From positions 34,326 to 98,325 of the forward strand of contig JAGUZU010000106.1 of NCBI GenBank assembly GCA_020060625.1: a stretch of 64,000 nt of DNA. Reading direction: 5' to 3'. Under the pieces are notes generated by a model. That model did not search any database. It was given only the letters and a program-made list of their open reading frames with translations, and was not told where the DNA came from. This document shows positions 1 to 64,000 of the stretch, in pieces (the stretch's first letter is position 1; every line of letters begins with the position of its first letter). The position numbers were made by a program, and so were the translations under genes. The stretch comes from Anaerolineales bacterium (GTDB taxonomy: Bacteria; Chloroflexota; Anaerolineae; Anaerolineales; Villigracilaceae).

Positions 1-1
1 G

Positions 2-556
2 CCTTCGCTGACTCCCACCATTACCCTTACCCCAACCATCACACTGACGCCGACGATCACCGAGATGCCCACGCTCACGCTGACGCCCGCCGTCTCGGAT
101 ACTCCTTCGCCCACTACAACGCCCTTCCTGCCGATTGCCATCGAGGCGCTGTTTGCAGGACCCGTCACCCCAAACCCGGATGCAATATTTACGGCAATTC
201 AATTTTCAACCGAATTCGACGGCACCAACCCAATCAATCCACGAACCGTATTCGAGCTTCCCATCGGCACGATGTACGGCGGCTTCGATTACAACAACAC
301 CCTTCCCGGCGTGCAATGGACCGCGCTCTGGTATCGGGGGCGTCAACTTGTCTGTTATGAGACCGAGCCCTGGCGGGATGCGTGGGGTACGGGCGGCATC
401 GGCGGCTATACGGAGTGTGCCAACCCCATTGGCGGCTGGCTTCCCGGTCAATACGAGGTGCAGATATTCATGGGCTATGAGTGGAAGGTGGTGGGACGTT
501 TCGTTGTGCAGGAAAACCTGACCACGCCGACAGCGACTGGCACGCCAACCCCGTAA
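2..556 (+). CDS. Secreted/cell-surface protein, C-terminal part, Thr/Pro-rich linker (5' truncated by window edge)
   Basis: Frame open from base 2 (PSLTPTITLTPTITLTPTITEMPTLTLTP...) through the listed ORF; low-complexity T/P linker then a globular C-terminal domain. Confidence 0.6.
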   Translation, partial: PSLTPTITLTPTITLTPTITEMPTLTLTPAVSDTPSPTTTPFLPIAIEALFAGPVTPNPDAIFTAIQFSTEFDGTNPINPRTVFELPIGTMYGGFDYNNTLPGVQWTALWYRGRQLVCYETEPWRDAWGTGGIGGYTECANPIGGWLPGQYEVQIFMGYEWKVVGRFVVQENLTTPTATGTPTP

Positions 557-652
557 AATTCACCGCAGATGCCCATTCGGATGCGCTGTGAACGAGGATA
601 AAAGAGATTTGGTTGTCAACATCAAAGTCCGTCTGCGTTTATCTGCGGTTCA

Positions 653-756
653 CTACCGTACAAAACTGCCAAATCGAACCGCCAAGTCGCCAAGAAAGCC
701 GTTAAAAACTTGGCGTTCTTGGCGACTTGGCGGTAGAAATTCAAAATGTACGGTAG
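653..756. repeat. Nested inverted repeat (CTACCGTACA...ACCGCCAAGTCGCCAAGAA / TTCTTGGCGACTTGGCGGT...TGTACGGTAG)
   Basis: Perfect 19-bp arms 678-696 / 716-734 nested inside perfect 10-bp arms 653-662 / 747-756; intergenic. Confidence 0.85.
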
Positions 757-798
757 AGAATCTGCGGTAAAACAAACACTTTCAAAGGGAGCGCCACC

Positions 799-1290
799 AT
801 GACCGAAAAAGCTTTTCAAGATTTCTACCCCGAATACTTTGCCCATTGTTACGGATGCGGCACGATGAACGAATTCGGACACCAGATCAAGAGCCATTGG
901 GACGGCGACGAAGCCGTTGCGCATTTCCAGCCCAAGCCATACCACACCGCCATTCCCGGTTATGTATATGGCGGACTGCTCGCCTCGCTCATTGACTGTC
1001 ACGGCACGGGGACGGCTGCTGCGGCGGGCTATCGCGCCGAAAACCGCGAGATGGACACCGAGCCGCCGCTTCGTTATCTCACCGCCTCGCTGCATGTGGA
1101 TTATCTAAAGCCCACGCCGCTCGGTCCCACGCTCGAAATTCGCGGGAAGGTAAAGGAAGTCAAGGGACGCAAGGTTGTCGTCGAAGAATGGATCCAGGTG
1201 GATGGGGTCGTCACCGTGCGGGGCGAAGTGGTCGCGGTGCAGGTTCCCGAAGAGATGGTGAAGGAGTTGTTGGGGAAGGGGAATTCGTGA
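799..1290 (+). CDS. PaaI-like hotdog-fold thioesterase
   Basis: Hotdog-type sequence (CYGCG...YVYGGLLASLIDCHGTGTA...); RBS-like GGGAGCG upstream. Confidence 0.75.
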   Translation: MTEKAFQDFYPEYFAHCYGCGTMNEFGHQIKSHWDGDEAVAHFQPKPYHTAIPGYVYGGLLASLIDCHGTGTAAAAGYRAENREMDTEPPLRYLTASLHVDYLKPTPLGPTLEIRGKVKEVKGRKVVVEEWIQVDGVVTVRGEVVAVQVPEEMVKELLGKGNS

Positions 1291-1365
1291 TGCGTGAAAC
1301 AAAACCTCTCGCTGTTCCGATGCCCGTTAAAGCGGCTGCCGCGCGAGACAACCAGCCGCTAACCG

Positions 1366-2292
1366 CTAAATCGCCCACTCTTTCTTTTTGACGGGGATTT
1401 CCCTTGCGATCTCCGCCGCGAGGCGGGCGTTATTTAATAACAATGCGAGATTGGCTTTGAGGGATTTGCCCTTCGTCAATTCACCGATGCGGGACAGCAA
1501 AAATGGAGTCAACGCCTGACCGTGGATTCCCTGCGCGACGGCTTCAGCAGACGCTTTGGCGATGATCGGCTCCATCCCGGACGTTGGAATTGATTCTGCT
1601 TCGGGAATTGGATTTGCCACGAGGATGCCGCTCTTCATGCCCAGTTCCCAATGCGCTTTGGCGAAGTCTGCGATCTCTTTGGGTGAGTCGAGCCGCGCGC
1701 TGACGTTTAGTCCGCTTTCGCGGGAATAAAAGGCGGGGAATTCGTCGGTTCTGTAGCCGACGACGGGAACGCCCATGGTTTCGAGAACTTCGAGTGTGGC
1801 AGGCAAATCCAGAATCGCTTTCGCTCCCGCGCACACGACGATGGTCGGAATCTCCGCCAGCGAACGCAGGTCGGTGGAAATATCGAAGGGACTCTCCTTG
1901 TGGACTCCGCCGATTCCGCCTGTAGCGAAAACCTTGATTCCCGCCATGTTCGCGGCGAACATCGTCCCTGCGACGGTGGTGCCGCCGTTCGCTTTTTTGA
2001 CGATGGCGGCGGCGAAGTCGCGGTGACTGACTTTGAGCGTGGAGTCGGATTCAGAAAACTGAACCAGTTCCTGGTCGGAGAGTCCGATGCGGATTTTTCC
2101 GTCCAGCAGGGCAATCGTGGCGGGGGTTGCGCCGTGGTCGCGCACCTGTTTTTCCATATCCCGCGCGAGTTGGAGGTTTTGCGGTTGGGGAAGCCCGTGC
2201 GTGATGACGGTGGATTCAAGCGCGACGATGGGAGCGCCAATATCGAGGGCGCGCGAAATTTCGGGGGAAAGTTGGATGTGAGGATGTCTCAT
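1366..2292 (-). CDS. psuG: Pseudouridine-5'-phosphate glycosidase
   Basis: PsuG signature (PIVALESTVITHGLPQPQN..., NGGTTVAGTMFAANMAGIKVFATGGIGGVH...); start overlaps upstream stop as TAATG. Confidence 0.93.
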   Translation of the reverse strand: MRHPHIQLSPEISRALDIGAPIVALESTVITHGLPQPQNLQLARDMEKQVRDHGATPATIALLDGKIRIGLSDQELVQFSESDSTLKVSHRDFAAAIVKKANGGTTVAGTMFAANMAGIKVFATGGIGGVHKESPFDISTDLRSLAEIPTIVVCAGAKAILDLPATLEVLETMGVPVVGYRTDEFPAFYSRESGLNVSARLDSPKEIADFAKAHWELGMKSGILVANPIPEAESIPTSGMEPIIAKASAEAVAQGIHGQALTPFLLSRIGELTKGKSLKANLALLLNNARLAAEIAREIPVKKKEWAI

Positions 2293-3887
2293 TAGGTTTT
2301 CTGTATGTAGTGGAAGAGGTTGTGGTCTATGTCGTGAAGCGCCTTTTTGATTTTTGAGATGTCGGCTTGTTTTTCGATCGGCGACCGGTTTTCTTTTTGA
2401 ATCAGTTCCATCGCCGCGATCAGTTCCTTGCGGACGGCTTTCAGGATTTCCACGGCGATTGCGTGCGCGTCCTTTTTGCTGGCGCTTTGCTGGGCGATCT
2501 GACGCAGGAGGTAGGGGCTGGTGGCAACCTCGGAACTGCTTTCGATCAGTTTCGCCAGGTCTGTGATCTCCCGGTCGGTGAGACGGCGGGTGGTGGTCTT
2601 TTCGTAGTTGGCAATGACGACGTTGTTGACGAGTTCGATGATCTCGTTCAATTCATACTTTTTTGCCAAATGCTCGATGGCGTTGCGGCGTTTGATGTTT
2701 TCGCGGGTGAGGTCCCACGCCTCTTTGAGTTTTTCCAATATTACGGCGGACGGCAATTGCCAGGTGCCGATGTCGATCCAATGGACGGAGACGCCGAGTT
2801 TTGCGGCTTTGTGCTTGAAGGCTGGTTCGAAGAATTGCGCGGTGATTTTGGAGCGCGACTCGAAGTTGGGCGGGAGCATGTTCTTTGTCCGGTTCAACAG
2901 CGTGTGTTCGCCGGTCATTTCCACACGCATTTGGGTGATGGTCTGTTCGTTCTTTGTGATGGCGTCCACTTCCTTTTGGCTGATGCTGGCAAGGATTTCG
3001 CTGAGCGTGCGCGTGGTGATCAATTTTTCCAATTCGTAGGTTACGAGCGGGATTACCGTCGTATCCCAGGGGAAGGTTACGCCGGAGGGCGTGGACGGCG
3101 GCGGCGTGATGATGCTCTGGTTATAGACGAGCGCCTTTACCGCATCCGGTTCGAAGGAGTACGGGTCTTCTTCGAGCGCGTCGTCCTGCGGGGGCGGTTT
3201 TCGCAGGATGCTGAAGATGACTTTGATATCCAGCGCTTCGATCGGGATGCCGTCCTTGGTGCGCGCCCGGACCGAAAGCCCGCGGACGAACTGATCGCGC
3301 AGGTTGATGGCGGCGTACTCGCGCCTGCCCACTTCGTCGTGCTTGCCGATCTCGCGGATGCGCTCGAACCTGCCGAGCATCCACGCCTCGCCTCTTGGAT
3401 AAATGACCTCCGGCTCGCCATTGACCTTTTCCAACAGCGCGGCGCTGCCAAGATTGACTTGTATTTCGCCGGGTCCGCCGATGAGGATGATGGGCGACTG
3501 TTCGTCCTGTTCGGAGATCTTGCCTTCGTTAATGATGATGCGCTCCCCGCTCCCTCCGAAGGCGACCTCTTCGATGAATTCCGATGCCAGGGTTTCGTCG
3601 TGTAGTTCGTAAATGTCATCCAGATAGTGCGCCGCCTTCGCCTTTGCCGCGCCGTACACGACGAACAAAAGCGGAAGGTATTTGGCGAAATTCAGCCCGA
3701 TGATGACGAGGCGATGGGTGGATTGCTCCGCCTGGAACACCGTGAGTAGCATGGCGAGCCCGCTCAACACGAGCCACAATGCAAGCCCGGCAAGAATCCG
3801 CCAGCGGTTTCTGAATTCGACGCTTTTATCCGTCAAACCGAAAAGCAGGGCTGAGAGTTCGTCGCGCTGGGTGGATTGCCGTTTCAT
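2292..3887 (-). CDS. Divergent SPFH/band-7-like membrane protein (copy 4)
   Basis: N-terminal hydrophobic segments then PHB-like core (GPGEIQVNLGSAALLEKVNG...VRARTKDGIPIEALDIKVIFSI), charged helical C-terminus. ATG at 3887 overlaps preceding stop. Confidence 0.7.
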   Translation of the reverse strand: MKRQSTQRDELSALLFGLTDKSVEFRNRWRILAGLALWLVLSGLAMLLTVFQAEQSTHRLVIIGLNFAKYLPLLFVVYGAAKAKAAHYLDDIYELHDETLASEFIEEVAFGGSGERIIINEGKISEQDEQSPIILIGGPGEIQVNLGSAALLEKVNGEPEVIYPRGEAWMLGRFERIREIGKHDEVGRREYAAINLRDQFVRGLSVRARTKDGIPIEALDIKVIFSILRKPPPQDDALEEDPYSFEPDAVKALVYNQSIITPPPSTPSGVTFPWDTTVIPLVTYELEKLITTRTLSEILASISQKEVDAITKNEQTITQMRVEMTGEHTLLNRTKNMLPPNFESRSKITAQFFEPAFKHKAAKLGVSVHWIDIGTWQLPSAVILEKLKEAWDLTRENIKRRNAIEHLAKKYELNEIIELVNNVVIANYEKTTTRRLTDREITDLAKLIESSSEVATSPYLLRQIAQQSASKKDAHAIAVEILKAVRKELIAAMELIQKENRSPIEKQADISKIKKALHDIDHNLFHYIQKT

Positions 3888-5296
3888 GAGTTGCCCTGTC
3901 CCGTTTGATGCCTGGACGCATCGAGCTTGTTGACCAACAGCCATTTCCAGATGTCGTCCAGTTTTTTGCGTTCGATTTCCATTTCGCTGTTCGCGCCGCT
4001 CTCCACCAGCAGGGATTCGCGCAGCGGTTCGATCAGGTTTTGCAGGGTGGCGTACTCATCCTGCGGGGGCGCTATGGGGTTGTCGAAATTCGCCGACACG
4101 ATGCGCGCAAAATTTTTGATCGCTTCGTTGCGGGCGGCGGTTTCGATCACTGCCTCCTCGTCGTTCAGGAGTTCCTCTTCGCGTTTGGCGGTTTTCATCC
4201 ATTCCGCGCTCCATTGTTTGGTGAGGTTCTCCTCCATTGCCGGTTCAAAGAGCAGGTTGTGGATACGCACCTGCGATATCTCAAGTCCGCGCGCCTGCAA
4301 TTGTTTGAATTCCAGGCTTTCGACCCATTCGCCTGTCGGTGTGCCTGTGTCGTCCAGCGCCACCACATCCGCCTGCCGAACGCGCTTGTTGATCATATCC
4401 TCGATGGTCTGTAATCCGCTGACGCCTTCGGAGGTGAACAATTCCTCCAGCTTGAATTTGCGGACGTATTCGCGCCATAAATTGACCACCAGGTGCGCCG
4501 GGAGTTTGTTCCATTCCATGCGGGTCTTTTTGTTGTCCGATGTGCCAAGTTCGATTACTTCGCGGGTGATGGCGTTGCGAACGGAAGCCGGGTCGAACCC
4601 GTATTGCGAGATCACCCCGCTTTCGGTCGGTTTGTTTTGAATGGGGCGTTTGATGCTGAATTTGACGCTGATGGTCGGCGAGACCTCGAAACCATCGCGG
4701 GTCAACCCGGCGGTTTGCTGGCGGCGATTCTGCAATTCGTTATAGACTTTGGGAGAGGAGATCGGCACCGGATTCAAGAACGGCTGGTCGCTCGCAAGCG
4801 GACCGATGAACTGCCACTGCGACCGGAGATCGACACTCCCTGCTACATATTCCTTCCCGCTCGTGAACTTGATCCCGGGACCCACCGCGCCTTTGATCTG
4901 CGTGTCTGTCCGCAGGACGACTGCGCTGGCGGTATCCAACGCCAGCACGCCGGGACCGCGTTTGCCCGCCTCGCCTTCATGTTCGATGACGCGCCCGTTC
5001 TTGATGAAGAGCGTCGGTCCGCGCTGACCGGATTCGAATATCTTGACCCGCGCGTAAATCTCCCTCCTGTCCTTCGGATTTTGAATGGGCAGGATGAATT
5101 GCGCAAAGAAATAGATCAGGCGGTCGAGGAGATAATAGGCGGCGAAAAAGTCAATGATGAGAATGACGACGCTGACGATGGGATTAAACGGAATATCCAG
5201 CCCCCACAGGATGCCATGCCAGATGCCGGCTGTGGCAAGGATGACGCCAAACGGCGTTTGCAGGATTGAGCCGAGCCCGCTGAGGAGTCTTCGCAT
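3884..5296 (-). CDS. Divergent SPFH/band-7-like membrane protein (copy 3)
   Basis: Two hydrophobic segments; RGPGVLALDTASAVVLRTDTQIKGAVGPGIKFT...AGLTRDGFEVSPTISVKFSI. Confidence 0.7.
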   Translation of the reverse strand: MRRLLSGLGSILQTPFGVILATAGIWHGILWGLDIPFNPIVSVVILIIDFFAAYYLLDRLIYFFAQFILPIQNPKDRREIYARVKIFESGQRGPTLFIKNGRVIEHEGEAGKRGPGVLALDTASAVVLRTDTQIKGAVGPGIKFTSGKEYVAGSVDLRSQWQFIGPLASDQPFLNPVPISSPKVYNELQNRRQQTAGLTRDGFEVSPTISVKFSIKRPIQNKPTESGVISQYGFDPASVRNAITREVIELGTSDNKKTRMEWNKLPAHLVVNLWREYVRKFKLEELFTSEGVSGLQTIEDMINKRVRQADVVALDDTGTPTGEWVESLEFKQLQARGLEISQVRIHNLLFEPAMEENLTKQWSAEWMKTAKREEELLNDEEAVIETAARNEAIKNFARIVSANFDNPIAPPQDEYATLQNLIEPLRESLLVESGANSEMEIERKKLDDIWKWLLVNKLDASRHQTGQGNS

Positions 5297-5299
5297 TTA

Positions 5300-5324
5300 G
5301 GTCGATTCTAAAGCAGAATCGACC
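5300..5324 (-). promoter_or_regulatory. Perfect hairpin (GGTCGATTCT-N5-AGAATCGACC) directly 5' of the SPFH copy 3 start codon
   Basis: 10-bp perfect arms; ends 4 nt from the ATG (5294-5296), where an SD would be expected. Confidence 0.6.
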
Positions 5325-5354
5325 AAACCGCCAACCGCTTTGTGGAAGATGACA

Positions 5355-6572
5355 TCAAGGGGCAATGGGTTTTGCCACGGCATGAACAATGCCGAAGATG
5401 CGAATGTTTTCCGTGATTTCGATGTCTGCGGTTTCGGAACCCTTGATACTGGATTCTGACCTGAGCATGTTCTTCTCTGCGTCGAAGCGTTTCACAAAGT
5501 AGAAAGTTTCGTCCGTTTCTTCTTCGAGGCGGCAGGCAACCACGACATCGTTATGATTGCTGTTGGAATTGCGCTCAACCAGCACATAATCGCCGTCTCG
5601 AATGGAGACGGTACCCTTTTTCATCTTGTTCATGCTGTTTCCCCGCACTTTCATCCAACCCCATTCATTTCCTTTTGACAGGGTAATTCTCTTGTCCGGT
5701 TTCAATGGGTGCAGGCTGTGGGGCTTGCCATCCAGGTTAAGGCGGTCAATTTCGGCGGATTTTCCTGTTATATCCGGTGATAGGGGCTCGCCAGAGCGGC
5801 TTGCCCGAATTTTCTGACCGTAAATTTTCTGCGAGGATAAAGTCATATAACCCAATTGATCGGTACGGGTTTCGGTTTCCTGCGGGGTTTCATCCTCCGG
5901 TTCGCTGGGTATTGACGATGCGGCATGAAAGACGATTTTATTGGATGGGTAATTCTCGTTCGTGAGCGAGATGGGAATGTGTAAAGTTACGGATGGCAAG
6001 TCATCCTCGTCGTCTGTGGGAGGATCCTGCACGGGAAAGAGGTCGGTATTTTCAGCAGGATCAGGCATAAATGTCCGAAAGAGAGGCTCGTTGGATAGTC
6101 GTTCCAGCGCATCGTTGACTTCCATTTGAAGAATCCTGCGAATATTGCCCTCCCTTTCCGCTTCGGGTGAATTGATTCGCACGCTGGTTTCGAGGGAGTG
6201 CAAGGCTCTTTGCAGGGCGCGCCGCGCTTCACGAAAATTTCGAACGGCAACGTGGCATAGCCCAAGCGCCCGGTACGCAAGGGATTTGTTGACCGGCGAG
6301 TTCCACATCTCTTGCGTGGCAGTGTTGAAACATTCGATTGCGCGGTCGAATTGATCCCGTTCGTAATGCAAACACCCGAGCAGAAAACGATGAATGCCGA
6401 TCAGGTCATGATTTTCCAGGTTGGTCTGGGCAAGGATGTTGCTTAACTCGGCGATGGCTGCCTGCAACGGATCGGGTTCGTTGGAATCCAATTGCAGGAT
6501 TGCGTCACGAATGCGAAGCATTTCGCCCTCGCAAATTAACAGGGTGACGATGGCGGCAATATCGTTTTTCAT
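5355..6572 (-). CDS. TPR-repeat protein with C-terminal LexA/S24-type peptidase domain
   Basis: TPR-like N-terminus (FLLGCLHYERDQFDRAIECFNTA...AYRALGLCHVAVRNFREARRALQRAL); C-terminus VRGNSMNKMKKGTVSIRDGDYVLVERNS...NDVVVACRLEEETDETFYFVKRF matches LexA/UmuD Ser (GxSM) and Lys (VKRL-like) motifs. No HTH recognised. Confidence 0.75.
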   Translation of the reverse strand: MKNDIAAIVTLLICEGEMLRIRDAILQLDSNEPDPLQAAIAELSNILAQTNLENHDLIGIHRFLLGCLHYERDQFDRAIECFNTATQEMWNSPVNKSLAYRALGLCHVAVRNFREARRALQRALHSLETSVRINSPEAEREGNIRRILQMEVNDALERLSNEPLFRTFMPDPAENTDLFPVQDPPTDDEDDLPSVTLHIPISLTNENYPSNKIVFHAASSIPSEPEDETPQETETRTDQLGYMTLSSQKIYGQKIRASRSGEPLSPDITGKSAEIDRLNLDGKPHSLHPLKPDKRITLSKGNEWGWMKVRGNSMNKMKKGTVSIRDGDYVLVERNSNSNHNDVVVACRLEEETDETFYFVKRFDAEKNMLRSESSIKGSETADIEITENIRIFGIVHAVAKPIAP

Positions 6573-7897
6573 GAATTGTTTCCGGGCATTTGCATTGGGA
6601 ACTTGATCGCTTCCTGCAGCTTTTCCAGCGTTTCGAGCGCTTCCCTGGCAAGGTTTGACCGCACCTCGGGACTCTGCATGCTTTGGTCGAGAAACCCTGA
6701 GACGGTCAGCAAGAGGTTTTCCGGGAAGCTGGCTGAGTCAATGCGATTGAGTCCATTGGCAAGGGTTAGGATCAAGTCTCGCTGCATTTCGGCGCGGGCT
6801 TTCTCCTGCAAGCGGATGCGATGCGCCGCCACTTCGCCTTTCGTAATGGCGGTTGTATTTTTATGCGCCGTCTCCCATGTTAGTTTGCGCAGGCGGTTCA
6901 CTTTGGGAGGCAGTTCAACTTCCATGATTTGCAGGTTTAACAGCGATACGCCGTACTCCTGAAGTTTTTCGTTGATGTTTTGACTCAACTCCATAATGTT
7001 TGCGTTTGAAAGCAGGGTGGTCTGGCTGTGTTCCTTCAGGAACAATTGATCCAGATACCTTCTGGAAATGAAGCCGCCCAGAATTCCCTGGGTTTGACCC
7101 GTTGCGAAATTGACCCATTCGCTCGTTTCCTTGCCGTTTTTATATGTGTGTTCGACCGCTTTGCGGACGGAGACGGGGTCGAAGGGAATTAACTTGTTTT
7201 CATCGTTCTCGCTTCGCTCCTGACCGAGAAAATATTCTCCGCGTACCCGAAGCTTCACCCTGATTCCATCCTTTGTCCATGCGGTCAGTTCGATTTCCTC
7301 GGTCTTGGGACCAACGTCCAGCACGGCGGCAACCCGTTCGTCCCAATGCAGAAACGCAGCGCCCTGCCCAACCACCCTTGAGAATTGCCCAAGGTGTTCG
7401 AGGTAAAGCGCGTGACCCGGCTTGATGACCAGTTTGACTGGTCCACCGATGATTGTTGCCCAGTGATTCGGCGGGTCCAGTTTTTGTTCCCTGGCTGTTA
7501 CTGTTTGGAATTTGATCCATTTGGAAAAAGGGGGCGGCATGAGCGGCACGCCGGAAACGCGTATTTTCACGATTTCGAGCAGGTCATTCTCTTCATTCAG
7601 ATTGTGGAATTGTTGGATGAATTTTGCCGCAGACTGAAAAATATAATACCTGCCGATTGCGTAGAACACAAGTGAAACCGAAGCCACGCCAAGAATCTCC
7701 TGCCACGTAAGTTCCCTCGCCTCGGGACGCTCTTTTAGTGTTCCAAGGAGAAGAACAATGTAGAATATCGAAAAGGCAACGGCAAAGAAGGGCAGGACGG
7801 TCAACTGACCGTCTTTGCCCATCGAATCTTCATGGGCTTGTTTTTCCGTATAAAGTCCCTGCCACTTCTGTGGATCGTTGGATGGTTTGAATGGCAT
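6569..7897 (-). CDS. Divergent SPFH/band-7-like membrane protein (copy 2)
   Basis: Two hydrophobic segments; GGPVKLVIKPGHALYLEHLGQFSRVVGQGAAFL...AWTKDGIRVKLRVRGEYFLG; ATGA overlap with the TPR-S24 gene. Confidence 0.7.
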   Translation of the reverse strand: MPFKPSNDPQKWQGLYTEKQAHEDSMGKDGQLTVLPFFAVAFSIFYIVLLLGTLKERPEARELTWQEILGVASVSLVFYAIGRYYIFQSAAKFIQQFHNLNEENDLLEIVKIRVSGVPLMPPPFSKWIKFQTVTAREQKLDPPNHWATIIGGPVKLVIKPGHALYLEHLGQFSRVVGQGAAFLHWDERVAAVLDVGPKTEEIELTAWTKDGIRVKLRVRGEYFLGQERSENDENKLIPFDPVSVRKAVEHTYKNGKETSEWVNFATGQTQGILGGFISRRYLDQLFLKEHSQTTLLSNANIMELSQNINEKLQEYGVSLLNLQIMEVELPPKVNRLRKLTWETAHKNTTAITKGEVAAHRIRLQEKARAEMQRDLILTLANGLNRIDSASFPENLLLTVSGFLDQSMQSPEVRSNLAREALETLEKLQEAIKFPMQMPGNNS

Positions 7898-7903
7898 GAT
7901 CGG

Positions 7904-9475
7904 TTATTCTCCGCGCGGATTGATAAGGTGTTGTCTGGCATGCAGGATGCCGTTTTGCGCCTTGCGGCTGTCTTTGTCATTTTCGTCACCCTGCTGCTCA
8001 TCGACCAGTTGCTCCAGAACGCCGATGAACCGCAGGGCGATTACGTATCGCGGCAGGTTTTCATGCAATGCCCGTGTTTGCTGTAATCCCTCCGCGATGG
8101 CTGTGAGCAGGGCGGAGTGGGCATACGCGCGCGCCTCCTGCTGGATGCGTTCCGCCTCGGCTTTTCCATTTTCGAGTGCAATGGATCGCTTTTTCTCCCA
8201 TTCCAAAGTCCACGCATCCAGTTGACGGTTGACGATCTCGTCTTCCTTATCGGTTTTATTCCCGCTGTTGAAGGAGAAATCAAACGCTTTTGCGTTGATC
8301 AGGCGGATGCCCATTTTGCGGAGGGGTAGATCCAACTGGTTCCTCATTACATTTGCAATTTCCTCTGCCGCGCTGCCTTCTGCAAATACGCGCGCCCTCC
8401 ATAATTCCTCGATGGAACGCTCGGAAAGTGTTTCACGAGCCGCCTCCTCCGCCATCGCGAGAACCCGGTCATCCCAACGAACGGTGATCTCTTCGCTTTT
8501 CTCTGGCGTTTTTTTGCTTCTGAAACTCAATGCTGCCTTGACGCGCGCGTATGAATACGGAAAGATTCCATCGAGGTTTTTATCCGGTTCCCTGCCCTGG
8601 AATATATTGGCGCGGCGATACTCATGATATTGTTCCCGCGTCCAGGTTTCTTCATCAACCCGGAACGAAACCGAGACTTGCGCCTCCAACGGGATGCCCT
8701 CGCGGGAGATCGCCTTGATGAAGGATGTTCGCGTTCGAGACCGGAGATCCACCAACTCAAACGGTTGTGAGTCTTTATCGATATAGAACGCGCCGGGCCC
8801 ATGGACGCTGAAATCGGCGCCTTTCAACACGCCCGCTGCCTGATGCGGGTACGTCCATACCAGGCTTTTGACGGCTTTCAAACCTTGTCCGCCGTCGATG
8901 CGTTTCTCCGGCTCGTACGCCGTGCCGGATGGCGACTTCCAAATCGGCGGCTGGATGCCCCAAAGGTAGGCAAGGAATAGCATAACCCGGTTCAGCGCTT
9001 CCGCGCCCCCTCTCTGGCTGGAAGCGGGAACGACCGCCAGCGCAACATAATATGCCGTAAGATACCAGGCAAACAGGATGGGCAGTGAGACCATGAACAT
9101 ACCCATCCAGCCGTCAATCACCCAGCCGAAAAGAAAGAGCAGATACGTCCCTGTGAAGGTAACGGCTCCGCGCCATTCGGCGTGTTTCCTTCCAATGAAT
9201 ACCGCCAGTCCAGCCGCCAGGATGATTGACCAACGAAGAGATTCGGCGAGGAAATTCTGTTTGGATAGGTCTTCCAGAAAATAGGGAAGCCAGAGGAATA
9301 CGATACCGCCCAATACGAGAACTTCGAGCATGAATAAAATTGACAGGAAGATCGCATTAGTGATACTGTATTCTTTTAGAATCTTGAAGGAGTATCTGGC
9401 GACAAGAAACATCAATGCAAGGGCGAAAATCCCTGTCATGCAAGCGCCGATGGAACCGTTGAGCGTGTCTGTCAT
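7904..9475 (-). CDS. Divergent SPFH/band-7-like membrane protein (copy 1, several N-terminal TM segments)
   Basis: GADFSVHGPGAFYIDKDSQPFELVDLRSRTRTSFIKAISREGIPLEAQVSVSFRVDEE = PHB-like core. ATG at 9475 preferred because GGGAGG precedes it; listed ORF starts at 9493. Confidence 0.7.
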   Translation of the reverse strand: MTDTLNGSIGACMTGIFALALMFLVARYSFKILKEYSITNAIFLSILFMLEVLVLGGIVFLWLPYFLEDLSKQNFLAESLRWSIILAAGLAVFIGRKHAEWRGAVTFTGTYLLFLFGWVIDGWMGMFMVSLPILFAWYLTAYYVALAVVPASSQRGGAEALNRVMLFLAYLWGIQPPIWKSPSGTAYEPEKRIDGGQGLKAVKSLVWTYPHQAAGVLKGADFSVHGPGAFYIDKDSQPFELVDLRSRTRTSFIKAISREGIPLEAQVSVSFRVDEETWTREQYHEYRRANIFQGREPDKNLDGIFPYSYARVKAALSFRSKKTPEKSEEITVRWDDRVLAMAEEAARETLSERSIEELWRARVFAEGSAAEEIANVMRNQLDLPLRKMGIRLINAKAFDFSFNSGNKTDKEDEIVNRQLDAWTLEWEKKRSIALENGKAEAERIQQEARAYAHSALLTAIAEGLQQTRALHENLPRYVIALRFIGVLEQLVDEQQGDENDKDSRKAQNGILHARQHLINPRGE

Positions 9476-9526
9476 TTCAAAAACGCCTCCCATTCATTGA
9501 CCGCCTTTTTGCAAGTAGACAAAAAC

Positions 9527-9556
9527 AGTATATACTTTTCCAAAACCCTTTGTCAA
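9527..9556 (-). promoter_or_regulatory. Sigma70-type promoter for the SPFH operon
   Basis: Minus strand TTGACA (9556-9551), 18-bp spacer, TATACT (9532-9527); -10 is inside palindrome AGTATATACT. Confidence 0.75.
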
Positions 9557-9567
9557 GAACGAAAACC

Positions 9568-10242
9568 ATGCTCACCCTCGAATTTCACTGCCACACCAGC
9601 GCTTCCAAAGATTCCCTGACCCGCCCGGAGGATTTGATTGAAACCGCGCGGCGCAAGGGATTGGATCGTGTCGTCGTCACCGATCACAACTCGATTGGGG
9701 GCGCGCTGGCGGCTCGACGCCTCGACCCGGAGCTGGTCATTGTGGGGGAGGAGATCATGACGACGAAAGGTGAAATCCTTGCGGCGTTTGTGCAGGAGGA
9801 GATTCCGGCTGGGTTGACACCCGAAGAAACCATCAGGCGGCTGAAGGGTCAGGGAGCGTTTATCAGCGTGTCGCATCCGTTCGATACGATGCGAAAGGGC
9901 GGATGGGTAGAGAGAGACCTGCTGGAAATCATCCCCCACGTGGATGCGATTGAAGTCTTCAACTCGCGCTGCATGGATCCGCGCTTCAATCACCGGGCGC
10001 GGGCGTTTGCGGAGAAACACAACCTCGCCGGGACAGCCGGCTCGGATGCACACGGTTTAATCGAGCTGGGAAAAGCCGTCATGGCGCTGGAGCAGTTTGA
10101 AGGTCCGGAGGGGATGCGGCAGGTCATCCGCACGGCGAGATTCAAGACGAAGTTATCCCCCTGGTGGGTGCATTTGATCTCGCGTTATGCGTCCATGCGG
10201 AAGAAGATGGGGAGTTTTGATTACAGCCAACCCAAAGGATAA
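9568..10242 (+). CDS. PHP-domain metal-dependent phosphoesterase
   Basis: PHP motifs (FHCHTSASKDSLTRPEDLIETARRKGLDRVVVTDHNSIGGA...GTAGSDAH). ATG 9568 preferred over the TTG at 9550. Confidence 0.85.
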   Translation: MLTLEFHCHTSASKDSLTRPEDLIETARRKGLDRVVVTDHNSIGGALAARRLDPELVIVGEEIMTTKGEILAAFVQEEIPAGLTPEETIRRLKGQGAFISVSHPFDTMRKGGWVERDLLEIIPHVDAIEVFNSRCMDPRFNHRARAFAEKHNLAGTAGSDAHGLIELGKAVMALEQFEGPEGMRQVIRTARFKTKLSPWWVHLISRYASMRKKMGSFDYSQPKG

Positions 10243-10247
10243 AAAAG

Positions 10248-10276
10248 AACCCCCGTCCCAAAAAGGGACGAGGGTT
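10248..10276 (-). terminator. Intrinsic terminator downstream of the RRM gene
   Basis: Minus strand AACCCTCGTCCC-TTTTT-GGGACGGGGGTT followed by CTTTTTTATCC. Confidence 0.75.
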
Positions 10277-10295
10277 TGGCGCGGTGTTTCTGTGG

Positions 10296-10556
10296 TTATG
10301 CGTGTTCGACGCGCGGCTTGGCTATGTTGACTTTGAGGTCATTGCCGCCCAGGGAATGGGCGTTGAACATGCTGATCGCCTTGTCGGCTTCGGCTTGGTC
10401 GGGCATGGAGACAAATGCAAAGCCCTTCGAGATGCCCGATCCCTTGTCCATGACCAAGTCCACGGCTGAGACGGTTCCGGCGGTTGAGAACAGGGTCTTG
10501 ATTTCATCCTGTGTGGTGGCCTTGTTGAGGTTGCCGACGTAAATTCGAATATCCAT
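10296..10556 (-). CDS. Small RRM-type RNA-binding protein
   Basis: RNP motifs: RIYVGNL (RNP2) and KGFAFVSM (RNP1-like). Confidence 0.9.
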   Translation of the reverse strand: MDIRIYVGNLNKATTQDEIKTLFSTAGTVSAVDLVMDKGSGISKGFAFVSMPDQAEADKAISMFNAHSLGGNDLKVNIAKPRVEHA

Positions 10557-10587
10557 TTTATTACTGCTTTCTCCAGCATGGCTGGAA

Positions 10588-10625
10588 CAAAAAAGACCGC
10601 CACCCTACAAAAAGGGTCGGCGGTC
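10588..10625 (-). promoter_or_regulatory. Terminator-like hairpin in the 5' leader of the RRM gene (candidate attenuator)
   Basis: Minus strand GACCGCCGACCCT...AGGGTGGCGGTC then TTTTTTGTT, ~30 nt before the ATG. Confidence 0.65.
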
Positions 10626-10850
10626 AAGGTGCGACTGATGGATCCAATTTATTGCCCTTTCAGTGTAACACACATTCCTCCCGCAGGCGGGGCAACATTT
10701 TATTCAATAACACCCCGCAGCACAGGAATTCCGAGGGATAATTGGAAAACGACGTTTGTCTATTTGACATCCTCTCCCTCTTCTGCTAAACTATAATTTG
10801 TCAGACAAATTCACCAAAGACAGTCCACTAATTGCTTACGGCTATTTCAA

Positions 10851-12254
10851 ATGGCAACCCTCCTCATCAAAAACGCATACATTGCCACCATGGATGACCA
10901 TCAGCGGGAGATTCCCGAGGGTGGTCTTTTTATTCGCGACGGCTTCATCGAGCAGGTTGACGAGACAAATAAACTCCCGCCCACTGCCGACGAAGTCCTC
11001 GACCTCAAAGGTCATGTCCTTCTGCCGGGGCTGGTCAACACGCATCATCACTTTTACCAAACCCTCACACGCGCCGTTCCCGCCGCGCAGGATGCCAATC
11101 TCTTCAACTGGCTCAAAACGCTCTATCCCATTTGGGCAAAAATCCAACCCGAAGACATTTTTATTTCGACTCAAACCGCTCTATCGGAACTCGCTTTATC
11201 GGGATGTACCACCGCGTCGGACCATCTCTACCTCTTCCCGAACGCCTCGAAACTTGACGATGAAATTGATGCCGCTCTCGAAGTTGGTCTGCGTCTGCAA
11301 GCGTCTCGCGGCTCGATGAGCCTCGGCGAATCCAAAGGCGGGCTTCCGCCCGACAGCGTGGTGGATACCGAAGAGAACATCCTCAAAGACTCGCAGCGTC
11401 TCATCGAAAAATATCACGATGCCAACCCCGGCGCGATGACGCAAATTGTCCTTGCGCCCTGCTCGCCCTTCAGCGTCACCTCAGACTTGATGAAGCAGTC
11501 TGCGAAGTTGGCGCGTGAATACGGTGTCCATTTGCATACCCATCTTGCAGAGACCGAAGACGAAGAGCAATTCTGTATGCAGATGTTCGGTCATCGCCCC
11601 GTCGGTTATATGCAGGAAGTGGACTGGATGGGGGATGACGTCTGGTTTGCGCACACGGTCTGGGTCAATGACGAGGAAATCAAAGCCTTTGCCAAACATA
11701 ACTGCGGCGTGGCGCATTGCCCGTCGTCGAACATGCGGTTGGCGTCAGGAATCGCTCCGGTCAGGGAATACCGGTCAGCAGGCGTGAACGTAGGGTTGGG
11801 CGTGGACGGTTCCGCTTCCAACGACGGCTCGCATCTGCTGGCGGAAGTCCGCAATGCCATGCTGGTCTCGCGTGTCAAAGAAGGACTGACGGGCTTTTCC
11901 GCTTCCCCCTCTCCCTCTGGGGGAGGGCAGGGTGGGGGCGAACGAAAATTGATGACAGCCCGCGAAGCGTTGTATCTCGGCACCCGCGGCGGCGCAGCCG
12001 TTTTAGGTCGAAACGATATTGGAAGTTTGGAGAGTGGAAAGTGCGCCGATTTTTTCGCCGTGAATTTGAACCGGCTCGAATTCACAGGCGCGCATGATCC
12101 CGTTTCGGCAATTGTTTTCGGACAGTCCGTCAATGTGGATTACACGGTTGTAAATGGGAAGTTTATCGTCAAGGACGGTCGGCTTGTGACGGTGGACAAA
12201 CACAAGTTGATCGAAAAACATAATCAGGCGGCAAGACGTTTGCTGACTGGATAG
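10851..12254 (+). CDS. Amidohydrolase, 8-oxoguanine/guanine-deaminase type (TrzA/AtzA superfamily)
   Basis: LLPGLVNTHHHFYQTLTRAVPAAQDANLFNWLKTLYPIWA...HLHTHLAET...VGLGVDGSASND. Contains an in-frame low-complexity insertion. Confidence 0.85.
   Translation: MATLLIKNAYIATMDDHQREIPEGGLFIRDGFIEQVDETNKLPPTADEVLDLKGHVLLPGLVNTHHHFYQTLTRAVPAAQDANLFNWLKTLYPIWAKIQPEDIFISTQTALSELALSGCTTASDHLYLFPNASKLDDEIDAALEVGLRLQASRGSMSLGESKGGLPPDSVVDTEENILKDSQRLIEKYHDANPGAMTQIVLAPCSPFSVTSDLMKQSAKLAREYGVHLHTHLAETEDEEQFCMQMFGHRPVGYMQEVDWMGDDVWFAHTVWVNDEEIKAFAKHNCGVAHCPSSNMRLASGIAPVREYRSAGVNVGLGVDGSASNDGSHLLAEVRNAMLVSRVKEGLTGFSASPSPSGGGQGGGERKLMTAREALYLGTRGGAAVLGRNDIGSLESGKCADFFAVNLNRLEFTGAHDPVSAIVFGQSVNVDYTVVNGKFIVKDGRLVTVDKHKLIEKHNQAARRLLTG
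11904..11940. repeat. Palindromic REP-like element inside the deaminase CDS
   Basis: TCCCCCTCTCCCTCTGGGGGAGGGCAGGGTGGGGGCG, translated as SPSPSGGGQGGGE between conserved segments. Confidence 0.65.
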
Positions 12255-12267
12255 AGGTCTTTCACTT

Positions 12268-12606
12268 ATGAATTTCTTTACCATCTTGATGTTGTCCCTT
12301 TCCACGGGGATTCCGGGTTTTGTGGTTGGAGGGTTGGCGCTGACGTTGATCCTGCTTGCTTTGATTCGCAGGGATACGACAATGATGATCATTGCGGCTT
12401 TCCTGCTCGTTCCGTTGGCGTACACTCTTGGGGCATGGTGGGGACTTCTTGTGGTGGTGCGGTTGATGCCGCTCTTTCCCCTGCTTTCCGTCATTGCCAT
12501 CAGCCGCGAAGATACCCTGCTTGCATGGCTCCTGCCGCTTCCATCCGTTGGGTATCTGGTTTATTATCTCTTCCGGCTTGTGGCTTCCGATTTTAGCGGC
12601 GTTTGA
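12268..12606 (+). CDS. Small hydrophobic membrane protein, unknown function
   Basis: 112 aa, highly hydrophobic throughout. Confidence 0.45.
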   Translation: MNFFTILMLSLSTGIPGFVVGGLALTLILLALIRRDTTMMIIAAFLLVPLAYTLGAWWGLLVVVRLMPLFPLLSVIAISREDTLLAWLLPLPSVGYLVYYLFRLVASDFSGV

Positions 12607-12665
12607 TCTCCTTGATGACAGGCTTGCCGGTTCCGTTTGTTTTTGCGCCAAAAGGGAATTTCCCG

Positions 12666-14228
12666 ATGAAACATTTGCAAAGAGAGACTGCAATCGTCGT
12701 TTATCCCCTGCTGATTTTTTATGTGCTGCTGGTCGTTCGCAGCGCGTGGATTTCGGATGATGGGATGATCACCTTCCGCGTGGTGGAGAATTTTTTGGCG
12801 GGTTATGGGCTGGGCTACAATCCGTTTGTCCGCGTGCAGGTCTTCACTCACCCGTTGTGGATGTTTGTGATTTCGCTCCCGTATTTTGTGGCGGGCTTGT
12901 TCGTTTCCAGCGCGCCGAACGCGCTCTTTTACATCATGGTATTCCTGTCGGTTTTGTTTTCCCTTCTGGCGGTCTTTTTGCTGTTGTCCAGGATTTCCAA
13001 ACCCGGGCTCCTGCCGTTGGGATTGGCGGTATTGATGCTGAGCCTTTCCAACGGATTCATTGATTTTTCGACTTCGGGAATGGAGAATCCGTTAACCCAT
13101 TTCCTTCTTGCTGTCTTTGTCGTTGCATATCTGGCGGAAAACCCGAACCTTTTCCTTTTATCCCTCCTTTCATCGTTGATTATGTTGAACCGGGCGGACT
13201 CTCTTGTCCTGGTTGCGCCCGCGCTTGCGTATGCCTGGTGGACTTCTGCCCAGCGTAAAAGCAATCTCGTGAAAATATTTGTGGGTCTTATCCCGATGCT
13301 GTTATGGGAATTGTTTTCCCTGTTCTATTTCGGGTTTCCCTTCCCGAATACGGCGTATGCCAAGTTGAACACGGGAGTTTCCGGCGTTTCGCTGGCGTTG
13401 CAGGGATTCGATTACTTCCTGAATTCGATCAACTGGGACCCGATTGTCTTTTTCTCCATTGGGCTGGCAGGCGTCACGCTATTCTTTGAAAGGAACGGGA
13501 AATTTATTTTTCTGTTCGCCGGGGTGCTGCTTTATCTGGCGTATATTGTAAAGATCGGCGGCGACTTTATGGCGGGCAGATTCCTGACCGCGCCCCTGTT
13601 TTTATCCACAGCGATTATTTCGAATCAACTCGCTGCAAAGCGGAGCCAGTTGGTCGGTTTGGGCGTCGCGATCCTTTTGGGCGCGTTTTCCCTGCGGTCA
13701 CCGCTTTGGGCGTCGAACATGGTGCTGTATCTGCCCACGTACCCCATCAGCGATCACAACCGCATATCCGATCAGAGGCTGCATTATTTTGGAAACGACA
13801 ACAAGGGTCAATACAATAGTTTTGTCGAAAATGGGTTTTTGAATCCAGAATTGGGATCGGAATTCGCCGGGGGCGAGTGGCATTTCACCGGTTTTCGCCA
13901 GGTCTATGTTGCTGACGCGCTGGGCAAGCCTGGGTATAAAAAAGGTCCAAATATTTATGTGATAGATAATTTCGCCCTGTCCGATCCCCTGCTGGCGCGG
14001 CTGCCTGCCGCGGAATGGTCCATCGGGCATTTTCGCCGCGACGTGCCCGACGGCTATCTTGAGACCCTGGAAACAGGCGAAAACCGGATCGCCGACCCGG
14101 ATCTATCGCTTTATTATTCCAAATTGCAGTTTGTCGTCGCCGGACCGTTGAACGATTGGGATCGCATCGTCGAAATATGGAAGTTCAATACGGGTCAATA
14201 CGATTATCTGTTGGAAGCATACAAATAA
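12666..14228 (+). CDS. Polytopic membrane protein, GT-C glycosyltransferase-like
   Basis: Many TM segments plus soluble C-terminus; SAWISDDGMITFRVVENFLAGYGLGYNP region resembles GT-C first-loop acidic motif. Start could be 12603. Confidence 0.5.
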   Translation: MKHLQRETAIVVYPLLIFYVLLVVRSAWISDDGMITFRVVENFLAGYGLGYNPFVRVQVFTHPLWMFVISLPYFVAGLFVSSAPNALFYIMVFLSVLFSLLAVFLLLSRISKPGLLPLGLAVLMLSLSNGFIDFSTSGMENPLTHFLLAVFVVAYLAENPNLFLLSLLSSLIMLNRADSLVLVAPALAYAWWTSAQRKSNLVKIFVGLIPMLLWELFSLFYFGFPFPNTAYAKLNTGVSGVSLALQGFDYFLNSINWDPIVFFSIGLAGVTLFFERNGKFIFLFAGVLLYLAYIVKIGGDFMAGRFLTAPLFLSTAIISNQLAAKRSQLVGLGVAILLGAFSLRSPLWASNMVLYLPTYPISDHNRISDQRLHYFGNDNKGQYNSFVENGFLNPELGSEFAGGEWHFTGFRQVYVADALGKPGYKKGPNIYVIDNFALSDPLLARLPAAEWSIGHFRRDVPDGYLETLETGENRIADPDLSLYYSKLQFVVAGPLNDWDRIVEIWKFNTGQYDYLLEAYK

Positions 14229-14257
14229 CGCCTGTCGTAGAATAGGAGATTTTATCC

Positions 14258-16048
14258 ATGACACCTTCCACAAAACTGAATGCCGCCCTCATTGATGTTG
14301 CCATGGGGCGCGCCTCTGCCGACCTCGTCATTCGCGGCGGGAAATGGGTAAGCGTGCAATCCGGTGAGATCATCCCGAACACCGATGTCGCCATTGTGCA
14401 GGGACGCATCGCCTTTGTTGGGCGGGATGCGAGCCACACGATTGGCAAAAAGACGAAGATCGTCGAGGCGAAGGGACGCTTCCTCGTTCCCGGCTTGCTG
14501 GATGCGCACATGCACGTTGAATCGGGCATGGTCACAGTGACGGAGTTCGTCCGCGCGGTGGCGGTTCGCGGCACGACGGGCATGTTCATCGACCCGCATG
14601 AGATCGCCAATGTGTTCGGTCTCAAAGGCGTCAAGTTGATGGTGGATGAAGCGCGGAAACAACCCATTCACGTCTGGGTGCAGATGCCGTCGTGCGTGCC
14701 GTCCGCTCCTGGGCTGGAAACACCCGGCGCTTCGATCGGACCGAAGGAAATTACCGAAGCGATGACATGGAAGGGCATCATCGGTTTGGGCGAGATGATG
14801 AACTTTCCCGGTGTGTTTATGGGCGATAAAAAGATGCTGGATGAAATGTCGGCGACTCATGCGGCAGGCAAGGTCGTTGGCGGGCATTATGCTTCGCCCG
14901 ATCTCGGACTGCCTTTCCACGGTTACGCGGCGGGCGGCGCGGAAGACGATCACGAAGGCACGCGCATGGATGACGCGATTGCGCGCGTGCGGCAGGGCAT
15001 GAAACCGATGCTGCGATATGGCTCCGCCTGGTTCGACGTCGCCGCGCAGGTCAAAGCCATTACCGAAAAGAAACTGGATTCGCGCCGCTTCATCCTGTGT
15101 ACGGATGATTCTCACGCCGAGACATTGACCCAGGAAGGACACATGGATCGCGTCCTGCGGCATGCCATCAGCGAAGGCTTGAACCCGATGACTGCCATTC
15201 AGATGATGACCATCAACACGGCGGAGCATTTCGGGATGAGCCGCGAGATGGGCATGATCGCGCCGGGTCGCTGGGGCGATGTTTTGCTGGCGGAAGACCT
15301 GATGAATTTCAGCGCGGATGTGGTCATTGCAAAGGGACAGGTGATTGCAGAGAAAGGCGAGTGGCAGGTCAAACTGCCGGTGGTGAAGTACCCGCAGTGG
15401 GTCAAGAAATCCATGAAGATGAAGAAAAAACTCACAGCAGAGGATTTTGTCCTTCGGACAAGAGCAGGCGACGGGGCGGAGGTCGAGGCGAATGTCATTG
15501 GCGTGATCGAGAATCAGGCGCCGACCCGTCATCTAAAGATGAAGGTCAAAGCCGAGGACGGCGAAGTCAAGGTGGATATAAAACGCGACCTTGCAAAGAT
15601 TGCGCTGGTCGAAAGACATCGCGCAACGGGAAAAGTTATTGTTGGGTTGACGAGCGGATTTGGCTTTACGCGCAAATGCGCCGTCGGCTCGACGGTGGCG
15701 CACGACAGCCATCACATGATCGTGGCCGGCACGGATGAAGAAAGCATGGCGGTTGCCGCGAACGAACTGGCAAGGTGCGGCGGCGGTCAGGTGGTGGTGT
15801 TGGATGGCAAGGTGATCGGGCTGGTGGAGTTGCAGATTGCGGGTTTGATGTCCAATGAACGCGCGGATGTTGTGGCGAAAAAGGCTGGCACGGTGCTGGA
15901 TGGTTTCAAAATGTGCGGCAGTGAATTGAATAACCCGAACATGCAGTTAAGCCTGCTGGCTTTGGTGGTCATCCCGGAGTTGAGAATTTCCGACAAGGGG
16001 CTTGTGGATGTGACGCAGTTCGATTTCATCCCGGTGTTGGAAGATTAA
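14258..16048 (+). CDS. ade: Adenine deaminase
   Basis: ADLVIRGGKWVSVQSGEIIPNTDVAI...FLVPGLLDAHMHVESGMVTVTEF...IDPHEIANVFG plus typical C-terminal domain. Confidence 0.93.
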   Translation: MTPSTKLNAALIDVAMGRASADLVIRGGKWVSVQSGEIIPNTDVAIVQGRIAFVGRDASHTIGKKTKIVEAKGRFLVPGLLDAHMHVESGMVTVTEFVRAVAVRGTTGMFIDPHEIANVFGLKGVKLMVDEARKQPIHVWVQMPSCVPSAPGLETPGASIGPKEITEAMTWKGIIGLGEMMNFPGVFMGDKKMLDEMSATHAAGKVVGGHYASPDLGLPFHGYAAGGAEDDHEGTRMDDAIARVRQGMKPMLRYGSAWFDVAAQVKAITEKKLDSRRFILCTDDSHAETLTQEGHMDRVLRHAISEGLNPMTAIQMMTINTAEHFGMSREMGMIAPGRWGDVLLAEDLMNFSADVVIAKGQVIAEKGEWQVKLPVVKYPQWVKKSMKMKKKLTAEDFVLRTRAGDGAEVEANVIGVIENQAPTRHLKMKVKAEDGEVKVDIKRDLAKIALVERHRATGKVIVGLTSGFGFTRKCAVGSTVAHDSHHMIVAGTDEESMAVAANELARCGGGQVVVLDGKVIGLVELQIAGLMSNERADVVAKKAGTVLDGFKMCGSELNNPNMQLSLLALVVIPELRISDKGLVDVTQFDFIPVLED

Positions 16049-16121
16049 TTAAACGCCGAGCCGCAGAGGTTCTGGGAGAAATCTCCGGGTTTCTGTGACT
16101 CAGCCGGCAAAGAGAGAAAAC

Positions 16122-16844
16122 ATGGCTAACTTTCCGTTCCAACGATTGCAGGCTGATCTGGCGACATTGATATCCAATACGCCGGCAGGTCAGCGGCTGC
16201 CTTCGGAACCGGAGCTTGCGAAGCAGCTTGGCGTTTCGCGCGCCACCCTGCGCGAGGCGATGCGTTCCTTTGAAACGCAGGGCATGATCCGCCGCAGGCA
16301 GGGGTCGGGGACGTTTGTGGTCGGCAAGATGCAGGTCTTGGACAGCGGGTTGGAAGTGCTGGAAAGCCTGGATACGATTGCCAGGCGGTTGGGTCTTGAA
16401 ATCTCGGTTAGCGACCTTGCGATTGAAAGCGAATCCGCTTCTCCCGAACTTGCGGAGGCGTTGAATGTATCTGCCGGCACGGGCTTGACCCGCGTGCGCC
16501 GCGTCATCCGCGCAGATCGCCGCCCGGTGGCATATCTGGTGGATGTCCTGCCGGAGTCCACGCTTCATGCCAGGGATATGCCTTCGGATTTCAACGGCTC
16601 GGTTCTGGACTTTTTGCTGAATCGCGGCATCCCGTTGACCACCTCCCGCGCGAACGTCAGCGCGATTGGCGCGACAGCGGAGGTCGCCAAGGCGCTGGAG
16701 ATACAACGCGGCGACGTCCTTCTGCATTTCAATTCCCTTTTGTTCGATGCAAACGGCGGAATTGTGGATTACTCGTTGAGTTATTTCATTCCCGGATATT
16801 TTCACTTTCACGTCGTCCGCCGGGTGGGAGGAATGCAACAGTAG
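16122..16844 (+). CDS. GntR-family regulator with UTRA-type effector domain
   Basis: wHTH AGQRLPSEPELAKQLGVSRATLREAMRSFETQGMIRRRQGSGTFV plus UTRA-like C-terminus. Confidence 0.85.
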   Translation: MANFPFQRLQADLATLISNTPAGQRLPSEPELAKQLGVSRATLREAMRSFETQGMIRRRQGSGTFVVGKMQVLDSGLEVLESLDTIARRLGLEISVSDLAIESESASPELAEALNVSAGTGLTRVRRVIRADRRPVAYLVDVLPESTLHARDMPSDFNGSVLDFLLNRGIPLTTSRANVSAIGATAEVAKALEIQRGDVLLHFNSLLFDANGGIVDYSLSYFIPGYFHFHVVRRVGGMQQ

Positions 16845-16924
16845 ATTTTATTGGATTTATTGCTTCGGTATAAAAATAAAAAATTCGAGTCCCCGTGACT
16901 CTGTGATAATTACAAGGAGAACGA

Positions 16925-18136
16925 ATGTCAGACAAGGTAACAGAAATACAAAAACGCGTTCAGGCGGCGCGAAACGATATTATTCAGTTCATGTTGGATA
17001 TTGTGGCAATTCCCTCGATGGAATCCCAGCTTAAGGACGTTGGCGAGCGCATTGCACAAGAGATGAACAAGCTCGGCTTCGATGAAGTCCGCTTCGACAA
17101 AATGGGCAATATCATGGGGCGGATTGGGAACGGGAAGCGCGTGGTCGTGTACGACTCCCACATTGACACGGTCGGCATCGGCGACCCAGCCAGTTGGGAA
17201 TGGGATCCATTCAAGGGCAAAGTCGAGAATGATATTTTATATGCGCGCGGCGCGTGTGACGAGAAAGGCTCGACGCCGGGCATGGTCTATGGGCTGGCGA
17301 TGGCTCGCGACCTGGGTTTGCTCGATGGTTGGACGGCATATTACTTCGGCAACATGGAGGAGTGGTGCGACGGCATCGCGCCCAACACCTTCGTGGAAGT
17401 GGACCCGAAGGTCAAGCCTGATTTTGTCGTCATCGGCGAGCCGACAAAGATGCAGGTCTATCGCGGACATAAAGGGCGCGTCGAACTCAAGGTCACGTCG
17501 ACGGGCAGGTCGGCGCACGCGGCATCGCATCAACTGGGCGACAGCGCCTTGTACAAAATGCTCAGCGTAATTTCGGGCATCCGCGACCTCGACGCGCATT
17601 TGAAGACGCATGAATTTCTTGGCAAGGGAACCATCATGGTGACGGACACCCGCATCAGCACCGCCTCCATCAACGCCGTGCCGGACGGCTTCACCATCTT
17701 CATTGACCGCCGCCTGACGTTCGGCGAAACCAAGGAGGAGGCGATCCAACAAGTGAGAGACCTCGTCCCCGGCTATCTGCGGGATCAGATCAAGGTCGAG
17801 GAACTGTTTTATGACGAGCCGTCATATACCGGCTTCGTCTTCCCTGTGGATAAGTATTACCCAGCCTGGGCGTTGGAAGAGGCGCATCCAATCGTCCGGG
17901 CGGGGCAGGAAACCATTCGACAATTATGGAAGGAAACGCGTCCCAGTGGGAAGTGGAGTTTCTCCACAAATGGGACATATTGGGCTGGCAAGGCTGGGAT
18001 TCCCTCCATTGGGTTTGGTCCTGGAGATGAGATCTACGCTCACACCACCATGGACCAGGTCCCGTTGAATGAAGTTGTCGCGGCAACCGAGTTCTACGCC
18101 CTGTTCCCGCTAATGCTGAGCGAGAAACTTCAATAG
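16925..18136 (+). CDS. ygeY: YgeY-like M20 family hydrolase/peptidase
   Basis: M20 motifs (VVVYDSHIDTVG...ARGACDEKGSTPGMVYGL...YFGNMEEWCDG) in the YgeY style. Confidence 0.8.
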   Translation: MSDKVTEIQKRVQAARNDIIQFMLDIVAIPSMESQLKDVGERIAQEMNKLGFDEVRFDKMGNIMGRIGNGKRVVVYDSHIDTVGIGDPASWEWDPFKGKVENDILYARGACDEKGSTPGMVYGLAMARDLGLLDGWTAYYFGNMEEWCDGIAPNTFVEVDPKVKPDFVVIGEPTKMQVYRGHKGRVELKVTSTGRSAHAASHQLGDSALYKMLSVISGIRDLDAHLKTHEFLGKGTIMVTDTRISTASINAVPDGFTIFIDRRLTFGETKEEAIQQVRDLVPGYLRDQIKVEELFYDEPSYTGFVFPVDKYYPAWALEEAHPIVRAGQETIRQLWKETRPSGKWSFSTNGTYWAGKAGIPSIGFGPGDEIYAHTTMDQVPLNEVVAATEFYALFPLMLSEKLQ

Positions 18137-18222
18137 AAGAAACGCCAAAGAAGGACACATCGAAGCAAAGGAGACTTGGAGCCGTCGAAAAAATCGTTTT
18201 CACAATTGAATAGGAGGTTCGT

Positions 18223-19176
18223 ATGCGCAGCTTTGCTGGTCGTGATATTCTTTCGCTCAAGGAATTCGAGCGGAATGAGTTCTTCCACGTGTTCGATGTG
18301 GCTCAGAAAATGGAGCCAATCGCCCGCGCCAGAAAAAACGTGGACTTGCTCAAGGAAAAGACGCTGGTGACAGCCTTTTACCAGCCATCCACCCGCACGC
18401 GCCTGGCGCATGAAGCCGCCATGCACCGCCTCGGCGGTCACGTGACGGGTTTTTCCGACGCCAAGATGACCCGCGCCGGGGACTTCTACCAGGAGTCCAT
18501 CAAGGATACGGTCAAGATGCTGGAGTTCTATGGCGATGTGATCGTGATGCGCCACTTCCAACAGGGCGCGCCGCATGAAGCCGCAAAATGGGCGAGCATC
18601 CCCATCATCAACGGCGGCGACGGCTGGGGCGAGCATCCCACCCAAATTCTCACCGACCTGTACACCGTCCTGCGTGAGAAGGGTCGCATTGACGGGTTGA
18701 AGTGGCTGGCGGTTGGCGATATGCGTATGCGGACGATGCACTCCCTCGGCTACGCGTTGAGCCAGTTCGATTGCCCGATCACGTTCGTCGCGCCGCCGGA
18801 GATGAATCTCACCGACGAGTTCAAAAAGGAACTCAAACAATACAGCGTGAACTTCAAGGAAGCCGACCACGTGGAGAAGGCAATCGCCGATGCCGATGTA
18901 ATCCTGGTCGAGCCGGTGGTACAGCCTGATTACACCAAGTCCCGCGACGAGCGCACCGGCGAGCTCGACCTTACGCCTGCAAATTACAAGATCACGCGCG
19001 AACTGCTGGAGAAGAAAGCCAAGCCGGATGCCATCCTGTTGCACTCCCTGCCGCGCATGGATGAAATCCCCACCGATGTGGACATCACGCGCTGGTCGCG
19101 TTATTGGCAGGAAGCCTTCAACGGAGTCGTCATGCGCATGACGCTTTTGGCGCTTGTGCTTGGCGCAATGGAATAG
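18223..19176 (+). CDS. Aspartate/ornithine carbamoyltransferase family protein (ATCase-like)
   Basis: FYQPSTRTRLAHEAAMHRLGG...VIVMRHFQQGAPHEAA...PIINGGDGWGEHPTQILTDLYT. Confidence 0.85.
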   Translation: MRSFAGRDILSLKEFERNEFFHVFDVAQKMEPIARARKNVDLLKEKTLVTAFYQPSTRTRLAHEAAMHRLGGHVTGFSDAKMTRAGDFYQESIKDTVKMLEFYGDVIVMRHFQQGAPHEAAKWASIPIINGGDGWGEHPTQILTDLYTVLREKGRIDGLKWLAVGDMRMRTMHSLGYALSQFDCPITFVAPPEMNLTDEFKKELKQYSVNFKEADHVEKAIADADVILVEPVVQPDYTKSRDERTGELDLTPANYKITRELLEKKAKPDAILLHSLPRMDEIPTDVDITRWSRYWQEAFNGVVMRMTLLALVLGAME

Positions 19177-19185
19177 GAGACGCAC

Positions 19186-19479
19186 ATGACAACGATTTTC
19201 GATGAACTGCGCAGGAATTACGGCACAGCAAGCGCGGAACAAAAACTGCTGGTTCTGCGGCGCGAATTGCTCCGTCCCATTGTTACCGTCGAATCGTCCG
19301 CGCACCTGCTTCAAACAGCGAGCGACCGCATCTGCGAATGCCTACCCGAAGAAATCAGCGTGGATGAATTCAAGAATACAGTCACTTGGTTGAATGAAGC
19401 GGCGCGCGACCTCCATCAAATTTTGGACGCGCTGACCGAGGACACGTCACAGGTACAGGAACAGCATGGGAAGGAATAA
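19186..19479 (+). CDS. Small protein of unknown function
   Basis: 97 aa ORF tightly between two carbamoyltransferase genes; GTACAG-free RBS-like GGAGAC upstream. Confidence 0.5.
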   Translation: MTTIFDELRRNYGTASAEQKLLVLRRELLRPIVTVESSAHLLQTASDRICECLPEEISVDEFKNTVTWLNEAARDLHQILDALTEDTSQVQEQHGKE

Positions 19480-19529
19480 CCCGCCTCCGGCTTGACTGGA
19501 AGCGGATTCAGACCAAAGAGCAAATCCTC

Positions 19530-19563
19530 GCCGGGAGCGTTTTCCGTCTCCCACGCTCCCGGC
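19530..19563. repeat. Inverted repeat GCCGGGAGCGT / ACGCTCCCGGC
   Basis: Perfect 11-bp arms, 12-nt loop, no U-tract. Confidence 0.65.
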
Positions 19564-19606
19564 TTCACAGGAACAAAATCCTAATCAAAAATCAAGGAGT
19601 GAATAT

Positions 19607-20596
19607 ATGCAAACCAATTTTCGCGGTCGAGATTTTATCGGCGACCTGGACTTTACAAAGGAGGAAGTTGAAACCGTTTTGGATGTTGCCTGGGACCTCA
19701 AGCGCAAACGCGCGCTCGGCGAACCGCACGCCTACCTGCGCGACAAAGTGCTGGCGATGTTGTTCTTCTTCTCGTCCACGCGCACGCGCGGATCGTTCGA
19801 GGCGGGCATCGCCCAGCTTGGCGGTCACGGCGCATTCATTGACTCGAACACCACCCAGATTTCTCACGGCGACACGCCCGTCGAGATCGGCGAGATCTTC
19901 GGACGCTATTTCGACGGTATCGCCATCCGTCACTGCGATTTCGGCGACGGCAACAAATATTTGAACGATGTCGCCAAATCCAGCCGCGCGCCTGTTCTCA
20001 ACATGCAGTGCGATATTTACCATCCCTTCCAGTGCCTTGCCGACTTGATGACCATCATGGAAAAGAAGGGGCGCGACCTCCGCAAAAAGAAGATTGTTGT
20101 CTCGTGGGCGTACGCCGCCTCGTACCTCAAGCCGATCTCGGTTCCCCAATCCCTGATCCTGCAAATGCCCCGCTTCGGCATGGATGTGACTCTTGCCTAT
20201 CCGCCCGGCTTCCAGCTCATGCCCGATATTGTCGAGCAGGCGAAGGAACAGGCGAAGATCGCCGGAACCAATTTCGAGATCATCGACAGCAAGGACGGCA
20301 TGACCGAAGCCTGCAAGGATGCCGACGTCATCTATGCCAAATCATGGGGTCCGTTGTTGACCACGAATGACAAGGTCGAAGGCAAAAAACTCCAGGATTC
20401 ATTCAAGGATTGGATCATGGACGACGCCAAGCTCAAGGTCGCCAAAAAGGACGCGATCTACATGCACCCGCTTCCCGCCGACCGCGATATCGAAGTGACC
20501 AGCAAGGTTTTGGATGGTCCCAATTCGGTTGTCTTCGATGAAGCCGAGAATCGCCTCCACGCCCAGAAGGCGGTCATGGCGTTGACGATGGCGTAA
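19607..20596 (+). CDS. ygeW: YgeW-like carbamoyltransferase
   Basis: FFFSSTRTRGSFEAGIAQLGGH...IAIRHCDFGDGNKYLNDVA...VLNMQCDIYHPFQCLADLMT...VSWAYAASYLKPISVPQSLI...FGMDVTLAYPPGFQLMPDIVEQAK closely parallels E. coli YgeW as I recall it. Confidence 0.8.
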   Translation: MQTNFRGRDFIGDLDFTKEEVETVLDVAWDLKRKRALGEPHAYLRDKVLAMLFFFSSTRTRGSFEAGIAQLGGHGAFIDSNTTQISHGDTPVEIGEIFGRYFDGIAIRHCDFGDGNKYLNDVAKSSRAPVLNMQCDIYHPFQCLADLMTIMEKKGRDLRKKKIVVSWAYAASYLKPISVPQSLILQMPRFGMDVTLAYPPGFQLMPDIVEQAKEQAKIAGTNFEIIDSKDGMTEACKDADVIYAKSWGPLLTTNDKVEGKKLQDSFKDWIMDDAKLKVAKKDAIYMHPLPADRDIEVTSKVLDGPNSVVFDEAENRLHAQKAVMALTMA

Positions 20597-20598
20597 CA

Positions 20599-20671
20599 TG
20601 TCATTGCGAGGAGCGAAGTGACGAAGCAATCCCTCCCCTCAAATTTGAAGATTGCTTCGCTCGCAATGACA
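20599..20671. repeat. Dispersed palindromic repeat, TGTCATTGCGAGG family (copy 1)
   Basis: TGTCATTGCGAG...CGAAGCAATC / GATTGCTTCG...CTCGCAATGACA; second copy at 53467. Confidence 0.85.
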
Positions 20672-20685
20672 AATAAGGAGATTAT

Positions 20686-21639
20686 ATGGCTAACAAACTC
20701 GCAGTCGTTGCAATCGGCGGCAATTCCCTGATCAAGGACGAGAAACATAAGACTGTCGAAGATCAATATCAAGCCGCCAAAGAAACCACGTTTCACATCG
20801 CGGATATGATCGAAGCCGGTTGGACGGTTGCCATCGGTCACGGCAATGGTCCGCAGGTCGGGTTTATTTTAAGGCGTTCGGAGATCGCTGCAAAAGCCGA
20901 AGGCATGCACGAAGTCCCGCTGGATGTCTGCGGCGCGGATTCACAGGGCGCCATTGGGTACGCCCTTCAGCAGACTCTCCAAAACGAATTGAATCGCCGC
21001 GGCATCAAAAAACCTGTCGCGACGGTGGTTACGCAGGTGCTGGTGGATAAGGACGACCCCGCCTTCAAGAATCCATCCAAGCCCATTGGCTCTTTCATGG
21101 ATGAAACCGAAGCCAAACACCGCGAAAAGGACATGGGCTGGTCGGTTGTCGAGGATGCGGGACGCGGCTGGCGGCGCGTGGTCGCTTCACCGCTGCCAAA
21201 GGAAGTGGTCGAGCTCGAAGCGGTGAAAACGCTGATAGATGCGGGGATGATCGTCATCACGGTTGGCGGCGGCGGCATTCCCGTTATCCAAGCCGGAGAG
21301 GAAGGTTATCAAGGCGTCGCCGCAGTCATTGACAAGGATTTCGCCTCCAGCCTGTTGGCGCGTCTTCTCAAAGCCGACCTGTTCCTGATCTCCACCGCCG
21401 TTGAAAAGGTTGCCGTCAACTTTGGCAAGCCCGACCAGAAATGGCTCGATAAAATGACGCTTGCCGAAGCCAAAGCCTATCTCGCCGAAGGGACGCATTT
21501 TGCAAAAGGCTCGATGGCGCCGAAGATTGAAGCGATCATCTGGTTCCTGGAGAACGGCGGCAAGCAGGCGTTGATTACGAACCCCGAAAGCATCGGGCGT
21601 GCCTTGAAAGGCGAAACCGGAACCTGGATCGTCCCTTAA
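20686..21639 (+). CDS. arcC: Carbamate kinase
   Basis: AVVAIGGNSLIKD...VAIGHGNGPQVGFI...SQGAIGYALQQTL...VITVGGGGIPVI...AVIDKDFASSLLA. Confidence 0.93.
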   Translation: MANKLAVVAIGGNSLIKDEKHKTVEDQYQAAKETTFHIADMIEAGWTVAIGHGNGPQVGFILRRSEIAAKAEGMHEVPLDVCGADSQGAIGYALQQTLQNELNRRGIKKPVATVVTQVLVDKDDPAFKNPSKPIGSFMDETEAKHREKDMGWSVVEDAGRGWRRVVASPLPKEVVELEAVKTLIDAGMIVITVGGGGIPVIQAGEEGYQGVAAVIDKDFASSLLARLLKADLFLISTAVEKVAVNFGKPDQKWLDKMTLAEAKAYLAEGTHFAKGSMAPKIEAIIWFLENGGKQALITNPESIGRALKGETGTWIVP

Positions 21640-21687
21640 TGAATTGAGCAGGGGCATTGCCTCCGCCTTGTCCCTGCCGCGTCGAAG

Positions 21688-23640
21688 ATGAAAAGAATAC
21701 ACCCGTCCCTGTCACTGCTCGTTACAGCCATCCTCGCCTATGGGATTCTCATCCCTCAGTTGGGCTTCTATTGGGATGACCTGCCCATGTCCTGGATCCG
21801 ATATCACTTGGGTGTGGAGGGAATGACAAGATATTTTTCCACCAGCAGACCGATCTGGGCATACCTGTATCAGGTCACAACCGCCGTTCTCCCACAGAAT
21901 CCAATCGTCTGGCAGGTATTCGCGCTGTTCTGGCGCTGGCTCGATGCCGTCGTTTTGTGGGCGATCTTTATCCGGCTGTTCCCCAATCGCCGCAGTTTTG
22001 CCTTTGCGGCAAGCCTGTTCTTTTTGCTTTACCCCGGTTTCAATCAACAGTGGGTGAGTTATCTTTACGCCCATTTCTTTATCGTTTTGTTCTTTCTGCT
22101 TTTCTCCTGGTACGCGATGCTTCGCCGCTGGACGATGCCCGCGCTGATCCTTTCGGCGTTGAATCTCCTCATGCTCGAGTATTTCTTTTTGCTCGAACTG
22201 GCGCGCCCAATCATCATTTGGATTTCATTGCGAGACGACCCAGCCGAAACGCGCGAAAAGATAAAACGTGTTTTGAAGGTTTGGACGCCATATCTGGTGG
22301 TTTTCCTTCTTGCAATTGGATACAGGGCGTTCGTCTTTAGTCATCCCGGATTTGGGTACAGCCTCGCGGATGAATTGAGAAAGGCGCCTCTCGAAACAAC
22401 GGGACAGTTGATCCAAACCATCGTGTCGAGTCTGTGGCAGACGGCGTTTGCCGCCTGGGCGTTGATGTTCAAGTTCCCAAGCCTCGGCGCGGATGGTCCG
22501 CGTACAACAATGCTGTACGGATTCGTCGCCGCCGCCGCCGGGGCGTTGACTATGTTTGGGTTGTGGAAGCAGGCTCAGGGTCAGGAAAGAGGCGGGCGCG
22601 AAATTTCGTGGGCGCTTTTGTTGGGAGTCGTCCTGATGCTTCTCGGCGGTCCGCCCTTCTGGTTGACAAATGTCCCGATCTCGCTTGGTTTTCCCGCAAA
22701 CCGCGCTACGCTCTCGTTCATGTTGGGCGTGAGTCTGTTTTTTGCCGGAGCATTGGAATATCTGCCCGCGCGGATACGTTACGCTGTGCTTGTGATTGTG
22801 GCGGCGCTGGCATCTGGCAGGCAGTTTTTGTGGGCGAACGAATTTCGGCGCGATTGGGCTTCTCAAAAGAATATGTTCTGGCAGATGACGTGGCGCGCGC
22901 CCGGCTTGGAAAAGAAGACCATCGTGCTGGTGAATGAACATCTTTTGTATTACGCGGATAATTCGCTTGGCGCAGCGTTGAATTGGATCTATGCGCCGGA
23001 GAATCACACGGACGACATTGATTACGTCCTGTTCTATCCGACCAACCGCAGAAACCTTTCGCTGGAACCGAATGTTCCGTTTGAATATGATTTCATTGCC
23101 GGTAGTTTCAAGGGCAATACATCGCAGGTGCTAGTCTTCCATTATTCGCCGCCGAAATGCCTGCGCCTGCTCGACCCCGAAATCGATTCGATCAACCGCC
23201 TCATTCCAGATGAGACACTGCTGCGTGATGCCGCAAGTTTATCTTCCACCGCGCCCATCCTTTCCGAACAGACTTCGCGTATGCCGGATGTGTACGGTCC
23301 CGAACCCTCGCACGGATGGTGTTATTATTTCGAAAAGGCAGACCTTGCGCGTCAAAATGGAAATTGGGATGAAGTTGTGCGGTTGGGCGAGACCGCTTTC
23401 GCGCTCGACGATCATCCCAATGACCCGGTGGAGCGTTTTGTTTTCATCGAAGGATATGCCCATGTTGGCGGTTGGAAAAAAGCGGTAGAATTGTCGGTAG
23501 AATCATATAAGGTTTCGAAGAATTACGTCGGTCCGCTTTTGTGCAAACTGTGGGACCGCATCGAACGTGAAACAAAAAATACTTCAGAGCGCGAATCTGC
23601 TTTACTGCAAGAGGCTGAAAACTTTGAGTGCAAGCCTTAG
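21688..23640 (+). CDS. Polytopic membrane protein, unknown function
   Basis: 650 aa with ~10+ hydrophobic segments and a soluble TPR-like C-terminus. Confidence 0.5.
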   Translation: MKRIHPSLSLLVTAILAYGILIPQLGFYWDDLPMSWIRYHLGVEGMTRYFSTSRPIWAYLYQVTTAVLPQNPIVWQVFALFWRWLDAVVLWAIFIRLFPNRRSFAFAASLFFLLYPGFNQQWVSYLYAHFFIVLFFLLFSWYAMLRRWTMPALILSALNLLMLEYFFLLELARPIIIWISLRDDPAETREKIKRVLKVWTPYLVVFLLAIGYRAFVFSHPGFGYSLADELRKAPLETTGQLIQTIVSSLWQTAFAAWALMFKFPSLGADGPRTTMLYGFVAAAAGALTMFGLWKQAQGQERGGREISWALLLGVVLMLLGGPPFWLTNVPISLGFPANRATLSFMLGVSLFFAGALEYLPARIRYAVLVIVAALASGRQFLWANEFRRDWASQKNMFWQMTWRAPGLEKKTIVLVNEHLLYYADNSLGAALNWIYAPENHTDDIDYVLFYPTNRRNLSLEPNVPFEYDFIAGSFKGNTSQVLVFHYSPPKCLRLLDPEIDSINRLIPDETLLRDAASLSSTAPILSEQTSRMPDVYGPEPSHGWCYYFEKADLARQNGNWDEVVRLGETAFALDDHPNDPVERFVFIEGYAHVGGWKKAVELSVESYKVSKNYVGPLLCKLWDRIERETKNTSERESALLQEAENFECKP

Positions 23641-23660
23641 AAAGTATGTTTTTCGGGCGA

Positions 23661-23718
23661 GGAATCCGAAAGTTCTACTTTCGGAAACTCGCACTCCGAA
23701 GTAGAACTTCGGGATTCC
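23661..23718. repeat. Imperfect ~25-bp inverted repeat upstream of the BMP operon
   Basis: GGAATCCGAAAGTTCTACTTTCGGA / TCCGAAGTAGAACTTCGGGATTCC. Confidence 0.75.
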
Positions 23719-23883
23719 AAAAAACCAAGAAGTTTTCAGAAACTCTCTTAGAAAAATGCAATGTTCTTTTCTTCATAAAAACGGTATTTTTGGTAAAATT
23801 GTTTAGACAACTGAAAGGAGGCACGAATTCAACATTTCCACTCAGTTCGTCGGAAAATCCAAATTTCATAAAGGAGAAGAAGT

Positions 23884-25155
23884 ATGAACAAGTATCTCGC
23901 TCGCCTCGCAGCACTTGCATTGGCTCTCATGCTCGTCCTATCGGCGTGTGGGGGAACCCCCGCGCCGACGGAAGTGGCGCCCGCAACGGAAGAAGCGCCA
24001 GCCGCTACCGAAGAGGCGCCCGCCGCAACAGAAGAAGCGCCGATGGAAGAACAGTTTGTTTTCGGTATGCTCATGGTTGGTCCGTACAACGATAACGGCT
24101 GGAGTCAGGCGCACTATGAAGCCGGTTTGTATGTGGAAGAGAAACTCGGCGCGAAGATGATCTATCTCGACAAGGTCAATCCCGCCGACCGCCCCGGAAC
24201 CACCCCGGATCAACTGGCGGAAGAACTGGTAGCGCAGGGCGCCAAGCTCGTCATCTTCAACTCGGATGATATGAAGGACGCCTCCACCACCTTCGCAAAA
24301 GCCAATCCTGACGTCTTTGTCATCATGGCTTCGGGTGACCAGGTCTGGGCGGATGGTCAGGCTTACGAGGAAATCTCCAACCTGATGAACATCATGGGGC
24401 GCATGGAATACGGCAAGATGATCGCCGGCTGCGCCGCCGCGCTCTCCACCGAAACCGGCAAGATCGGTTATCTTGGACCATTGATCAACGACGAAACCCG
24501 CCGTCTCGCCGCCTCCGCCTATCTTGGCGCGAAGCACTGCTGGGAACAGGCTGGCAACGACGCCGCCAATCTGGAATTCAAGGTAACCTGGATCGGCTTC
24601 TGGTTCCACATCCCCGGCGTGACCACCGACCCCGTTCAAGTATCCAACGAGTTCTACACCACTGGCTATGACGTTGTAATCTCCGGCATTGACAACCCTG
24701 TCAACCTCGGCGAAGCGCAGAAGCAGACATCTGAAGGCAAACCCTCCTTTGGCGTTGCCTACGATTACGTCGCCGCCTGCGATGCCGCGCCCGATGTCTG
24801 TCTCGGCGTACCGTACTTCAACTGGGGTCCCGATTACATGAACGCCATCAAGTCCGCGCAGGATGGTTCCTGGAAGTCTGAATTCCTGTGGCAGGGTCCC
24901 GACTGGGCTGACATCAACAATCACGATACGTCCGCGATTGGCTTCGTCAAGGGCAACGCGTTGGGCGCCGATGCTGCAACAGCGTTGGATGCCTTCATTG
25001 CCGACCTCGCTGGCGGGCTGAATCTGTGGACCGGTCCCATCAACCTGCAGGATGGCACTGCCTATCTTGCGGATGGTGAAGTCGGCACCGACCAGCAGGT
25101 CTGGTACCTGCCGCAGCTGCTCGAAGGCATGGAAGGCTTGAGCGCGTCTGAATAG
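23884..25155 (+). CDS. BMP-family (nucleoside-type) ABC transporter substrate-binding lipoprotein
   Basis: Lipobox LSACGG, PATEEA linker, FGMLMVGPYNDNGWSQAHYEAG typical of BMP proteins. Confidence 0.9.
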   Translation: MNKYLARLAALALALMLVLSACGGTPAPTEVAPATEEAPAATEEAPAATEEAPMEEQFVFGMLMVGPYNDNGWSQAHYEAGLYVEEKLGAKMIYLDKVNPADRPGTTPDQLAEELVAQGAKLVIFNSDDMKDASTTFAKANPDVFVIMASGDQVWADGQAYEEISNLMNIMGRMEYGKMIAGCAAALSTETGKIGYLGPLINDETRRLAASAYLGAKHCWEQAGNDAANLEFKVTWIGFWFHIPGVTTDPVQVSNEFYTTGYDVVISGIDNPVNLGEAQKQTSEGKPSFGVAYDYVAACDAAPDVCLGVPYFNWGPDYMNAIKSAQDGSWKSEFLWQGPDWADINNHDTSAIGFVKGNALGADAATALDAFIADLAGGLNLWTGPINLQDGTAYLADGEVGTDQQVWYLPQLLEGMEGLSASE

Positions 25156-25174
25156 TTAATTCGATCCACCCTGA

Positions 25175-25203
25175 GGGGCGCAGTTCTTCTGCGCCCCTTT
25201 TTT
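25175..25203 (+). terminator. Intrinsic terminator between the BMP gene and its ATPase
   Basis: GGGGCGCAG-TTCTT-CTGCGCCCC-TTTTTT. Confidence 0.9.
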
Positions 25204-25234
25204 CAAATTGTCCCGCCATGGAGAAACACAGCTC

Positions 25235-26725
25235 ATGAATGTCGAACTGCGGAACATCCACAAACATTTTGGCAATGTCTATGCCAACAAGGGGATCAAT
25301 CTCAACGTCCCCTCCGGCACAATACAGGGGATTCTGGGGGAAAATGGCGCTGGAAAAAGCACCTTGATGAAGATTCTTTCAGGATTTATTCAAGCCGACC
25401 CGGGCGGTGAAATCATTTTGGATGGAACTCCCACCGTTATTCAATCGCCCGCCGATGCGATTCACGTCGGCATCGGAATGCTGCATCAGGACCCGCTGGA
25501 CTTTCCTCCCATGCGCGTTCTCGACAATTTTTTGCTCGGTCAATCGGGCGGACTTTTCCCAAACAGAAATGCGGTCGCGCAGGACTTCAAGCGGCTTGCC
25601 GGGCAATTCGACTTTTCCCTCGACCCCGACAATTACGTGGATGCGCTTACTGTGGGCGAACGCCAGCAGCTTGAGATCATCCGTCTCTTGTGGCTGGGCG
25701 CGCGCGTCCTCATCCTCGATGAACCGACGACGGGCATCAGCGCCTCGCAGAAAGCCAAACTTTTTGACACGTTGAAAAAACTTGCCGGGCAGGGCATGAC
25801 GATCATTTTTGTGTCTCACAAACTGGAGGACGTGGAAAATCTCTGCCATCGAGTGGCGGTCCTCCGCGCGGGCGAACTGGTCGGCGAGACCCAAACCCCG
25901 TACGTCACTGCCAACCTTGTAGAGATGATGTTTGGAAAGGAAATCACGCTTGGCGAAAGACAACCCGCAAAAGCGGGCGAGATCGTCCTTGCCTTGAAGG
26001 ATGTGTCGCTCGAGGATGTTCGCCTGAGAATCAAAAATGTGAATTTGGAAGTGCGCTCGGGTGAGGTGATCGGTCTGGCAGGCATGGAAGGCTCCGGACA
26101 GGATTTATTCATCCGATCCTGCGCGGGGTTGGTGCGCCCCGTCGGCGGCAGGATTCTCCTCAAAGGCAGGGATTTGACCGGAAAGTCTTACCATCCTTTC
26201 AAGCGCGAAGGCGTGAATTTTCTGCCCGCTGCGCGCCTCGAAGAGGGACTGGTCCCCGGTTTGACGCTCACCGACCACTTTATTCTGGCAGAGGAGCCGA
26301 GAGGGCTCTTCATCGATCATGCCGCCGGACAAAAACTGGCGGACGAGCGGATCAAATCCTTTAATATTCGCGGCGCGCCGCTCACCCCTGTGGAGTCCCT
26401 TTCGGGCGGGAATCAACAGCGGGCTGAATTGGCGTTGTTGCAGTCTCCGCTTTCACTGGTTTTGCTCGAACATCCAACACGCGGTCTTGACATCGAATCA
26501 GTCATCTACATTTGGGGCAAATTGAAGGAACGATGCGGGCAGGGCGCTTCGATCATTTTCATATCTTCGGACTTGGAGGAAATCTTGCAGTACAGCGACC
26601 GGGTTCTGGTCTTCTTCAACGGAGAGGTATCCGATCCCATGGATGCGTCGAAGACGAGCGTCGAGCAATTGGGGCAGTTGATTGGCGGCAAAGGCTGGGC
26701 GGGGAAGGGAGAGGCGGATGTTTAA
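25235..26725 (+). CDS. ABC transporter ATP-binding protein, two NBDs
   Basis: GENGAGKSTLMKIL, ILDEPTTGIS; second half LSGGNQQRAELA. Confidence 0.92.
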   Translation: MNVELRNIHKHFGNVYANKGINLNVPSGTIQGILGENGAGKSTLMKILSGFIQADPGGEIILDGTPTVIQSPADAIHVGIGMLHQDPLDFPPMRVLDNFLLGQSGGLFPNRNAVAQDFKRLAGQFDFSLDPDNYVDALTVGERQQLEIIRLLWLGARVLILDEPTTGISASQKAKLFDTLKKLAGQGMTIIFVSHKLEDVENLCHRVAVLRAGELVGETQTPYVTANLVEMMFGKEITLGERQPAKAGEIVLALKDVSLEDVRLRIKNVNLEVRSGEVIGLAGMEGSGQDLFIRSCAGLVRPVGGRILLKGRDLTGKSYHPFKREGVNFLPAARLEEGLVPGLTLTDHFILAEEPRGLFIDHAAGQKLADERIKSFNIRGAPLTPVESLSGGNQQRAELALLQSPLSLVLLEHPTRGLDIESVIYIWGKLKERCGQGASIIFISSDLEEILQYSDRVLVFFNGEVSDPMDASKTSVEQLGQLIGGKGWAGKGEADV

Positions 26726-27755
26726 GAAACAGTTGATCAGCCTTTTGTATCAGATCGGGGCGCTTCTTCTTGCCTTCGGCGTGGTCTCGTTGATCCTGCT
26801 TTCCGTGGGCGCCTCCCCGTGGGACGCCTATAGGAATATGTTCACAGGCTCCTTCGGCTCGATGCGAAAATTTGCCGAAGTGCTTGTCGCTTTTGTGCCT
26901 TTGTTGCTGGTCACGGCGGGATTGCTGGCGACGTTTTCCTCAGGTCTGTGGAATATCGGCGTGGAGGGACAGGTGGTGTTGGGCGCCATCGCAACGACGT
27001 GGGTTTACCGCTTCTTTCTTGACAGTGGATTGCCTCCCGCGCTGATCATCACGCTTGCAATCCTCGGCGGGATGGTCGGTGGCGCGATCTGGGCTGCGCT
27101 GGCGGGCGTGCTGAAGGTTTTCGGCGGCGTGAATGAGATATTTGGCGGGCTTGGTTTGAACTTTGTCGCCACTGCGCTGACGATTTACCTGATCTTCGGT
27201 CCATGGAAGCGTCCCGGTGTCGCCTCCATGAGCGGGACAGTCCCGTTTCCTGATGAGTTCTCCCTGCCGCAGCTTGCCGCGTTGCGCATCAGCCCGTGGG
27301 CGCTGGGTATTTCGCTGGTTGGCATCGTTGTCATATATTTCCTTTTGCAAGGGACATATTTTGGTCTGCGTCTCAAGGCGGTGGGGAAGAACTTTCGCGC
27401 CGCGTACCTGCTCGGCATTCCCACCTGGCAGTATTCGATGTATTCCTTCTTGGTTTGCGGGGCGCTCGCCGGCGCGGCTGGCGCGATGCAAGTGGCGGCG
27501 GTTTATCACCGCCTCATTCCCTCCATATCGAGCGGATACGGCTATCTCGGACTTATGGTTGCCATGCTGATCAACTACCGGGCGGTTTGGGCGGTGCCAG
27601 TTGCGCTGTTCTTTGCGGGATTGAATATCGGCAGCATTCAACTTCCCATTTTGATGAAACTTGATTCGTCCCTTTCAGGCGTTTTGCAGGGCGTATTGGT
27701 ATTGTTTGTCCTGCTGGCGGCTGGCGTGCGGCAAAAATTCTCGAAGAAGGCGTAA
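26718..27755 (+). CDS. ABC transporter permease (BMP/nucleoside type)
   Basis: Hydrophobic permease; NIGVEGQVVLGAI motif; overlaps the ATPase gene. Confidence 0.9.
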   Translation: MFKKQLISLLYQIGALLLAFGVVSLILLSVGASPWDAYRNMFTGSFGSMRKFAEVLVAFVPLLLVTAGLLATFSSGLWNIGVEGQVVLGAIATTWVYRFFLDSGLPPALIITLAILGGMVGGAIWAALAGVLKVFGGVNEIFGGLGLNFVATALTIYLIFGPWKRPGVASMSGTVPFPDEFSLPQLAALRISPWALGISLVGIVVIYFLLQGTYFGLRLKAVGKNFRAAYLLGIPTWQYSMYSFLVCGALAGAAGAMQVAAVYHRLIPSISSGYGYLGLMVAMLINYRAVWAVPVALFFAGLNIGSIQLPILMKLDSSLSGVLQGVLVLFVLLAAGVRQKFSKKA

Positions 27756-27757
27756 CT

Positions 27758-28756
27758 ATGACTCAGGAAACGATACTTATTGGTCTGGCTGGCGTCCTCG
27801 CTTCGGCGGCTCCTGTGATTTTCGCTGTGCTTGGCGAAACGCTTTCGGAACGCGCGGGTGTCATCAACCTGTCCATGAATGGCACCATCCTGCTTGCCGC
27901 CATGGGCGGATTTGCCGTCGCCTACAACACGGATAATATTCTTCTTGGCTTTCTTGCCGGGATGTTGATTGGCGCAATCGTGGCGTTGATCGTCGCTTTT
28001 GCCAGCATCACGTTGAAGCAATCTCAGGTGGCGGTTGGCTTTGTCCTCGCGTTGACTTGCCGCGACCTTTCCTATTTTCTTGGAAACCCTTACATGGGCG
28101 TGCCAGGTCCGCGTTTGCAGGCGATACCGATACCCGTCCTTGCCGATATTCCCGTACTTGGCGTGCTGTTCTTCCGGCATGATTTGATTACCTATGTCAG
28201 TTTCATCGCCATTTTTCTCGCATGGGCTTGGATCTTCCGAACCCGCCCAGGGCTGATGCTTCAGGGCATTGGTGAGAAACCAGCCGCGGCGTATATTCGA
28301 GGCGCGAACGTCAACTTGATGCGTTATGTGTACACGGTCGTGGGCGGCGCGTTGATCGGGCTGGCGGGTCCGGCGTATTCGCTCGCCATCCGCGCCGGAT
28401 GGATGGGTACAATCTCAGGTCTGGATGGAGTCGGTTGGATCGCGCTTTCCATCACCATTTTTGGCGGATGGAACCCCCTGCGCGGCGCATTCGGCGCGTA
28501 CCTGTTCGCGTTCCTGCAATGGCTTGGGTTGGTGCTTCAACCCGTGCTGACGCAGGTTCCTTCGCAGGTGTTGCAGGTTGCGCCTTTTCCATTGATGATC
28601 CTTACGCTTTTACTGGTCAACATCGGCGATGCCGAATGGGTGGAGCGCGCGCTCGCCGCCATGCCCGAATCGGCTCGAAAACTTTTGTCGAAGTTGCTGC
28701 GCGCCCTGCGCGCCTCGCCTCCGGCGGCGCTGGGCGTGCCGTTTGAAAGAGATTAA
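27758..28756 (+). CDS. ABC transporter permease (BMP/nucleoside type)
   Basis: ERAGVINLSMNGTILLAAMGGFAVA signature. Confidence 0.9.
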   Translation: MTQETILIGLAGVLASAAPVIFAVLGETLSERAGVINLSMNGTILLAAMGGFAVAYNTDNILLGFLAGMLIGAIVALIVAFASITLKQSQVAVGFVLALTCRDLSYFLGNPYMGVPGPRLQAIPIPVLADIPVLGVLFFRHDLITYVSFIAIFLAWAWIFRTRPGLMLQGIGEKPAAAYIRGANVNLMRYVYTVVGGALIGLAGPAYSLAIRAGWMGTISGLDGVGWIALSITIFGGWNPLRGAFGAYLFAFLQWLGLVLQPVLTQVPSQVLQVAPFPLMILTLLLVNIGDAEWVERALAAMPESARKLLSKLLRALRASPPAALGVPFERD

Positions 28757-28814
28757 AGAATTCAAGACCTCCGAGTTTTATAAGAATTCGGAGGTCTGAT
28801 AAAATTACGGGGCT

Positions 28815-30083
28815 ATGAAAAATTTTTCCGGCTATAAATGCTCGTTGTGCGGAACCGAATACCTTCAAGGGCAGGTTACCTACGCCTGCCCAAAGGACGG
28901 CGGCAACCTGGATGTCATCCTCGATTACGACGCCATCCGAAAAAAATTCCAACCTGAAGATATTACGTCGCGGACGGAATTTTCGTTGTGGAGATACCTG
29001 CCGCTGCTGCCTGTCTCCGAACCCGAAGGGGATTCCACGCCCTTGCGCGCCGCAGGCTGGACGCCGGTATTTGCCCTGCCGCGCCTGGCAGAAAAACTAC
29101 GCCTGAAGCATCTCTGGCTCAAGGATGAGTCGCGCAACCCCACAGCCTCCTTCAAGGACAGGGCAAGCGCAGTCGTTGTGACTCGCGCGCGCGAGTTGAA
29201 ATCCGAGGTTGTTGTCACGGCTTCCACCGGCAACGCGGGGGCGGCGCTGGCGGGCATGGCTGCGGCAATCGGTCAGAAGGCGGTTATTTTCGCGCCCAAG
29301 TCCGCGCCGCAGGCGAAGGTGGCGCAGCTGCTGGTCTTCGGCGCGAAGGTCATTTTGGTGGATGGAACCTACGACGACGCCTTCGACCTGACGATCAAAG
29401 CCGCGGACGAATTCGGCTGGTATTGCCGCAACACGGGCTACAACCCGTTCACACTGGAGGGGAAGAAGACCGCCGCCTTTGAGATCTGGGAATGGTGGAT
29501 GGAGGCGCACCGCGACTGGCACAAGAAGGACAGCCCGCTGGATAACCATCCGCCGCTTACGATCTTTGTTTCCGTCGGCGACGGAAACATCATTTCGGGG
29601 ATCCACAAGGGGTTCAAGGAATTGCTGGCGTTGGGCTGGATTCCAAACATGCCGCGCATCGTCGGAGTGCAGGCGGAGGGCTCGGCGGCGATTGCCAACG
29701 CCTTCCATGCGAATACGGAGACCATCACGCCGGTTTCCGCAAAAACGCTCGCAGACAGCATATCGGTGGATTTGCCGCGGGACGGAGTCCGCGCGGTGCG
29801 GGCGGTGATGCAGACCGACGGAACGTATGTCACGGTGAGTGACGACGAGATCATCCAGTCCATTGCGGAGATTGGGAAGCAGGGTGTCTTTGCCGAACCG
29901 GCTGGGGCGGCGGCGTATGCCGGACTGGTCAAAGGAACAAGCCTGGGCGTGGTCGGAAGCGAGGATCCGATCCTTGTGTTGAATACGGGCAGTGGATTAA
30001 AGGACATCCGCGCGGCGATGCGGGCGGTTGCGTCCGCTCCCATAATCGAACCCACTTTAGAGGCAGTGAGAAAGGTGCTATGA
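28815..30083 (+). CDS. thrC: Threonine synthase (N-terminal Zn-ribbon)
   Basis: CSLCGTEY...YACPKDGGNLDV; PLP motif LKDESRNPTASFKDRA; VTASTGNAGAALAG. Confidence 0.9.
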   Translation: MKNFSGYKCSLCGTEYLQGQVTYACPKDGGNLDVILDYDAIRKKFQPEDITSRTEFSLWRYLPLLPVSEPEGDSTPLRAAGWTPVFALPRLAEKLRLKHLWLKDESRNPTASFKDRASAVVVTRARELKSEVVVTASTGNAGAALAGMAAAIGQKAVIFAPKSAPQAKVAQLLVFGAKVILVDGTYDDAFDLTIKAADEFGWYCRNTGYNPFTLEGKKTAAFEIWEWWMEAHRDWHKKDSPLDNHPPLTIFVSVGDGNIISGIHKGFKELLALGWIPNMPRIVGVQAEGSAAIANAFHANTETITPVSAKTLADSISVDLPRDGVRAVRAVMQTDGTYVTVSDDEIIQSIAEIGKQGVFAEPAGAAAYAGLVKGTSLGVVGSEDPILVLNTGSGLKDIRAAMRAVASAPIIEPTLEAVRKVL

Positions 30084-31246
30084 GCGTCAAGAACAAAACG
30101 TGGAGTTTACCTTTTCGTTATATTCTCGCGATCATTTTATTCATCGGCTTTGTGGCGTTCCTGCTGTACGCGCGCGAGGCTGTGAAGATGTTTACCATTG
30201 CGGCGTTTGCCGCGTACCTGATCAGCCCGGCGGTTAATTTTCTGATTGGGCGCGCGCGCATGTCGCGGAAGGCGGCGGTCAATATTGTTTATTTCTCCGC
30301 CCTGATCCTGCTGGTGGGCGCGCCTGCCGCGTTGACTCCGATCTTTTTCGACGACATCAAGATCGTGGCGCAGGATCTGCTGGAGCTTTCGAATGAGTTT
30401 AGCGCCATGCTTTCGGCGCCTGTTCATTTTGCCGGGATGGTTTTCCACTTTGACGAACTTGCGGAGGGGTTGTCTCATGTTGGGGATGTTGTGCTGAAGC
30501 CGCTGCCGGAGGAGGCGCTGGCTCTTCTGGAGACGACCTCGGTCAACGTGTTGTGGTTCCTTGTGATCCTGGTAACCGTGCATTTGCTGATGAGTCACTG
30601 GCCCCGCATCCGCGATTGGTTGATCGAACTCATCCCTTCGTACTCCGAAGAAATGAACATACTCTATTCGCGGCTGCGCGATGTGTGGATGGCGTACCTG
30701 CGCGGGCAGATCGTGTTGATGGTGGTGGTGGGAGTTGTTTTTACGATTGCCTGGTCGATACTGGGCATCCCGGGCGCATTGGTTTTGGGTGTTGCGGCGG
30801 GACTCTTCACATTGATCCCCGATGTGGGACCTTTCCTGGCGGCGATTTTGGCAGTGGGGGTGGCTCTGCTCGAAGGCTCGAACTGGGAATTTCTTTCGGG
30901 CCTGTCGAATTTCTGGGTGGCAAGCATTGTCATGCTGGTGTATTTGGTGTTGATCAGCCTGAAGAATTTTTTTCTCCGTCCATATATCATGGGTCGGAGC
31001 CTGCACATGAATGAAGGATTGATCTTCGTGACGATCATCACTGCCACGATCCTTGAAGGCATCATGGGCGCCTTGCTGGTTGTGCCGGTGCTTGCCTCTG
31101 TGATGGTGATCGTGGATTACCTGCGCCGCCGCATTTTGGGTTTGCCCCCCTTTGAAGATGACGGCTCGCGCCTGTTTTCCGTTCCTCCTGAAAAAATAAG
31201 ATCGCGGACGAGCCGTTCCGCAGGAAAAAAGAAAAAGACCTCATGA
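30080..31246 (+). CDS. AI-2E family transporter (PF01594-like)
   Basis: Polytopic protein with [50 protein letters not shown]. Confidence 0.88.
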
Positions 31247-32172
31247 AAATTACATACTCCATCATTGCGCCCATTTATAACGAAATTCAAACTATCCCCG
31301 AACTCTATCGCCGTGTGAAGGAGGTCATGGATGCCTCCGGCGAACCCTGGGAGCTAATCCTGGTGGACGATGGCTCCAGCGACGGTTCCACTGAAAAGAT
31401 ACGCGAATTGGCAAGGCAGGATAAGACCGTCCGTCCGGTCATCTTTGCCCGCAATTTTGGACATCAGGTTGCCATCACCGCCGGTTGGGATTACGCCCGC
31501 GGCGACGCCGTCATCATCATTGACGCCGACTTGCAAGACCCGCCGGAAGTCATTCTCGACCTCGCCTCGAAATGGAAGGAAGGCTACGAAGTCGTGTACG
31601 CCGTGCGCGGCGAACGCGAGGGCGAATCCTGGTTCAAACTGTGGACCGCTTCTCTTTTCTATCGTCTTATTTATCGCATCACTGATGTTAAAATCCCAGT
31701 GGACACCGGTGACTTCCGTTTGATGGACCGCAAAGTAGTGGACGTTCTCAAGAAGATGAAGGAGCGTCATCGCTTCCCGCGCGGCATGTCCGCCTGGGTT
31801 GGCTTCAAACAGATCGGCGTCACGTACAAACGCGCGGCGCGTCACGCGGGTGTGACGAAATATCCCTTCAAAAAAATGTTCAGGCTGGCTGTCAACGCCA
31901 TTACGGGATTTTCTTATTTCCCGTTGCAAGTGGCAACCTTTTTCGGTTTTGTTTCCGCAGGCATTGCCATCTTGGCAATTCCCGTTGTCATCTACATGCG
32001 CATGACGGGCAGCGGCGCATTTTTTGGTCAAGCCACCACGCTGATCGCCGTCCTGTTCCTCGGCGGCGTGCAATTGATTTCGCTCGGCATTTTAGGCGAA
32101 TACATCGGACGCCTGTATGACGAAGCCAAAGGCAGACCTTTGTATATCGTCCGCGAAGCGCCGGAGGATTAG
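31243..32172 (+). CDS. GT2 family glycosyltransferase (polyprenyl-phosphate sugar transferase type)
   Basis: [20 protein letters not shown]...[15 protein letters not shown]...[15 protein letters not shown] plus two C-terminal TMs. Confidence 0.9.
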
Positions 32173-32174
32173 CC

Positions 32175-32585
32175 ATGCCAGCCATCAAATCCATCAATCA
32201 TGTCGCCGTCGTCGTAGATGATATGGAAAAATCCCTAGCCTTCTGGCGCGACGCGCTGGGGATCGAACTTCACGAATTGCGCAATGTCCCTGCCGAAAAA
32301 TCGCAGGTGGCGTTTTTGCCCCTCGCCGGCGCGGAAGTGGAACTTGTCATGCCGACCACCGATGACTCTGGCATTGCCAAATACCTCGCCAAACGCGGAC
32401 CCGGCATGCACCACATCTGCCTCGAAGTGGACGATATCGAAGGCATGATGTCCCAATTGAGAGAAAAAAGTATCCGTTTGATAAACGAAGAGCCGCGCAT
32501 TTCAGACGACGGAAAAAAATACGCCTTCATTCACCCCGAGTCCACGGGCGGGGTGTTGGTGGAACTCTACCAGATTTCAGCATAG
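32175..32585 (+). CDS. mce: Methylmalonyl-CoA epimerase / VOC family
   Basis: INHVAVVVDDMEKSLAFWRDALGIEL...GPGMHHICLEVDDIEGMM. Confidence 0.85.
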   Translation: MPAIKSINHVAVVVDDMEKSLAFWRDALGIELHELRNVPAEKSQVAFLPLAGAEVELVMPTTDDSGIAKYLAKRGPGMHHICLEVDDIEGMMSQLREKSIRLINEEPRISDDGKKYAFIHPESTGGVLVELYQISA

Positions 32586-34049
32586 ATGTTGAAAAATATC
32601 GAGACAATCCTTCTGGATGAATGCAGTCTTGTAAAGGACAGACCCATTATCGTGGGCGTCTCTGGCGGACCGGACAGCCTTTGCCTGATGGAAGTCTTAC
32701 GGCAGGCGGGATACCCCCTCATTGCCGCATATTTCGATCACCAACTCCGCCCGGATTCCGGACTGGATGGGCGAATGGTGGAAAAAACTGCCACGCGCTT
32801 GATGCTTCCCTGCGTGATCGACGGCGCGGATGTGCGCGGCTATGCCGAGGAAAGGAAGATCTCCATCGAAGAGGCGGCGCGCAACCTGCGTTACCGCTTC
32901 ATGTTCGATCTTGCCCGTCGTCAGCGGGCGCAGGCGGTGGCGGTCGGTCACACCGCCGACGACCAGGTGGAAACCATCCTCATGCACTTCCTGCGCGGGA
33001 GCGGGCTTGCCGGGTTGAAGGGCATGTCCTACCGCTCGATCATCAAAACCTTCGATCCCGACATTCCCATTGTGCGCCCCTTACTCGATTTGTGGCGCGA
33101 AGAGACTGTTATCTTTTGCGCGGTAAACGGCTTGCGCCCGCATTATGATTCGAGCAACGACTCCCTTAATTTCCAACGCAACCGCATCCGCCATCTTCTG
33201 ATTCCATCCCTTGAAACCTACAACCCGAAATTCCGCGAAGCCATCCTGCGCATGTCCCAGTCCCTGAAAGGCGATCATGCCTTTGTGATGGAAACCCTCG
33301 AAAATGCGTGGAGGGAGACGGTGATCGGGCTGGACGAGGAGATCGTCACCTTCGACGCCGAACGCCTTTCCGACCTCTCGCTCGGACTCCAACGCAATCT
33401 GGTCAAACACGCCATGCAGACTCTCCGCCCGGGCGTGGACATCACCTTCTCCATCCTCGATCGCGCGGTCCACCTGATCAATTCCACCACCCAATCCTCC
33501 CGCGCAGACTTGAAAGCCAGTTTGACCATGTTCCGCGAATCCAACCGGATTTATATTTGTACGTCGGATGCGGAACTTCCGTTTAACTTGTGGCCCCAAA
33601 TGCGGGCAGACGAATCCTCGCTGACGATCTCGATCCCGAAGCAGGTGGCATTGGCTGGCGGGTGGAAGTTGACCTGCGAGCGCTGGCGTCTCCCGGCTCT
33701 GGCGAAGGAACAGGCTGAACGAAACGAAGACCAGTTCCAGGTCTGGTTGGATGCGGATGAACTGCCCGAGCAGCTCGAACTGCGGGTGCGGCGTCAGGGA
33801 GACCATTTTTCACCGCTTGGTATGGACGGTCACTCACAGAAGCTTTCCGATTTCTTCGTCAACGAAAAGGTGCCGCAGCGCGCGCGAGAGCATTGGCCCC
33901 TGCTGTGCGCGGGCGACGAGATCATTTGGGTTCCGGGCTATCGCCCTGCCCATCGTCACCGGTTGAAGGATTCCACGCGGAGTGTGGTTTATTTTTCGAT
34001 GATGCGCCCGTTGGAGAAGGTTTCGCCAAATGAAACTCCCCGCCCATGA
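32586..34049 (+). CDS. tilS: tRNA(Ile)-lysidine synthase
   Basis: VGVSGGPDSLCLMEVL, AVGHTADDQVETILMHFLRGSGLAGLKGM, C-terminal substrate-binding domain. Confidence 0.92.
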   Translation: MLKNIETILLDECSLVKDRPIIVGVSGGPDSLCLMEVLRQAGYPLIAAYFDHQLRPDSGLDGRMVEKTATRLMLPCVIDGADVRGYAEERKISIEEAARNLRYRFMFDLARRQRAQAVAVGHTADDQVETILMHFLRGSGLAGLKGMSYRSIIKTFDPDIPIVRPLLDLWREETVIFCAVNGLRPHYDSSNDSLNFQRNRIRHLLIPSLETYNPKFREAILRMSQSLKGDHAFVMETLENAWRETVIGLDEEIVTFDAERLSDLSLGLQRNLVKHAMQTLRPGVDITFSILDRAVHLINSTTQSSRADLKASLTMFRESNRIYICTSDAELPFNLWPQMRADESSLTISIPKQVALAGGWKLTCERWRLPALAKEQAERNEDQFQVWLDADELPEQLELRVRRQGDHFSPLGMDGHSQKLSDFFVNEKVPQRAREHWPLLCAGDEIIWVPGYRPAHRHRLKDSTRSVVYFSMMRPLEKVSPNETPRP

Positions 34050-34065
34050 TGGACGGGGAGTTCGT

Positions 34066-34965
34066 TTACTTCATTTCACCGTTCAATTGTTTTAATTTGA
34101 TGAACAACTCGCGCCATTGGATTTTCGACACGCCGAGTTTTTGGCGGATCTTATCCGGTTCGATGCCTGCCTGATAATCGCGCAGGGCGGATGTCCAGCG
34201 GCACATGTCGAAGGAGAGATGTTTTGCGATGCCGGCTTCCTCGCCGATGTCTTCGAGCAGGTATTCCAGCCTGCGCGGCGACCACGGGAAGACCTGGTCA
34301 ACGGGCTGGTATTGGGCGAGGTATTCCTGGTATGCGTCCACCCAATCCTCTTCGAGTTCGATCTTGCGTTCCTTGTACCGGTTTGCCGGGCTGGCGTAAC
34401 GGACAAACAGATGGGCTCCGTTTTTCGCGTCGAGGTCAATGTGATTGACGTGGATTCCGAGGCATTCGCTTTTCTTGATGGCGGTTGTAAGCAGGAGGCA
34501 GACCAATGTGTAGGGACGGGCGTCCGGCTTTTTGGCGCGGCGGTGACGGTCGGCGGCGAGCAGGACGGCGTCGTATTCTTCGGAGTCCAGCACCTGCGGG
34601 AGCGGGCTGATCGCGGATCGCTGCAGGACTTTTTCAGCGGGATCAATTGTCAGCGCGCCGTGCTGGTGAAGCCAGCGGAAGAACGACTTTACGGAAGTGA
34701 TGCGCCGCGACAAGGTCTTTGGGCTGCACGGAACACCGCGTCCTTTTTCCATCCATTCGAAGAAGCGGTTGAGGTCGTCGGTGGTGATGGACCCGATGGG
34801 TTGATCCGGCGAAATGAATTGGTTGAGCAGGCGCGCGTCGGAGAGGAAGGCTTTGACGGTGTTTGGCGAGCGTCCCTGGTCGAGAAGGAACATCTCCCAG
34901 CCGTTGATGGCGGTTGGGAGGTGTGTCTTCGCATTGATGTGAGCGGAATCGGATGTTTTTGTCAT
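34066..34965 (-). CDS. Tyrosine recombinase-like protein with degenerate catalytic motifs
   Basis: SAM-like N-terminus (WEMFLLDQGRSPNTVKAFLSDARLLNQF..., KTLSRRITSVKSFFRWL); C-terminal TTAIKKSECLGI and DMCRWTSALRDYQAGIEPDKIRQKLGVSKIQWRELF. Confidence 0.7.
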   Translation of the reverse strand: MTKTSDSAHINAKTHLPTAINGWEMFLLDQGRSPNTVKAFLSDARLLNQFISPDQPIGSITTDDLNRFFEWMEKGRGVPCSPKTLSRRITSVKSFFRWLHQHGALTIDPAEKVLQRSAISPLPQVLDSEEYDAVLLAADRHRRAKKPDARPYTLVCLLLTTAIKKSECLGIHVNHIDLDAKNGAHLFVRYASPANRYKERKIELEEDWVDAYQEYLAQYQPVDQVFPWSPRRLEYLLEDIGEEAGIAKHLSFDMCRWTSALRDYQAGIEPDKIRQKLGVSKIQWRELFIKLKQLNGEMK

Positions 34966-35005
34966 GAGTTAAGTCCTTACGCAATAGCGCATAGCCTTTT
35001 CGTAT

Positions 35006-35034
35006 AGTTTAGCGAATATGGGGAGGGTTGTCAA
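35006..35034 (-). promoter_or_regulatory. Sigma70-type promoter for the recombinase-like gene
   Basis: Minus strand TTGACA, 17-bp spacer, TAAACT; ~40 nt upstream of the start codon. Confidence 0.65.
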
Positions 35035-35046
35035 CCGGGGATTTGG

Positions 35047-36549
35047 CTAATGCGATAAATCCTCCGGCTTGAAGCACGGCTCGTAGTCGTTGCCGAGGAT
35101 GACGCGGTATTGCGCGGGGCTGTTGGCGTCGGGGAGGGAAAGCACATTTGCGGAATACAAGCCGAGTACGGAGATGAGCGTCTGCTGTTGGGCGGAATCC
35201 TGCCCGGGGGTGAAGTCTACAATGACGGAGGAACCGTAGTCGCGGTGGTCGGCGTTCCCGATGATGGTTTGGTACCCGGCGTAATTGAGTCGAGAGGCGG
35301 CGAGTGATTCCAATGTTTCAAAATATGAGCCGTTCTGGACTTCGACGGTGATGGTTTCGCGGACGGCGGCATACGGCGACAGCGTGGCGGCTTCGAGGAG
35401 CATTTGCCTTAACGCCTCTTCCTGCGGGAGGAGAACGGATGCCCCGCCGGGCGTCATCCACGATGCGACGTAAGGCGGACGGATGTAATAACTGCGGATG
35501 TTTGCGTTGGTGAAGTTGACGGCGTAGGGCGCCATGCGGAGGAGATCCGTAAGCCCAAGGTCTGTAATGACGGTGCTGGAGAGATCGTCGTACAGTTGCG
35601 GGACTTTTCCGAAAGTGTCCGTTTGCAGGGCTTTTTGGAAGAGAGTGCGCAGGACTTCCTGCTGGCGGCGTCCGCGGTCGAAGTCGTTGGATTTGGAGCG
35701 GGAGCGGGCGTACCATAGGGCAAGGTCGCCGTCCATGTGTACCTGACCGGGTCCCACCGTGTAGAGCCACCAGTTGTTTTCATTGTATGGGTCGTAGGAT
35801 GGATCGATCAGCCGCCAGTCGGTGTAGGCGCAGGCGACGGGAAGATCGATCCCGCCGAGGGTGTCCACGATGCGGCGGAAGCCGTCGAATTCGACCATGG
35901 CAGTGTGGTCGATGCGGATGCCGAGGTTTTGCAGGATGGTGTCTTTCAACAAGCCCATTCCGCCTCCCGGGTAGCCGCCGAATTCTCCGCTTTGATAGGC
36001 GGTGTTGATGCGCTGCATTCCGACGGTTGGAATGTGTATCCACAGATCGCGGGGAATGGAAATGAGCGAGACCTGTCCCTCCTTGTGCCAGACGATTGCG
36101 ATGAGCAGTGTATCGGTGCGGTGCGACGTCCCTGTGGGACGGCGGTCCGAGCCGATGAGCAGGACGTTGATGGTTTCACTGTCGGTGAGGGGCGGCAGGG
36201 GGGTGGGGCTGACAGCCAGCGATTCGGGCGGAGGCGCGGCTTGGGTGGGGAAAAGCTGTTCGATGGCGGCTGTCGCCGTCGGCGAGGATCGAGGCGACGG
36301 AGTCGGGGAGGGTGTCTCGGATTGGAGGATCAGCAGGGGTTGGGAATTTGAGTCAGAAGAGAAAAAGGGCGGTTGGGTGGGCGTGTAGAGCGAAGGTTGA
36401 AAGGGCGTGGGCGTGGCGGTCGCATTCGGCGCCGACGTGATTAAGACGAACGGCAGGGATGCCTGTTCCGGCGCGGCGGGAGGCGCTCCACAAGCCCACA
36501 ATAACGCGGCGCATACGGCAAGCAATGATGAACGAATCGAGGCTTTCAT
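35047..36549 (-). CDS. LytR-CpsA-Psr (LCP) family protein
   Basis: INVLLIGSDRRPTGTSHRTDTLLIAIV...VSLISIPRDLWIHIP...GRRQQEVLRTLF plus LytR_C-like C-terminus; lipoprotein-type N-terminus. Confidence 0.9.
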   Translation of the reverse strand: MKASIRSSLLAVCAALLWACGAPPAAPEQASLPFVLITSAPNATATPTPFQPSLYTPTQPPFFSSDSNSQPLLILQSETPSPTPSPRSSPTATAAIEQLFPTQAAPPPESLAVSPTPLPPLTDSETINVLLIGSDRRPTGTSHRTDTLLIAIVWHKEGQVSLISIPRDLWIHIPTVGMQRINTAYQSGEFGGYPGGGMGLLKDTILQNLGIRIDHTAMVEFDGFRRIVDTLGGIDLPVACAYTDWRLIDPSYDPYNENNWWLYTVGPGQVHMDGDLALWYARSRSKSNDFDRGRRQQEVLRTLFQKALQTDTFGKVPQLYDDLSSTVITDLGLTDLLRMAPYAVNFTNANIRSYYIRPPYVASWMTPGGASVLLPQEEALRQMLLEAATLSPYAAVRETITVEVQNGSYFETLESLAASRLNYAGYQTIIGNADHRDYGSSVIVDFTPGQDSAQQQTLISVLGLYSANVLSLPDANSPAQYRVILGNDYEPCFKPEDLSH

Positions 36550-36566
36550 GCAGTTGGCGGATTTTT

Positions 36567-37379
36567 TCAGGGCGCTGCTGATGGAAACGCTGTCGGGCTT
36601 GCGGTTGACGTCGAGACGGGAGTTGGGGAGGGGGCGGTTGTTGACGTGGCGGGAACGGATGTATTGGTCGGAACAACTGTCGCTGTGAAGGGAAGCGCCG
36701 TTTCAGTCAATGGATCGGTTGGGTAGGGGGTAATGGTCACGCCCGGCAATGAGGTTGGGATGGGCGTTCGGGTGGCGACGTTTGGAACCCATAAGACTTC
36801 GCCCGAATAAATGCGGTCACTGGCGCGGCAGTTCACGCTTTTTAGCAGGTTCACATTGGTATAGTGGTTTGTGGCAATCGAATACAGGGTATCGCCGGGT
36901 TTTACGGTGTAATTTTTTACCCAGCCGACCGCGCCCGGCGAGCAGGCGACCGGCGTGCTGGTGGGGGCAGGCGGCACGTAGAATATCGTGCCTGCGATCA
37001 GGTTGTCGCTCAGCAGGCAGTTTGCGCTTCTCAACGCATCCTTGCTGACGCGGTATTTTGAGGCGAGTCCATCCAGCGTGTCGCTTGGCTGGATGATGAT
37101 GGGCGTCCAGTTTGAGGGCGGCGGACAGGATGAACTTGGCGGCGTGGACGTATTTGTCGCAAAAGCGGTTGGCGTATCGAGCCCCGGAGCCGGCGTAAAA
37201 GTGGGCAGGTCTGTAGATGTGGCGGTGACGGGCGCGGGGGATGGAAATGCGGGAAGGGTTTCGGCTGGCGTCGCCTGCGGCACGAACTCCACGAGCGAGA
37301 TGGATAACGCCCCAAGCATCAATCCAACCGAAAGAATTGCCACCACCAGCGCGTTCGCAAACTCGCGCAGACCTCGCAT
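36567..37379 (-). CDS. Membrane-anchored protein with two LysM domains
   Basis: IQPSDTLDGLASKYRVSKDALRSAN and VKPGDTLYSIATNHYTNVNLLKSVN; T/P-rich tail. Confidence 0.85.
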   Translation of the reverse strand: MRGLREFANALVVAILSVGLMLGALSISLVEFVPQATPAETLPAFPSPAPVTATSTDLPTFTPAPGLDTPTAFATNTSTPPSSSCPPPSNWTPIIIQPSDTLDGLASKYRVSKDALRSANCLLSDNLIAGTIFYVPPAPTSTPVACSPGAVGWVKNYTVKPGDTLYSIATNHYTNVNLLKSVNCRASDRIYSGEVLWVPNVATRTPIPTSLPGVTITPYPTDPLTETALPFTATVVPTNTSVPATSTTAPSPTPVSTSTASPTAFPSAAP

Positions 37380-39718
37380 TACTTCTTCCCTTTTTTCCCG
37401 TGTTTTTCCGCCGCCGTTTCGCTTGCAATCGGCAAAAGCACGCTGAATGTGGACCCCGCTCCCATCTCACTTTCCACCCAGATGCGCCCGCGCTGCGCCT
37501 CGGTCAATGTTTTTGCGATGGACAGTCCCACGCCGGTATCGCCCACCCCCTCGATGAGGACATTGTCCGCGCGATACAGGCGGGTAAAGACTCGCGGCAG
37601 GTCGTCCGACGCGATGCCCCCGCCGCTGTCGGAAACCTGGATCAGGATGAATTCCTGACCATCTTCGGTTCGTGTCTGAACCTTGAGCTTGATCGTCCCC
37701 TCAAACGGAGTCGCAGCCCCGGCATTTTGCAAAAGGTGGATCAGGATCTGTTGCAGGGCTTCGCGGTCGGCGTGGGTGGGTGCGAGCGTCTTTGGCAATT
37801 CGAGGTGCATGGAAATGTTCTTCTCGCGCATCTGCGAACTGGTGTAGGACATGGCATTGTCAATGATCAAATCCAAGTCCACCGCTTCGGGGTTGAGCGC
37901 GTTCAATTCGGTTTCGAGCGTGGTAATCTGGATCATATCGTCCGTCAGGCTGCGGATGCGCTCCGTGGACGCCTTGATCCGTTCGACGAATTTGCGCTGA
38001 AGCGCGCCGAGAATCCCAACCGATTCGCCGAGCAAAAGGTCTGTGTATCCCACGATGGAGGATAACGGCTGGCGAAGTTCCTGCGAGATCGAGGCGACCA
38101 CTTCCGCTTGTTCCGTGGTTCTTGTGGCGATCTGCCCCTTCTCGAGTTCATGGGCGCGCATGTTGGCTTCCGCAAGCTGGTTTTGCAGATGCGCCATCTC
38201 CTGGAGCGTTTTCTTCAGGTCGTTTTCCAGTTGGGCGGGCGAAGTTCCCAGGCTCTTGCCGGCTCGCAAGTCGGCGTTTTCCTGTTGCAGCTGTTCGATG
38301 ATGTGCTGGGATTCTTCCTGAGCCGCCATGAGCGAGGCGGCATCCACCGCCGAGCTTTTTTCAAGGTCGGCGCGCGCCTTCTCCAGTTGTTCTGTCAATT
38401 CCCGTATTCGCCGCTCCATGTCCGTTACCTGGAGACGCGCCTGTTCGCTCTGCGCCTCCAGCTTGTTGACCTTCTGGTTGCGCTGGATGATCGGCACCAA
38501 CGAAGCGGCAATGTTTGCAAGGAACGCCTGGTCTTCGGCGGTCCATGTGCGGTCGGAATACGGCGAAAGCAATAGAATGCCGCCCAGGGCTTCCTTATCC
38601 GGCGTGAGGATCGGCACGCTCAATAAATGACCGGGGTTGGTCAGCCCAAGAATATCCCCCAGCCCCTTGACGTCGGCGGACGTGCTGCTGGCGGGCATCC
38701 GCAACGGACGTCCGCGCTGAAGCGAATTTGCCAGCATGGGGATCGAACTCTTGTTGAGCGAGCCGCCTTCCAGGCTGTCCTCGCGGATCAGGTCGTATCC
38801 GCCTGAGATAATCATTTGGTTGTTGTTGTCGGTCAGGTAGATCAGGAAACACAGGTCTGCCAGCATTGTCTGCGCTATGGCGCGGGTAATGGACTGGCTT
38901 GTTTTGGTCGGGTTCGTCTCCGCTGCAATGGCGAGCAGCGCGTGGAAGGTCTTGGGATCGGTGCTGTACCGCCTGCGTTCGGGGCGTCCGGTTGTATCCT
39001 GTTTTAACGTGGTTGGTTTTTGGTGGGATATCACCGCTTCGGCGGGGATGGCGAATCGCTGGGGCAGGGTGAGCAGAATCGGATAAGCCGCCATGTAGGC
39101 GAGCCGGACAATGCCGGAATAGTAGCCATCCATGCGAAACAGTAAATGTCCGGTATGCCCTAAAAAGCCCAAAAACAGCAGGAGTATTCCGTACCACATC
39201 CCGTCGGGTCTGCGGATGGCAAGCGTGGCGATGCCGAGAAGCGCGAGAAAAATCGAGCCGACCTGCCAGAGCCAGTCATCGGCGGTCTGGTTATAACTGA
39301 GTGATGCCGCCTGCGATTGCCAGGAGAGCAGGCTTAATCCCAGGGCGGTCACGACGAACAAACTGAGAATCGCCACACCGGCGTCCGCCGCGCGATTCGG
39401 TTCGGGGTACGCATACAGCCACGTGATCCAGACGATCCCAAACATAATGAAGGCGCGGTCCAAAGGCGGCAGGATCGCCTTGGGGTCGATGATTTCCTGC
39501 CAGCCCAGCCCGCTAAACAGGAACATGATAATCTGCGCAAAAAGCAAAATACCAAGCCCTGCGAACGCCCGCCGCGCCTGTGGAAATTCACTTGCCCGCC
39601 AGTGGTTAAAAGCCGATTGAAGCGCGCTGGCTACCGCAAACACCAGCACTGTGTAGTAGATAAGATCGCCCGGCGGGACGGTTAATTGTGTAAGAACCAA
39701 ACTGGAGAATGCGCTCAT
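37379..39718 (-). CDS. Membrane GAF histidine-kinase-like protein; H-box His replaced by Gln
   Basis: N-terminal TMs, GAF, coiled coil, ISQELRQPLSSIVGYTDLL (H to Q), intact HATPase N/G1/G2 boxes (LLQNAG, DSGGGI, GDTGVGLSI). Confidence 0.8.
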   Translation of the reverse strand: MSAFSSLVLTQLTVPPGDLIYYTVLVFAVASALQSAFNHWRASEFPQARRAFAGLGILLFAQIIMFLFSGLGWQEIIDPKAILPPLDRAFIMFGIVWITWLYAYPEPNRAADAGVAILSLFVVTALGLSLLSWQSQAASLSYNQTADDWLWQVGSIFLALLGIATLAIRRPDGMWYGILLLFLGFLGHTGHLLFRMDGYYSGIVRLAYMAAYPILLTLPQRFAIPAEAVISHQKPTTLKQDTTGRPERRRYSTDPKTFHALLAIAAETNPTKTSQSITRAIAQTMLADLCFLIYLTDNNNQMIISGGYDLIREDSLEGGSLNKSSIPMLANSLQRGRPLRMPASSTSADVKGLGDILGLTNPGHLLSVPILTPDKEALGGILLLSPYSDRTWTAEDQAFLANIAASLVPIIQRNQKVNKLEAQSEQARLQVTDMERRIRELTEQLEKARADLEKSSAVDAASLMAAQEESQHIIEQLQQENADLRAGKSLGTSPAQLENDLKKTLQEMAHLQNQLAEANMRAHELEKGQIATRTTEQAEVVASISQELRQPLSSIVGYTDLLLGESVGILGALQRKFVERIKASTERIRSLTDDMIQITTLETELNALNPEAVDLDLIIDNAMSYTSSQMREKNISMHLELPKTLAPTHADREALQQILIHLLQNAGAATPFEGTIKLKVQTRTEDGQEFILIQVSDSGGGIASDDLPRVFTRLYRADNVLIEGVGDTGVGLSIAKTLTEAQRGRIWVESEMGAGSTFSVLLPIASETAAEKHGKKGKK

Positions 39719-39768
39719 GCAATCGTGATTATACTGCCAGTTCAAAATTATGGCGTAGAATTGTCGCC

Positions 39769-41157
39769 ATGTCTCAAGGGAAACGGATTCCATTTTTCAT
39801 CGGGCTTGCCATCATCATTGCCGCCTCTGTGATGATCGTGGGACATTCCCACGTCCGAAGGGCGGAATCCGCCCACGCCCGAAAGGACCATGCCGGCGCC
39901 TCTTCGTCCTATGCGCGAGCCGCGCAGATTTTATTTTGGCGCGAAGACCTGTGGGAGATGGCGGGCATCTCCGCCGCGCGTGGAAACGACTTTCAAACTG
40001 CCCTCGCTTATTTCAGCGCCTCCCCCGATCTTTCAGAGGAAGGCTGGTTGTGGCTGGCGACGTCCCATTTTCAACTCGGCGACATGCCATCCGCCATTCG
40101 CGCCGCGGAGGAGGGCGCGCGGCATTTTGATTCCGCCCGGCTGTATCGCCTGTTGGCATTTGCCCACCGTAACCAGCAGGATTGGCAGTCCGAGCGCCTT
40201 GCTCTCGAAAACCAACTTCGCCTCGAATCCAATGACGCCTATGCCCATTACAGACTGGGGCTTTTGTTGACTTTATCCTCGCCCCAACTTGCCCTCGACG
40301 AACTGACTCTCGCCTCCTCTCTTAACCCGGAAGTTGATTCCGCCGTCCAGACCTTGCGCTCCGCCTTAGCCTTGTCCGGCGTCCAATCGGACGAGTCGCA
40401 AAAACTGCTGACGATTGGTCGCGCCCTGGGCTTGGTACAGGAATGGGAGTTGTCGCTTGCGGCGTTCGAAGGAGCCGTGCAAGCCGACCCGAAGAATGCG
40501 GAGGCGTGGGCGTGGCTTGGGGAGGCGAAACAGCAAACAGGTCAGGATGGAAGCGTGGAACTCGACACGGCATTGTCGCTCGATCAGACGTCGGTCAACG
40601 TTCGCGCGCTGCGCGCTCTGTATTGGAGTCGTCAAGGGAGCCATTGGCAGGCGTTGGAGGAGTATCTCGTTGCGGCGGAAACCGAACCGGAAAATCCCGC
40701 GTGGCAGGCGGGGATTGGGGATGCCTATGTGAAGCTCGGCGACCTGATCGCCGCGTTGACGGCGTATCAACGCGCGGTGGAACTTGCGCCGGATGAAACG
40801 AGATATTGGCGGCTGTTGGCGGTCTTTTGCGCCGAAAACAGTGTGTATGTGGAGGAGATCGGGTTGCCCGCCGCGCAGCAGGCAGTGACGCTCGCGCCAG
40901 ATGACCCATTTGCGCTCGACACGTTGGGGTATCTTTATTTTTCATCGGGGCGGTACGCCAGCGCCGGGGAAAATTTATTAAGAGCAATTGAAATCGCGCC
41001 GGAACATTTTTCCGCGCACATTCACCTTGCCATGAATTATCTTGCCCAGGGAGACCGCGCCGCTGCCTTCAACAGCCTTACGTATGTGCGCGATGCGGAT
41101 TCCTCCGGCATATATCGTGAAACCGCCATGCAGTTGTTGGGGCGGTATTTTCCATGA
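39769..41157 (+). CDS. TPR-repeat protein with N-terminal membrane anchor
   Basis: N-terminal TM; repeated TPR-like units (YVKLGDLIAALTAYQRAVELAPDE...LGYLYFSSGRYASAGENLLRAIEIAPE). Confidence 0.8.
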   Translation: MSQGKRIPFFIGLAIIIAASVMIVGHSHVRRAESAHARKDHAGASSSYARAAQILFWREDLWEMAGISAARGNDFQTALAYFSASPDLSEEGWLWLATSHFQLGDMPSAIRAAEEGARHFDSARLYRLLAFAHRNQQDWQSERLALENQLRLESNDAYAHYRLGLLLTLSSPQLALDELTLASSLNPEVDSAVQTLRSALALSGVQSDESQKLLTIGRALGLVQEWELSLAAFEGAVQADPKNAEAWAWLGEAKQQTGQDGSVELDTALSLDQTSVNVRALRALYWSRQGSHWQALEEYLVAAETEPENPAWQAGIGDAYVKLGDLIAALTAYQRAVELAPDETRYWRLLAVFCAENSVYVEEIGLPAAQQAVTLAPDDPFALDTLGYLYFSSGRYASAGENLLRAIEIAPEHFSAHIHLAMNYLAQGDRAAAFNSLTYVRDADSSGIYRETAMQLLGRYFP

Positions 41158-41180
41158 CGCTCCGTGATAAAATCACGCCC

Positions 41181-41828
41181 ATGAATCGAAGTGGCATATC
41201 TTTATTGATTTTGATGGCGCTTTCGCTTGCATGTGCAGCCACGCCGGTGACTTCCGTGCCGCAGGCGGCGCCGTCTGCGGGGTCGGTGTTGTTTCAGGAT
41301 GATTTCAGCCGCCAGACCACGGGCTGGGATCGTTTACTGGTTTCTGAAGGCATCATGGACTACGACGCGGGCGGATACCGCATTCTCGTCAATTCCTTGC
41401 AGACGAATTTCTGGGCGACGCCGCGCCGAATTTTTTTCGACGCGCGCATCGAAGTGGATGCGGGCAAACTGGCTGGTCCCGACGAAAACCGCATCGGGAT
41501 AATCTGCCGCTTCAATCAAAACAATTATTATTTCTTTATCATCTCCAGCGACGGGTTTTACGGCGCAGGCTTGTTCAAGGATGGGCAGGCGGCTTTGCTC
41601 GGTCAAAGCGAAATGCAATCTTCCGCCAATATCAACAAGGGGCTTGCCGTCAATCATCTCCGCGCCGACTGCGCCGGGAACACGCTTACGTTCTATGTGA
41701 ACGGATTTCAAATTGCGCAAGTTCAGGATTCCACGCTGACATCCGGCGATGTCGGCATACTGGCTGGCACGTTCGATACCCCCGGCGTGGATATTGTGTT
41801 CGATAATTTTGTGGTCTTGCAACCGTAA
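41181..41828 (+). CDS. Secreted lipoprotein with LamG/DUF1080-like beta-sandwich domain
   Basis: Lipobox-like LSLACAA; VLFQDDFSRQTTGWDRL...ENRIGIICRFNQNNYYFFIISSDGFYGAGLF. Confidence 0.7.
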   Translation: MNRSGISLLILMALSLACAATPVTSVPQAAPSAGSVLFQDDFSRQTTGWDRLLVSEGIMDYDAGGYRILVNSLQTNFWATPRRIFFDARIEVDAGKLAGPDENRIGIICRFNQNNYYFFIISSDGFYGAGLFKDGQAALLGQSEMQSSANINKGLAVNHLRADCAGNTLTFYVNGFQIAQVQDSTLTSGDVGILAGTFDTPGVDIVFDNFVVLQP

Positions 41829-41836
41829 ACAGAACA

Positions 41837-41886
41837 TGGGCGATGGATGGCAGACCGCGAGTTCATCGTCTGTCGTCCATCGCCCA
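41837..41886. repeat. Inverted repeat TGGGCGATGGATGGCAGAC / GTCTGTCGTCCATCGCCCA
   Basis: 19-bp arms, two mismatches, immediately upstream of mtaB. Confidence 0.8.
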
Positions 41887-41899
41887 TTGTCCAGGATTC

Positions 41900-43219
41900 A
41901 TGAAGATTTTCCTTGATACCATCGGCTGCCGCCTCAACCAGGCGGAAATAGAAAATATGGCGCGCCAGTTCCGCGCGGCGGGGCATGAGATCGTCGCTTC
42001 CGCCGACCATGCAGATATGGCGGTGGTCAACACCTGCGCGGTCACCACGCAGGCGGCATCCGATTCGCGCGGAAGGATCCGCGCCATCGCGCGCGCGGGC
42101 GTCGGCGAGATCGTCGCCACAGGCTGCTGGACCAGCCTGCAACCCAGGGAAGCTGCCGCGCTGCCCAACGTCAAACACGTCGTCACCAACGACAAAAAAG
42201 ATCTGCTCGTTCCTTCCGCCCTTAACCTTGAACCTTCAACCTTCGACCTTGAACCTTCAACCCTTCGACACACTCAGGGCGGCGCCTTCGACCTTGAACC
42301 GATAGACCGCACCCCCATCCCCGGTCTGCGCCGCCGCACCCGCGCCTTCATCAAAGTGCAGGACGGCTGCGACAACAAATGCACTTTCTGCGTCACCACC
42401 ATCGCGCGCGGCGAAGGGCGTAGCCGTCCGCTGGCGGATGTCATCGCCGATGTCAACGCCGCGCTTGCGGGCGGCTCAAAAGAAATCGTCCTCACGGGCG
42501 TGCATCTCGGCTCGTGGGGGCAGGAGACGAACGTTCATCTGCGTGATTTGGTTCAAGCCATTTTGCGCGAAACGGACGTGAAACGTTTGCGATTATCTTC
42601 CCTCGAACCCTGGGATTTGGATGCAGACTTCTTTTCCCTTTGGGAAGACGGACGCCTCATGCCTCACCTTCACCTGCCTCTGCAATCCGGGAGCGAATCC
42701 ACGCTGAAACGGATGGCGCGCAAGACCACACCCGCATCCTTCCGCGAGTTGGTGGGCGCCGCAAGAACTGTCGTTCCAGACGCCGCCATCACCACCGACA
42801 TTATTGCAGGCTTCCCCGGCGAAACGGAAGACGAATTTGCAGAGACGCTTGAGTTCGTGAAAGAAATGTACTTTGCGGGCGGACATATCTTTTCATATTC
42901 GGCGCGTCCCGGCACGGGGGCGGCAAGGATGAAGGGGCAGGTCAAGCCGGAGTTAAGAAAGAGGCGGAACCGCATCCTGCAAGAGACAATCGAAGGGTCG
43001 GCAAAGTCCTACCGCGAGAGATTTATCGGGCGGACGATGTCCGTGCTGTGGGAATCCACAATGGAGTACGGCGAATACGGCTGGCGCATGGAAGGCTGGT
43101 CTGGGAACTATCTGCGCGTGACCGCCACCGCTCCCTCGCCACGCTGGAATGAAGTGGATGAAGTGGTGTTGAAGGAAATGCTGGGTGTTACGATGAAAGG
43201 CGAGATCGTTAATTTATGA
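41900..43219 (+). CDS. mtaB: tRNA t6A37 methylthiotransferase
   Basis: MKIFLDTIGCRLNQAEIENMARQF...VNTCAVTTQAASDSR...KVQDGCDNKCTFCVTTIARGEGRSR; carries an in-frame repeat insertion. Confidence 0.9.
   Translation: MKIFLDTIGCRLNQAEIENMARQFRAAGHEIVASADHADMAVVNTCAVTTQAASDSRGRIRAIARAGVGEIVATGCWTSLQPREAAALPNVKHVVTNDKKDLLVPSALNLEPSTFDLEPSTLRHTQGGAFDLEPIDRTPIPGLRRRTRAFIKVQDGCDNKCTFCVTTIARGEGRSRPLADVIADVNAALAGGSKEIVLTGVHLGSWGQETNVHLRDLVQAILRETDVKRLRLSSLEPWDLDADFFSLWEDGRLMPHLHLPLQSGSESTLKRMARKTTPASFRELVGAARTVVPDAAITTDIIAGFPGETEDEFAETLEFVKEMYFAGGHIFSYSARPGTGAARMKGQVKPELRKRRNRILQETIEGSAKSYRERFIGRTMSVLWESTMEYGEYGWRMEGWSGNYLRVTATAPSPRWNEVDEVVLKEMLGVTMKGEIVNL
42216..42300. repeat. Repeat insertion within mtaB (CCTTGAACCTTCAACC-type units plus CCCTTCGACACACTCAGGGC palindrome)
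   Basis: Direct repeats CTTGAACCTTCAACC...CTTGAACCTTCAACC; translated as LNLEPSTFDLEPSTLRHTQGGAFDLE. Confidence 0.75.
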
Positions 43220-44835
43220 CCGGAGTTGCGCGCCCCCTTTTTGGACGTCTCTTAAAAAGCGCCCCGGGCGCATTTTATTATTTTCTTTTATTGGTTTTAA
43301 TACCTTGGATTATCGCCTCAAGAATCTATAATTTGGAAGCCGCTCCCCCGGGTTTGTTCTTCGACGAATCTTCGATTGGTTATAACGCGATTCGCATCAT
43401 GGAAACCGGTTACGACGAGCATGGCAAACACTATCCTGTATATTTCGAATCGGTTGGCGATTATAAAAATCCAGTCTTCATCTATGCTGTTGCATTCGTA
43501 TTTAAATTGTTGGGCGCTTCCGAGTTCAACCTTCGGTTAACAAGCGCTCTTTTCTTTGGATTTGCTTTGCTGTTTTCGGTTCTGTTAATTCGAAAGATTT
43601 TCGATGGAAACAGAATTCTAACCATCTATGCGCTGATTGGCTTCGGATTTACACCTTTGTTCTTTGTTTTATCAAGAGTTGCGTTCGAGGTCATCACGCA
43701 ATGGACATTGGTCTCTGCCGCGACTTTGACAATCTGGGCGGCATTCCATGGGAGGAATGCAGAAAAGGGCTTATTGTTTCCCGCGATTGTAAGCGGCGGG
43801 CTTCTCGGTCTTTCCACATATAGTTACACCACACAGCGGCTTTTATCAAGTTTGATGCTGGTTGTTTTGTGGGCAGTGTATATCAATCGGAATAACTTCA
43901 AGAAACTTTTGGCTCTTTCCTTTGCTTACTTGATTGCCTTGATACCCTTTCTTGTTTTTTCATTCAATAACCCGGGGATTGTAGCGGAGAGATTTCTTGA
44001 ATTGTCCTATGTGGATGATCCGTTGTCCTTCTCTGAGAAAGCATCCATTTTCTTCGGAAACTATGGAGTCTACTGGTCGCCTGATTTTTTGATTTTTCAT
44101 GGCGACCCGAACCTGCGTCACTCAACCGGATATGGCGGCGTTTTGTTTGTCGTGACAATTGTCCTGTTCGTTCTGGGCTTTCTGCATTTACTGTTAAAGA
44201 AACGTCGCGAACGATTTCCGGTTTTCCTTCTTGTGAACCTTACGATTTCCCCCATTGCGGCGGCATTGGTGACTGAGGGCGCGCCCCATGCTTTGCGCAG
44301 CATGTTGGTTGTGTACTACATTTTGCTCATATCCTGTTATGGGTTGGCGATAGTGATCGATTCGAGATGGCATCACGTCCTGAAAACCGCCTTGTTGACA
44401 TGCCTGTTTCTTGCTCATGCGCTTGAATCTGCCCGGTATCAACGGGATTATTTTGTCTCATACCCGGCGCGCAGTGTCGAAGATTTTGGCAGTTTTGATC
44501 TCCGATCTGCAATCGAGTTTTCGCTTGAACACCGCCCGGATGAGATATCTGCGATTGGTCTGCCTCCTGGAGGATATGCCAATATTCAATTTTATTCAGG
44601 AAATGTCGAAAATCCCGCAGGGATACCGATTGCTGTTGACGATTTCCGCGAGCCTAAGCCGGGTCTTTGCCTGATTTTTCACCGCAGAACTGATATTGAA
44701 TCTAAGTTGGATGCATATTCCCTGCCGTATGATAATTTTTCCAGCCGGAAAAAGTTGAGTCCCATGGAACGCAGGTTTTCGGTGGAGAAATTCAATGGCG
44801 TGATCAAAGTCAGGTGTTATGAAAGGGAGAATTGA
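43216..44835 (+). CDS. Polytopic membrane glycosyltransferase-like protein (GT39/GT-C type)
   Basis: RIYNLEAAPPGLFFDESSIGYNAIRIMETGYDEHGKHYPVYFESVGDYKNPVFIYAVAFVFKLLG typical of ArnT/PMT-like proteins. Confidence 0.75.
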   Translation: MTGVARPLFGRLLKSAPGAFYYFLLLVLIPWIIASRIYNLEAAPPGLFFDESSIGYNAIRIMETGYDEHGKHYPVYFESVGDYKNPVFIYAVAFVFKLLGASEFNLRLTSALFFGFALLFSVLLIRKIFDGNRILTIYALIGFGFTPLFFVLSRVAFEVITQWTLVSAATLTIWAAFHGRNAEKGLLFPAIVSGGLLGLSTYSYTTQRLLSSLMLVVLWAVYINRNNFKKLLALSFAYLIALIPFLVFSFNNPGIVAERFLELSYVDDPLSFSEKASIFFGNYGVYWSPDFLIFHGDPNLRHSTGYGGVLFVVTIVLFVLGFLHLLLKKRRERFPVFLLVNLTISPIAAALVTEGAPHALRSMLVVYYILLISCYGLAIVIDSRWHHVLKTALLTCLFLAHALESARYQRDYFVSYPARSVEDFGSFDLRSAIEFSLEHRPDEISAIGLPPGGYANIQFYSGNVENPAGIPIAVDDFREPKPGLCLIFHRRTDIESKLDAYSLPYDNFSSRKKLSPMERRFSVEKFNGVIKVRCYEREN

Positions 44836-44838
44836 AAT

Positions 44839-46581
44839 ATGGCAGGCGGCTTGCGTCCCGCTAACTCGAATCTTCCAGTGATCGCGCCGATTTCCCTCGT
44901 GGTTTCGGCAAGTATATGCGTTCTGGTCTATGTGCATTTCTTGCAGTCATTTGGATTGAGTGTGAGTCGGGTTGCGGCGGGGGTATTTGTTTATCTTACC
45001 CTGGCATGGATAACGTACTCCCTGACCGTGTATATACTTGACAAGTACCTTCACCATAGCCGAGCTTCCCTAATGGCGTCAATTGGCTTTTGGTCTGTCA
45101 TTTCCGCATTGCTCACTTTGCATATTTTGCCTATCCCGCATTTCCCCCTTTCTCCTTTGTTTCGCCCTACAAGCGAACTGGAAATTAGGATTACTTTTCC
45201 AGAAAGCACTATGAAGGAGGTGCAATTGAGAGGGGTTTGGTTGGACATTGATGACGAGAGGCTTTCCTACGCAGATTTTGATCTTTCCGCTGAATGGGTT
45301 GGCAGGTCAGGACGGTATTTTATCGATCCGGCTTTGAGGGGCGAACTGTTCTGGCGAGGAAAGATTGCCGAGCGGGCAAAGTTAACCATTTTCCCAATGA
45401 GCATACCAGCCAATATCACCGTTCTTTGGGATGGAGAAGTCAATTCTGCCCTGCTTGATGGTACCCCTGTTTCATTCGTTAGAAGAAGCCCCACTCCCGT
45501 CTCGTATTATGCGGCCATCATAGTCGCCCGCTTTTTCGTTGTATTTTATACCCTGTTTGTCTTTTTTTCGATGTTTGTATCTGTCGCCCCCCAGTCGCAA
45601 AGGATAATAGTGCCAATATTTCTTTTAACACTTGGCTTGTTGTTGGTGTGCGCACATTTTCAAAGCGATGATGTAAAGAATAGGTTGGACCTTCAAATCA
45701 GTTATCACTTGGCGATTTTGTCCGGCGAGGCTCCAAGCCCCTGGCAATATCGGGTGTTTTCTGAGTGGATATTGGCGGGCTTGATGGGTTTGTTGTCGCC
45801 ATTGGGTTATGAAAGGTCGTTCTATTTTGCGTCAATGGCGATTCGTATTATTCAAAATATCTTGATTTATTTCCTGTCCTACTCCTATTTTCGCAAGCTA
45901 AATCATTCGGCTTCTGTTGCGCTGATCGGTATCTTGTTTCTATCGGGATCTCTCCTGACTTCATATTACAATACTGGCATTTCGCTGAACACCTATTTCG
46001 ACCTTATTTTTTATCTTGTGTCTATACATCTAATCCTGAATCGATCCTTTAGGTGGCTTCCGTTGATCATGGTGTTCGCCGCTTTGAATCGCGAGACAAG
46101 CGGGATGATTCCCATTTTGGCTTTATTGGCGAATCTTGATCTGGAGGATCGAAGATCAAAGGTCGGCTTTGTTTTGGGCGCTTTGACGTCTTGGACGCTG
46201 GTATTTTTCGGGCTGCGCGTGATCTACTTGGACCGCGAAATTTTCATTCCCTATGGACAGCAACCTGGAATACCTCTGTTGGTCTATAACTTATTTCCCC
46301 CACCTTATATGGCGTTTCTACGTTTTTTTAGTGTGATTCCAATTCTGGCACTGGCGGTCTTCATGCGATGGAATAGTATGTTGAAACGTTTTTTTATTGT
46401 GATGGTGCCGTTGTGGGTGGCTGTTCATTTGGTCGCGAGTGTCATTGCGGAAACGCGCTTGTTCCTTGTCCCGCAAATTATAGTATTTATTCCTTCTTTT
46501 TTAACATTCGTTCAGATTGTATGGGAGAAAACGGTTGAAGGGAAATCACTGTCCCGAAATGAGACGGTTCGAAATATTTGA
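44839..46581 (+). CDS. Polytopic membrane protein, unknown function
   Basis: 580 aa, many TM segments. Confidence 0.5.
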   Translation: MAGGLRPANSNLPVIAPISLVVSASICVLVYVHFLQSFGLSVSRVAAGVFVYLTLAWITYSLTVYILDKYLHHSRASLMASIGFWSVISALLTLHILPIPHFPLSPLFRPTSELEIRITFPESTMKEVQLRGVWLDIDDERLSYADFDLSAEWVGRSGRYFIDPALRGELFWRGKIAERAKLTIFPMSIPANITVLWDGEVNSALLDGTPVSFVRRSPTPVSYYAAIIVARFFVVFYTLFVFFSMFVSVAPQSQRIIVPIFLLTLGLLLVCAHFQSDDVKNRLDLQISYHLAILSGEAPSPWQYRVFSEWILAGLMGLLSPLGYERSFYFASMAIRIIQNILIYFLSYSYFRKLNHSASVALIGILFLSGSLLTSYYNTGISLNTYFDLIFYLVSIHLILNRSFRWLPLIMVFAALNRETSGMIPILALLANLDLEDRRSKVGFVLGALTSWTLVFFGLRVIYLDREIFIPYGQQPGIPLLVYNLFPPPYMAFLRFFSVIPILALAVFMRWNSMLKRFFIVMVPLWVAVHLVASVIAETRLFLVPQIIVFIPSFLTFVQIVWEKTVEGKSLSRNETVRNI

Positions 46582-46657
46582 TATTTTGACTTCCTGTTAC
46601 AAATGTCACTACTTGAAACGGGGGAGGGATTGTATAATTTTCTTGCGAAAATAAATT

Positions 46658-46685
46658 GTAGGACAAGTCTGTAGACTTGTCCTAC
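46658..46685. repeat. Perfect palindrome GTAGGACAAGTCT-GT-AGACTTGTCCTAC
   Basis: 13-bp perfect arms, 2-nt centre, upstream of folD. Confidence 0.85.
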
Positions 46686-46711
46686 GGTAATTCTATAAAA
46701 AGGAGCAAACT

Positions 46712-47623
46712 ATGACGGCTCAATTAATTGACGGCACTGCCATTGCGAAAAAAGTGCGCGATGAGGTGAAGGAAAAAGTTGCCAAACGCATTGCGGAGGG
46801 CAAGTCACAACCCGGGCTGGCGACCGTGCTGGTGGGGGAACGGATTGACTCGGCAACTTACGTTAATATGAAACAGAAGGCGTGCGCCGAGTTGGGAATG
46901 ACATCCTTTCACCATCCTGTTCCCGCGGATATTACCCAGGAAGACCTGGAAAAACTCATCAAGGAATTAAACGCCGACCCGAAGGTACACGGCATTCTGG
47001 TGCAATTGCCCCTGCCCGATCATTTGGATGAAGAACGCATTTTGCAGCTCATCAGCATCGAGAAGGATGTGGACGGTTTCTCGCCCATCAATCTTGGTCG
47101 TTTGGCTCAAAAGGGACGCGAGCCGTTGTTCGTGCCTTGCACGCCGTATGGTTGTATCTATCTTTTGAAGGAAGCGGGCGTGAAGATCGCTGGCGCGAAC
47201 GCGGTAGTGCTGGGACGTTCCAACATCGTTGGTATGCCCGCCGCGCTCCTGCTCATCAAGGAAAATGCCACAGTGACCGTTGTCCATTCGAAGACAAAGG
47301 ATATTCCTGCCGTGCTGCGCGATGCGGACATCATCATTGCCGCCATTGGTCGCGCGGAGATGGTGCGCGGCGATTGGATCAAGCCCGGCGCGGCGGTCAT
47401 TGACGTGGGCATCAACGGCATCCCGATGCTGAACGAAGACGGCTCCCCGGTCATCAGCCAGAAGACGGGCAAACCGCGCCAGAAACTGGTCGGTGACGTG
47501 AATTTTGCGGAAGCGAATGAAGTGGCTGGCTTTATTACCCCTGTGCCTGGCGGTGTGGGTCCCATGACAATTGCGATGTTGATGGCGAACACGCTCAGGG
47601 CGGCAGAGATTCAAGATAAATAG
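46712..47623 (+). CDS. folD: Bifunctional methylenetetrahydrofolate dehydrogenase/cyclohydrolase
   Basis: GILVQLPLPDHLDEERILQLISIEKDVDGFSPINLG; VLGRSNIVGMPAALLL; TPVPGGVGPMTIAMLMANT. Confidence 0.96.
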   Translation: MTAQLIDGTAIAKKVRDEVKEKVAKRIAEGKSQPGLATVLVGERIDSATYVNMKQKACAELGMTSFHHPVPADITQEDLEKLIKELNADPKVHGILVQLPLPDHLDEERILQLISIEKDVDGFSPINLGRLAQKGREPLFVPCTPYGCIYLLKEAGVKIAGANAVVLGRSNIVGMPAALLLIKENATVTVVHSKTKDIPAVLRDADIIIAAIGRAEMVRGDWIKPGAAVIDVGINGIPMLNEDGSPVISQKTGKPRQKLVGDVNFAEANEVAGFITPVPGGVGPMTIAMLMANTLRAAEIQDK

Positions 47624-47652
47624 CGGTTAAGAAGCCATTAGCGATTGGCAGG

Positions 47653-47682
47653 CAGTCCCGTCGAGAGGCGGGGCTGTTTTTT
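47653..47682 (+). terminator. Intrinsic terminator downstream of folD
   Basis: CAGTCCCG-N8-CGGGGCTG-TTTTTT. Confidence 0.8.
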
Positions 47683-47786
47683 GTGCAGGGGGGGCAGGAC
47701 TTAAGTACCTTGACATATTATCAAATCAGTACTATTATTAGATTGCTAATAGATTGAAGTAAATATTATTTGAGAAAGGAAATGGA

Positions 47787-48143
47787 ATGATCGAGCCTAC
47801 CGCGCAAACCAAAAAATTCCAAAAAGAATTGAACGCAGGGACGTCGTCGCTGGTGTTGTTGAGCGTGTTGAACCGTAGCGGCGAACCGTTGTACGGATAC
47901 CAGATTGCAAAGATGCTGGAAGAGAGCGGTCCGGGCGTGCCGATGATGAAGCAAGGGACTTTGTACCCTGTGCTGCGCTCGCTGGAGGAGAACGGGTTGC
48001 TGGAAAGCACGGTGGAACCTTCGGTTACCGGTCCGCCGCGGCGTTATTACAAGATCACGGAAGAGGGGCGCTCGACGTTGGTCGAGTGGGTGGAACTGTG
48101 GAAACAAACAAAAAAATTTGTAGATGTGATTTTGAAAGGATGA
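47787..48143 (+). CDS. PadR-family transcriptional regulator
   Basis: VLLSVLNRSGEPLYGYQIAKMLEE...MKQGTLYPVLRSLEENGLLES...GPPRRYYKITEEG. Confidence 0.92.
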   Translation: MIEPTAQTKKFQKELNAGTSSLVLLSVLNRSGEPLYGYQIAKMLEESGPGVPMMKQGTLYPVLRSLEENGLLESTVEPSVTGPPRRYYKITEEGRSTLVEWVELWKQTKKFVDVILKG

Positions 48144-48147
48144 CATT

Positions 48148-49047
48148 ATGTTCAAGACAATCGAAGAATATCTGAATGCTTTGAAAACCGAATTGAAGGA
48201 TGCGGACCCGGCTTTGCTGCAGGATGCGCTTTCCGATGCGCGCGAACACTTGACAACGGCGTTGGAAGCGGCTCGGGCGGTGAATCCAGCCGTCGGGGCG
48301 GAGGAGGCGTTGAAGTCCATTGTGGAGGAGTACGGTTTGCCCGAAGAGACTGCCTCCGCCTATCGAGAAGTGGAGCGGCGCATGTCACCCGCGCTGAAGC
48401 AGGTCGTCAAGCCGCGTTCGTTGCTTGGGCGTTTCTTTGGCGTGTATGTTGATCCGCGCGCATGGGGCGGGCTGTTGTATATGTTTATTGCGTTCATCAC
48501 GGGTATATTCTATTTGACCTGGGCGGTGACGGGAATTTCCCTCTCTGTGTCCCTGCTGATCTTTATCTTTGGCTTTCCGCTGGCGCTTTTGTTCCTGCTT
48601 TCTGTGCGCGGGCTGGCGCTGCTGGAGGGACGCCTTGTGGAGGCTTTGCTCGGCGTTCGGATGCCGCGCCGCCCGTTGTTTTCACATCAAGGCATGAAGT
48701 GGTTCGACAGGCTCAAGGCGTTGATGACGGATAAAGCCACATGGATGATGCTGATCTATATGCTGCTGCAATTCGTATTGGGGACGGTGTATTTTGTGAT
48801 GATCACAGTCGTGCTGAGTTTCTCGCTGGCATTCATTGCCATCCCGTTCCTCCAGCCAGCTATCCAGACATCCTTTCCTGGCACAGCATTCATATACTAC
48901 AACGGGACCTCTCACTACTTCCCCGCCTGGTCTTATCCTCTGTGCGTTTTGGGCGGCATTTTGCTGTGGACGATCTTCATGCACATTGTGCGCGGAGTTT
49001 CACAATTGCACGGCAAACTGGCAAAATGGATGCTTGTTTCCGAGTGA
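48148..49047 (+). CDS. PadR-partner membrane protein (HAAS-like N-terminus, sensor-like TM domain)
   Basis: N-terminal YLNALKTELKDADPALLQDALSDAREHL, then repeated hydrophobic 'sensor'-type segments. Confidence 0.7.
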   Translation: MFKTIEEYLNALKTELKDADPALLQDALSDAREHLTTALEAARAVNPAVGAEEALKSIVEEYGLPEETASAYREVERRMSPALKQVVKPRSLLGRFFGVYVDPRAWGGLLYMFIAFITGIFYLTWAVTGISLSVSLLIFIFGFPLALLFLLSVRGLALLEGRLVEALLGVRMPRRPLFSHQGMKWFDRLKALMTDKATWMMLIYMLLQFVLGTVYFVMITVVLSFSLAFIAIPFLQPAIQTSFPGTAFIYYNGTSHYFPAWSYPLCVLGGILLWTIFMHIVRGVSQLHGKLAKWMLVSE

Positions 49048-49062
49048 CAGAGCCCCCGAAGC

Positions 49063-49107
49063 GAATCAAAAAACAGCCCGGCTCAAACCGGACTGTTTTT
49101 TTGATTC
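49063..49107. terminator. Bidirectional intrinsic terminator
   Basis: GAATCAAAAAACAGCCCGG-CTCAAA-CCGGACTGTTTTTTTGATTC between convergent genes. Confidence 0.85.
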
Positions 49108-49112
49108 TGTTT

Positions 49113-51590
49113 CTATGGTCTGATGTAAAGCCCAAGATGATTGGCAACAGCGCGTTCCCTGCCGGGTTTGCCGAGGTCGACGGGGGAGTTTAGCACGCGG
49201 GCTTTGCCGTCGAAGCCTTGAATGACCATGGTGGAGGAACCGCCGCCGTCCATGTTGGCTCCGTGATGGACGCCGTAGGAGATCAGCAGTTCCGCCAGTT
49301 CGGGGAAGGTGACGCCTTCGCTGTACCCGGGCTGGCGTCCATCCACGACCATGAGGGTAAGCCAGCGCGCGTTTTTGTTCACGCCGATGGCGGTGCGGGG
49401 CGCGGGGGCTTGCGCCGCCAGATTCTTGACTGTTTTTCCGTCCATTACCACCATGCGGTCGCCGGAGACCGCGTTGAAAACGTTGCCGCCGAATTTGTTG
49501 AAAGAGACTTGATTCTTCCTCCCGATGTAGAGGACAGGTTGGATGGTCTTCTTTGGCGAGTAGATCGTTCCGCGCGAGGCGGCGAAATCGGAGACGCGGA
49601 CGGGCTCGCCGCCGTTCGGGCAAAGCGCGGCGGGGCTGTAGGAGGCGTCCAGGTAACTGAAATATCCGCCGTTGACGGCGACGTGCAGTTTGAATTCATC
49701 GAGGAATTTGGATGCGGTACGCGTACACAGAATGTCCGTGTTGTTTGATGAGGGCGTTACCAGGAATTCCAACTTTGCGGTTTGCAGGTCGATTGCCATG
49801 ACATGGACGACGATTGGGCGCGGGGATGTTAAATCCTTTCGCAGGTAGGTAATGCCGGGGGTAATGCTCTGTGTGATCGAGGACGGGCGCTCGTTTCCAA
49901 TCGGGACAAGGTAATCCTTTGAACACCAGCCGATGAGACCGTCCAGTTTTTGAATTTGCACCCAGCCGGGGGTGGTCGAATCATCGAGGGCGGGGAGGGT
50001 ATCGTTTTTCAAAACCTTGGCGGTGATTTTGTCGTTCAAGCCTGGTCCCTCGCGGACGTTGAGAACGGTGGTGTTGACGCGATACCAAGTCCTGTCTTTG
50101 TGATCGGGCACTGGCGTGGTCGGCGGGGGTTCGGTCGGCTGCGGCGCATGGACACTGATCAGGTATTCGCTGTAACTCCAGCCGATGAGGGTTCCATCCT
50201 GGTTGCGGATGTTGGTCCAGGAGCCGTCGGTGGTTTCGCCGATCTTTTCGACGAGTTCGCCGAAGTAGACCAGCCCTATCGAGTCATGTTCCAGTCCCGG
50301 TCCCGAGCGGACTTTCAGCGACGAGGCAGTGACGCGATACCAGTTTGTGTCCTCTTCTTCTGGCGGAGGTGTGGGTTCTGGCGCGGGCGTCGGCGTCGGC
50401 GCGTCTGTCTCTGCTAAGTAATCGTTGGAACTCCAGCCGGTCAGGCTGTCATCCGTTTTGCGGATTTGAAGCCAGGAGCGGTCGGTATTTGCTCCGATCT
50501 CCCGCACCACATCATTGAAGAAGATGCTTCCAACCTGGTTGAAGTTTACGCCGGGTCCTTCGCGTACCCGCAGGGATGCGGTTGTGACGCGATGCCACTT
50601 CGATGTGGGAGGCGGCTCGGGCGTTGGTTCCGGCTCGGGCGTTGGCTCCGGCTCGGGCGTTGGCTCCGGTTCGGGTTCAGGTTCAGGCTCGGGCGTCGGT
50701 TGAGGCGCGCTCACTCGCTGCAGATAGGCGGCGAAACTCCATCCGGTCAACCCATCTTCTCTTTTGATGTTGAGCCAGGTCCGGTCTGAATTTGCGCCGA
50801 TCTCCTCCACCACTTGATTGAGGAGAATGCTGCCGATTTGTTTATGGGTCAACCCGGGTCCTTCGCGCACTTTGAGGGATGGCACGGTAACGCGGAAGAA
50901 TTTGCTGAGGGGCGGCGGTTCGGGGATGGGCGTTTCGCTGAGATTGAACCTCGCGCGGAACGCTTCGATGTCGCCGTTGAAATAGTTCAGGTCTATGTTC
51001 TTGCTTTCCACGCCGTACAGGGAGCCGTCGCCGTTGTCGGTAAATTGCCAGAACGTCCAATCCGTCCACGGTTTGGGGACGAGCGGGCTGGCGGCGCCAT
51101 AATTTGCGACCCAAAGAGGATATTGTTTGAAGTAGTTCAGGGATGCAGTGGGGATGCCCGCAGCAACCGTGTTTTCGAGCCAGTAGTAATAGGCGGTATA
51201 GATGCCGATCTCTTTGCCGGGGATGAGTTCCTTGATGCGTTCAAGGAAGGTGTACCAGTGTTTCCATCCCCTGAACGAGCCGTTGTAGTTATCTTCGAAA
51301 TCCGCCCAATGGGGCAGTTCGCCGTACTCCCCGTCGAATAACGACGCCCATAACTCCGCCTGTTTTTTGGGATCGACGCGGCTGTCGTAGAACCAGTACG
51401 AGCCGCGCGGGATGCCCGCCAGTTTTGCCTCGCGCCAGTTGACCTTGAAGTCGCGGTCTGACCAGAGATTTTGCCCGGCGCGGATGATGACATAGCCCGC
51501 GTTGGCGCGCATTCTCCTGAAGTCAATGCCTTCGGGGGTTTGCGGGTCGTCCTGATAAAAACTAACATCGGGTCCGATGACGTTCGCCAT
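49113..51590 (-). CDS. GH25 lysozyme-like + four SH3b + phosphodiester glycosidase (NAGPA/DUF2233-like) fusion
   Basis: GH25 core (IGPDVSFYQDDPQTPEGIDFRRMRANAGYVIIRAGQN...HWADFEDN), SH3b repeats (SLKVREGPG, SLRVREGPG, SLKVRSGPG, VLNVREGPG), C-terminal AVNGGYFS...PRTAIGVN...MVVDGRQPGYSEGVTFPELAELLISYGVHHGANMDGGGSSTMV. Confidence 0.88.
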   Translation of the reverse strand: MANVIGPDVSFYQDDPQTPEGIDFRRMRANAGYVIIRAGQNLWSDRDFKVNWREAKLAGIPRGSYWFYDSRVDPKKQAELWASLFDGEYGELPHWADFEDNYNGSFRGWKHWYTFLERIKELIPGKEIGIYTAYYYWLENTVAAGIPTASLNYFKQYPLWVANYGAASPLVPKPWTDWTFWQFTDNGDGSLYGVESKNIDLNYFNGDIEAFRARFNLSETPIPEPPPLSKFFRVTVPSLKVREGPGLTHKQIGSILLNQVVEEIGANSDRTWLNIKREDGLTGWSFAAYLQRVSAPQPTPEPEPEPEPEPTPEPEPTPEPEPTPEPPPTSKWHRVTTASLRVREGPGVNFNQVGSIFFNDVVREIGANTDRSWLQIRKTDDSLTGWSSNDYLAETDAPTPTPAPEPTPPPEEEDTNWYRVTASSLKVRSGPGLEHDSIGLVYFGELVEKIGETTDGSWTNIRNQDGTLIGWSYSEYLISVHAPQPTEPPPTTPVPDHKDRTWYRVNTTVLNVREGPGLNDKITAKVLKNDTLPALDDSTTPGWVQIQKLDGLIGWCSKDYLVPIGNERPSSITQSITPGITYLRKDLTSPRPIVVHVMAIDLQTAKLEFLVTPSSNNTDILCTRTASKFLDEFKLHVAVNGGYFSYLDASYSPAALCPNGGEPVRVSDFAASRGTIYSPKKTIQPVLYIGRKNQVSFNKFGGNVFNAVSGDRMVVMDGKTVKNLAAQAPAPRTAIGVNKNARWLTLMVVDGRQPGYSEGVTFPELAELLISYGVHHGANMDGGGSSTMVIQGFDGKARVLNSPVDLGKPGRERAVANHLGLYIRP
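50614..50700. repeat. 18-bp minisatellite encoding a PEP(T)EPE linker
   Basis: GGCGTTGGCTCCGGCTCG-type units in tandem. Confidence 0.8.
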
Positions 51591-51638
51591 GATATTCACT
51601 CCTTGTTGTTAGTTGGCTTTAAAAAAATTATACAGGAT

Positions 51639-51992
51639 TTACAGGGCATTTTCAAAATGAGTAATCACGGGGTTCGCGCCGGGCTTGCCCTCGATAGCAA
51701 TCACGTCTATCTGCCAGTGATCTATCCCGTGTTCGGCGGCATAGTAATTTGCGGCGTTGAGCATGTGCTCGCGCTTGCGTGTAGTGATTTGATGTTCCGG
51801 CAGGAAGTTTTTGCTGGAGGTCAGCGTTTTCACTTCGACGAAGATCGTTGTCCCATTTTGTTCGGCGACGATGTCAATCTCGCCATAGGGAGTGCGCACA
51901 TTGCGGGCGACGATGCAAAAACCCCGCTTCATCATAAAGCCGACGGCTGTTTCCTCGCCCCAGGCTCCCACACGCTGGTTGTGATTCGTCAT
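51639..51992 (-). CDS. YraN/UPF0102 family nuclease-fold protein
   Basis: RVGAWGEETAVGFMMKRGFCIVARNVRTPYGEIDIVAEQNGTTIFVEVKT. Confidence 0.92.
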   Translation of the reverse strand: MTNHNQRVGAWGEETAVGFMMKRGFCIVARNVRTPYGEIDIVAEQNGTTIFVEVKTLTSSKNFLPEHQITTRKREHMLNAANYYAAEHGIDHWQIDVIAIEGKPGANPVITHFENAL

Positions 51993-53191
51993 GAAACGAA
52001 ACGCTCCATGAAACCGCGCAGGCGGGCGCGCCAGCTGCTTTTGCGCGGTCTGAATTCATTGACCAGGTTTTCATAGCGGCTCAGCATGAGTTTGGTTGTG
52101 CGTTCGATGTCGTAGGCGATGGAGGCGTCGCGTGCTGAATGGCTCATTTGAGTGCGCAGGACTGGGTCGAGGACGAGGCGGGTGAGTTTGGCGGTGAAGG
52201 CAGGCTGGTCGTGCGTCGCAAGGAAGCCTGTCTTGCCGTCTTCCACCGTGTCGCTCACGCCGACGGATTCGATGCCCATGACCGGAAGCCCCGTCCCCAT
52301 CGCTTCGATGATGGAAAGCGGATGCACCTCCGTAACCGATGCCGTGACGAAGATATTGCCCATGGCGAGATAGGCGGGGAGTTTGCCGTAGTCCACCTTG
52401 CCCGCCATGCGGACGCGTGATGCGACGTTCAAGTCATTGATGAGTGAACGGATTTCATGCTCGAATTGCTGGGAACCGCCGCCAATGAGCATGAGATGAA
52501 CGTTCGGGATGGCTTTGGCGATGCCTGAAAACGACTCGAGCAGAAATGGAATATTCTTTTCGGGCGCGATGCGTCCCGCATAAACAAGAAGGATATCGTC
52601 TTCCTTGTAGCCGAACTGCGCGCGGGGGAGCGGTGTTGCCGCGTGGAAATTTTTCAAGTCTACGCCGTTGGGAACGATCTCGATCTTGCCCTCGACATTG
52701 AGTTCGCGCAAAACCTTTTCCATGCCCGCTGAAGGTGTGATGACAAGGTCTACTGCCTTGCAGAAGGGCGGCATGTAGGCTTGCAAAAGCCCGTTGCTGA
52801 CCTCGTCGGGCATGAGCGGGAGGTAGGCTTGCGCGTACAGGTCGTAGCGGGTGTGGTTGGTGAAAAGGATGGGGATTCGCAGGGGGCGGCAGTAACGAAG
52901 AGCGAGGCGTCCGCTCAGGAACGGGTGATGAACGTGGACGACGTCCATGGTTTGCAGGAGTTTCTTCGCGGCGCGCGTGTAGCGCATGGAGAGGTAAAAG
53001 CCCGTATCCGCCAGCGGCACTCCCGGACTGCGAATTACATTCGGTTCATTATCTTCGTATTCCAGATCGCCAAAGGTAAAAACAAATACCTCGTGTCCGG
53101 CTTTTTCAAGGTGCTGTTTATTGATCTCGACATAATTGGTTATGCCGCTGATATACGGTTTGTAGCTGTCAACCATCATTCCGATGCGCAT
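51989..53191 (-). CDS. GT4-family glycosyltransferase
   Basis: MRIGMMVDSYKPYISGITNYVEINKQHLEKAGHEVFVFT...LLVYAGRIAPEKNIPFLLESF...PLSIIEAMGTGLPVMGIESVGVSD. Confidence 0.9.
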   Translation of the reverse strand: MRIGMMVDSYKPYISGITNYVEINKQHLEKAGHEVFVFTFGDLEYEDNEPNVIRSPGVPLADTGFYLSMRYTRAAKKLLQTMDVVHVHHPFLSGRLALRYCRPLRIPILFTNHTRYDLYAQAYLPLMPDEVSNGLLQAYMPPFCKAVDLVITPSAGMEKVLRELNVEGKIEIVPNGVDLKNFHAATPLPRAQFGYKEDDILLVYAGRIAPEKNIPFLLESFSGIAKAIPNVHLMLIGGGSQQFEHEIRSLINDLNVASRVRMAGKVDYGKLPAYLAMGNIFVTASVTEVHPLSIIEAMGTGLPVMGIESVGVSDTVEDGKTGFLATHDQPAFTAKLTRLVLDPVLRTQMSHSARDASIAYDIERTTKLMLSRYENLVNEFRPRKSSWRARLRGFMERFVS

Positions 53192-53271
53192 ACCGATATG
53201 CTACGGCATGGGCAGGCGAATGTCAAGCGGGAATTCGGGCATGGTAGAATGGAAGCCCTTAAGGAGAAAAG

Positions 53272-53466
53272 ATGCCGGTGACGCTTGTGTTACGCGACAA
53301 GGAATATGAAGTGAAGGCAGGCATGACCCTGCTGGATGCGTTGAAGAAAAGCAACATCGTTCCGGAATCCGTGATCGCGACCCGTGACGGCGAAATGATC
53401 ACGGAGGATGAGATTTTGAAAGACGGTGAGAAGATAAAATTGATCGCGGTGATATCGGGTGGATAA
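53272..53466 (+). CDS. ThiS/MoaD/TtuB-like sulfur carrier protein
   Basis: 64 aa, beta-grasp-like, ends in VISGG; upstream of a TtuA-like gene. Confidence 0.8.
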   Translation: MPVTLVLRDKEYEVKAGMTLLDALKKSNIVPESVIATRDGEMITEDEILKDGEKIKLIAVISGG

Positions 53467-53555
53467 TGTCATTGCGAGGCAGCGTTCTTCCGCCGAAGCA
53501 ATCTCCGTTTAAGGCGGAGACTGCTTCATGGCGCGAGGCGCCACTCGCAGCGACA
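53467..53555. repeat. Dispersed repeat, TGTCATTGCGAGG family (copy 2)
   Basis: TGTCATTGCGAGG...CGAAGCAATCTCCG...CGGAGACTGCTTC...CACTCGCAGCGACA; matches ends of copy 1. Confidence 0.8.
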
Positions 53556-53565
53556 GGTGAAAACT

Positions 53566-54501
53566 ATGAAATGTAGAAAATGCGGCGGCAAAGCTTCGGT
53601 CAACATGCGCCAGCATAAACTGGCATTGTGCAAGGAACATTACCTTGAATGGATTCCCGAACAGACCGAACGCTTCATAAAGAAATATCACATGTTTGCC
53701 CGCGATGAGAGAATTCTGGTGGCGGTTTCGGGCGGCAAGGATTCGCTCTCGCTTTGGGATATTCTCGCGCGTCTCGGTTATCAGGCGGATGGACTGTATC
53801 TTGGTCTTGGGATTGACGGCGGCATCGGCTATTCCCATGAGTCTCAGCGGTTGAGCCAAAAGTTTGCGGATGAAAACAACCTCAAATTGCATGTGGTGGA
53901 TATCGAAGGGGAATATGGGCATTCCATTCCCGTTCTTTCAGAAATCAGCCATCGCGGACATGGCAAGCCGTGCGCCGTTTGCGGTTTAGCGAAGCGCCAT
54001 GAAATGAACCGCATCGCGCGGGACCTCGGGTATGATGTCCTCGCCACAGGGCATAACCTCGACGATGAAGCTGCCGTCCTCTTTGGCAACACCTTGAATT
54101 GGTCTGCGGAATACCTGCTCCGGCAAGGACCTGTCCTGCCCGCTTCGGATGGTTTCGCGCGCAAAGTCAAGCCGTTGTGCCGCTTCTATGAACGCGAGAT
54201 GACCGCCTACGCGCTGGCGCGGGGAATCGAATATATCTACGACGAATGTCCCTTTGCGGAGGGTTCGCAGCAGATCTTCTACAAAGAGGCGCTCAATCAA
54301 CTGGAGAGCGCCCGTCCCGGCGCAAAGCTGACGTTTTATCTGAAGTTTCTGGAAGCGAGAAAAAGCGGGGAATTGTTTGTCGAAAAGAATATCGAACATG
54401 CGCGTTTGCATGCCTGCCCCAATTGCGGACAGCCCACGTCCGCGCCTGGCTTGTGCTCATTTTGCAGGATGGTCGAAAAGGCAAAGGTTGAAACTGAATA
54501 A
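53566..54501 (+). CDS. ttuA: TtuA/TtcA-like tRNA thiolation enzyme with Zn-binding motifs
   Basis: CRKCGG, VAVSGGKDSLSLWDIL, CAVCGLAKRHEMNRIARDLGYDVLATGHNLDDEA, C-terminal CPNCGQPTSAPGLCSFC. Confidence 0.85.
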   Translation: MKCRKCGGKASVNMRQHKLALCKEHYLEWIPEQTERFIKKYHMFARDERILVAVSGGKDSLSLWDILARLGYQADGLYLGLGIDGGIGYSHESQRLSQKFADENNLKLHVVDIEGEYGHSIPVLSEISHRGHGKPCAVCGLAKRHEMNRIARDLGYDVLATGHNLDDEAAVLFGNTLNWSAEYLLRQGPVLPASDGFARKVKPLCRFYEREMTAYALARGIEYIYDECPFAEGSQQIFYKEALNQLESARPGAKLTFYLKFLEARKSGELFVEKNIEHARLHACPNCGQPTSAPGLCSFCRMVEKAKVETE

Positions 54502-54532
54502 AAATGCGCCGGGTTTTCGACGGCGCATTTTT
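54500..54532. terminator. Bidirectional intrinsic terminator
   Basis: AAAAATGCGCCG-N9-CGGCGCATTTTTT. Confidence 0.85.
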
Positions 54533-55521
54533 TATCTTAATAACGTGGTTATCAAACCAAGAAAGAACAAACCGATTGCGATGTACCCCGCGATCTGCTC
54601 GGGTGTGAACAATGTGATGCGCGGCGCTTCAAAACTCAGATGATCGAAATTGTGTCCCGACGGGATTTCCCGCTTTCCAAGAAGCGCATCGCGGAAGGTG
54701 GTGACGTTCGGCGGGCGGCTGTCCGGGTGCAGGGACATTGCCCACTGGATGGCTTTTTCCACATGGGGGCTGATGCGTGGATTGATCTCACGAGGCGGGA
54801 TCAGGCTGCGGGGAGTCAGGAAGCGTTTGCGTACCTCGGCGGGCGGTTCGTTTGTCAGCAGGTGATAGAGAGTCGCGCCGAATGAAAAGATATCCGCGCG
54901 CGGGTCGGTATGCGTATCGTCCCCGCCGTATTGTTCCAACGGGGTGTAAAGCGCAGTTCCCTGACCTTGAATAACGGTGATGGTCACTTCATCGGGAGCC
55001 ATGATTTTTACGAGGCCGAAATCCACAAGTTTGACCAGTCCGCTGGGCGTGAGTTTCAAGTTGCTGGGTTTGATGTCGCGGTGGATGATGGGCGGGTCCT
55101 GATGGTGGAGATAATTCAACGCGTCCGCGATTTGTACCGCCCAGCGCAGCACTTCGTTTTCCGAAAGGAAGGATTTGTTGCGGCGCGCTTCCTGCATTCG
55201 CTCGCGCAGGTCCTTGCCGGGGACGTAATCCATCACCAGATAATCGCGCGCACCCTCGGGGAAATAATCCGAGACCTTTGGCAGGTTGGGGTGATCGAGG
55301 CGCGCAAGAACAGATGCCTCGCGAAAGAACTGCTCGCGGGCTTGCGCAAAAATATCCGGCGGGAGAGCCTGGTTATGCTCAACTTCCTTGAGCGCGCAAA
55401 GGCGGCCTTGCAGACGTAAATCCTCGGCAAGATAAATATTGCCGGTGCCGCCCTGCCCGATCTGTTCGCGGACCTTGTAGCGTTCGCGCAGGATCTCCCC
55501 TTTCTTTAACGATTGGGGCAA
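54532..55521 (-). CDS. Membrane-anchored Ser/Thr protein kinase
   Basis: IGQGGTGNIYLAED, HRDIKPSNLKL, DFGLVK; C-terminal TM. Confidence 0.93.
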   Translation of the reverse strand: MPQSLKKGEILRERYKVREQIGQGGTGNIYLAEDLRLQGRLCALKEVEHNQALPPDIFAQAREQFFREASVLARLDHPNLPKVSDYFPEGARDYLVMDYVPGKDLRERMQEARRNKSFLSENEVLRWAVQIADALNYLHHQDPPIIHRDIKPSNLKLTPSGLVKLVDFGLVKIMAPDEVTITVIQGQGTALYTPLEQYGGDDTHTDPRADIFSFGATLYHLLTNEPPAEVRKRFLTPRSLIPPREINPRISPHVEKAIQWAMSLHPDSRPPNVTTFRDALLGKREIPSGHNFDHLSFEAPRITLFTPEQIAGYIAIGLFFLGLITTLLR

Positions 55522-55733
55522 ATCTTCTCCTTTGGTGCTTTCTGCGGATTTTGCTGATACGTGATTCGTTTCGGCGTCGTATCACTTGCGTATCAGGATT
55601 CGCGCAATTTACAATATAATCATGCACGAAATCCACTTTTCTGCTATATTATAAACGTCTTTGCTCTTGTGGAATATGCAGTCTTTAGAATTGTTATTTT
55701 TCGAAACTTATAAAAGGCGGTGGTTGAGCGGCT

Positions 55734-56390
55734 ATGGAACACGAAGATGAATTCCCGGTCCTTGTTGCGCAGGACGGTCCCCTGAATGGACAACGATGGT
55801 CATTGAATCACACGCTGGTAGTGGGGCGCGATCCGAGTTGCGACATCCACGTTCAAGACCGGCAGGTATCCCGCTTTCACGCGCGGCTCACGCCGACGCC
55901 GGAAGGGGTGACTCTCGAAGACCTCGGAAGCAAGAATGGCACGAACCACAACGGCGTGGAACTGTCCGCGCCGGTCATGTTGCAGGATGGCGACCTGCTC
56001 GGGATCGCGCTCGCGCAGCAATTTATCTTCCTTACGTCCGATGCCACCATGCCTCTCGCGCAGGGTGGAACCCGCTCCGGGCGTTTGCTGATGGATCAAA
56101 AATCGCGGCAGGTGTGGGTCAAGCAGCAACAGCTTGCGCCGCCGCTTTCCGCGCAGCAGTTCAAGCTTCTATGGCTGATATATGAAAAGCAGGGACAGGT
56201 CATCAGCCGCAGCGAACTCGTTTCGGTTGTATGGGGCGAGGAGCAAGTGGCGGGCGTCTCCGACCAGGCTTTGGATGCGTTGATCCGCCGCCTGCGCGAC
56301 CGCCTGGCTGTGCTGGACCCAAGCCATCAATACATCAACACCGTGCGCGGACACGGATTGCGCTTGGACAACCCCCCGCAAGGCGAATAA
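55734..56390 (+). CDS. FHA domain + C-terminal OmpR-type winged-helix protein
   Basis: VVGRDPSCDIHVQDRQVSRFHARLTPTPEGVTLEDLGSKNGT; LSAQQFKLLWLIYEKQGQVISRSELVSVVWGEE...LDALIRRLRDRL. Confidence 0.88.
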   Translation: MEHEDEFPVLVAQDGPLNGQRWSLNHTLVVGRDPSCDIHVQDRQVSRFHARLTPTPEGVTLEDLGSKNGTNHNGVELSAPVMLQDGDLLGIALAQQFIFLTSDATMPLAQGGTRSGRLLMDQKSRQVWVKQQQLAPPLSAQQFKLLWLIYEKQGQVISRSELVSVVWGEEQVAGVSDQALDALIRRLRDRLAVLDPSHQYINTVRGHGLRLDNPPQGE

Positions 56391-56395
56391 AGTAT

Positions 56396-56869
56396 ATGGA
56401 TGCCCAGTCGGAAAAACTGCTTGCCCGCGTCGTCCGCGCTTCGCGCATGGCGGCGCTTGCCACGCTGCGCGACGACTCGCCGCAAGTGTCCATGGTGACG
56501 TATGCGGCGGCGGATGATTTTTCCGCCTTCTATATTTTTGTCAGCCGCCTCGCCCAGCACACCATGGATATGCAAAAGAACAAGCGCGTGAGCCTGCTGA
56601 TCGCCGAAAACGACGACGGTAGACCCGACCCGCAGACTCTCGCGCGCGTGTCCATTCGAGGCGCGGCGGAAAGCCTGCAAAACGGGGAGCCGGGTTACAC
56701 CCCCATCAAAGAGATGTATCTTGCGCGTTTTCCCCAATCCGAGCCGCTGTTCCATCTCCAGGATTTTAATTTTTGGCGCATTATCCCGAAAGGCGGACGC
56801 TTCATCGCAGGCTTTGGCAAGGCATATAACATCACATTTGAAACGCTGAAAAAAGTTTCAGCGCGATAA
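56396..56869 (+). CDS. Pyridoxamine-5'-phosphate-oxidase-fold (HugZ-like) protein
   Basis: SRMAALATLRDDSPQVSMVTYAAADDFSAFYIFVSRLAQHTMDMQKNKRVSLLIAE. Confidence 0.8.
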   Translation: MDAQSEKLLARVVRASRMAALATLRDDSPQVSMVTYAAADDFSAFYIFVSRLAQHTMDMQKNKRVSLLIAENDDGRPDPQTLARVSIRGAAESLQNGEPGYTPIKEMYLARFPQSEPLFHLQDFNFWRIIPKGGRFIAGFGKAYNITFETLKKVSAR

Positions 56870-56963
56870 CCCGAACGATTTGCTTTAGAGGTGATAATGA
56901 GTACGCTTTGACCTTTTCGGGCGCAAACACCGCATCTGTGATCAGAAATACTTGACTTCCACT

Positions 56964-56996
56964 AGCACGGCGGAGTTTACTCAACTCCGCCGTGCT
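56964..56996. repeat. Perfect 14-bp inverted repeat AGCACGGCGGAGTT / AACTCCGCCGTGCT
   Basis: 5-nt loop, no adjacent U-tract. Confidence 0.8.
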
Positions 56997-57072
56997 TGGT
57001 GTACCCTGCCCTCACAGGTATTTACTATGGAAAGGCTCTTCGCGGGTCGTAGACCCTGCGGGAGCGGAAAAA

Positions 57073-58515
57073 CTATTTCTTGTTCTTCAAATACTCATCA
57101 ATCGCGAGACCGGCTTTGCGCCCGCCAACCATGGCGGTGACGACAAGGTCCGGTCCAGTGACACAGTCTCCACCGGAGAAGACGCCTTCGCGCGAAGTCG
57201 CGCCGGTGGTTTTGTCTTTGACGGCAATCAAACCCCAGTTGTGCGTTTCGAGATCGGGCGTGGTCTTGCCGATGATGGGATCGGGCCAGTAGCCAAGCGC
57301 AAGGATGGCGGTGTCCGCGGCGATGCTGAAATTGGAGCCTTCGACCGGCACGGGCTTGCGGCGTCCTTTTGCATCCGGCTCGCCGAGTTTCATTTCGATG
57401 CACTCCACAGCGGCAAGGTTTCCGTCCGCGCCGGCGATGAACTTGACCGGCTGGGTGAGGAAGCGGTATTTCGCGCCTTCCTCGCGCGCCATCTTGCGGT
57501 CTTTCTTTCCGCCGGGCATTTCATTTTCAGTGCGGCGATAGAGACAGGTCACTTCTTCGGCGCCGAGACGCAGCGCGGTACGCAGGCAGTCGGAAGCGGT
57601 GTCACCGCCGCCGATGACGACCACGCGCTTCCCGATCCGAGGCGGTTCCTTCATGTCCTCCGGAAGTTGATCCTGTGAGACGTTCCCGCGGATGAGGAAG
57701 TCGGTCGCTTCATAGACTCCGGGCAGGTCTGTTCCCGGCGTATCCTCCATCTTCGCATCCACTTCCGAGCCGACGCCGATGAAGACCGCCTCGAAGCCTT
57801 CATTGAAAAGGTCGTCAATCGTCTTGTCCCTGCCGATGTAGGTGTTCGGTGAAAACTTCACTCCGGCGCGTTCGAACTCCTCCCATTTTTCCTGCCAGAC
57901 TTCCTTCGAGAGTTTGAAGTTTGGAATGCCGTATACCAGCAAGCCGCCGGGGGCGGGTTTTGAATCGAAGATTGTGATCTCGTATCCCTTTGAAACGAGG
58001 ATGTCCGCGCATCCCAGCCCGGCAGGACCTGCGCCGATGATGGCGACTTTCTTTCCGGTTGGTATTCCCACCGGAATGATGTAGCCTTGCGTCCGACGTT
58101 CGTAGTCCACGGTAAAGGCTTCCAACTCGCCGCACAGCACGGGCTGTTGGTGCTTGTTCAATACGCAGGAGCCCTGGCATAACGCCTCATGCGGACAAAC
58201 GCGCCCGCATATTTCCGGGAGCGAACTGGTCTTGTGGTACACGCCCGCCGCTTCCACAAAACGCCCCTGTTCGATCAGCCACATGGCGGAGGGGATGTCG
58301 TTGTGGGTGGGGCATGCCAGCATACAAGGCGCGGGATCCGGGCAATGGATGCAGCGCGACGCCTCCACCATGGCGCGCTCCGGGTCGAATTCGATGACGA
58401 CATCCTCGAAATCGCAGGTGCGAACCTCGGGCGGACGAAGGTCCAAATCAAAAAACGGGCGGTTGGCGCGTTCCTTCCTGTCAATTGCTAAAAATTCGCC
58501 TGGGACGATCTGCAT
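57073..58515 (-). CDS. gltD: Glutamate synthase small subunit-like FAD/NAD(P) oxidoreductase
   Basis: N-terminal Cys clusters (CIHCPDPAPCMLACP, CGRVCPHEALCQGSC), GAGPAGLGCADIL, VVIGGGDTASDCLRTALRLGAEEV. Internal ATG 58515 chosen as start. Confidence 0.9.
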   Translation of the reverse strand: MQIVPGEFLAIDRKERANRPFFDLDLRPPEVRTCDFEDVVIEFDPERAMVEASRCIHCPDPAPCMLACPTHNDIPSAMWLIEQGRFVEAAGVYHKTSSLPEICGRVCPHEALCQGSCVLNKHQQPVLCGELEAFTVDYERRTQGYIIPVGIPTGKKVAIIGAGPAGLGCADILVSKGYEITIFDSKPAPGGLLVYGIPNFKLSKEVWQEKWEEFERAGVKFSPNTYIGRDKTIDDLFNEGFEAVFIGVGSEVDAKMEDTPGTDLPGVYEATDFLIRGNVSQDQLPEDMKEPPRIGKRVVVIGGGDTASDCLRTALRLGAEEVTCLYRRTENEMPGGKKDRKMAREEGAKYRFLTQPVKFIAGADGNLAAVECIEMKLGEPDAKGRRKPVPVEGSNFSIAADTAILALGYWPDPIIGKTTPDLETHNWGLIAVKDKTTGATSREGVFSGGDCVTGPDLVVTAMVGGRKAGLAIDEYLKNKK

Positions 58516-58786
58516 TGTGCCTCCAATGAAATAAAGCGATACATATAAATACGCTCCTGCGATGATACTCAATCCATTCGGACATACATAGGCGTAAATG
58601 TCACAAAAGCAGGGGACAATCGTCACGACTTTATCATTAGACAATTGTTAATCATAATGTCAAAAGAACGCCGCGCCGCGCCATTTGAATTACAATCCTG
58701 CGTGGTGTAAAAACCGCCATGTAATTTTCACGTATGGTTTATCAAGAACGTCCGCTCTTGGCGGACTTTATTCCGGAGGATATGTA

Positions 58787-60049
58787 ATGAAAAAGTTTTT
58801 TTCGAGATTTTCCCGCCGTACCTGGATTATTCTCGGCATACTGGCGGCAGTGGCGCTGATTGTCCTGCTCCTCAGCGCCCGCAGGCAGGACCCGGCAGTT
58901 GCATTCCAAACAGCGGAGGTCGAGCGCGGGAACCTGGTGGCATTTGTCGGCGCGACAGGAAGCGTCCGCGCGCGACAGAGCGCCAGTCTGAACTGGCAGA
59001 CGAACGGAATCGTGGAATCGGTCAACGCGGAGATTGGGGATCGCGTCTCACGGGACTTTGTGCTTGCCAGCCTCGACAAAGCTTCCCTCAGCCAGAACAT
59101 CATCCTTGCCGAAGCCGACCTGGTGAACGCCCAGAAAGCGCTGGATGAACTGCTCGCTTCCGATACCGCCCTGCTCGAAGCCCAACAAGCCGTGGATAAA
59201 GCGGAAAAAGCCTACGACAAAGCCTACAACTGGCGCGTCCAATTGAACGGCAAGATCGACATCAAGGAATGGGTGTACGACCAGTTCGGCGAATTACGTT
59301 TAAAGGAATACAGGGGGTACGCCAGCCAGGAGGTCATTGATCAGGCGGATAAAGACCTGGCGCTCGCCGAGTCGCGCCTGAACGATGCCCGCCGCGAATA
59401 CGAACGCCTCCTGAAAGGACCCGATTCCGATGAAGTCATTGCGGCGCAGGCGCGCGTGGATGCCGCCAAAGCCACATTGAACATGGCGCGCCTGACCGCG
59501 CCTTTTAATGGAACTGTCACGCAGGCGTCGCCCGCCGTTGGAGACCAGGTAACGACGGGAAGCGCCGGTTTCCGCATTGACGATCTTTCCAGCCTGCTGG
59601 TGGATGTGCAGGTCTCCGAGGTGGATATTAACAGCGTCTTCGTGGGGCAGCCTGCGATTTTGTTGTTCGATGCGATCCTCGGCAGGGAATATCACGGCGA
59701 GGTGATACGGGTCGGTCAGGCTGGCGAGACGGTGCAGGGCGTGGTCAGTTTCACCGTGACCATCGAACTGACCGATGCGGATGAACTGGTGAAACCCGGC
59801 ATGACCGCCGCCGTCAACATCGTGGTCGAGGAAGTGAAGGATGTTATCCTCATTCCGAATCGCGCCGTCCGCCTCGTGGATGGAAACCGGGTGGTGTATG
59901 TGCTGAAAGACGGCTTGCCCGTTCAAGTTCGGATCAGGCTTGGCGCTTCATCGGACACCGCGAGCGTGCTGGTTGACGGCGACATTAAAGAAGGCGATTT
60001 GATCATTCTCAACCCGCCGTCCTTCAACGGGGGCATGTTTGGAGGCTAA
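58787..60049 (+). CDS. Efflux periplasmic-adaptor-like (HlyD/MacA) protein
   Basis: N-terminal [31 protein letters not shown], coiled coil, [21 protein letters not shown]. Confidence 0.88.
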
Positions 60050-60053
60050 ACAG

Positions 60054-60755
60054 ATGGATCGGGTGATCGAAGCGCGCGGCTTGACAAAGACCTACAAGAT
60101 GGGTGAGATCGAAGTGCATGCCCTGCGGGGCGTATCTTTCGAGATCGAACGCGGCGAGGTGCTGTCCATTATGGGTCCCTCCGGTTCGGGGAAGTCCACC
60201 ATGATGAACACGCTCGGCTGTCTGGATCGTCCCACGTCCGGCGAATATATTCTGGACGGCGAATCCGTCGCCGAGATGACCGACGACCAGCTTGCCAGCG
60301 TCCGCAACCGCAAGGTGGGATTTGTCTTTCAAAGTTTCAACCTGCTCTCCCGCCTCACCGCGCTTGGCAATGTGGAACTTCCCCTGCGCTATGCGGGCAT
60401 CGCCGAGGGGCGCCGTGAGAAAGCGCGAGCCGCTCTTGAAGCGGTCGGCTTGCAGGATCGTATGACCCATCGTCCCTACGAACTTTCCGGCGGACAGCAG
60501 CAGCGCGTGGCGGTCGCGCGCGCATTGGTCAACAATCCCGCCATCATCATGGCGGATGAGCCGACCGGCAACCTGGATTCCAAAGTCGGCAGGGAGATCA
60601 TGAATCTTCTGCTTAACTTGAATAAGGAACTTGGCACGACATTGATCATTGTGACTCACGACCCCAATATTGCCGCGCAGACCCAGCGCGTTATCCGCCT
60701 GCGCGACGGCGAACTCGACCCTGAAAACAACGAGACCATAGTGAGGAAGAAATGA
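60054..60755 (+). CDS. ABC transporter ATP-binding protein (MacB/LolD type)
   Basis: [60 protein letters not shown]. Confidence 0.95.
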
Positions 60756-62011
60756 CCTTCGGACAAGCCATTCTCGAAGCGCTCGAGAGTTTGAACGGAA
60801 ACAAAATGCGTTCCGGTCTGACCGTGCTTGGAATTGTGATCGGCGTGGCGGCGGTCATCGCGATGCTTGCAGTCGGCAATGGCGCGCAGGCGACCATCAC
60901 AGGCTCCATCTCCGACATTGGAACCAACCTGTTGTTTGTGTTCAGCGGCGGAATGGAGGGAGGTCCGCGAGGCGGACCCGGCGGAGGAAGAAGCGGCAAT
61001 AATGACCGTCCGCTCACGTTGGGAGATGCGGAAGCGATCGCAGACCCGTTTGCCGCGCCTTCGGTGGAACTGGTCGCGCCGGTCATTCAAGGAAACGGCG
61101 CCCTGACCTTTTCCGGCGAAAACACCACCACAAGCATTTCCGGCATCACGCCCGCATATTTCACGGTGCGCAATATGCAGGTCGCGGAAGGCGAAGTCAT
61201 CAACGAGGAACACATCCTCGGGCGGATGTCCGTTGTGGTGTTGGGACCTGAAACCGCGGTCAATCTATTCGGTCATGCCGACGGCATAGTCGGCGAGACG
61301 ATCCGCATCGAGGGACAGCCCTTCCGCGTCATCGGCGTGCTGGTTGAAAAAGGCGGCGGCGCCTTTGGCAGCGAGGATAACGCCGCATACGTCCCATTTA
61401 CCACAGCCCAGGCGCGTCTCATCAAACGAGGCGCGCTCGATGAAGTGGACGTTATTTTCGTGCAGGCGATTTCCGCCGAAGCCGTTCCGCTGGCGGTCGA
61501 AGAAATCTCGAACGTCATCCGCGCGCGCCACCGCACGCCCATCGGGTACGACGATTTCACCGTCTTCACCCAGCAGGACTTTCTCTCCACTTTTGAAACC
61601 ATCACAGGCGTGTTGACCATCTTCCTTGGCGGCATTGCCGGAATCTCTTTGCTGGTTGGCGGCATCGGCATCATGAACATCATGCTGGTTTCCGTCACCG
61701 AACGCACGCGCGAGATCGGTCTGCGCAAGGCATTGGGCGCGCGCAAACGCGACATCCTGCTCCAATTCCTGACCGAATCATCCCTGCTGAGCCTCATCGG
61801 CGGAATCATCGGCATCATGTTCGGCTGGTTCATCGCCTTCGTAGTGGGGCAAGTCGCCGCAGCTACCGGGAACGATTTCGTCCCGGTCGTGGGCGTGGAT
61901 GCGATCCTGCTTTCGACAGGCTTCTCGGCGGTCATCGGTTTGTTCTTCGGCATTTACCCTGCCAGCCGCGCCGCCAACCTCGAACCCGTCGAAGCGCTTC
62001 GTTACGAGTAG
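60752..62011 (+). CDS. MacB-like ABC permease
   Basis: [34 protein letters not shown]-terminal FtsX-type [28 protein letters not shown]. Confidence 0.93.
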
Positions 62012-62013
62012 AC

Positions 62014-62712
62014 ATGACTGCGCGCAAAAGGATTTTATTTGCCCTGACATTGATCTTATTTTTGCAGGGATGTTTTCGAGCGCAGACGATGGACAATGCG
62101 CCCCAAATCATGGAAGCGACCTCCACCCTCCAGCGTCCAACAGCCACGATCACTTCAACGCCGCCCCCCACGCCGACGCTTGTTCCGGCAGTCACCGAAG
62201 TTTCTCCAACGCCTTTGCCGGGCGTGACCATTACGGCGGCTAAAGGCAACCTCTACATCCGCCGCGGACCGGGCCTGCCCTACAACCAGATCGGCGTGCT
62301 GCATAAAGGCGAAAGCGCCAACGTCATCGGGCAGGATGTGCTCTCGCGCTGGGTGCAAGTCCAGATCCCCGGCTCGGATGCGACCGGCTGGGTCTCCATC
62401 ATGACCGATTTCAGCAGCATCGAAGGCGATCTGAGCGCCGTGCCAGACTTCACCTTCACCGACTGGCCCCAGCCCGCCTACGTAAAAAACTGCACCGAGC
62501 ATGACATCCTGCTCGAACCCGGAGAGATCTATCTATATTCGGCGCGCACCAATGCCGATTACCTGAATGAAGCGCAAGTGGACCCCGGCGTGTACACCGC
62601 CTTCGACCTGTTCGTGCCGGGCGAACCGGAAATCCAGAAGGTCGAAATCCGCGAAGGGATGTATGTGTACCTGACGCTGAACGGCTTGGGCGTGAACCAC
62701 AAATGCCCGTAA
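62014..62712 (+). CDS. SH3b-domain lipoprotein
   Basis: Lipobox-like FLQGC; T/P linker; GNLYIRRGPGLPYNQIGVLHKGESANVIGQD. Confidence 0.8.
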   Translation: MTARKRILFALTLILFLQGCFRAQTMDNAPQIMEATSTLQRPTATITSTPPPTPTLVPAVTEVSPTPLPGVTITAAKGNLYIRRGPGLPYNQIGVLHKGESANVIGQDVLSRWVQVQIPGSDATGWVSIMTDFSSIEGDLSAVPDFTFTDWPQPAYVKNCTEHDILLEPGEIYLYSARTNADYLNEAQVDPGVYTAFDLFVPGEPEIQKVEIREGMYVYLTLNGLGVNHKCP

Positions 62713-62741
62713 ACTTGTTGTAGAATCAGAGGGAACTTACG

Positions 62742-63662
62742 ATGAAAAAACCGGTCCTTTTTCTCGCCGCTTTTGCTTTGATTTCCGCCTGCTCGAGCGC
62801 CCCGCAGGTGACAACCACTCCCGAAGCGACAGTCACTTCGACGCCTCCGCCGACAATGACGGACACGCCAGTGCCCGCGCCGACGATGACAGAAACGCCC
62901 CTCGAAACCCCGCACATCGAGGATTTTATCAAAATTACCTCGAGCCTGCCGGTAGAGATCGCAGGGACGGAGACGACGCCGAGGATTGCGGGGGCGTTTG
63001 AGGTGGATGAGAAACTGTGCTTTGGCTGTGAGATCCAGATGCCGGAAGCGTTGGCAGAGGAGATACTGGGTGGGTACATGGCGCGGTTTATGCACCGCTT
63101 TGGGGCGGAAGGGCAGGAGGGGCAGCCGAGTGATGAGCAGATAGCGGCGGCACTGGAGAGGATTGCCCAGGCGCAGCAGGGCGAGATACCGGCGAGCGAA
63201 GCGGTGATGACGATCCCGGCGTATCTGCTGTCGCAAGGGCTGGAGGGGAAGTACAGCGAGGTAAAAATAGTGTTTCGGATGGGGACGGAGATGCAGGTGC
63301 CGGAAGGGGTGATCCCGATTGACACGCTCTCGACGCTGGACGTGGAAGGGGCTATTTCTGATGGTGTGCCGGGGATTGAGATGAAAGATAATATTCCAGG
63401 ACTGGTTCAGACTTCTCAGTCAGGATGGGGATTTGGGACAGTGGTAGACGAGGCAGGAAAAGAATTATTATTGGTAGGGAGTCCCTCATATCGGTTTAGT
63501 ATGCAATGGGCTTCGCTTGATTTGGCGGGAGCAAAAATACTTGTAGGAGAGTGGATAGCCAAGTTTGATGGGAACAATAAACCCAAATTGGTAGCAAATA
63601 ACCCAATTGAGAAACAGGCAAAAGAGGAATATTTAGCACACGGCTTTGAAGTAGTAAAGTAG
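62742..63662 (+). CDS. Lipoprotein of unknown function
   Basis: Lipobox ISACSS, T/P linker, no recognised domain. Confidence 0.6.
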   Translation: MKKPVLFLAAFALISACSSAPQVTTTPEATVTSTPPPTMTDTPVPAPTMTETPLETPHIEDFIKITSSLPVEIAGTETTPRIAGAFEVDEKLCFGCEIQMPEALAEEILGGYMARFMHRFGAEGQEGQPSDEQIAAALERIAQAQQGEIPASEAVMTIPAYLLSQGLEGKYSEVKIVFRMGTEMQVPEGVIPIDTLSTLDVEGAISDGVPGIEMKDNIPGLVQTSQSGWGFGTVVDEAGKELLLVGSPSYRFSMQWASLDLAGAKILVGEWIAKFDGNNKPKLVANNPIEKQAKEEYLAHGFEVVK

Positions 63663-63704
63663 GCGATTTGACGCGAGAGTTATTATTGTGACATAGTGGA
63701 GGGG

Positions 63705-64000
63705 ATGAGGAGCGGGTGGCTGATTTTTTTGACATTATTTATCTTTGGCAGTTTTTTGGCTTTTTTGACTGTGTCGGTGAGGGCGGAGTGTTTGCCGGAC
63801 TCGGATTTTTTCTGTGATGGAGATTCTTGGTGTGCGCCGGACGGGTCGTGCGATGCGCAGAGTTGTTGCAGCTACCCGCCGGATCCGCCAGCGCCGGGGA
63901 CTTGTGAGTGCGGAGTCAAGGCGGATGGGACGTGCAAGGCGTGTACGGGTGGAGGGACATGCAATGCCGACTATATTATCAACTGCGCGGGGACTAGAAC
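63705..64000 (+). CDS. Cys-rich secreted protein, N-terminal part (3' open at window edge)
   Basis: My translation: MRSGWLIFLTLFIFGSFLAFLTVSVRAECLPDSDFFCDGDSWCAPDGSCDAQSCCSYPPDPPAPGTCECGVKADGTCKACTGGGTCNADYIINCAGTR; signal-peptide-like start; not in the ORF track. Confidence 0.55.
   Translation, partial: MRSGWLIFLTLFIFGSFLAFLTVSVRAECLPDSDFFCDGDSWCAPDGSCDAQSCCSYPPDPPAPGTCECGVKADGTCKACTGGGTCNADYIINCAGTR

Follow-up and report, generated by a model that had tools for sequence, protein, structure and literature searches.

A tetratricopeptide-linked S24 peptidase domain encoded among SPFH genes in an Anaerolineales bacterium, a candidate self-cleaving adaptor of a membrane scaffold

To our knowledge, self-cleavage by S24 peptidase domains is known almost solely from SOS and phage repressors and from UmuD, and the functions of bacterial SPFH proteins are mostly unknown. 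An Ala-Gly (or Cys-Gly) scissile bond serves as a criterion for S24 proteins (PMC8565304), and IrvR is a LexA-like protein that is independent of RecA (PMC7101444). On the SPFH side, PH1510-N is a Ser-Lys protease which cleaves the stomatin PH1511 of the same operon (PMC3795559), and a 2009 survey of SPFH proteins names NfeD and FtsH as partners (PMC2636767). No description of an arrangement of SPFH, S24 and TPR was found in the literature searched, outside of which most subscription papers lay, and within the same scope the combinations of peptidase S24 with tetratricopeptide and LexA, and of SPFH with S24 family or LexA-like, also returned none.

The gene described here lies in a window of 64,000 nucleotides, the whole stretch of Anaerolineales DNA that was analysed, and encodes a TPR-S24 protein of 405 amino acids, P0001 (5355..6572, minus strand). 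The original prediction gave no strand; the reading frame runs from 6572 to 5355. From its N-terminus, the protein consists of TPRs, a linker rich in acidic residues, and S24 at the C-terminus. The TPR-like region (residues 36-130; 6183..6467, minus) is recognised by Pfam TPR_2 (E=1.7e-8) and by strong matches of the P0001 family profile to consensus TPR structures. The linker (residues 165-246; 5835..6080, minus) is poorly conserved, with low column information, and its 82 residues include 17 D/E against 3 K/R, in agreement with the acidic linker originally proposed. The S24 peptidase domain (residues 297-396; 5385..5684, minus) matches Pfam Peptidase_S24 (PF00717) at E=5.7e-10, with 39.4 bits against a gathering cut-off of 23.3, and is recovered by fold modelling and Foldseek. 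Pfam finds no HTH family in P0001 up to E=1, so the earlier suggestion of an S24 domain with TPRs in place of an HTH holds, and the motifs on which it was built (GNSM, DGDYVLV, NDVVVACR, FYFVKRF and IYGQKIRASRSGEPL) are all present in the translation. In NCBIfam the best named relative is the UmuD family (E=7.7e-8, under its cut-off), and the LexA family matches weakly. A simple hydropathy scan found no hydrophobic segments in the TPR-S24 protein. We favour, with moderate confidence, a reading of P0001 as a soluble adaptor that binds an SPFH scaffold through its TPRs and is switched when the S24 domain cleaves its own chain, where both the docking and the self-cleavage are predicted.

The predicted nucleophile, Ser313 (GNSMN; 5634..5636, minus), and the predicted general base, Lys361 (VKRF; 5490..5492, minus), were checked at the codon level and align with the LexA dyad Ser and Lys. 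In the family alignment (n=32) Ser313 is kept in 30 and Lys361 in 31 sequences. A family profile built from 17 relatives, compared with solved structures, matched chains of LexA, UmuD and lambda CI (best 3k2z, E=2e-17), and its GxSM serine and KR lysine fall on the LexA Ser-Lys dyad, which bears out the dyad proposed by analogy with LexA. A structure of whole P0001 predicted without an alignment was uninformative (pLDDT 35). The model of the S24 part, made from an alignment of 15 sequences with viral S24 homologs and being one of five that was far better than the others, has a mean pLDDT of 64 and a core of about 65-86, that is, moderate confidence. In Foldseek searches this model matched structures of lambda repressor, LexA and UmuD', each with a probability of 1.00.

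Upstream of the dyad, a second and weak sub-match of the profile aligns the LexA A-G cleavage region with the corresponding P0001 segment in the right order. This sub-match and the family alignment place Ala257-Ser258 (5799..5804, minus) as the counterpart of the Ala-Gly scissile pair of relatives. P1 is Ala in 87.5% of the 32 aligned sequences and P1' is Gly in 84%, and the A-G site forms a conserved island within the variable linker. Where P1' is not Gly it is H, S or F, and the window protein has Ser; against the S24 scissile-bond criterion it reads Ala-Ser and most relatives Ala-Gly. It had been suggested that the usual Ala-Gly was apparently replaced by Ser/Arg-Ser-Gly. In fact P1 is still Ala, and the replacement, by Ser258, is confined to the P1' Gly; the closest ortholog (L022, 46.5% identical; L numbers denote individual loci) reads RAGRSGEP where the window protein has RASRSGEP. 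The similarity of RSGEP to AGEP, and one MAFFT alignment that pairs the two, would place the scissile bond at Ser260-Gly261. This position was set aside because the sequence of L022 is RAG-RSGEP, and because L129, which lacks the catalytic Ser, no longer has the A-G pair but retains the second Gly.

Two members of the family, L129 (GDGM) and L033, lack the catalytic Ser, and in both the P1 Ala is gone too; L069, a close sister of L129, keeps both the Ser and the A-G. A Ser that cleaves this bond within the same chain would be expected to disappear jointly with it, with the proviso that the joint loss is seen in two lineages only and that L033 sits on a long branch whose placement is uncertain. 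The conserved dyad, the conserved A-G island and the missing P1 Ala of Ser-less relatives indirectly support self-cleavage in the TPR-S24 family, as judged from sequence comparison. The same data bear on a different view, that the S24 domain of the window species is a non-cutting dimerisation or docking module descended from a self-cleaving ancestor. The Ser at P1' would fit such a module, as would the outright loss of the catalytic Ser in at least one relative (L129) and the slots that hold no S24 at all (L132, L140). We nevertheless consider it unlikely, as Ser313, Lys361 and the P1 Ala are all retained, the nearest ortholog reads Ala-Gly, and in the Ser-less relative, but not in the window protein, the cleavage site went together with the Ser.

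The genes around P0001 place the self-cleaving adaptor that we favour beside a putative membrane scaffold. On the minus strand the order is B2, B1, TPR-S24, B3, B4 and a PsuG-like gene. B2 (7904..9493, minus), with several N-terminal hydrophobic segments, matches Band_7 at E=1.7e-4, just under the cut-off alone and above it, at 25 bits, together with its neighbours; B3 (3884..5296, minus) behaves likewise (E=1.4e-4, just under the cut-off alone, above it at 23.9 bits together with its neighbours). B1 (6569..7897, minus), the constant neighbour of TPR-S24 by co-occurrence, matches Band_7 at E=1.1e-9 and shares 4 bp at its end with the beginning of the TPR-S24 gene. B4 (2292..3944, minus), the partner of B3, has no significant Pfam match alone and is called SPFH-like on the basis of 115 bits with the B1 profile. 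N-terminal hydrophobic segments occur in all four proteins by a simple hydropathy scan, on which their predicted SPFH topology is based. The PsuG-like (Indigoidine_A) gene (1366..2292, minus; Pfam E=1.1e-123) closes the series. An SPFH gene thus adjoins a protease gene, as in known SPFH-protease operons; the protease is not of the NfeD/ClpP type and has an S24 fold instead. PADLOC gave no match among the window proteins.

A sigma-70-like promoter, TTGACA-18-TATACT, with 11 of 12 consensus matches, precedes B2-B1-TPR-S24 (9527..9556, minus). Upstream of B3, at about 5297-5340, lies a TTCTGCTTTAGAATC-like element which is conserved in several species and ends a few bases before the ATG; it resembles an extended -10 element followed by a leaderless start, and in the window it also makes a strong hairpin. 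B3 apparently possesses a conserved promoter-like element separate from that of B2-B1-TPR-S24, and transcription of the cluster may be split into two units. Other genes accompany such clusters: PsuG-like genes recur beside related SPFH clusters (L071, L079, L080, L131), a PHP-domain gene flanks the cluster in the window (9550-10242) and PHP also recurs at L028 and L067, and a PfkB kinase follows the SPFH pair at L135.

Genes for TPR-S24 proteins, identified with the family profile, were found in 16 of 61 sampled relatives. Within the genus they number 13, in 12 of 37 genomes, and B1 is present in exactly the same 12 genomes, also as 13 genes (E below 1e-75, the next best being 1e-30), each within about 130 bp of TPR-S24 (13/13). 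The chance of an identical set of 12 out of 37 is 5e-10, uncorrected for relatedness. The core SPFH gene B3 occurs in 35 of the 37. Some 31 TPR-S24 loci were examined across the class, and in about 28 of them one or two diverged SPFH genes lie upstream, either directly or with one gene between. TPR-S24 has no SPFH neighbour at L026 and L029, L033 ends at a contig end, and at L076 an SPFH gene is nearby but on the opposite strand. The inspected matches from outside the class, among 400 sampled genomes of the phylum, were LexA. A search of genome contigs with P0001 gave only TPR-region matches, in Competibacter, and phage and plasmid collections gave no match. The consistent position of an S24-TPR fusion beside membrane-scaffold genes suggests a protein switch at the membrane, not a gene switch. 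The original idea of a protein adaptor, as opposed to derepression of DNA, is supported and gains strength from this conserved linkage to SPFH membrane proteins.

Linkage to SPFH genes could also mean that the S24 domain is a processing peptidase acting in trans on its SPFH partners, in the manner of PH1510-N on stomatin PH1511. The TPR-S24/SPFH arrangement has a precedent in operons that pair an SPFH protein with a Ser-Lys protease (PMC3795559; PMC2636767); the TPRs could deliver the peptidase to the scaffold, and the dyad is almost invariant in the family alignment. However, it is the TPR-S24 protein that carries the cleavage motif, which the two Ser-less members lack, the B1 and B2 alignments contain no obvious conserved Ala-Gly motif by eye, and PH1510-N is outside the LexA family. 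Processing in trans therefore seems improbable to us.

Compared with 36 LexA domains, the peptidase domains of the TPR-S24 family fall together in a single clade that excludes LexA (support 96/96) and so do not group with the LexA repressors. The genome encodes a separate, ordinary LexA (L086, 1243-1920), upstream of whose start lies GAACAGGCGTTC, a GAACN4GTTC box. The region of the operon promoter (9493-9600) contains no GAACN4GTTC within 1 mismatch, where the box is inferred from the lexA promoter alone. The TPR-S24 gene is apparently outside the LexA regulon, and the link to RecA and the SOS response implied by the suggested cleavage test with RecA-ssDNA finds no support at this operon, though RecA may still stimulate the protein itself. 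LexA-like paralogs with a seemingly lost Ala-Gly site stand beside LexA at L059, L060 and L062. A transcription regulator with an unrecognised DNA-binding domain, for which the pairing of S24 and DNA-binding domains in LexA-like repressors (PMC8565304) could be cited, is highly improbable, as the N-terminus is TPR by Pfam and by strong matches to TPR structures, no HTH appears up to E=1, the linkage to membrane SPFH genes is conserved and the S24 clade stands apart from LexA.

The occupant of the TPR-S24 slot varies among loci. A second subgroup keeps I/V-P-A-G and has a KAP-family NTPase as first gene of the operon (L028 3668-4996 and relatives), similar to the PADLOC families PifA and QatA. 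At L071 a TIR protein is encoded between SPFH and TPR-S24, and at L082 (2191-3192) a TIR protein is fused to the same TPR module, lacks S24 and, within the stretch read, has no SPFH neighbours. TPR-only proteins occupy the slot at L132, L133 and L140, which indicates that the TPR half can stand alone, and at L139 the TPR carries an unrelated tail. This variety of subtypes points to the TPR half as the constant part of the slot and to S24 as one of several partners. At L081, L132 and L133, SPFH proteins carry a WD40 or LVIVD propeller. An 859-aa AAA-TPR-S24 fusion (L084, 8475-11054) falls outside the TPR-S24 clade.

In the mechanism we propose for the self-cleaving adaptor, the TPR-S24 protein would be a soluble subunit, presumably on the cytosolic side, of a membrane scaffold module. 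Judging from gene linkage, its TPR half would dock on a hetero-oligomeric SPFH assembly formed by the operon partners B1 and B2. A signal would then bring the linker segment into the S24 active site, and the S24 half would cleave the linker of its own chain between Ala257 and Ser258, a pair that is Ala-Gly in most relatives. The two halves, TPR and S24, would thereby separate, and what is held at the membrane would change; the TPR half may be freed or re-sorted after the cut. The conversion of UmuD to UmuD' would be the precedent, in which partners change without DNA binding. More speculatively, a TPR module on SPFH scaffolds with exchangeable outputs (self-cleaving S24, TIR or none) may constitute a membrane-tethered signalling system, with a KAP NTPase in some lineages and possibly for stress or phage sensing, in which LexA-type self-cleavage would operate outside DNA damage and gene regulation; this broader picture is a tentative one. 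If the proposal is true, the S24 self-cleavage switch extends to membrane protein assemblies, and bacterial SPFH proteins gain a testable regulatory partner. Natural controls exist among the genomes, where the same slot is found with an intact dyad, without the Ser or as TPR only.

Among known systems, UmuD resembles P0001 in having a LexA-fold Ser-Lys domain, no HTH and a self-cleavage motif, which is putative in P0001, and the cleavage of UmuD changes its protein partners. UmuD differs in having only a short N-terminal arm, UmuC as its partner and a tie to RecA and SOS, whereas the TPR-S24 protein has TPRs, SPFH neighbours and no LexA box. LexA, HdiR and phage CI share the S24 domain, the dyad and, before S24, an A-G cleavage segment, which in P0001 is a putative one reading Ala-Ser, but carry an N-terminal HTH where P0001 has TPRs and a separate S24 clade. 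Stomatin-NfeD/STOPP (PH1511-PH1510) and HflKC-FtsH likewise link an SPFH membrane protein to a protease, either by gene position or in a complex, and PH1510-N also uses a Ser-Lys dyad; their proteases are of another fold, are membrane-bound and have neither S24 nor TPR. In the PspA-YdjGHI system of Bacillus subtilis a soluble protein of the same operon depends on an SPFH protein for its recruitment to the membrane (PMC8581546), as we propose for P0001, but that soluble protein is the ESCRT-III-like PspA and a peptidase is absent.
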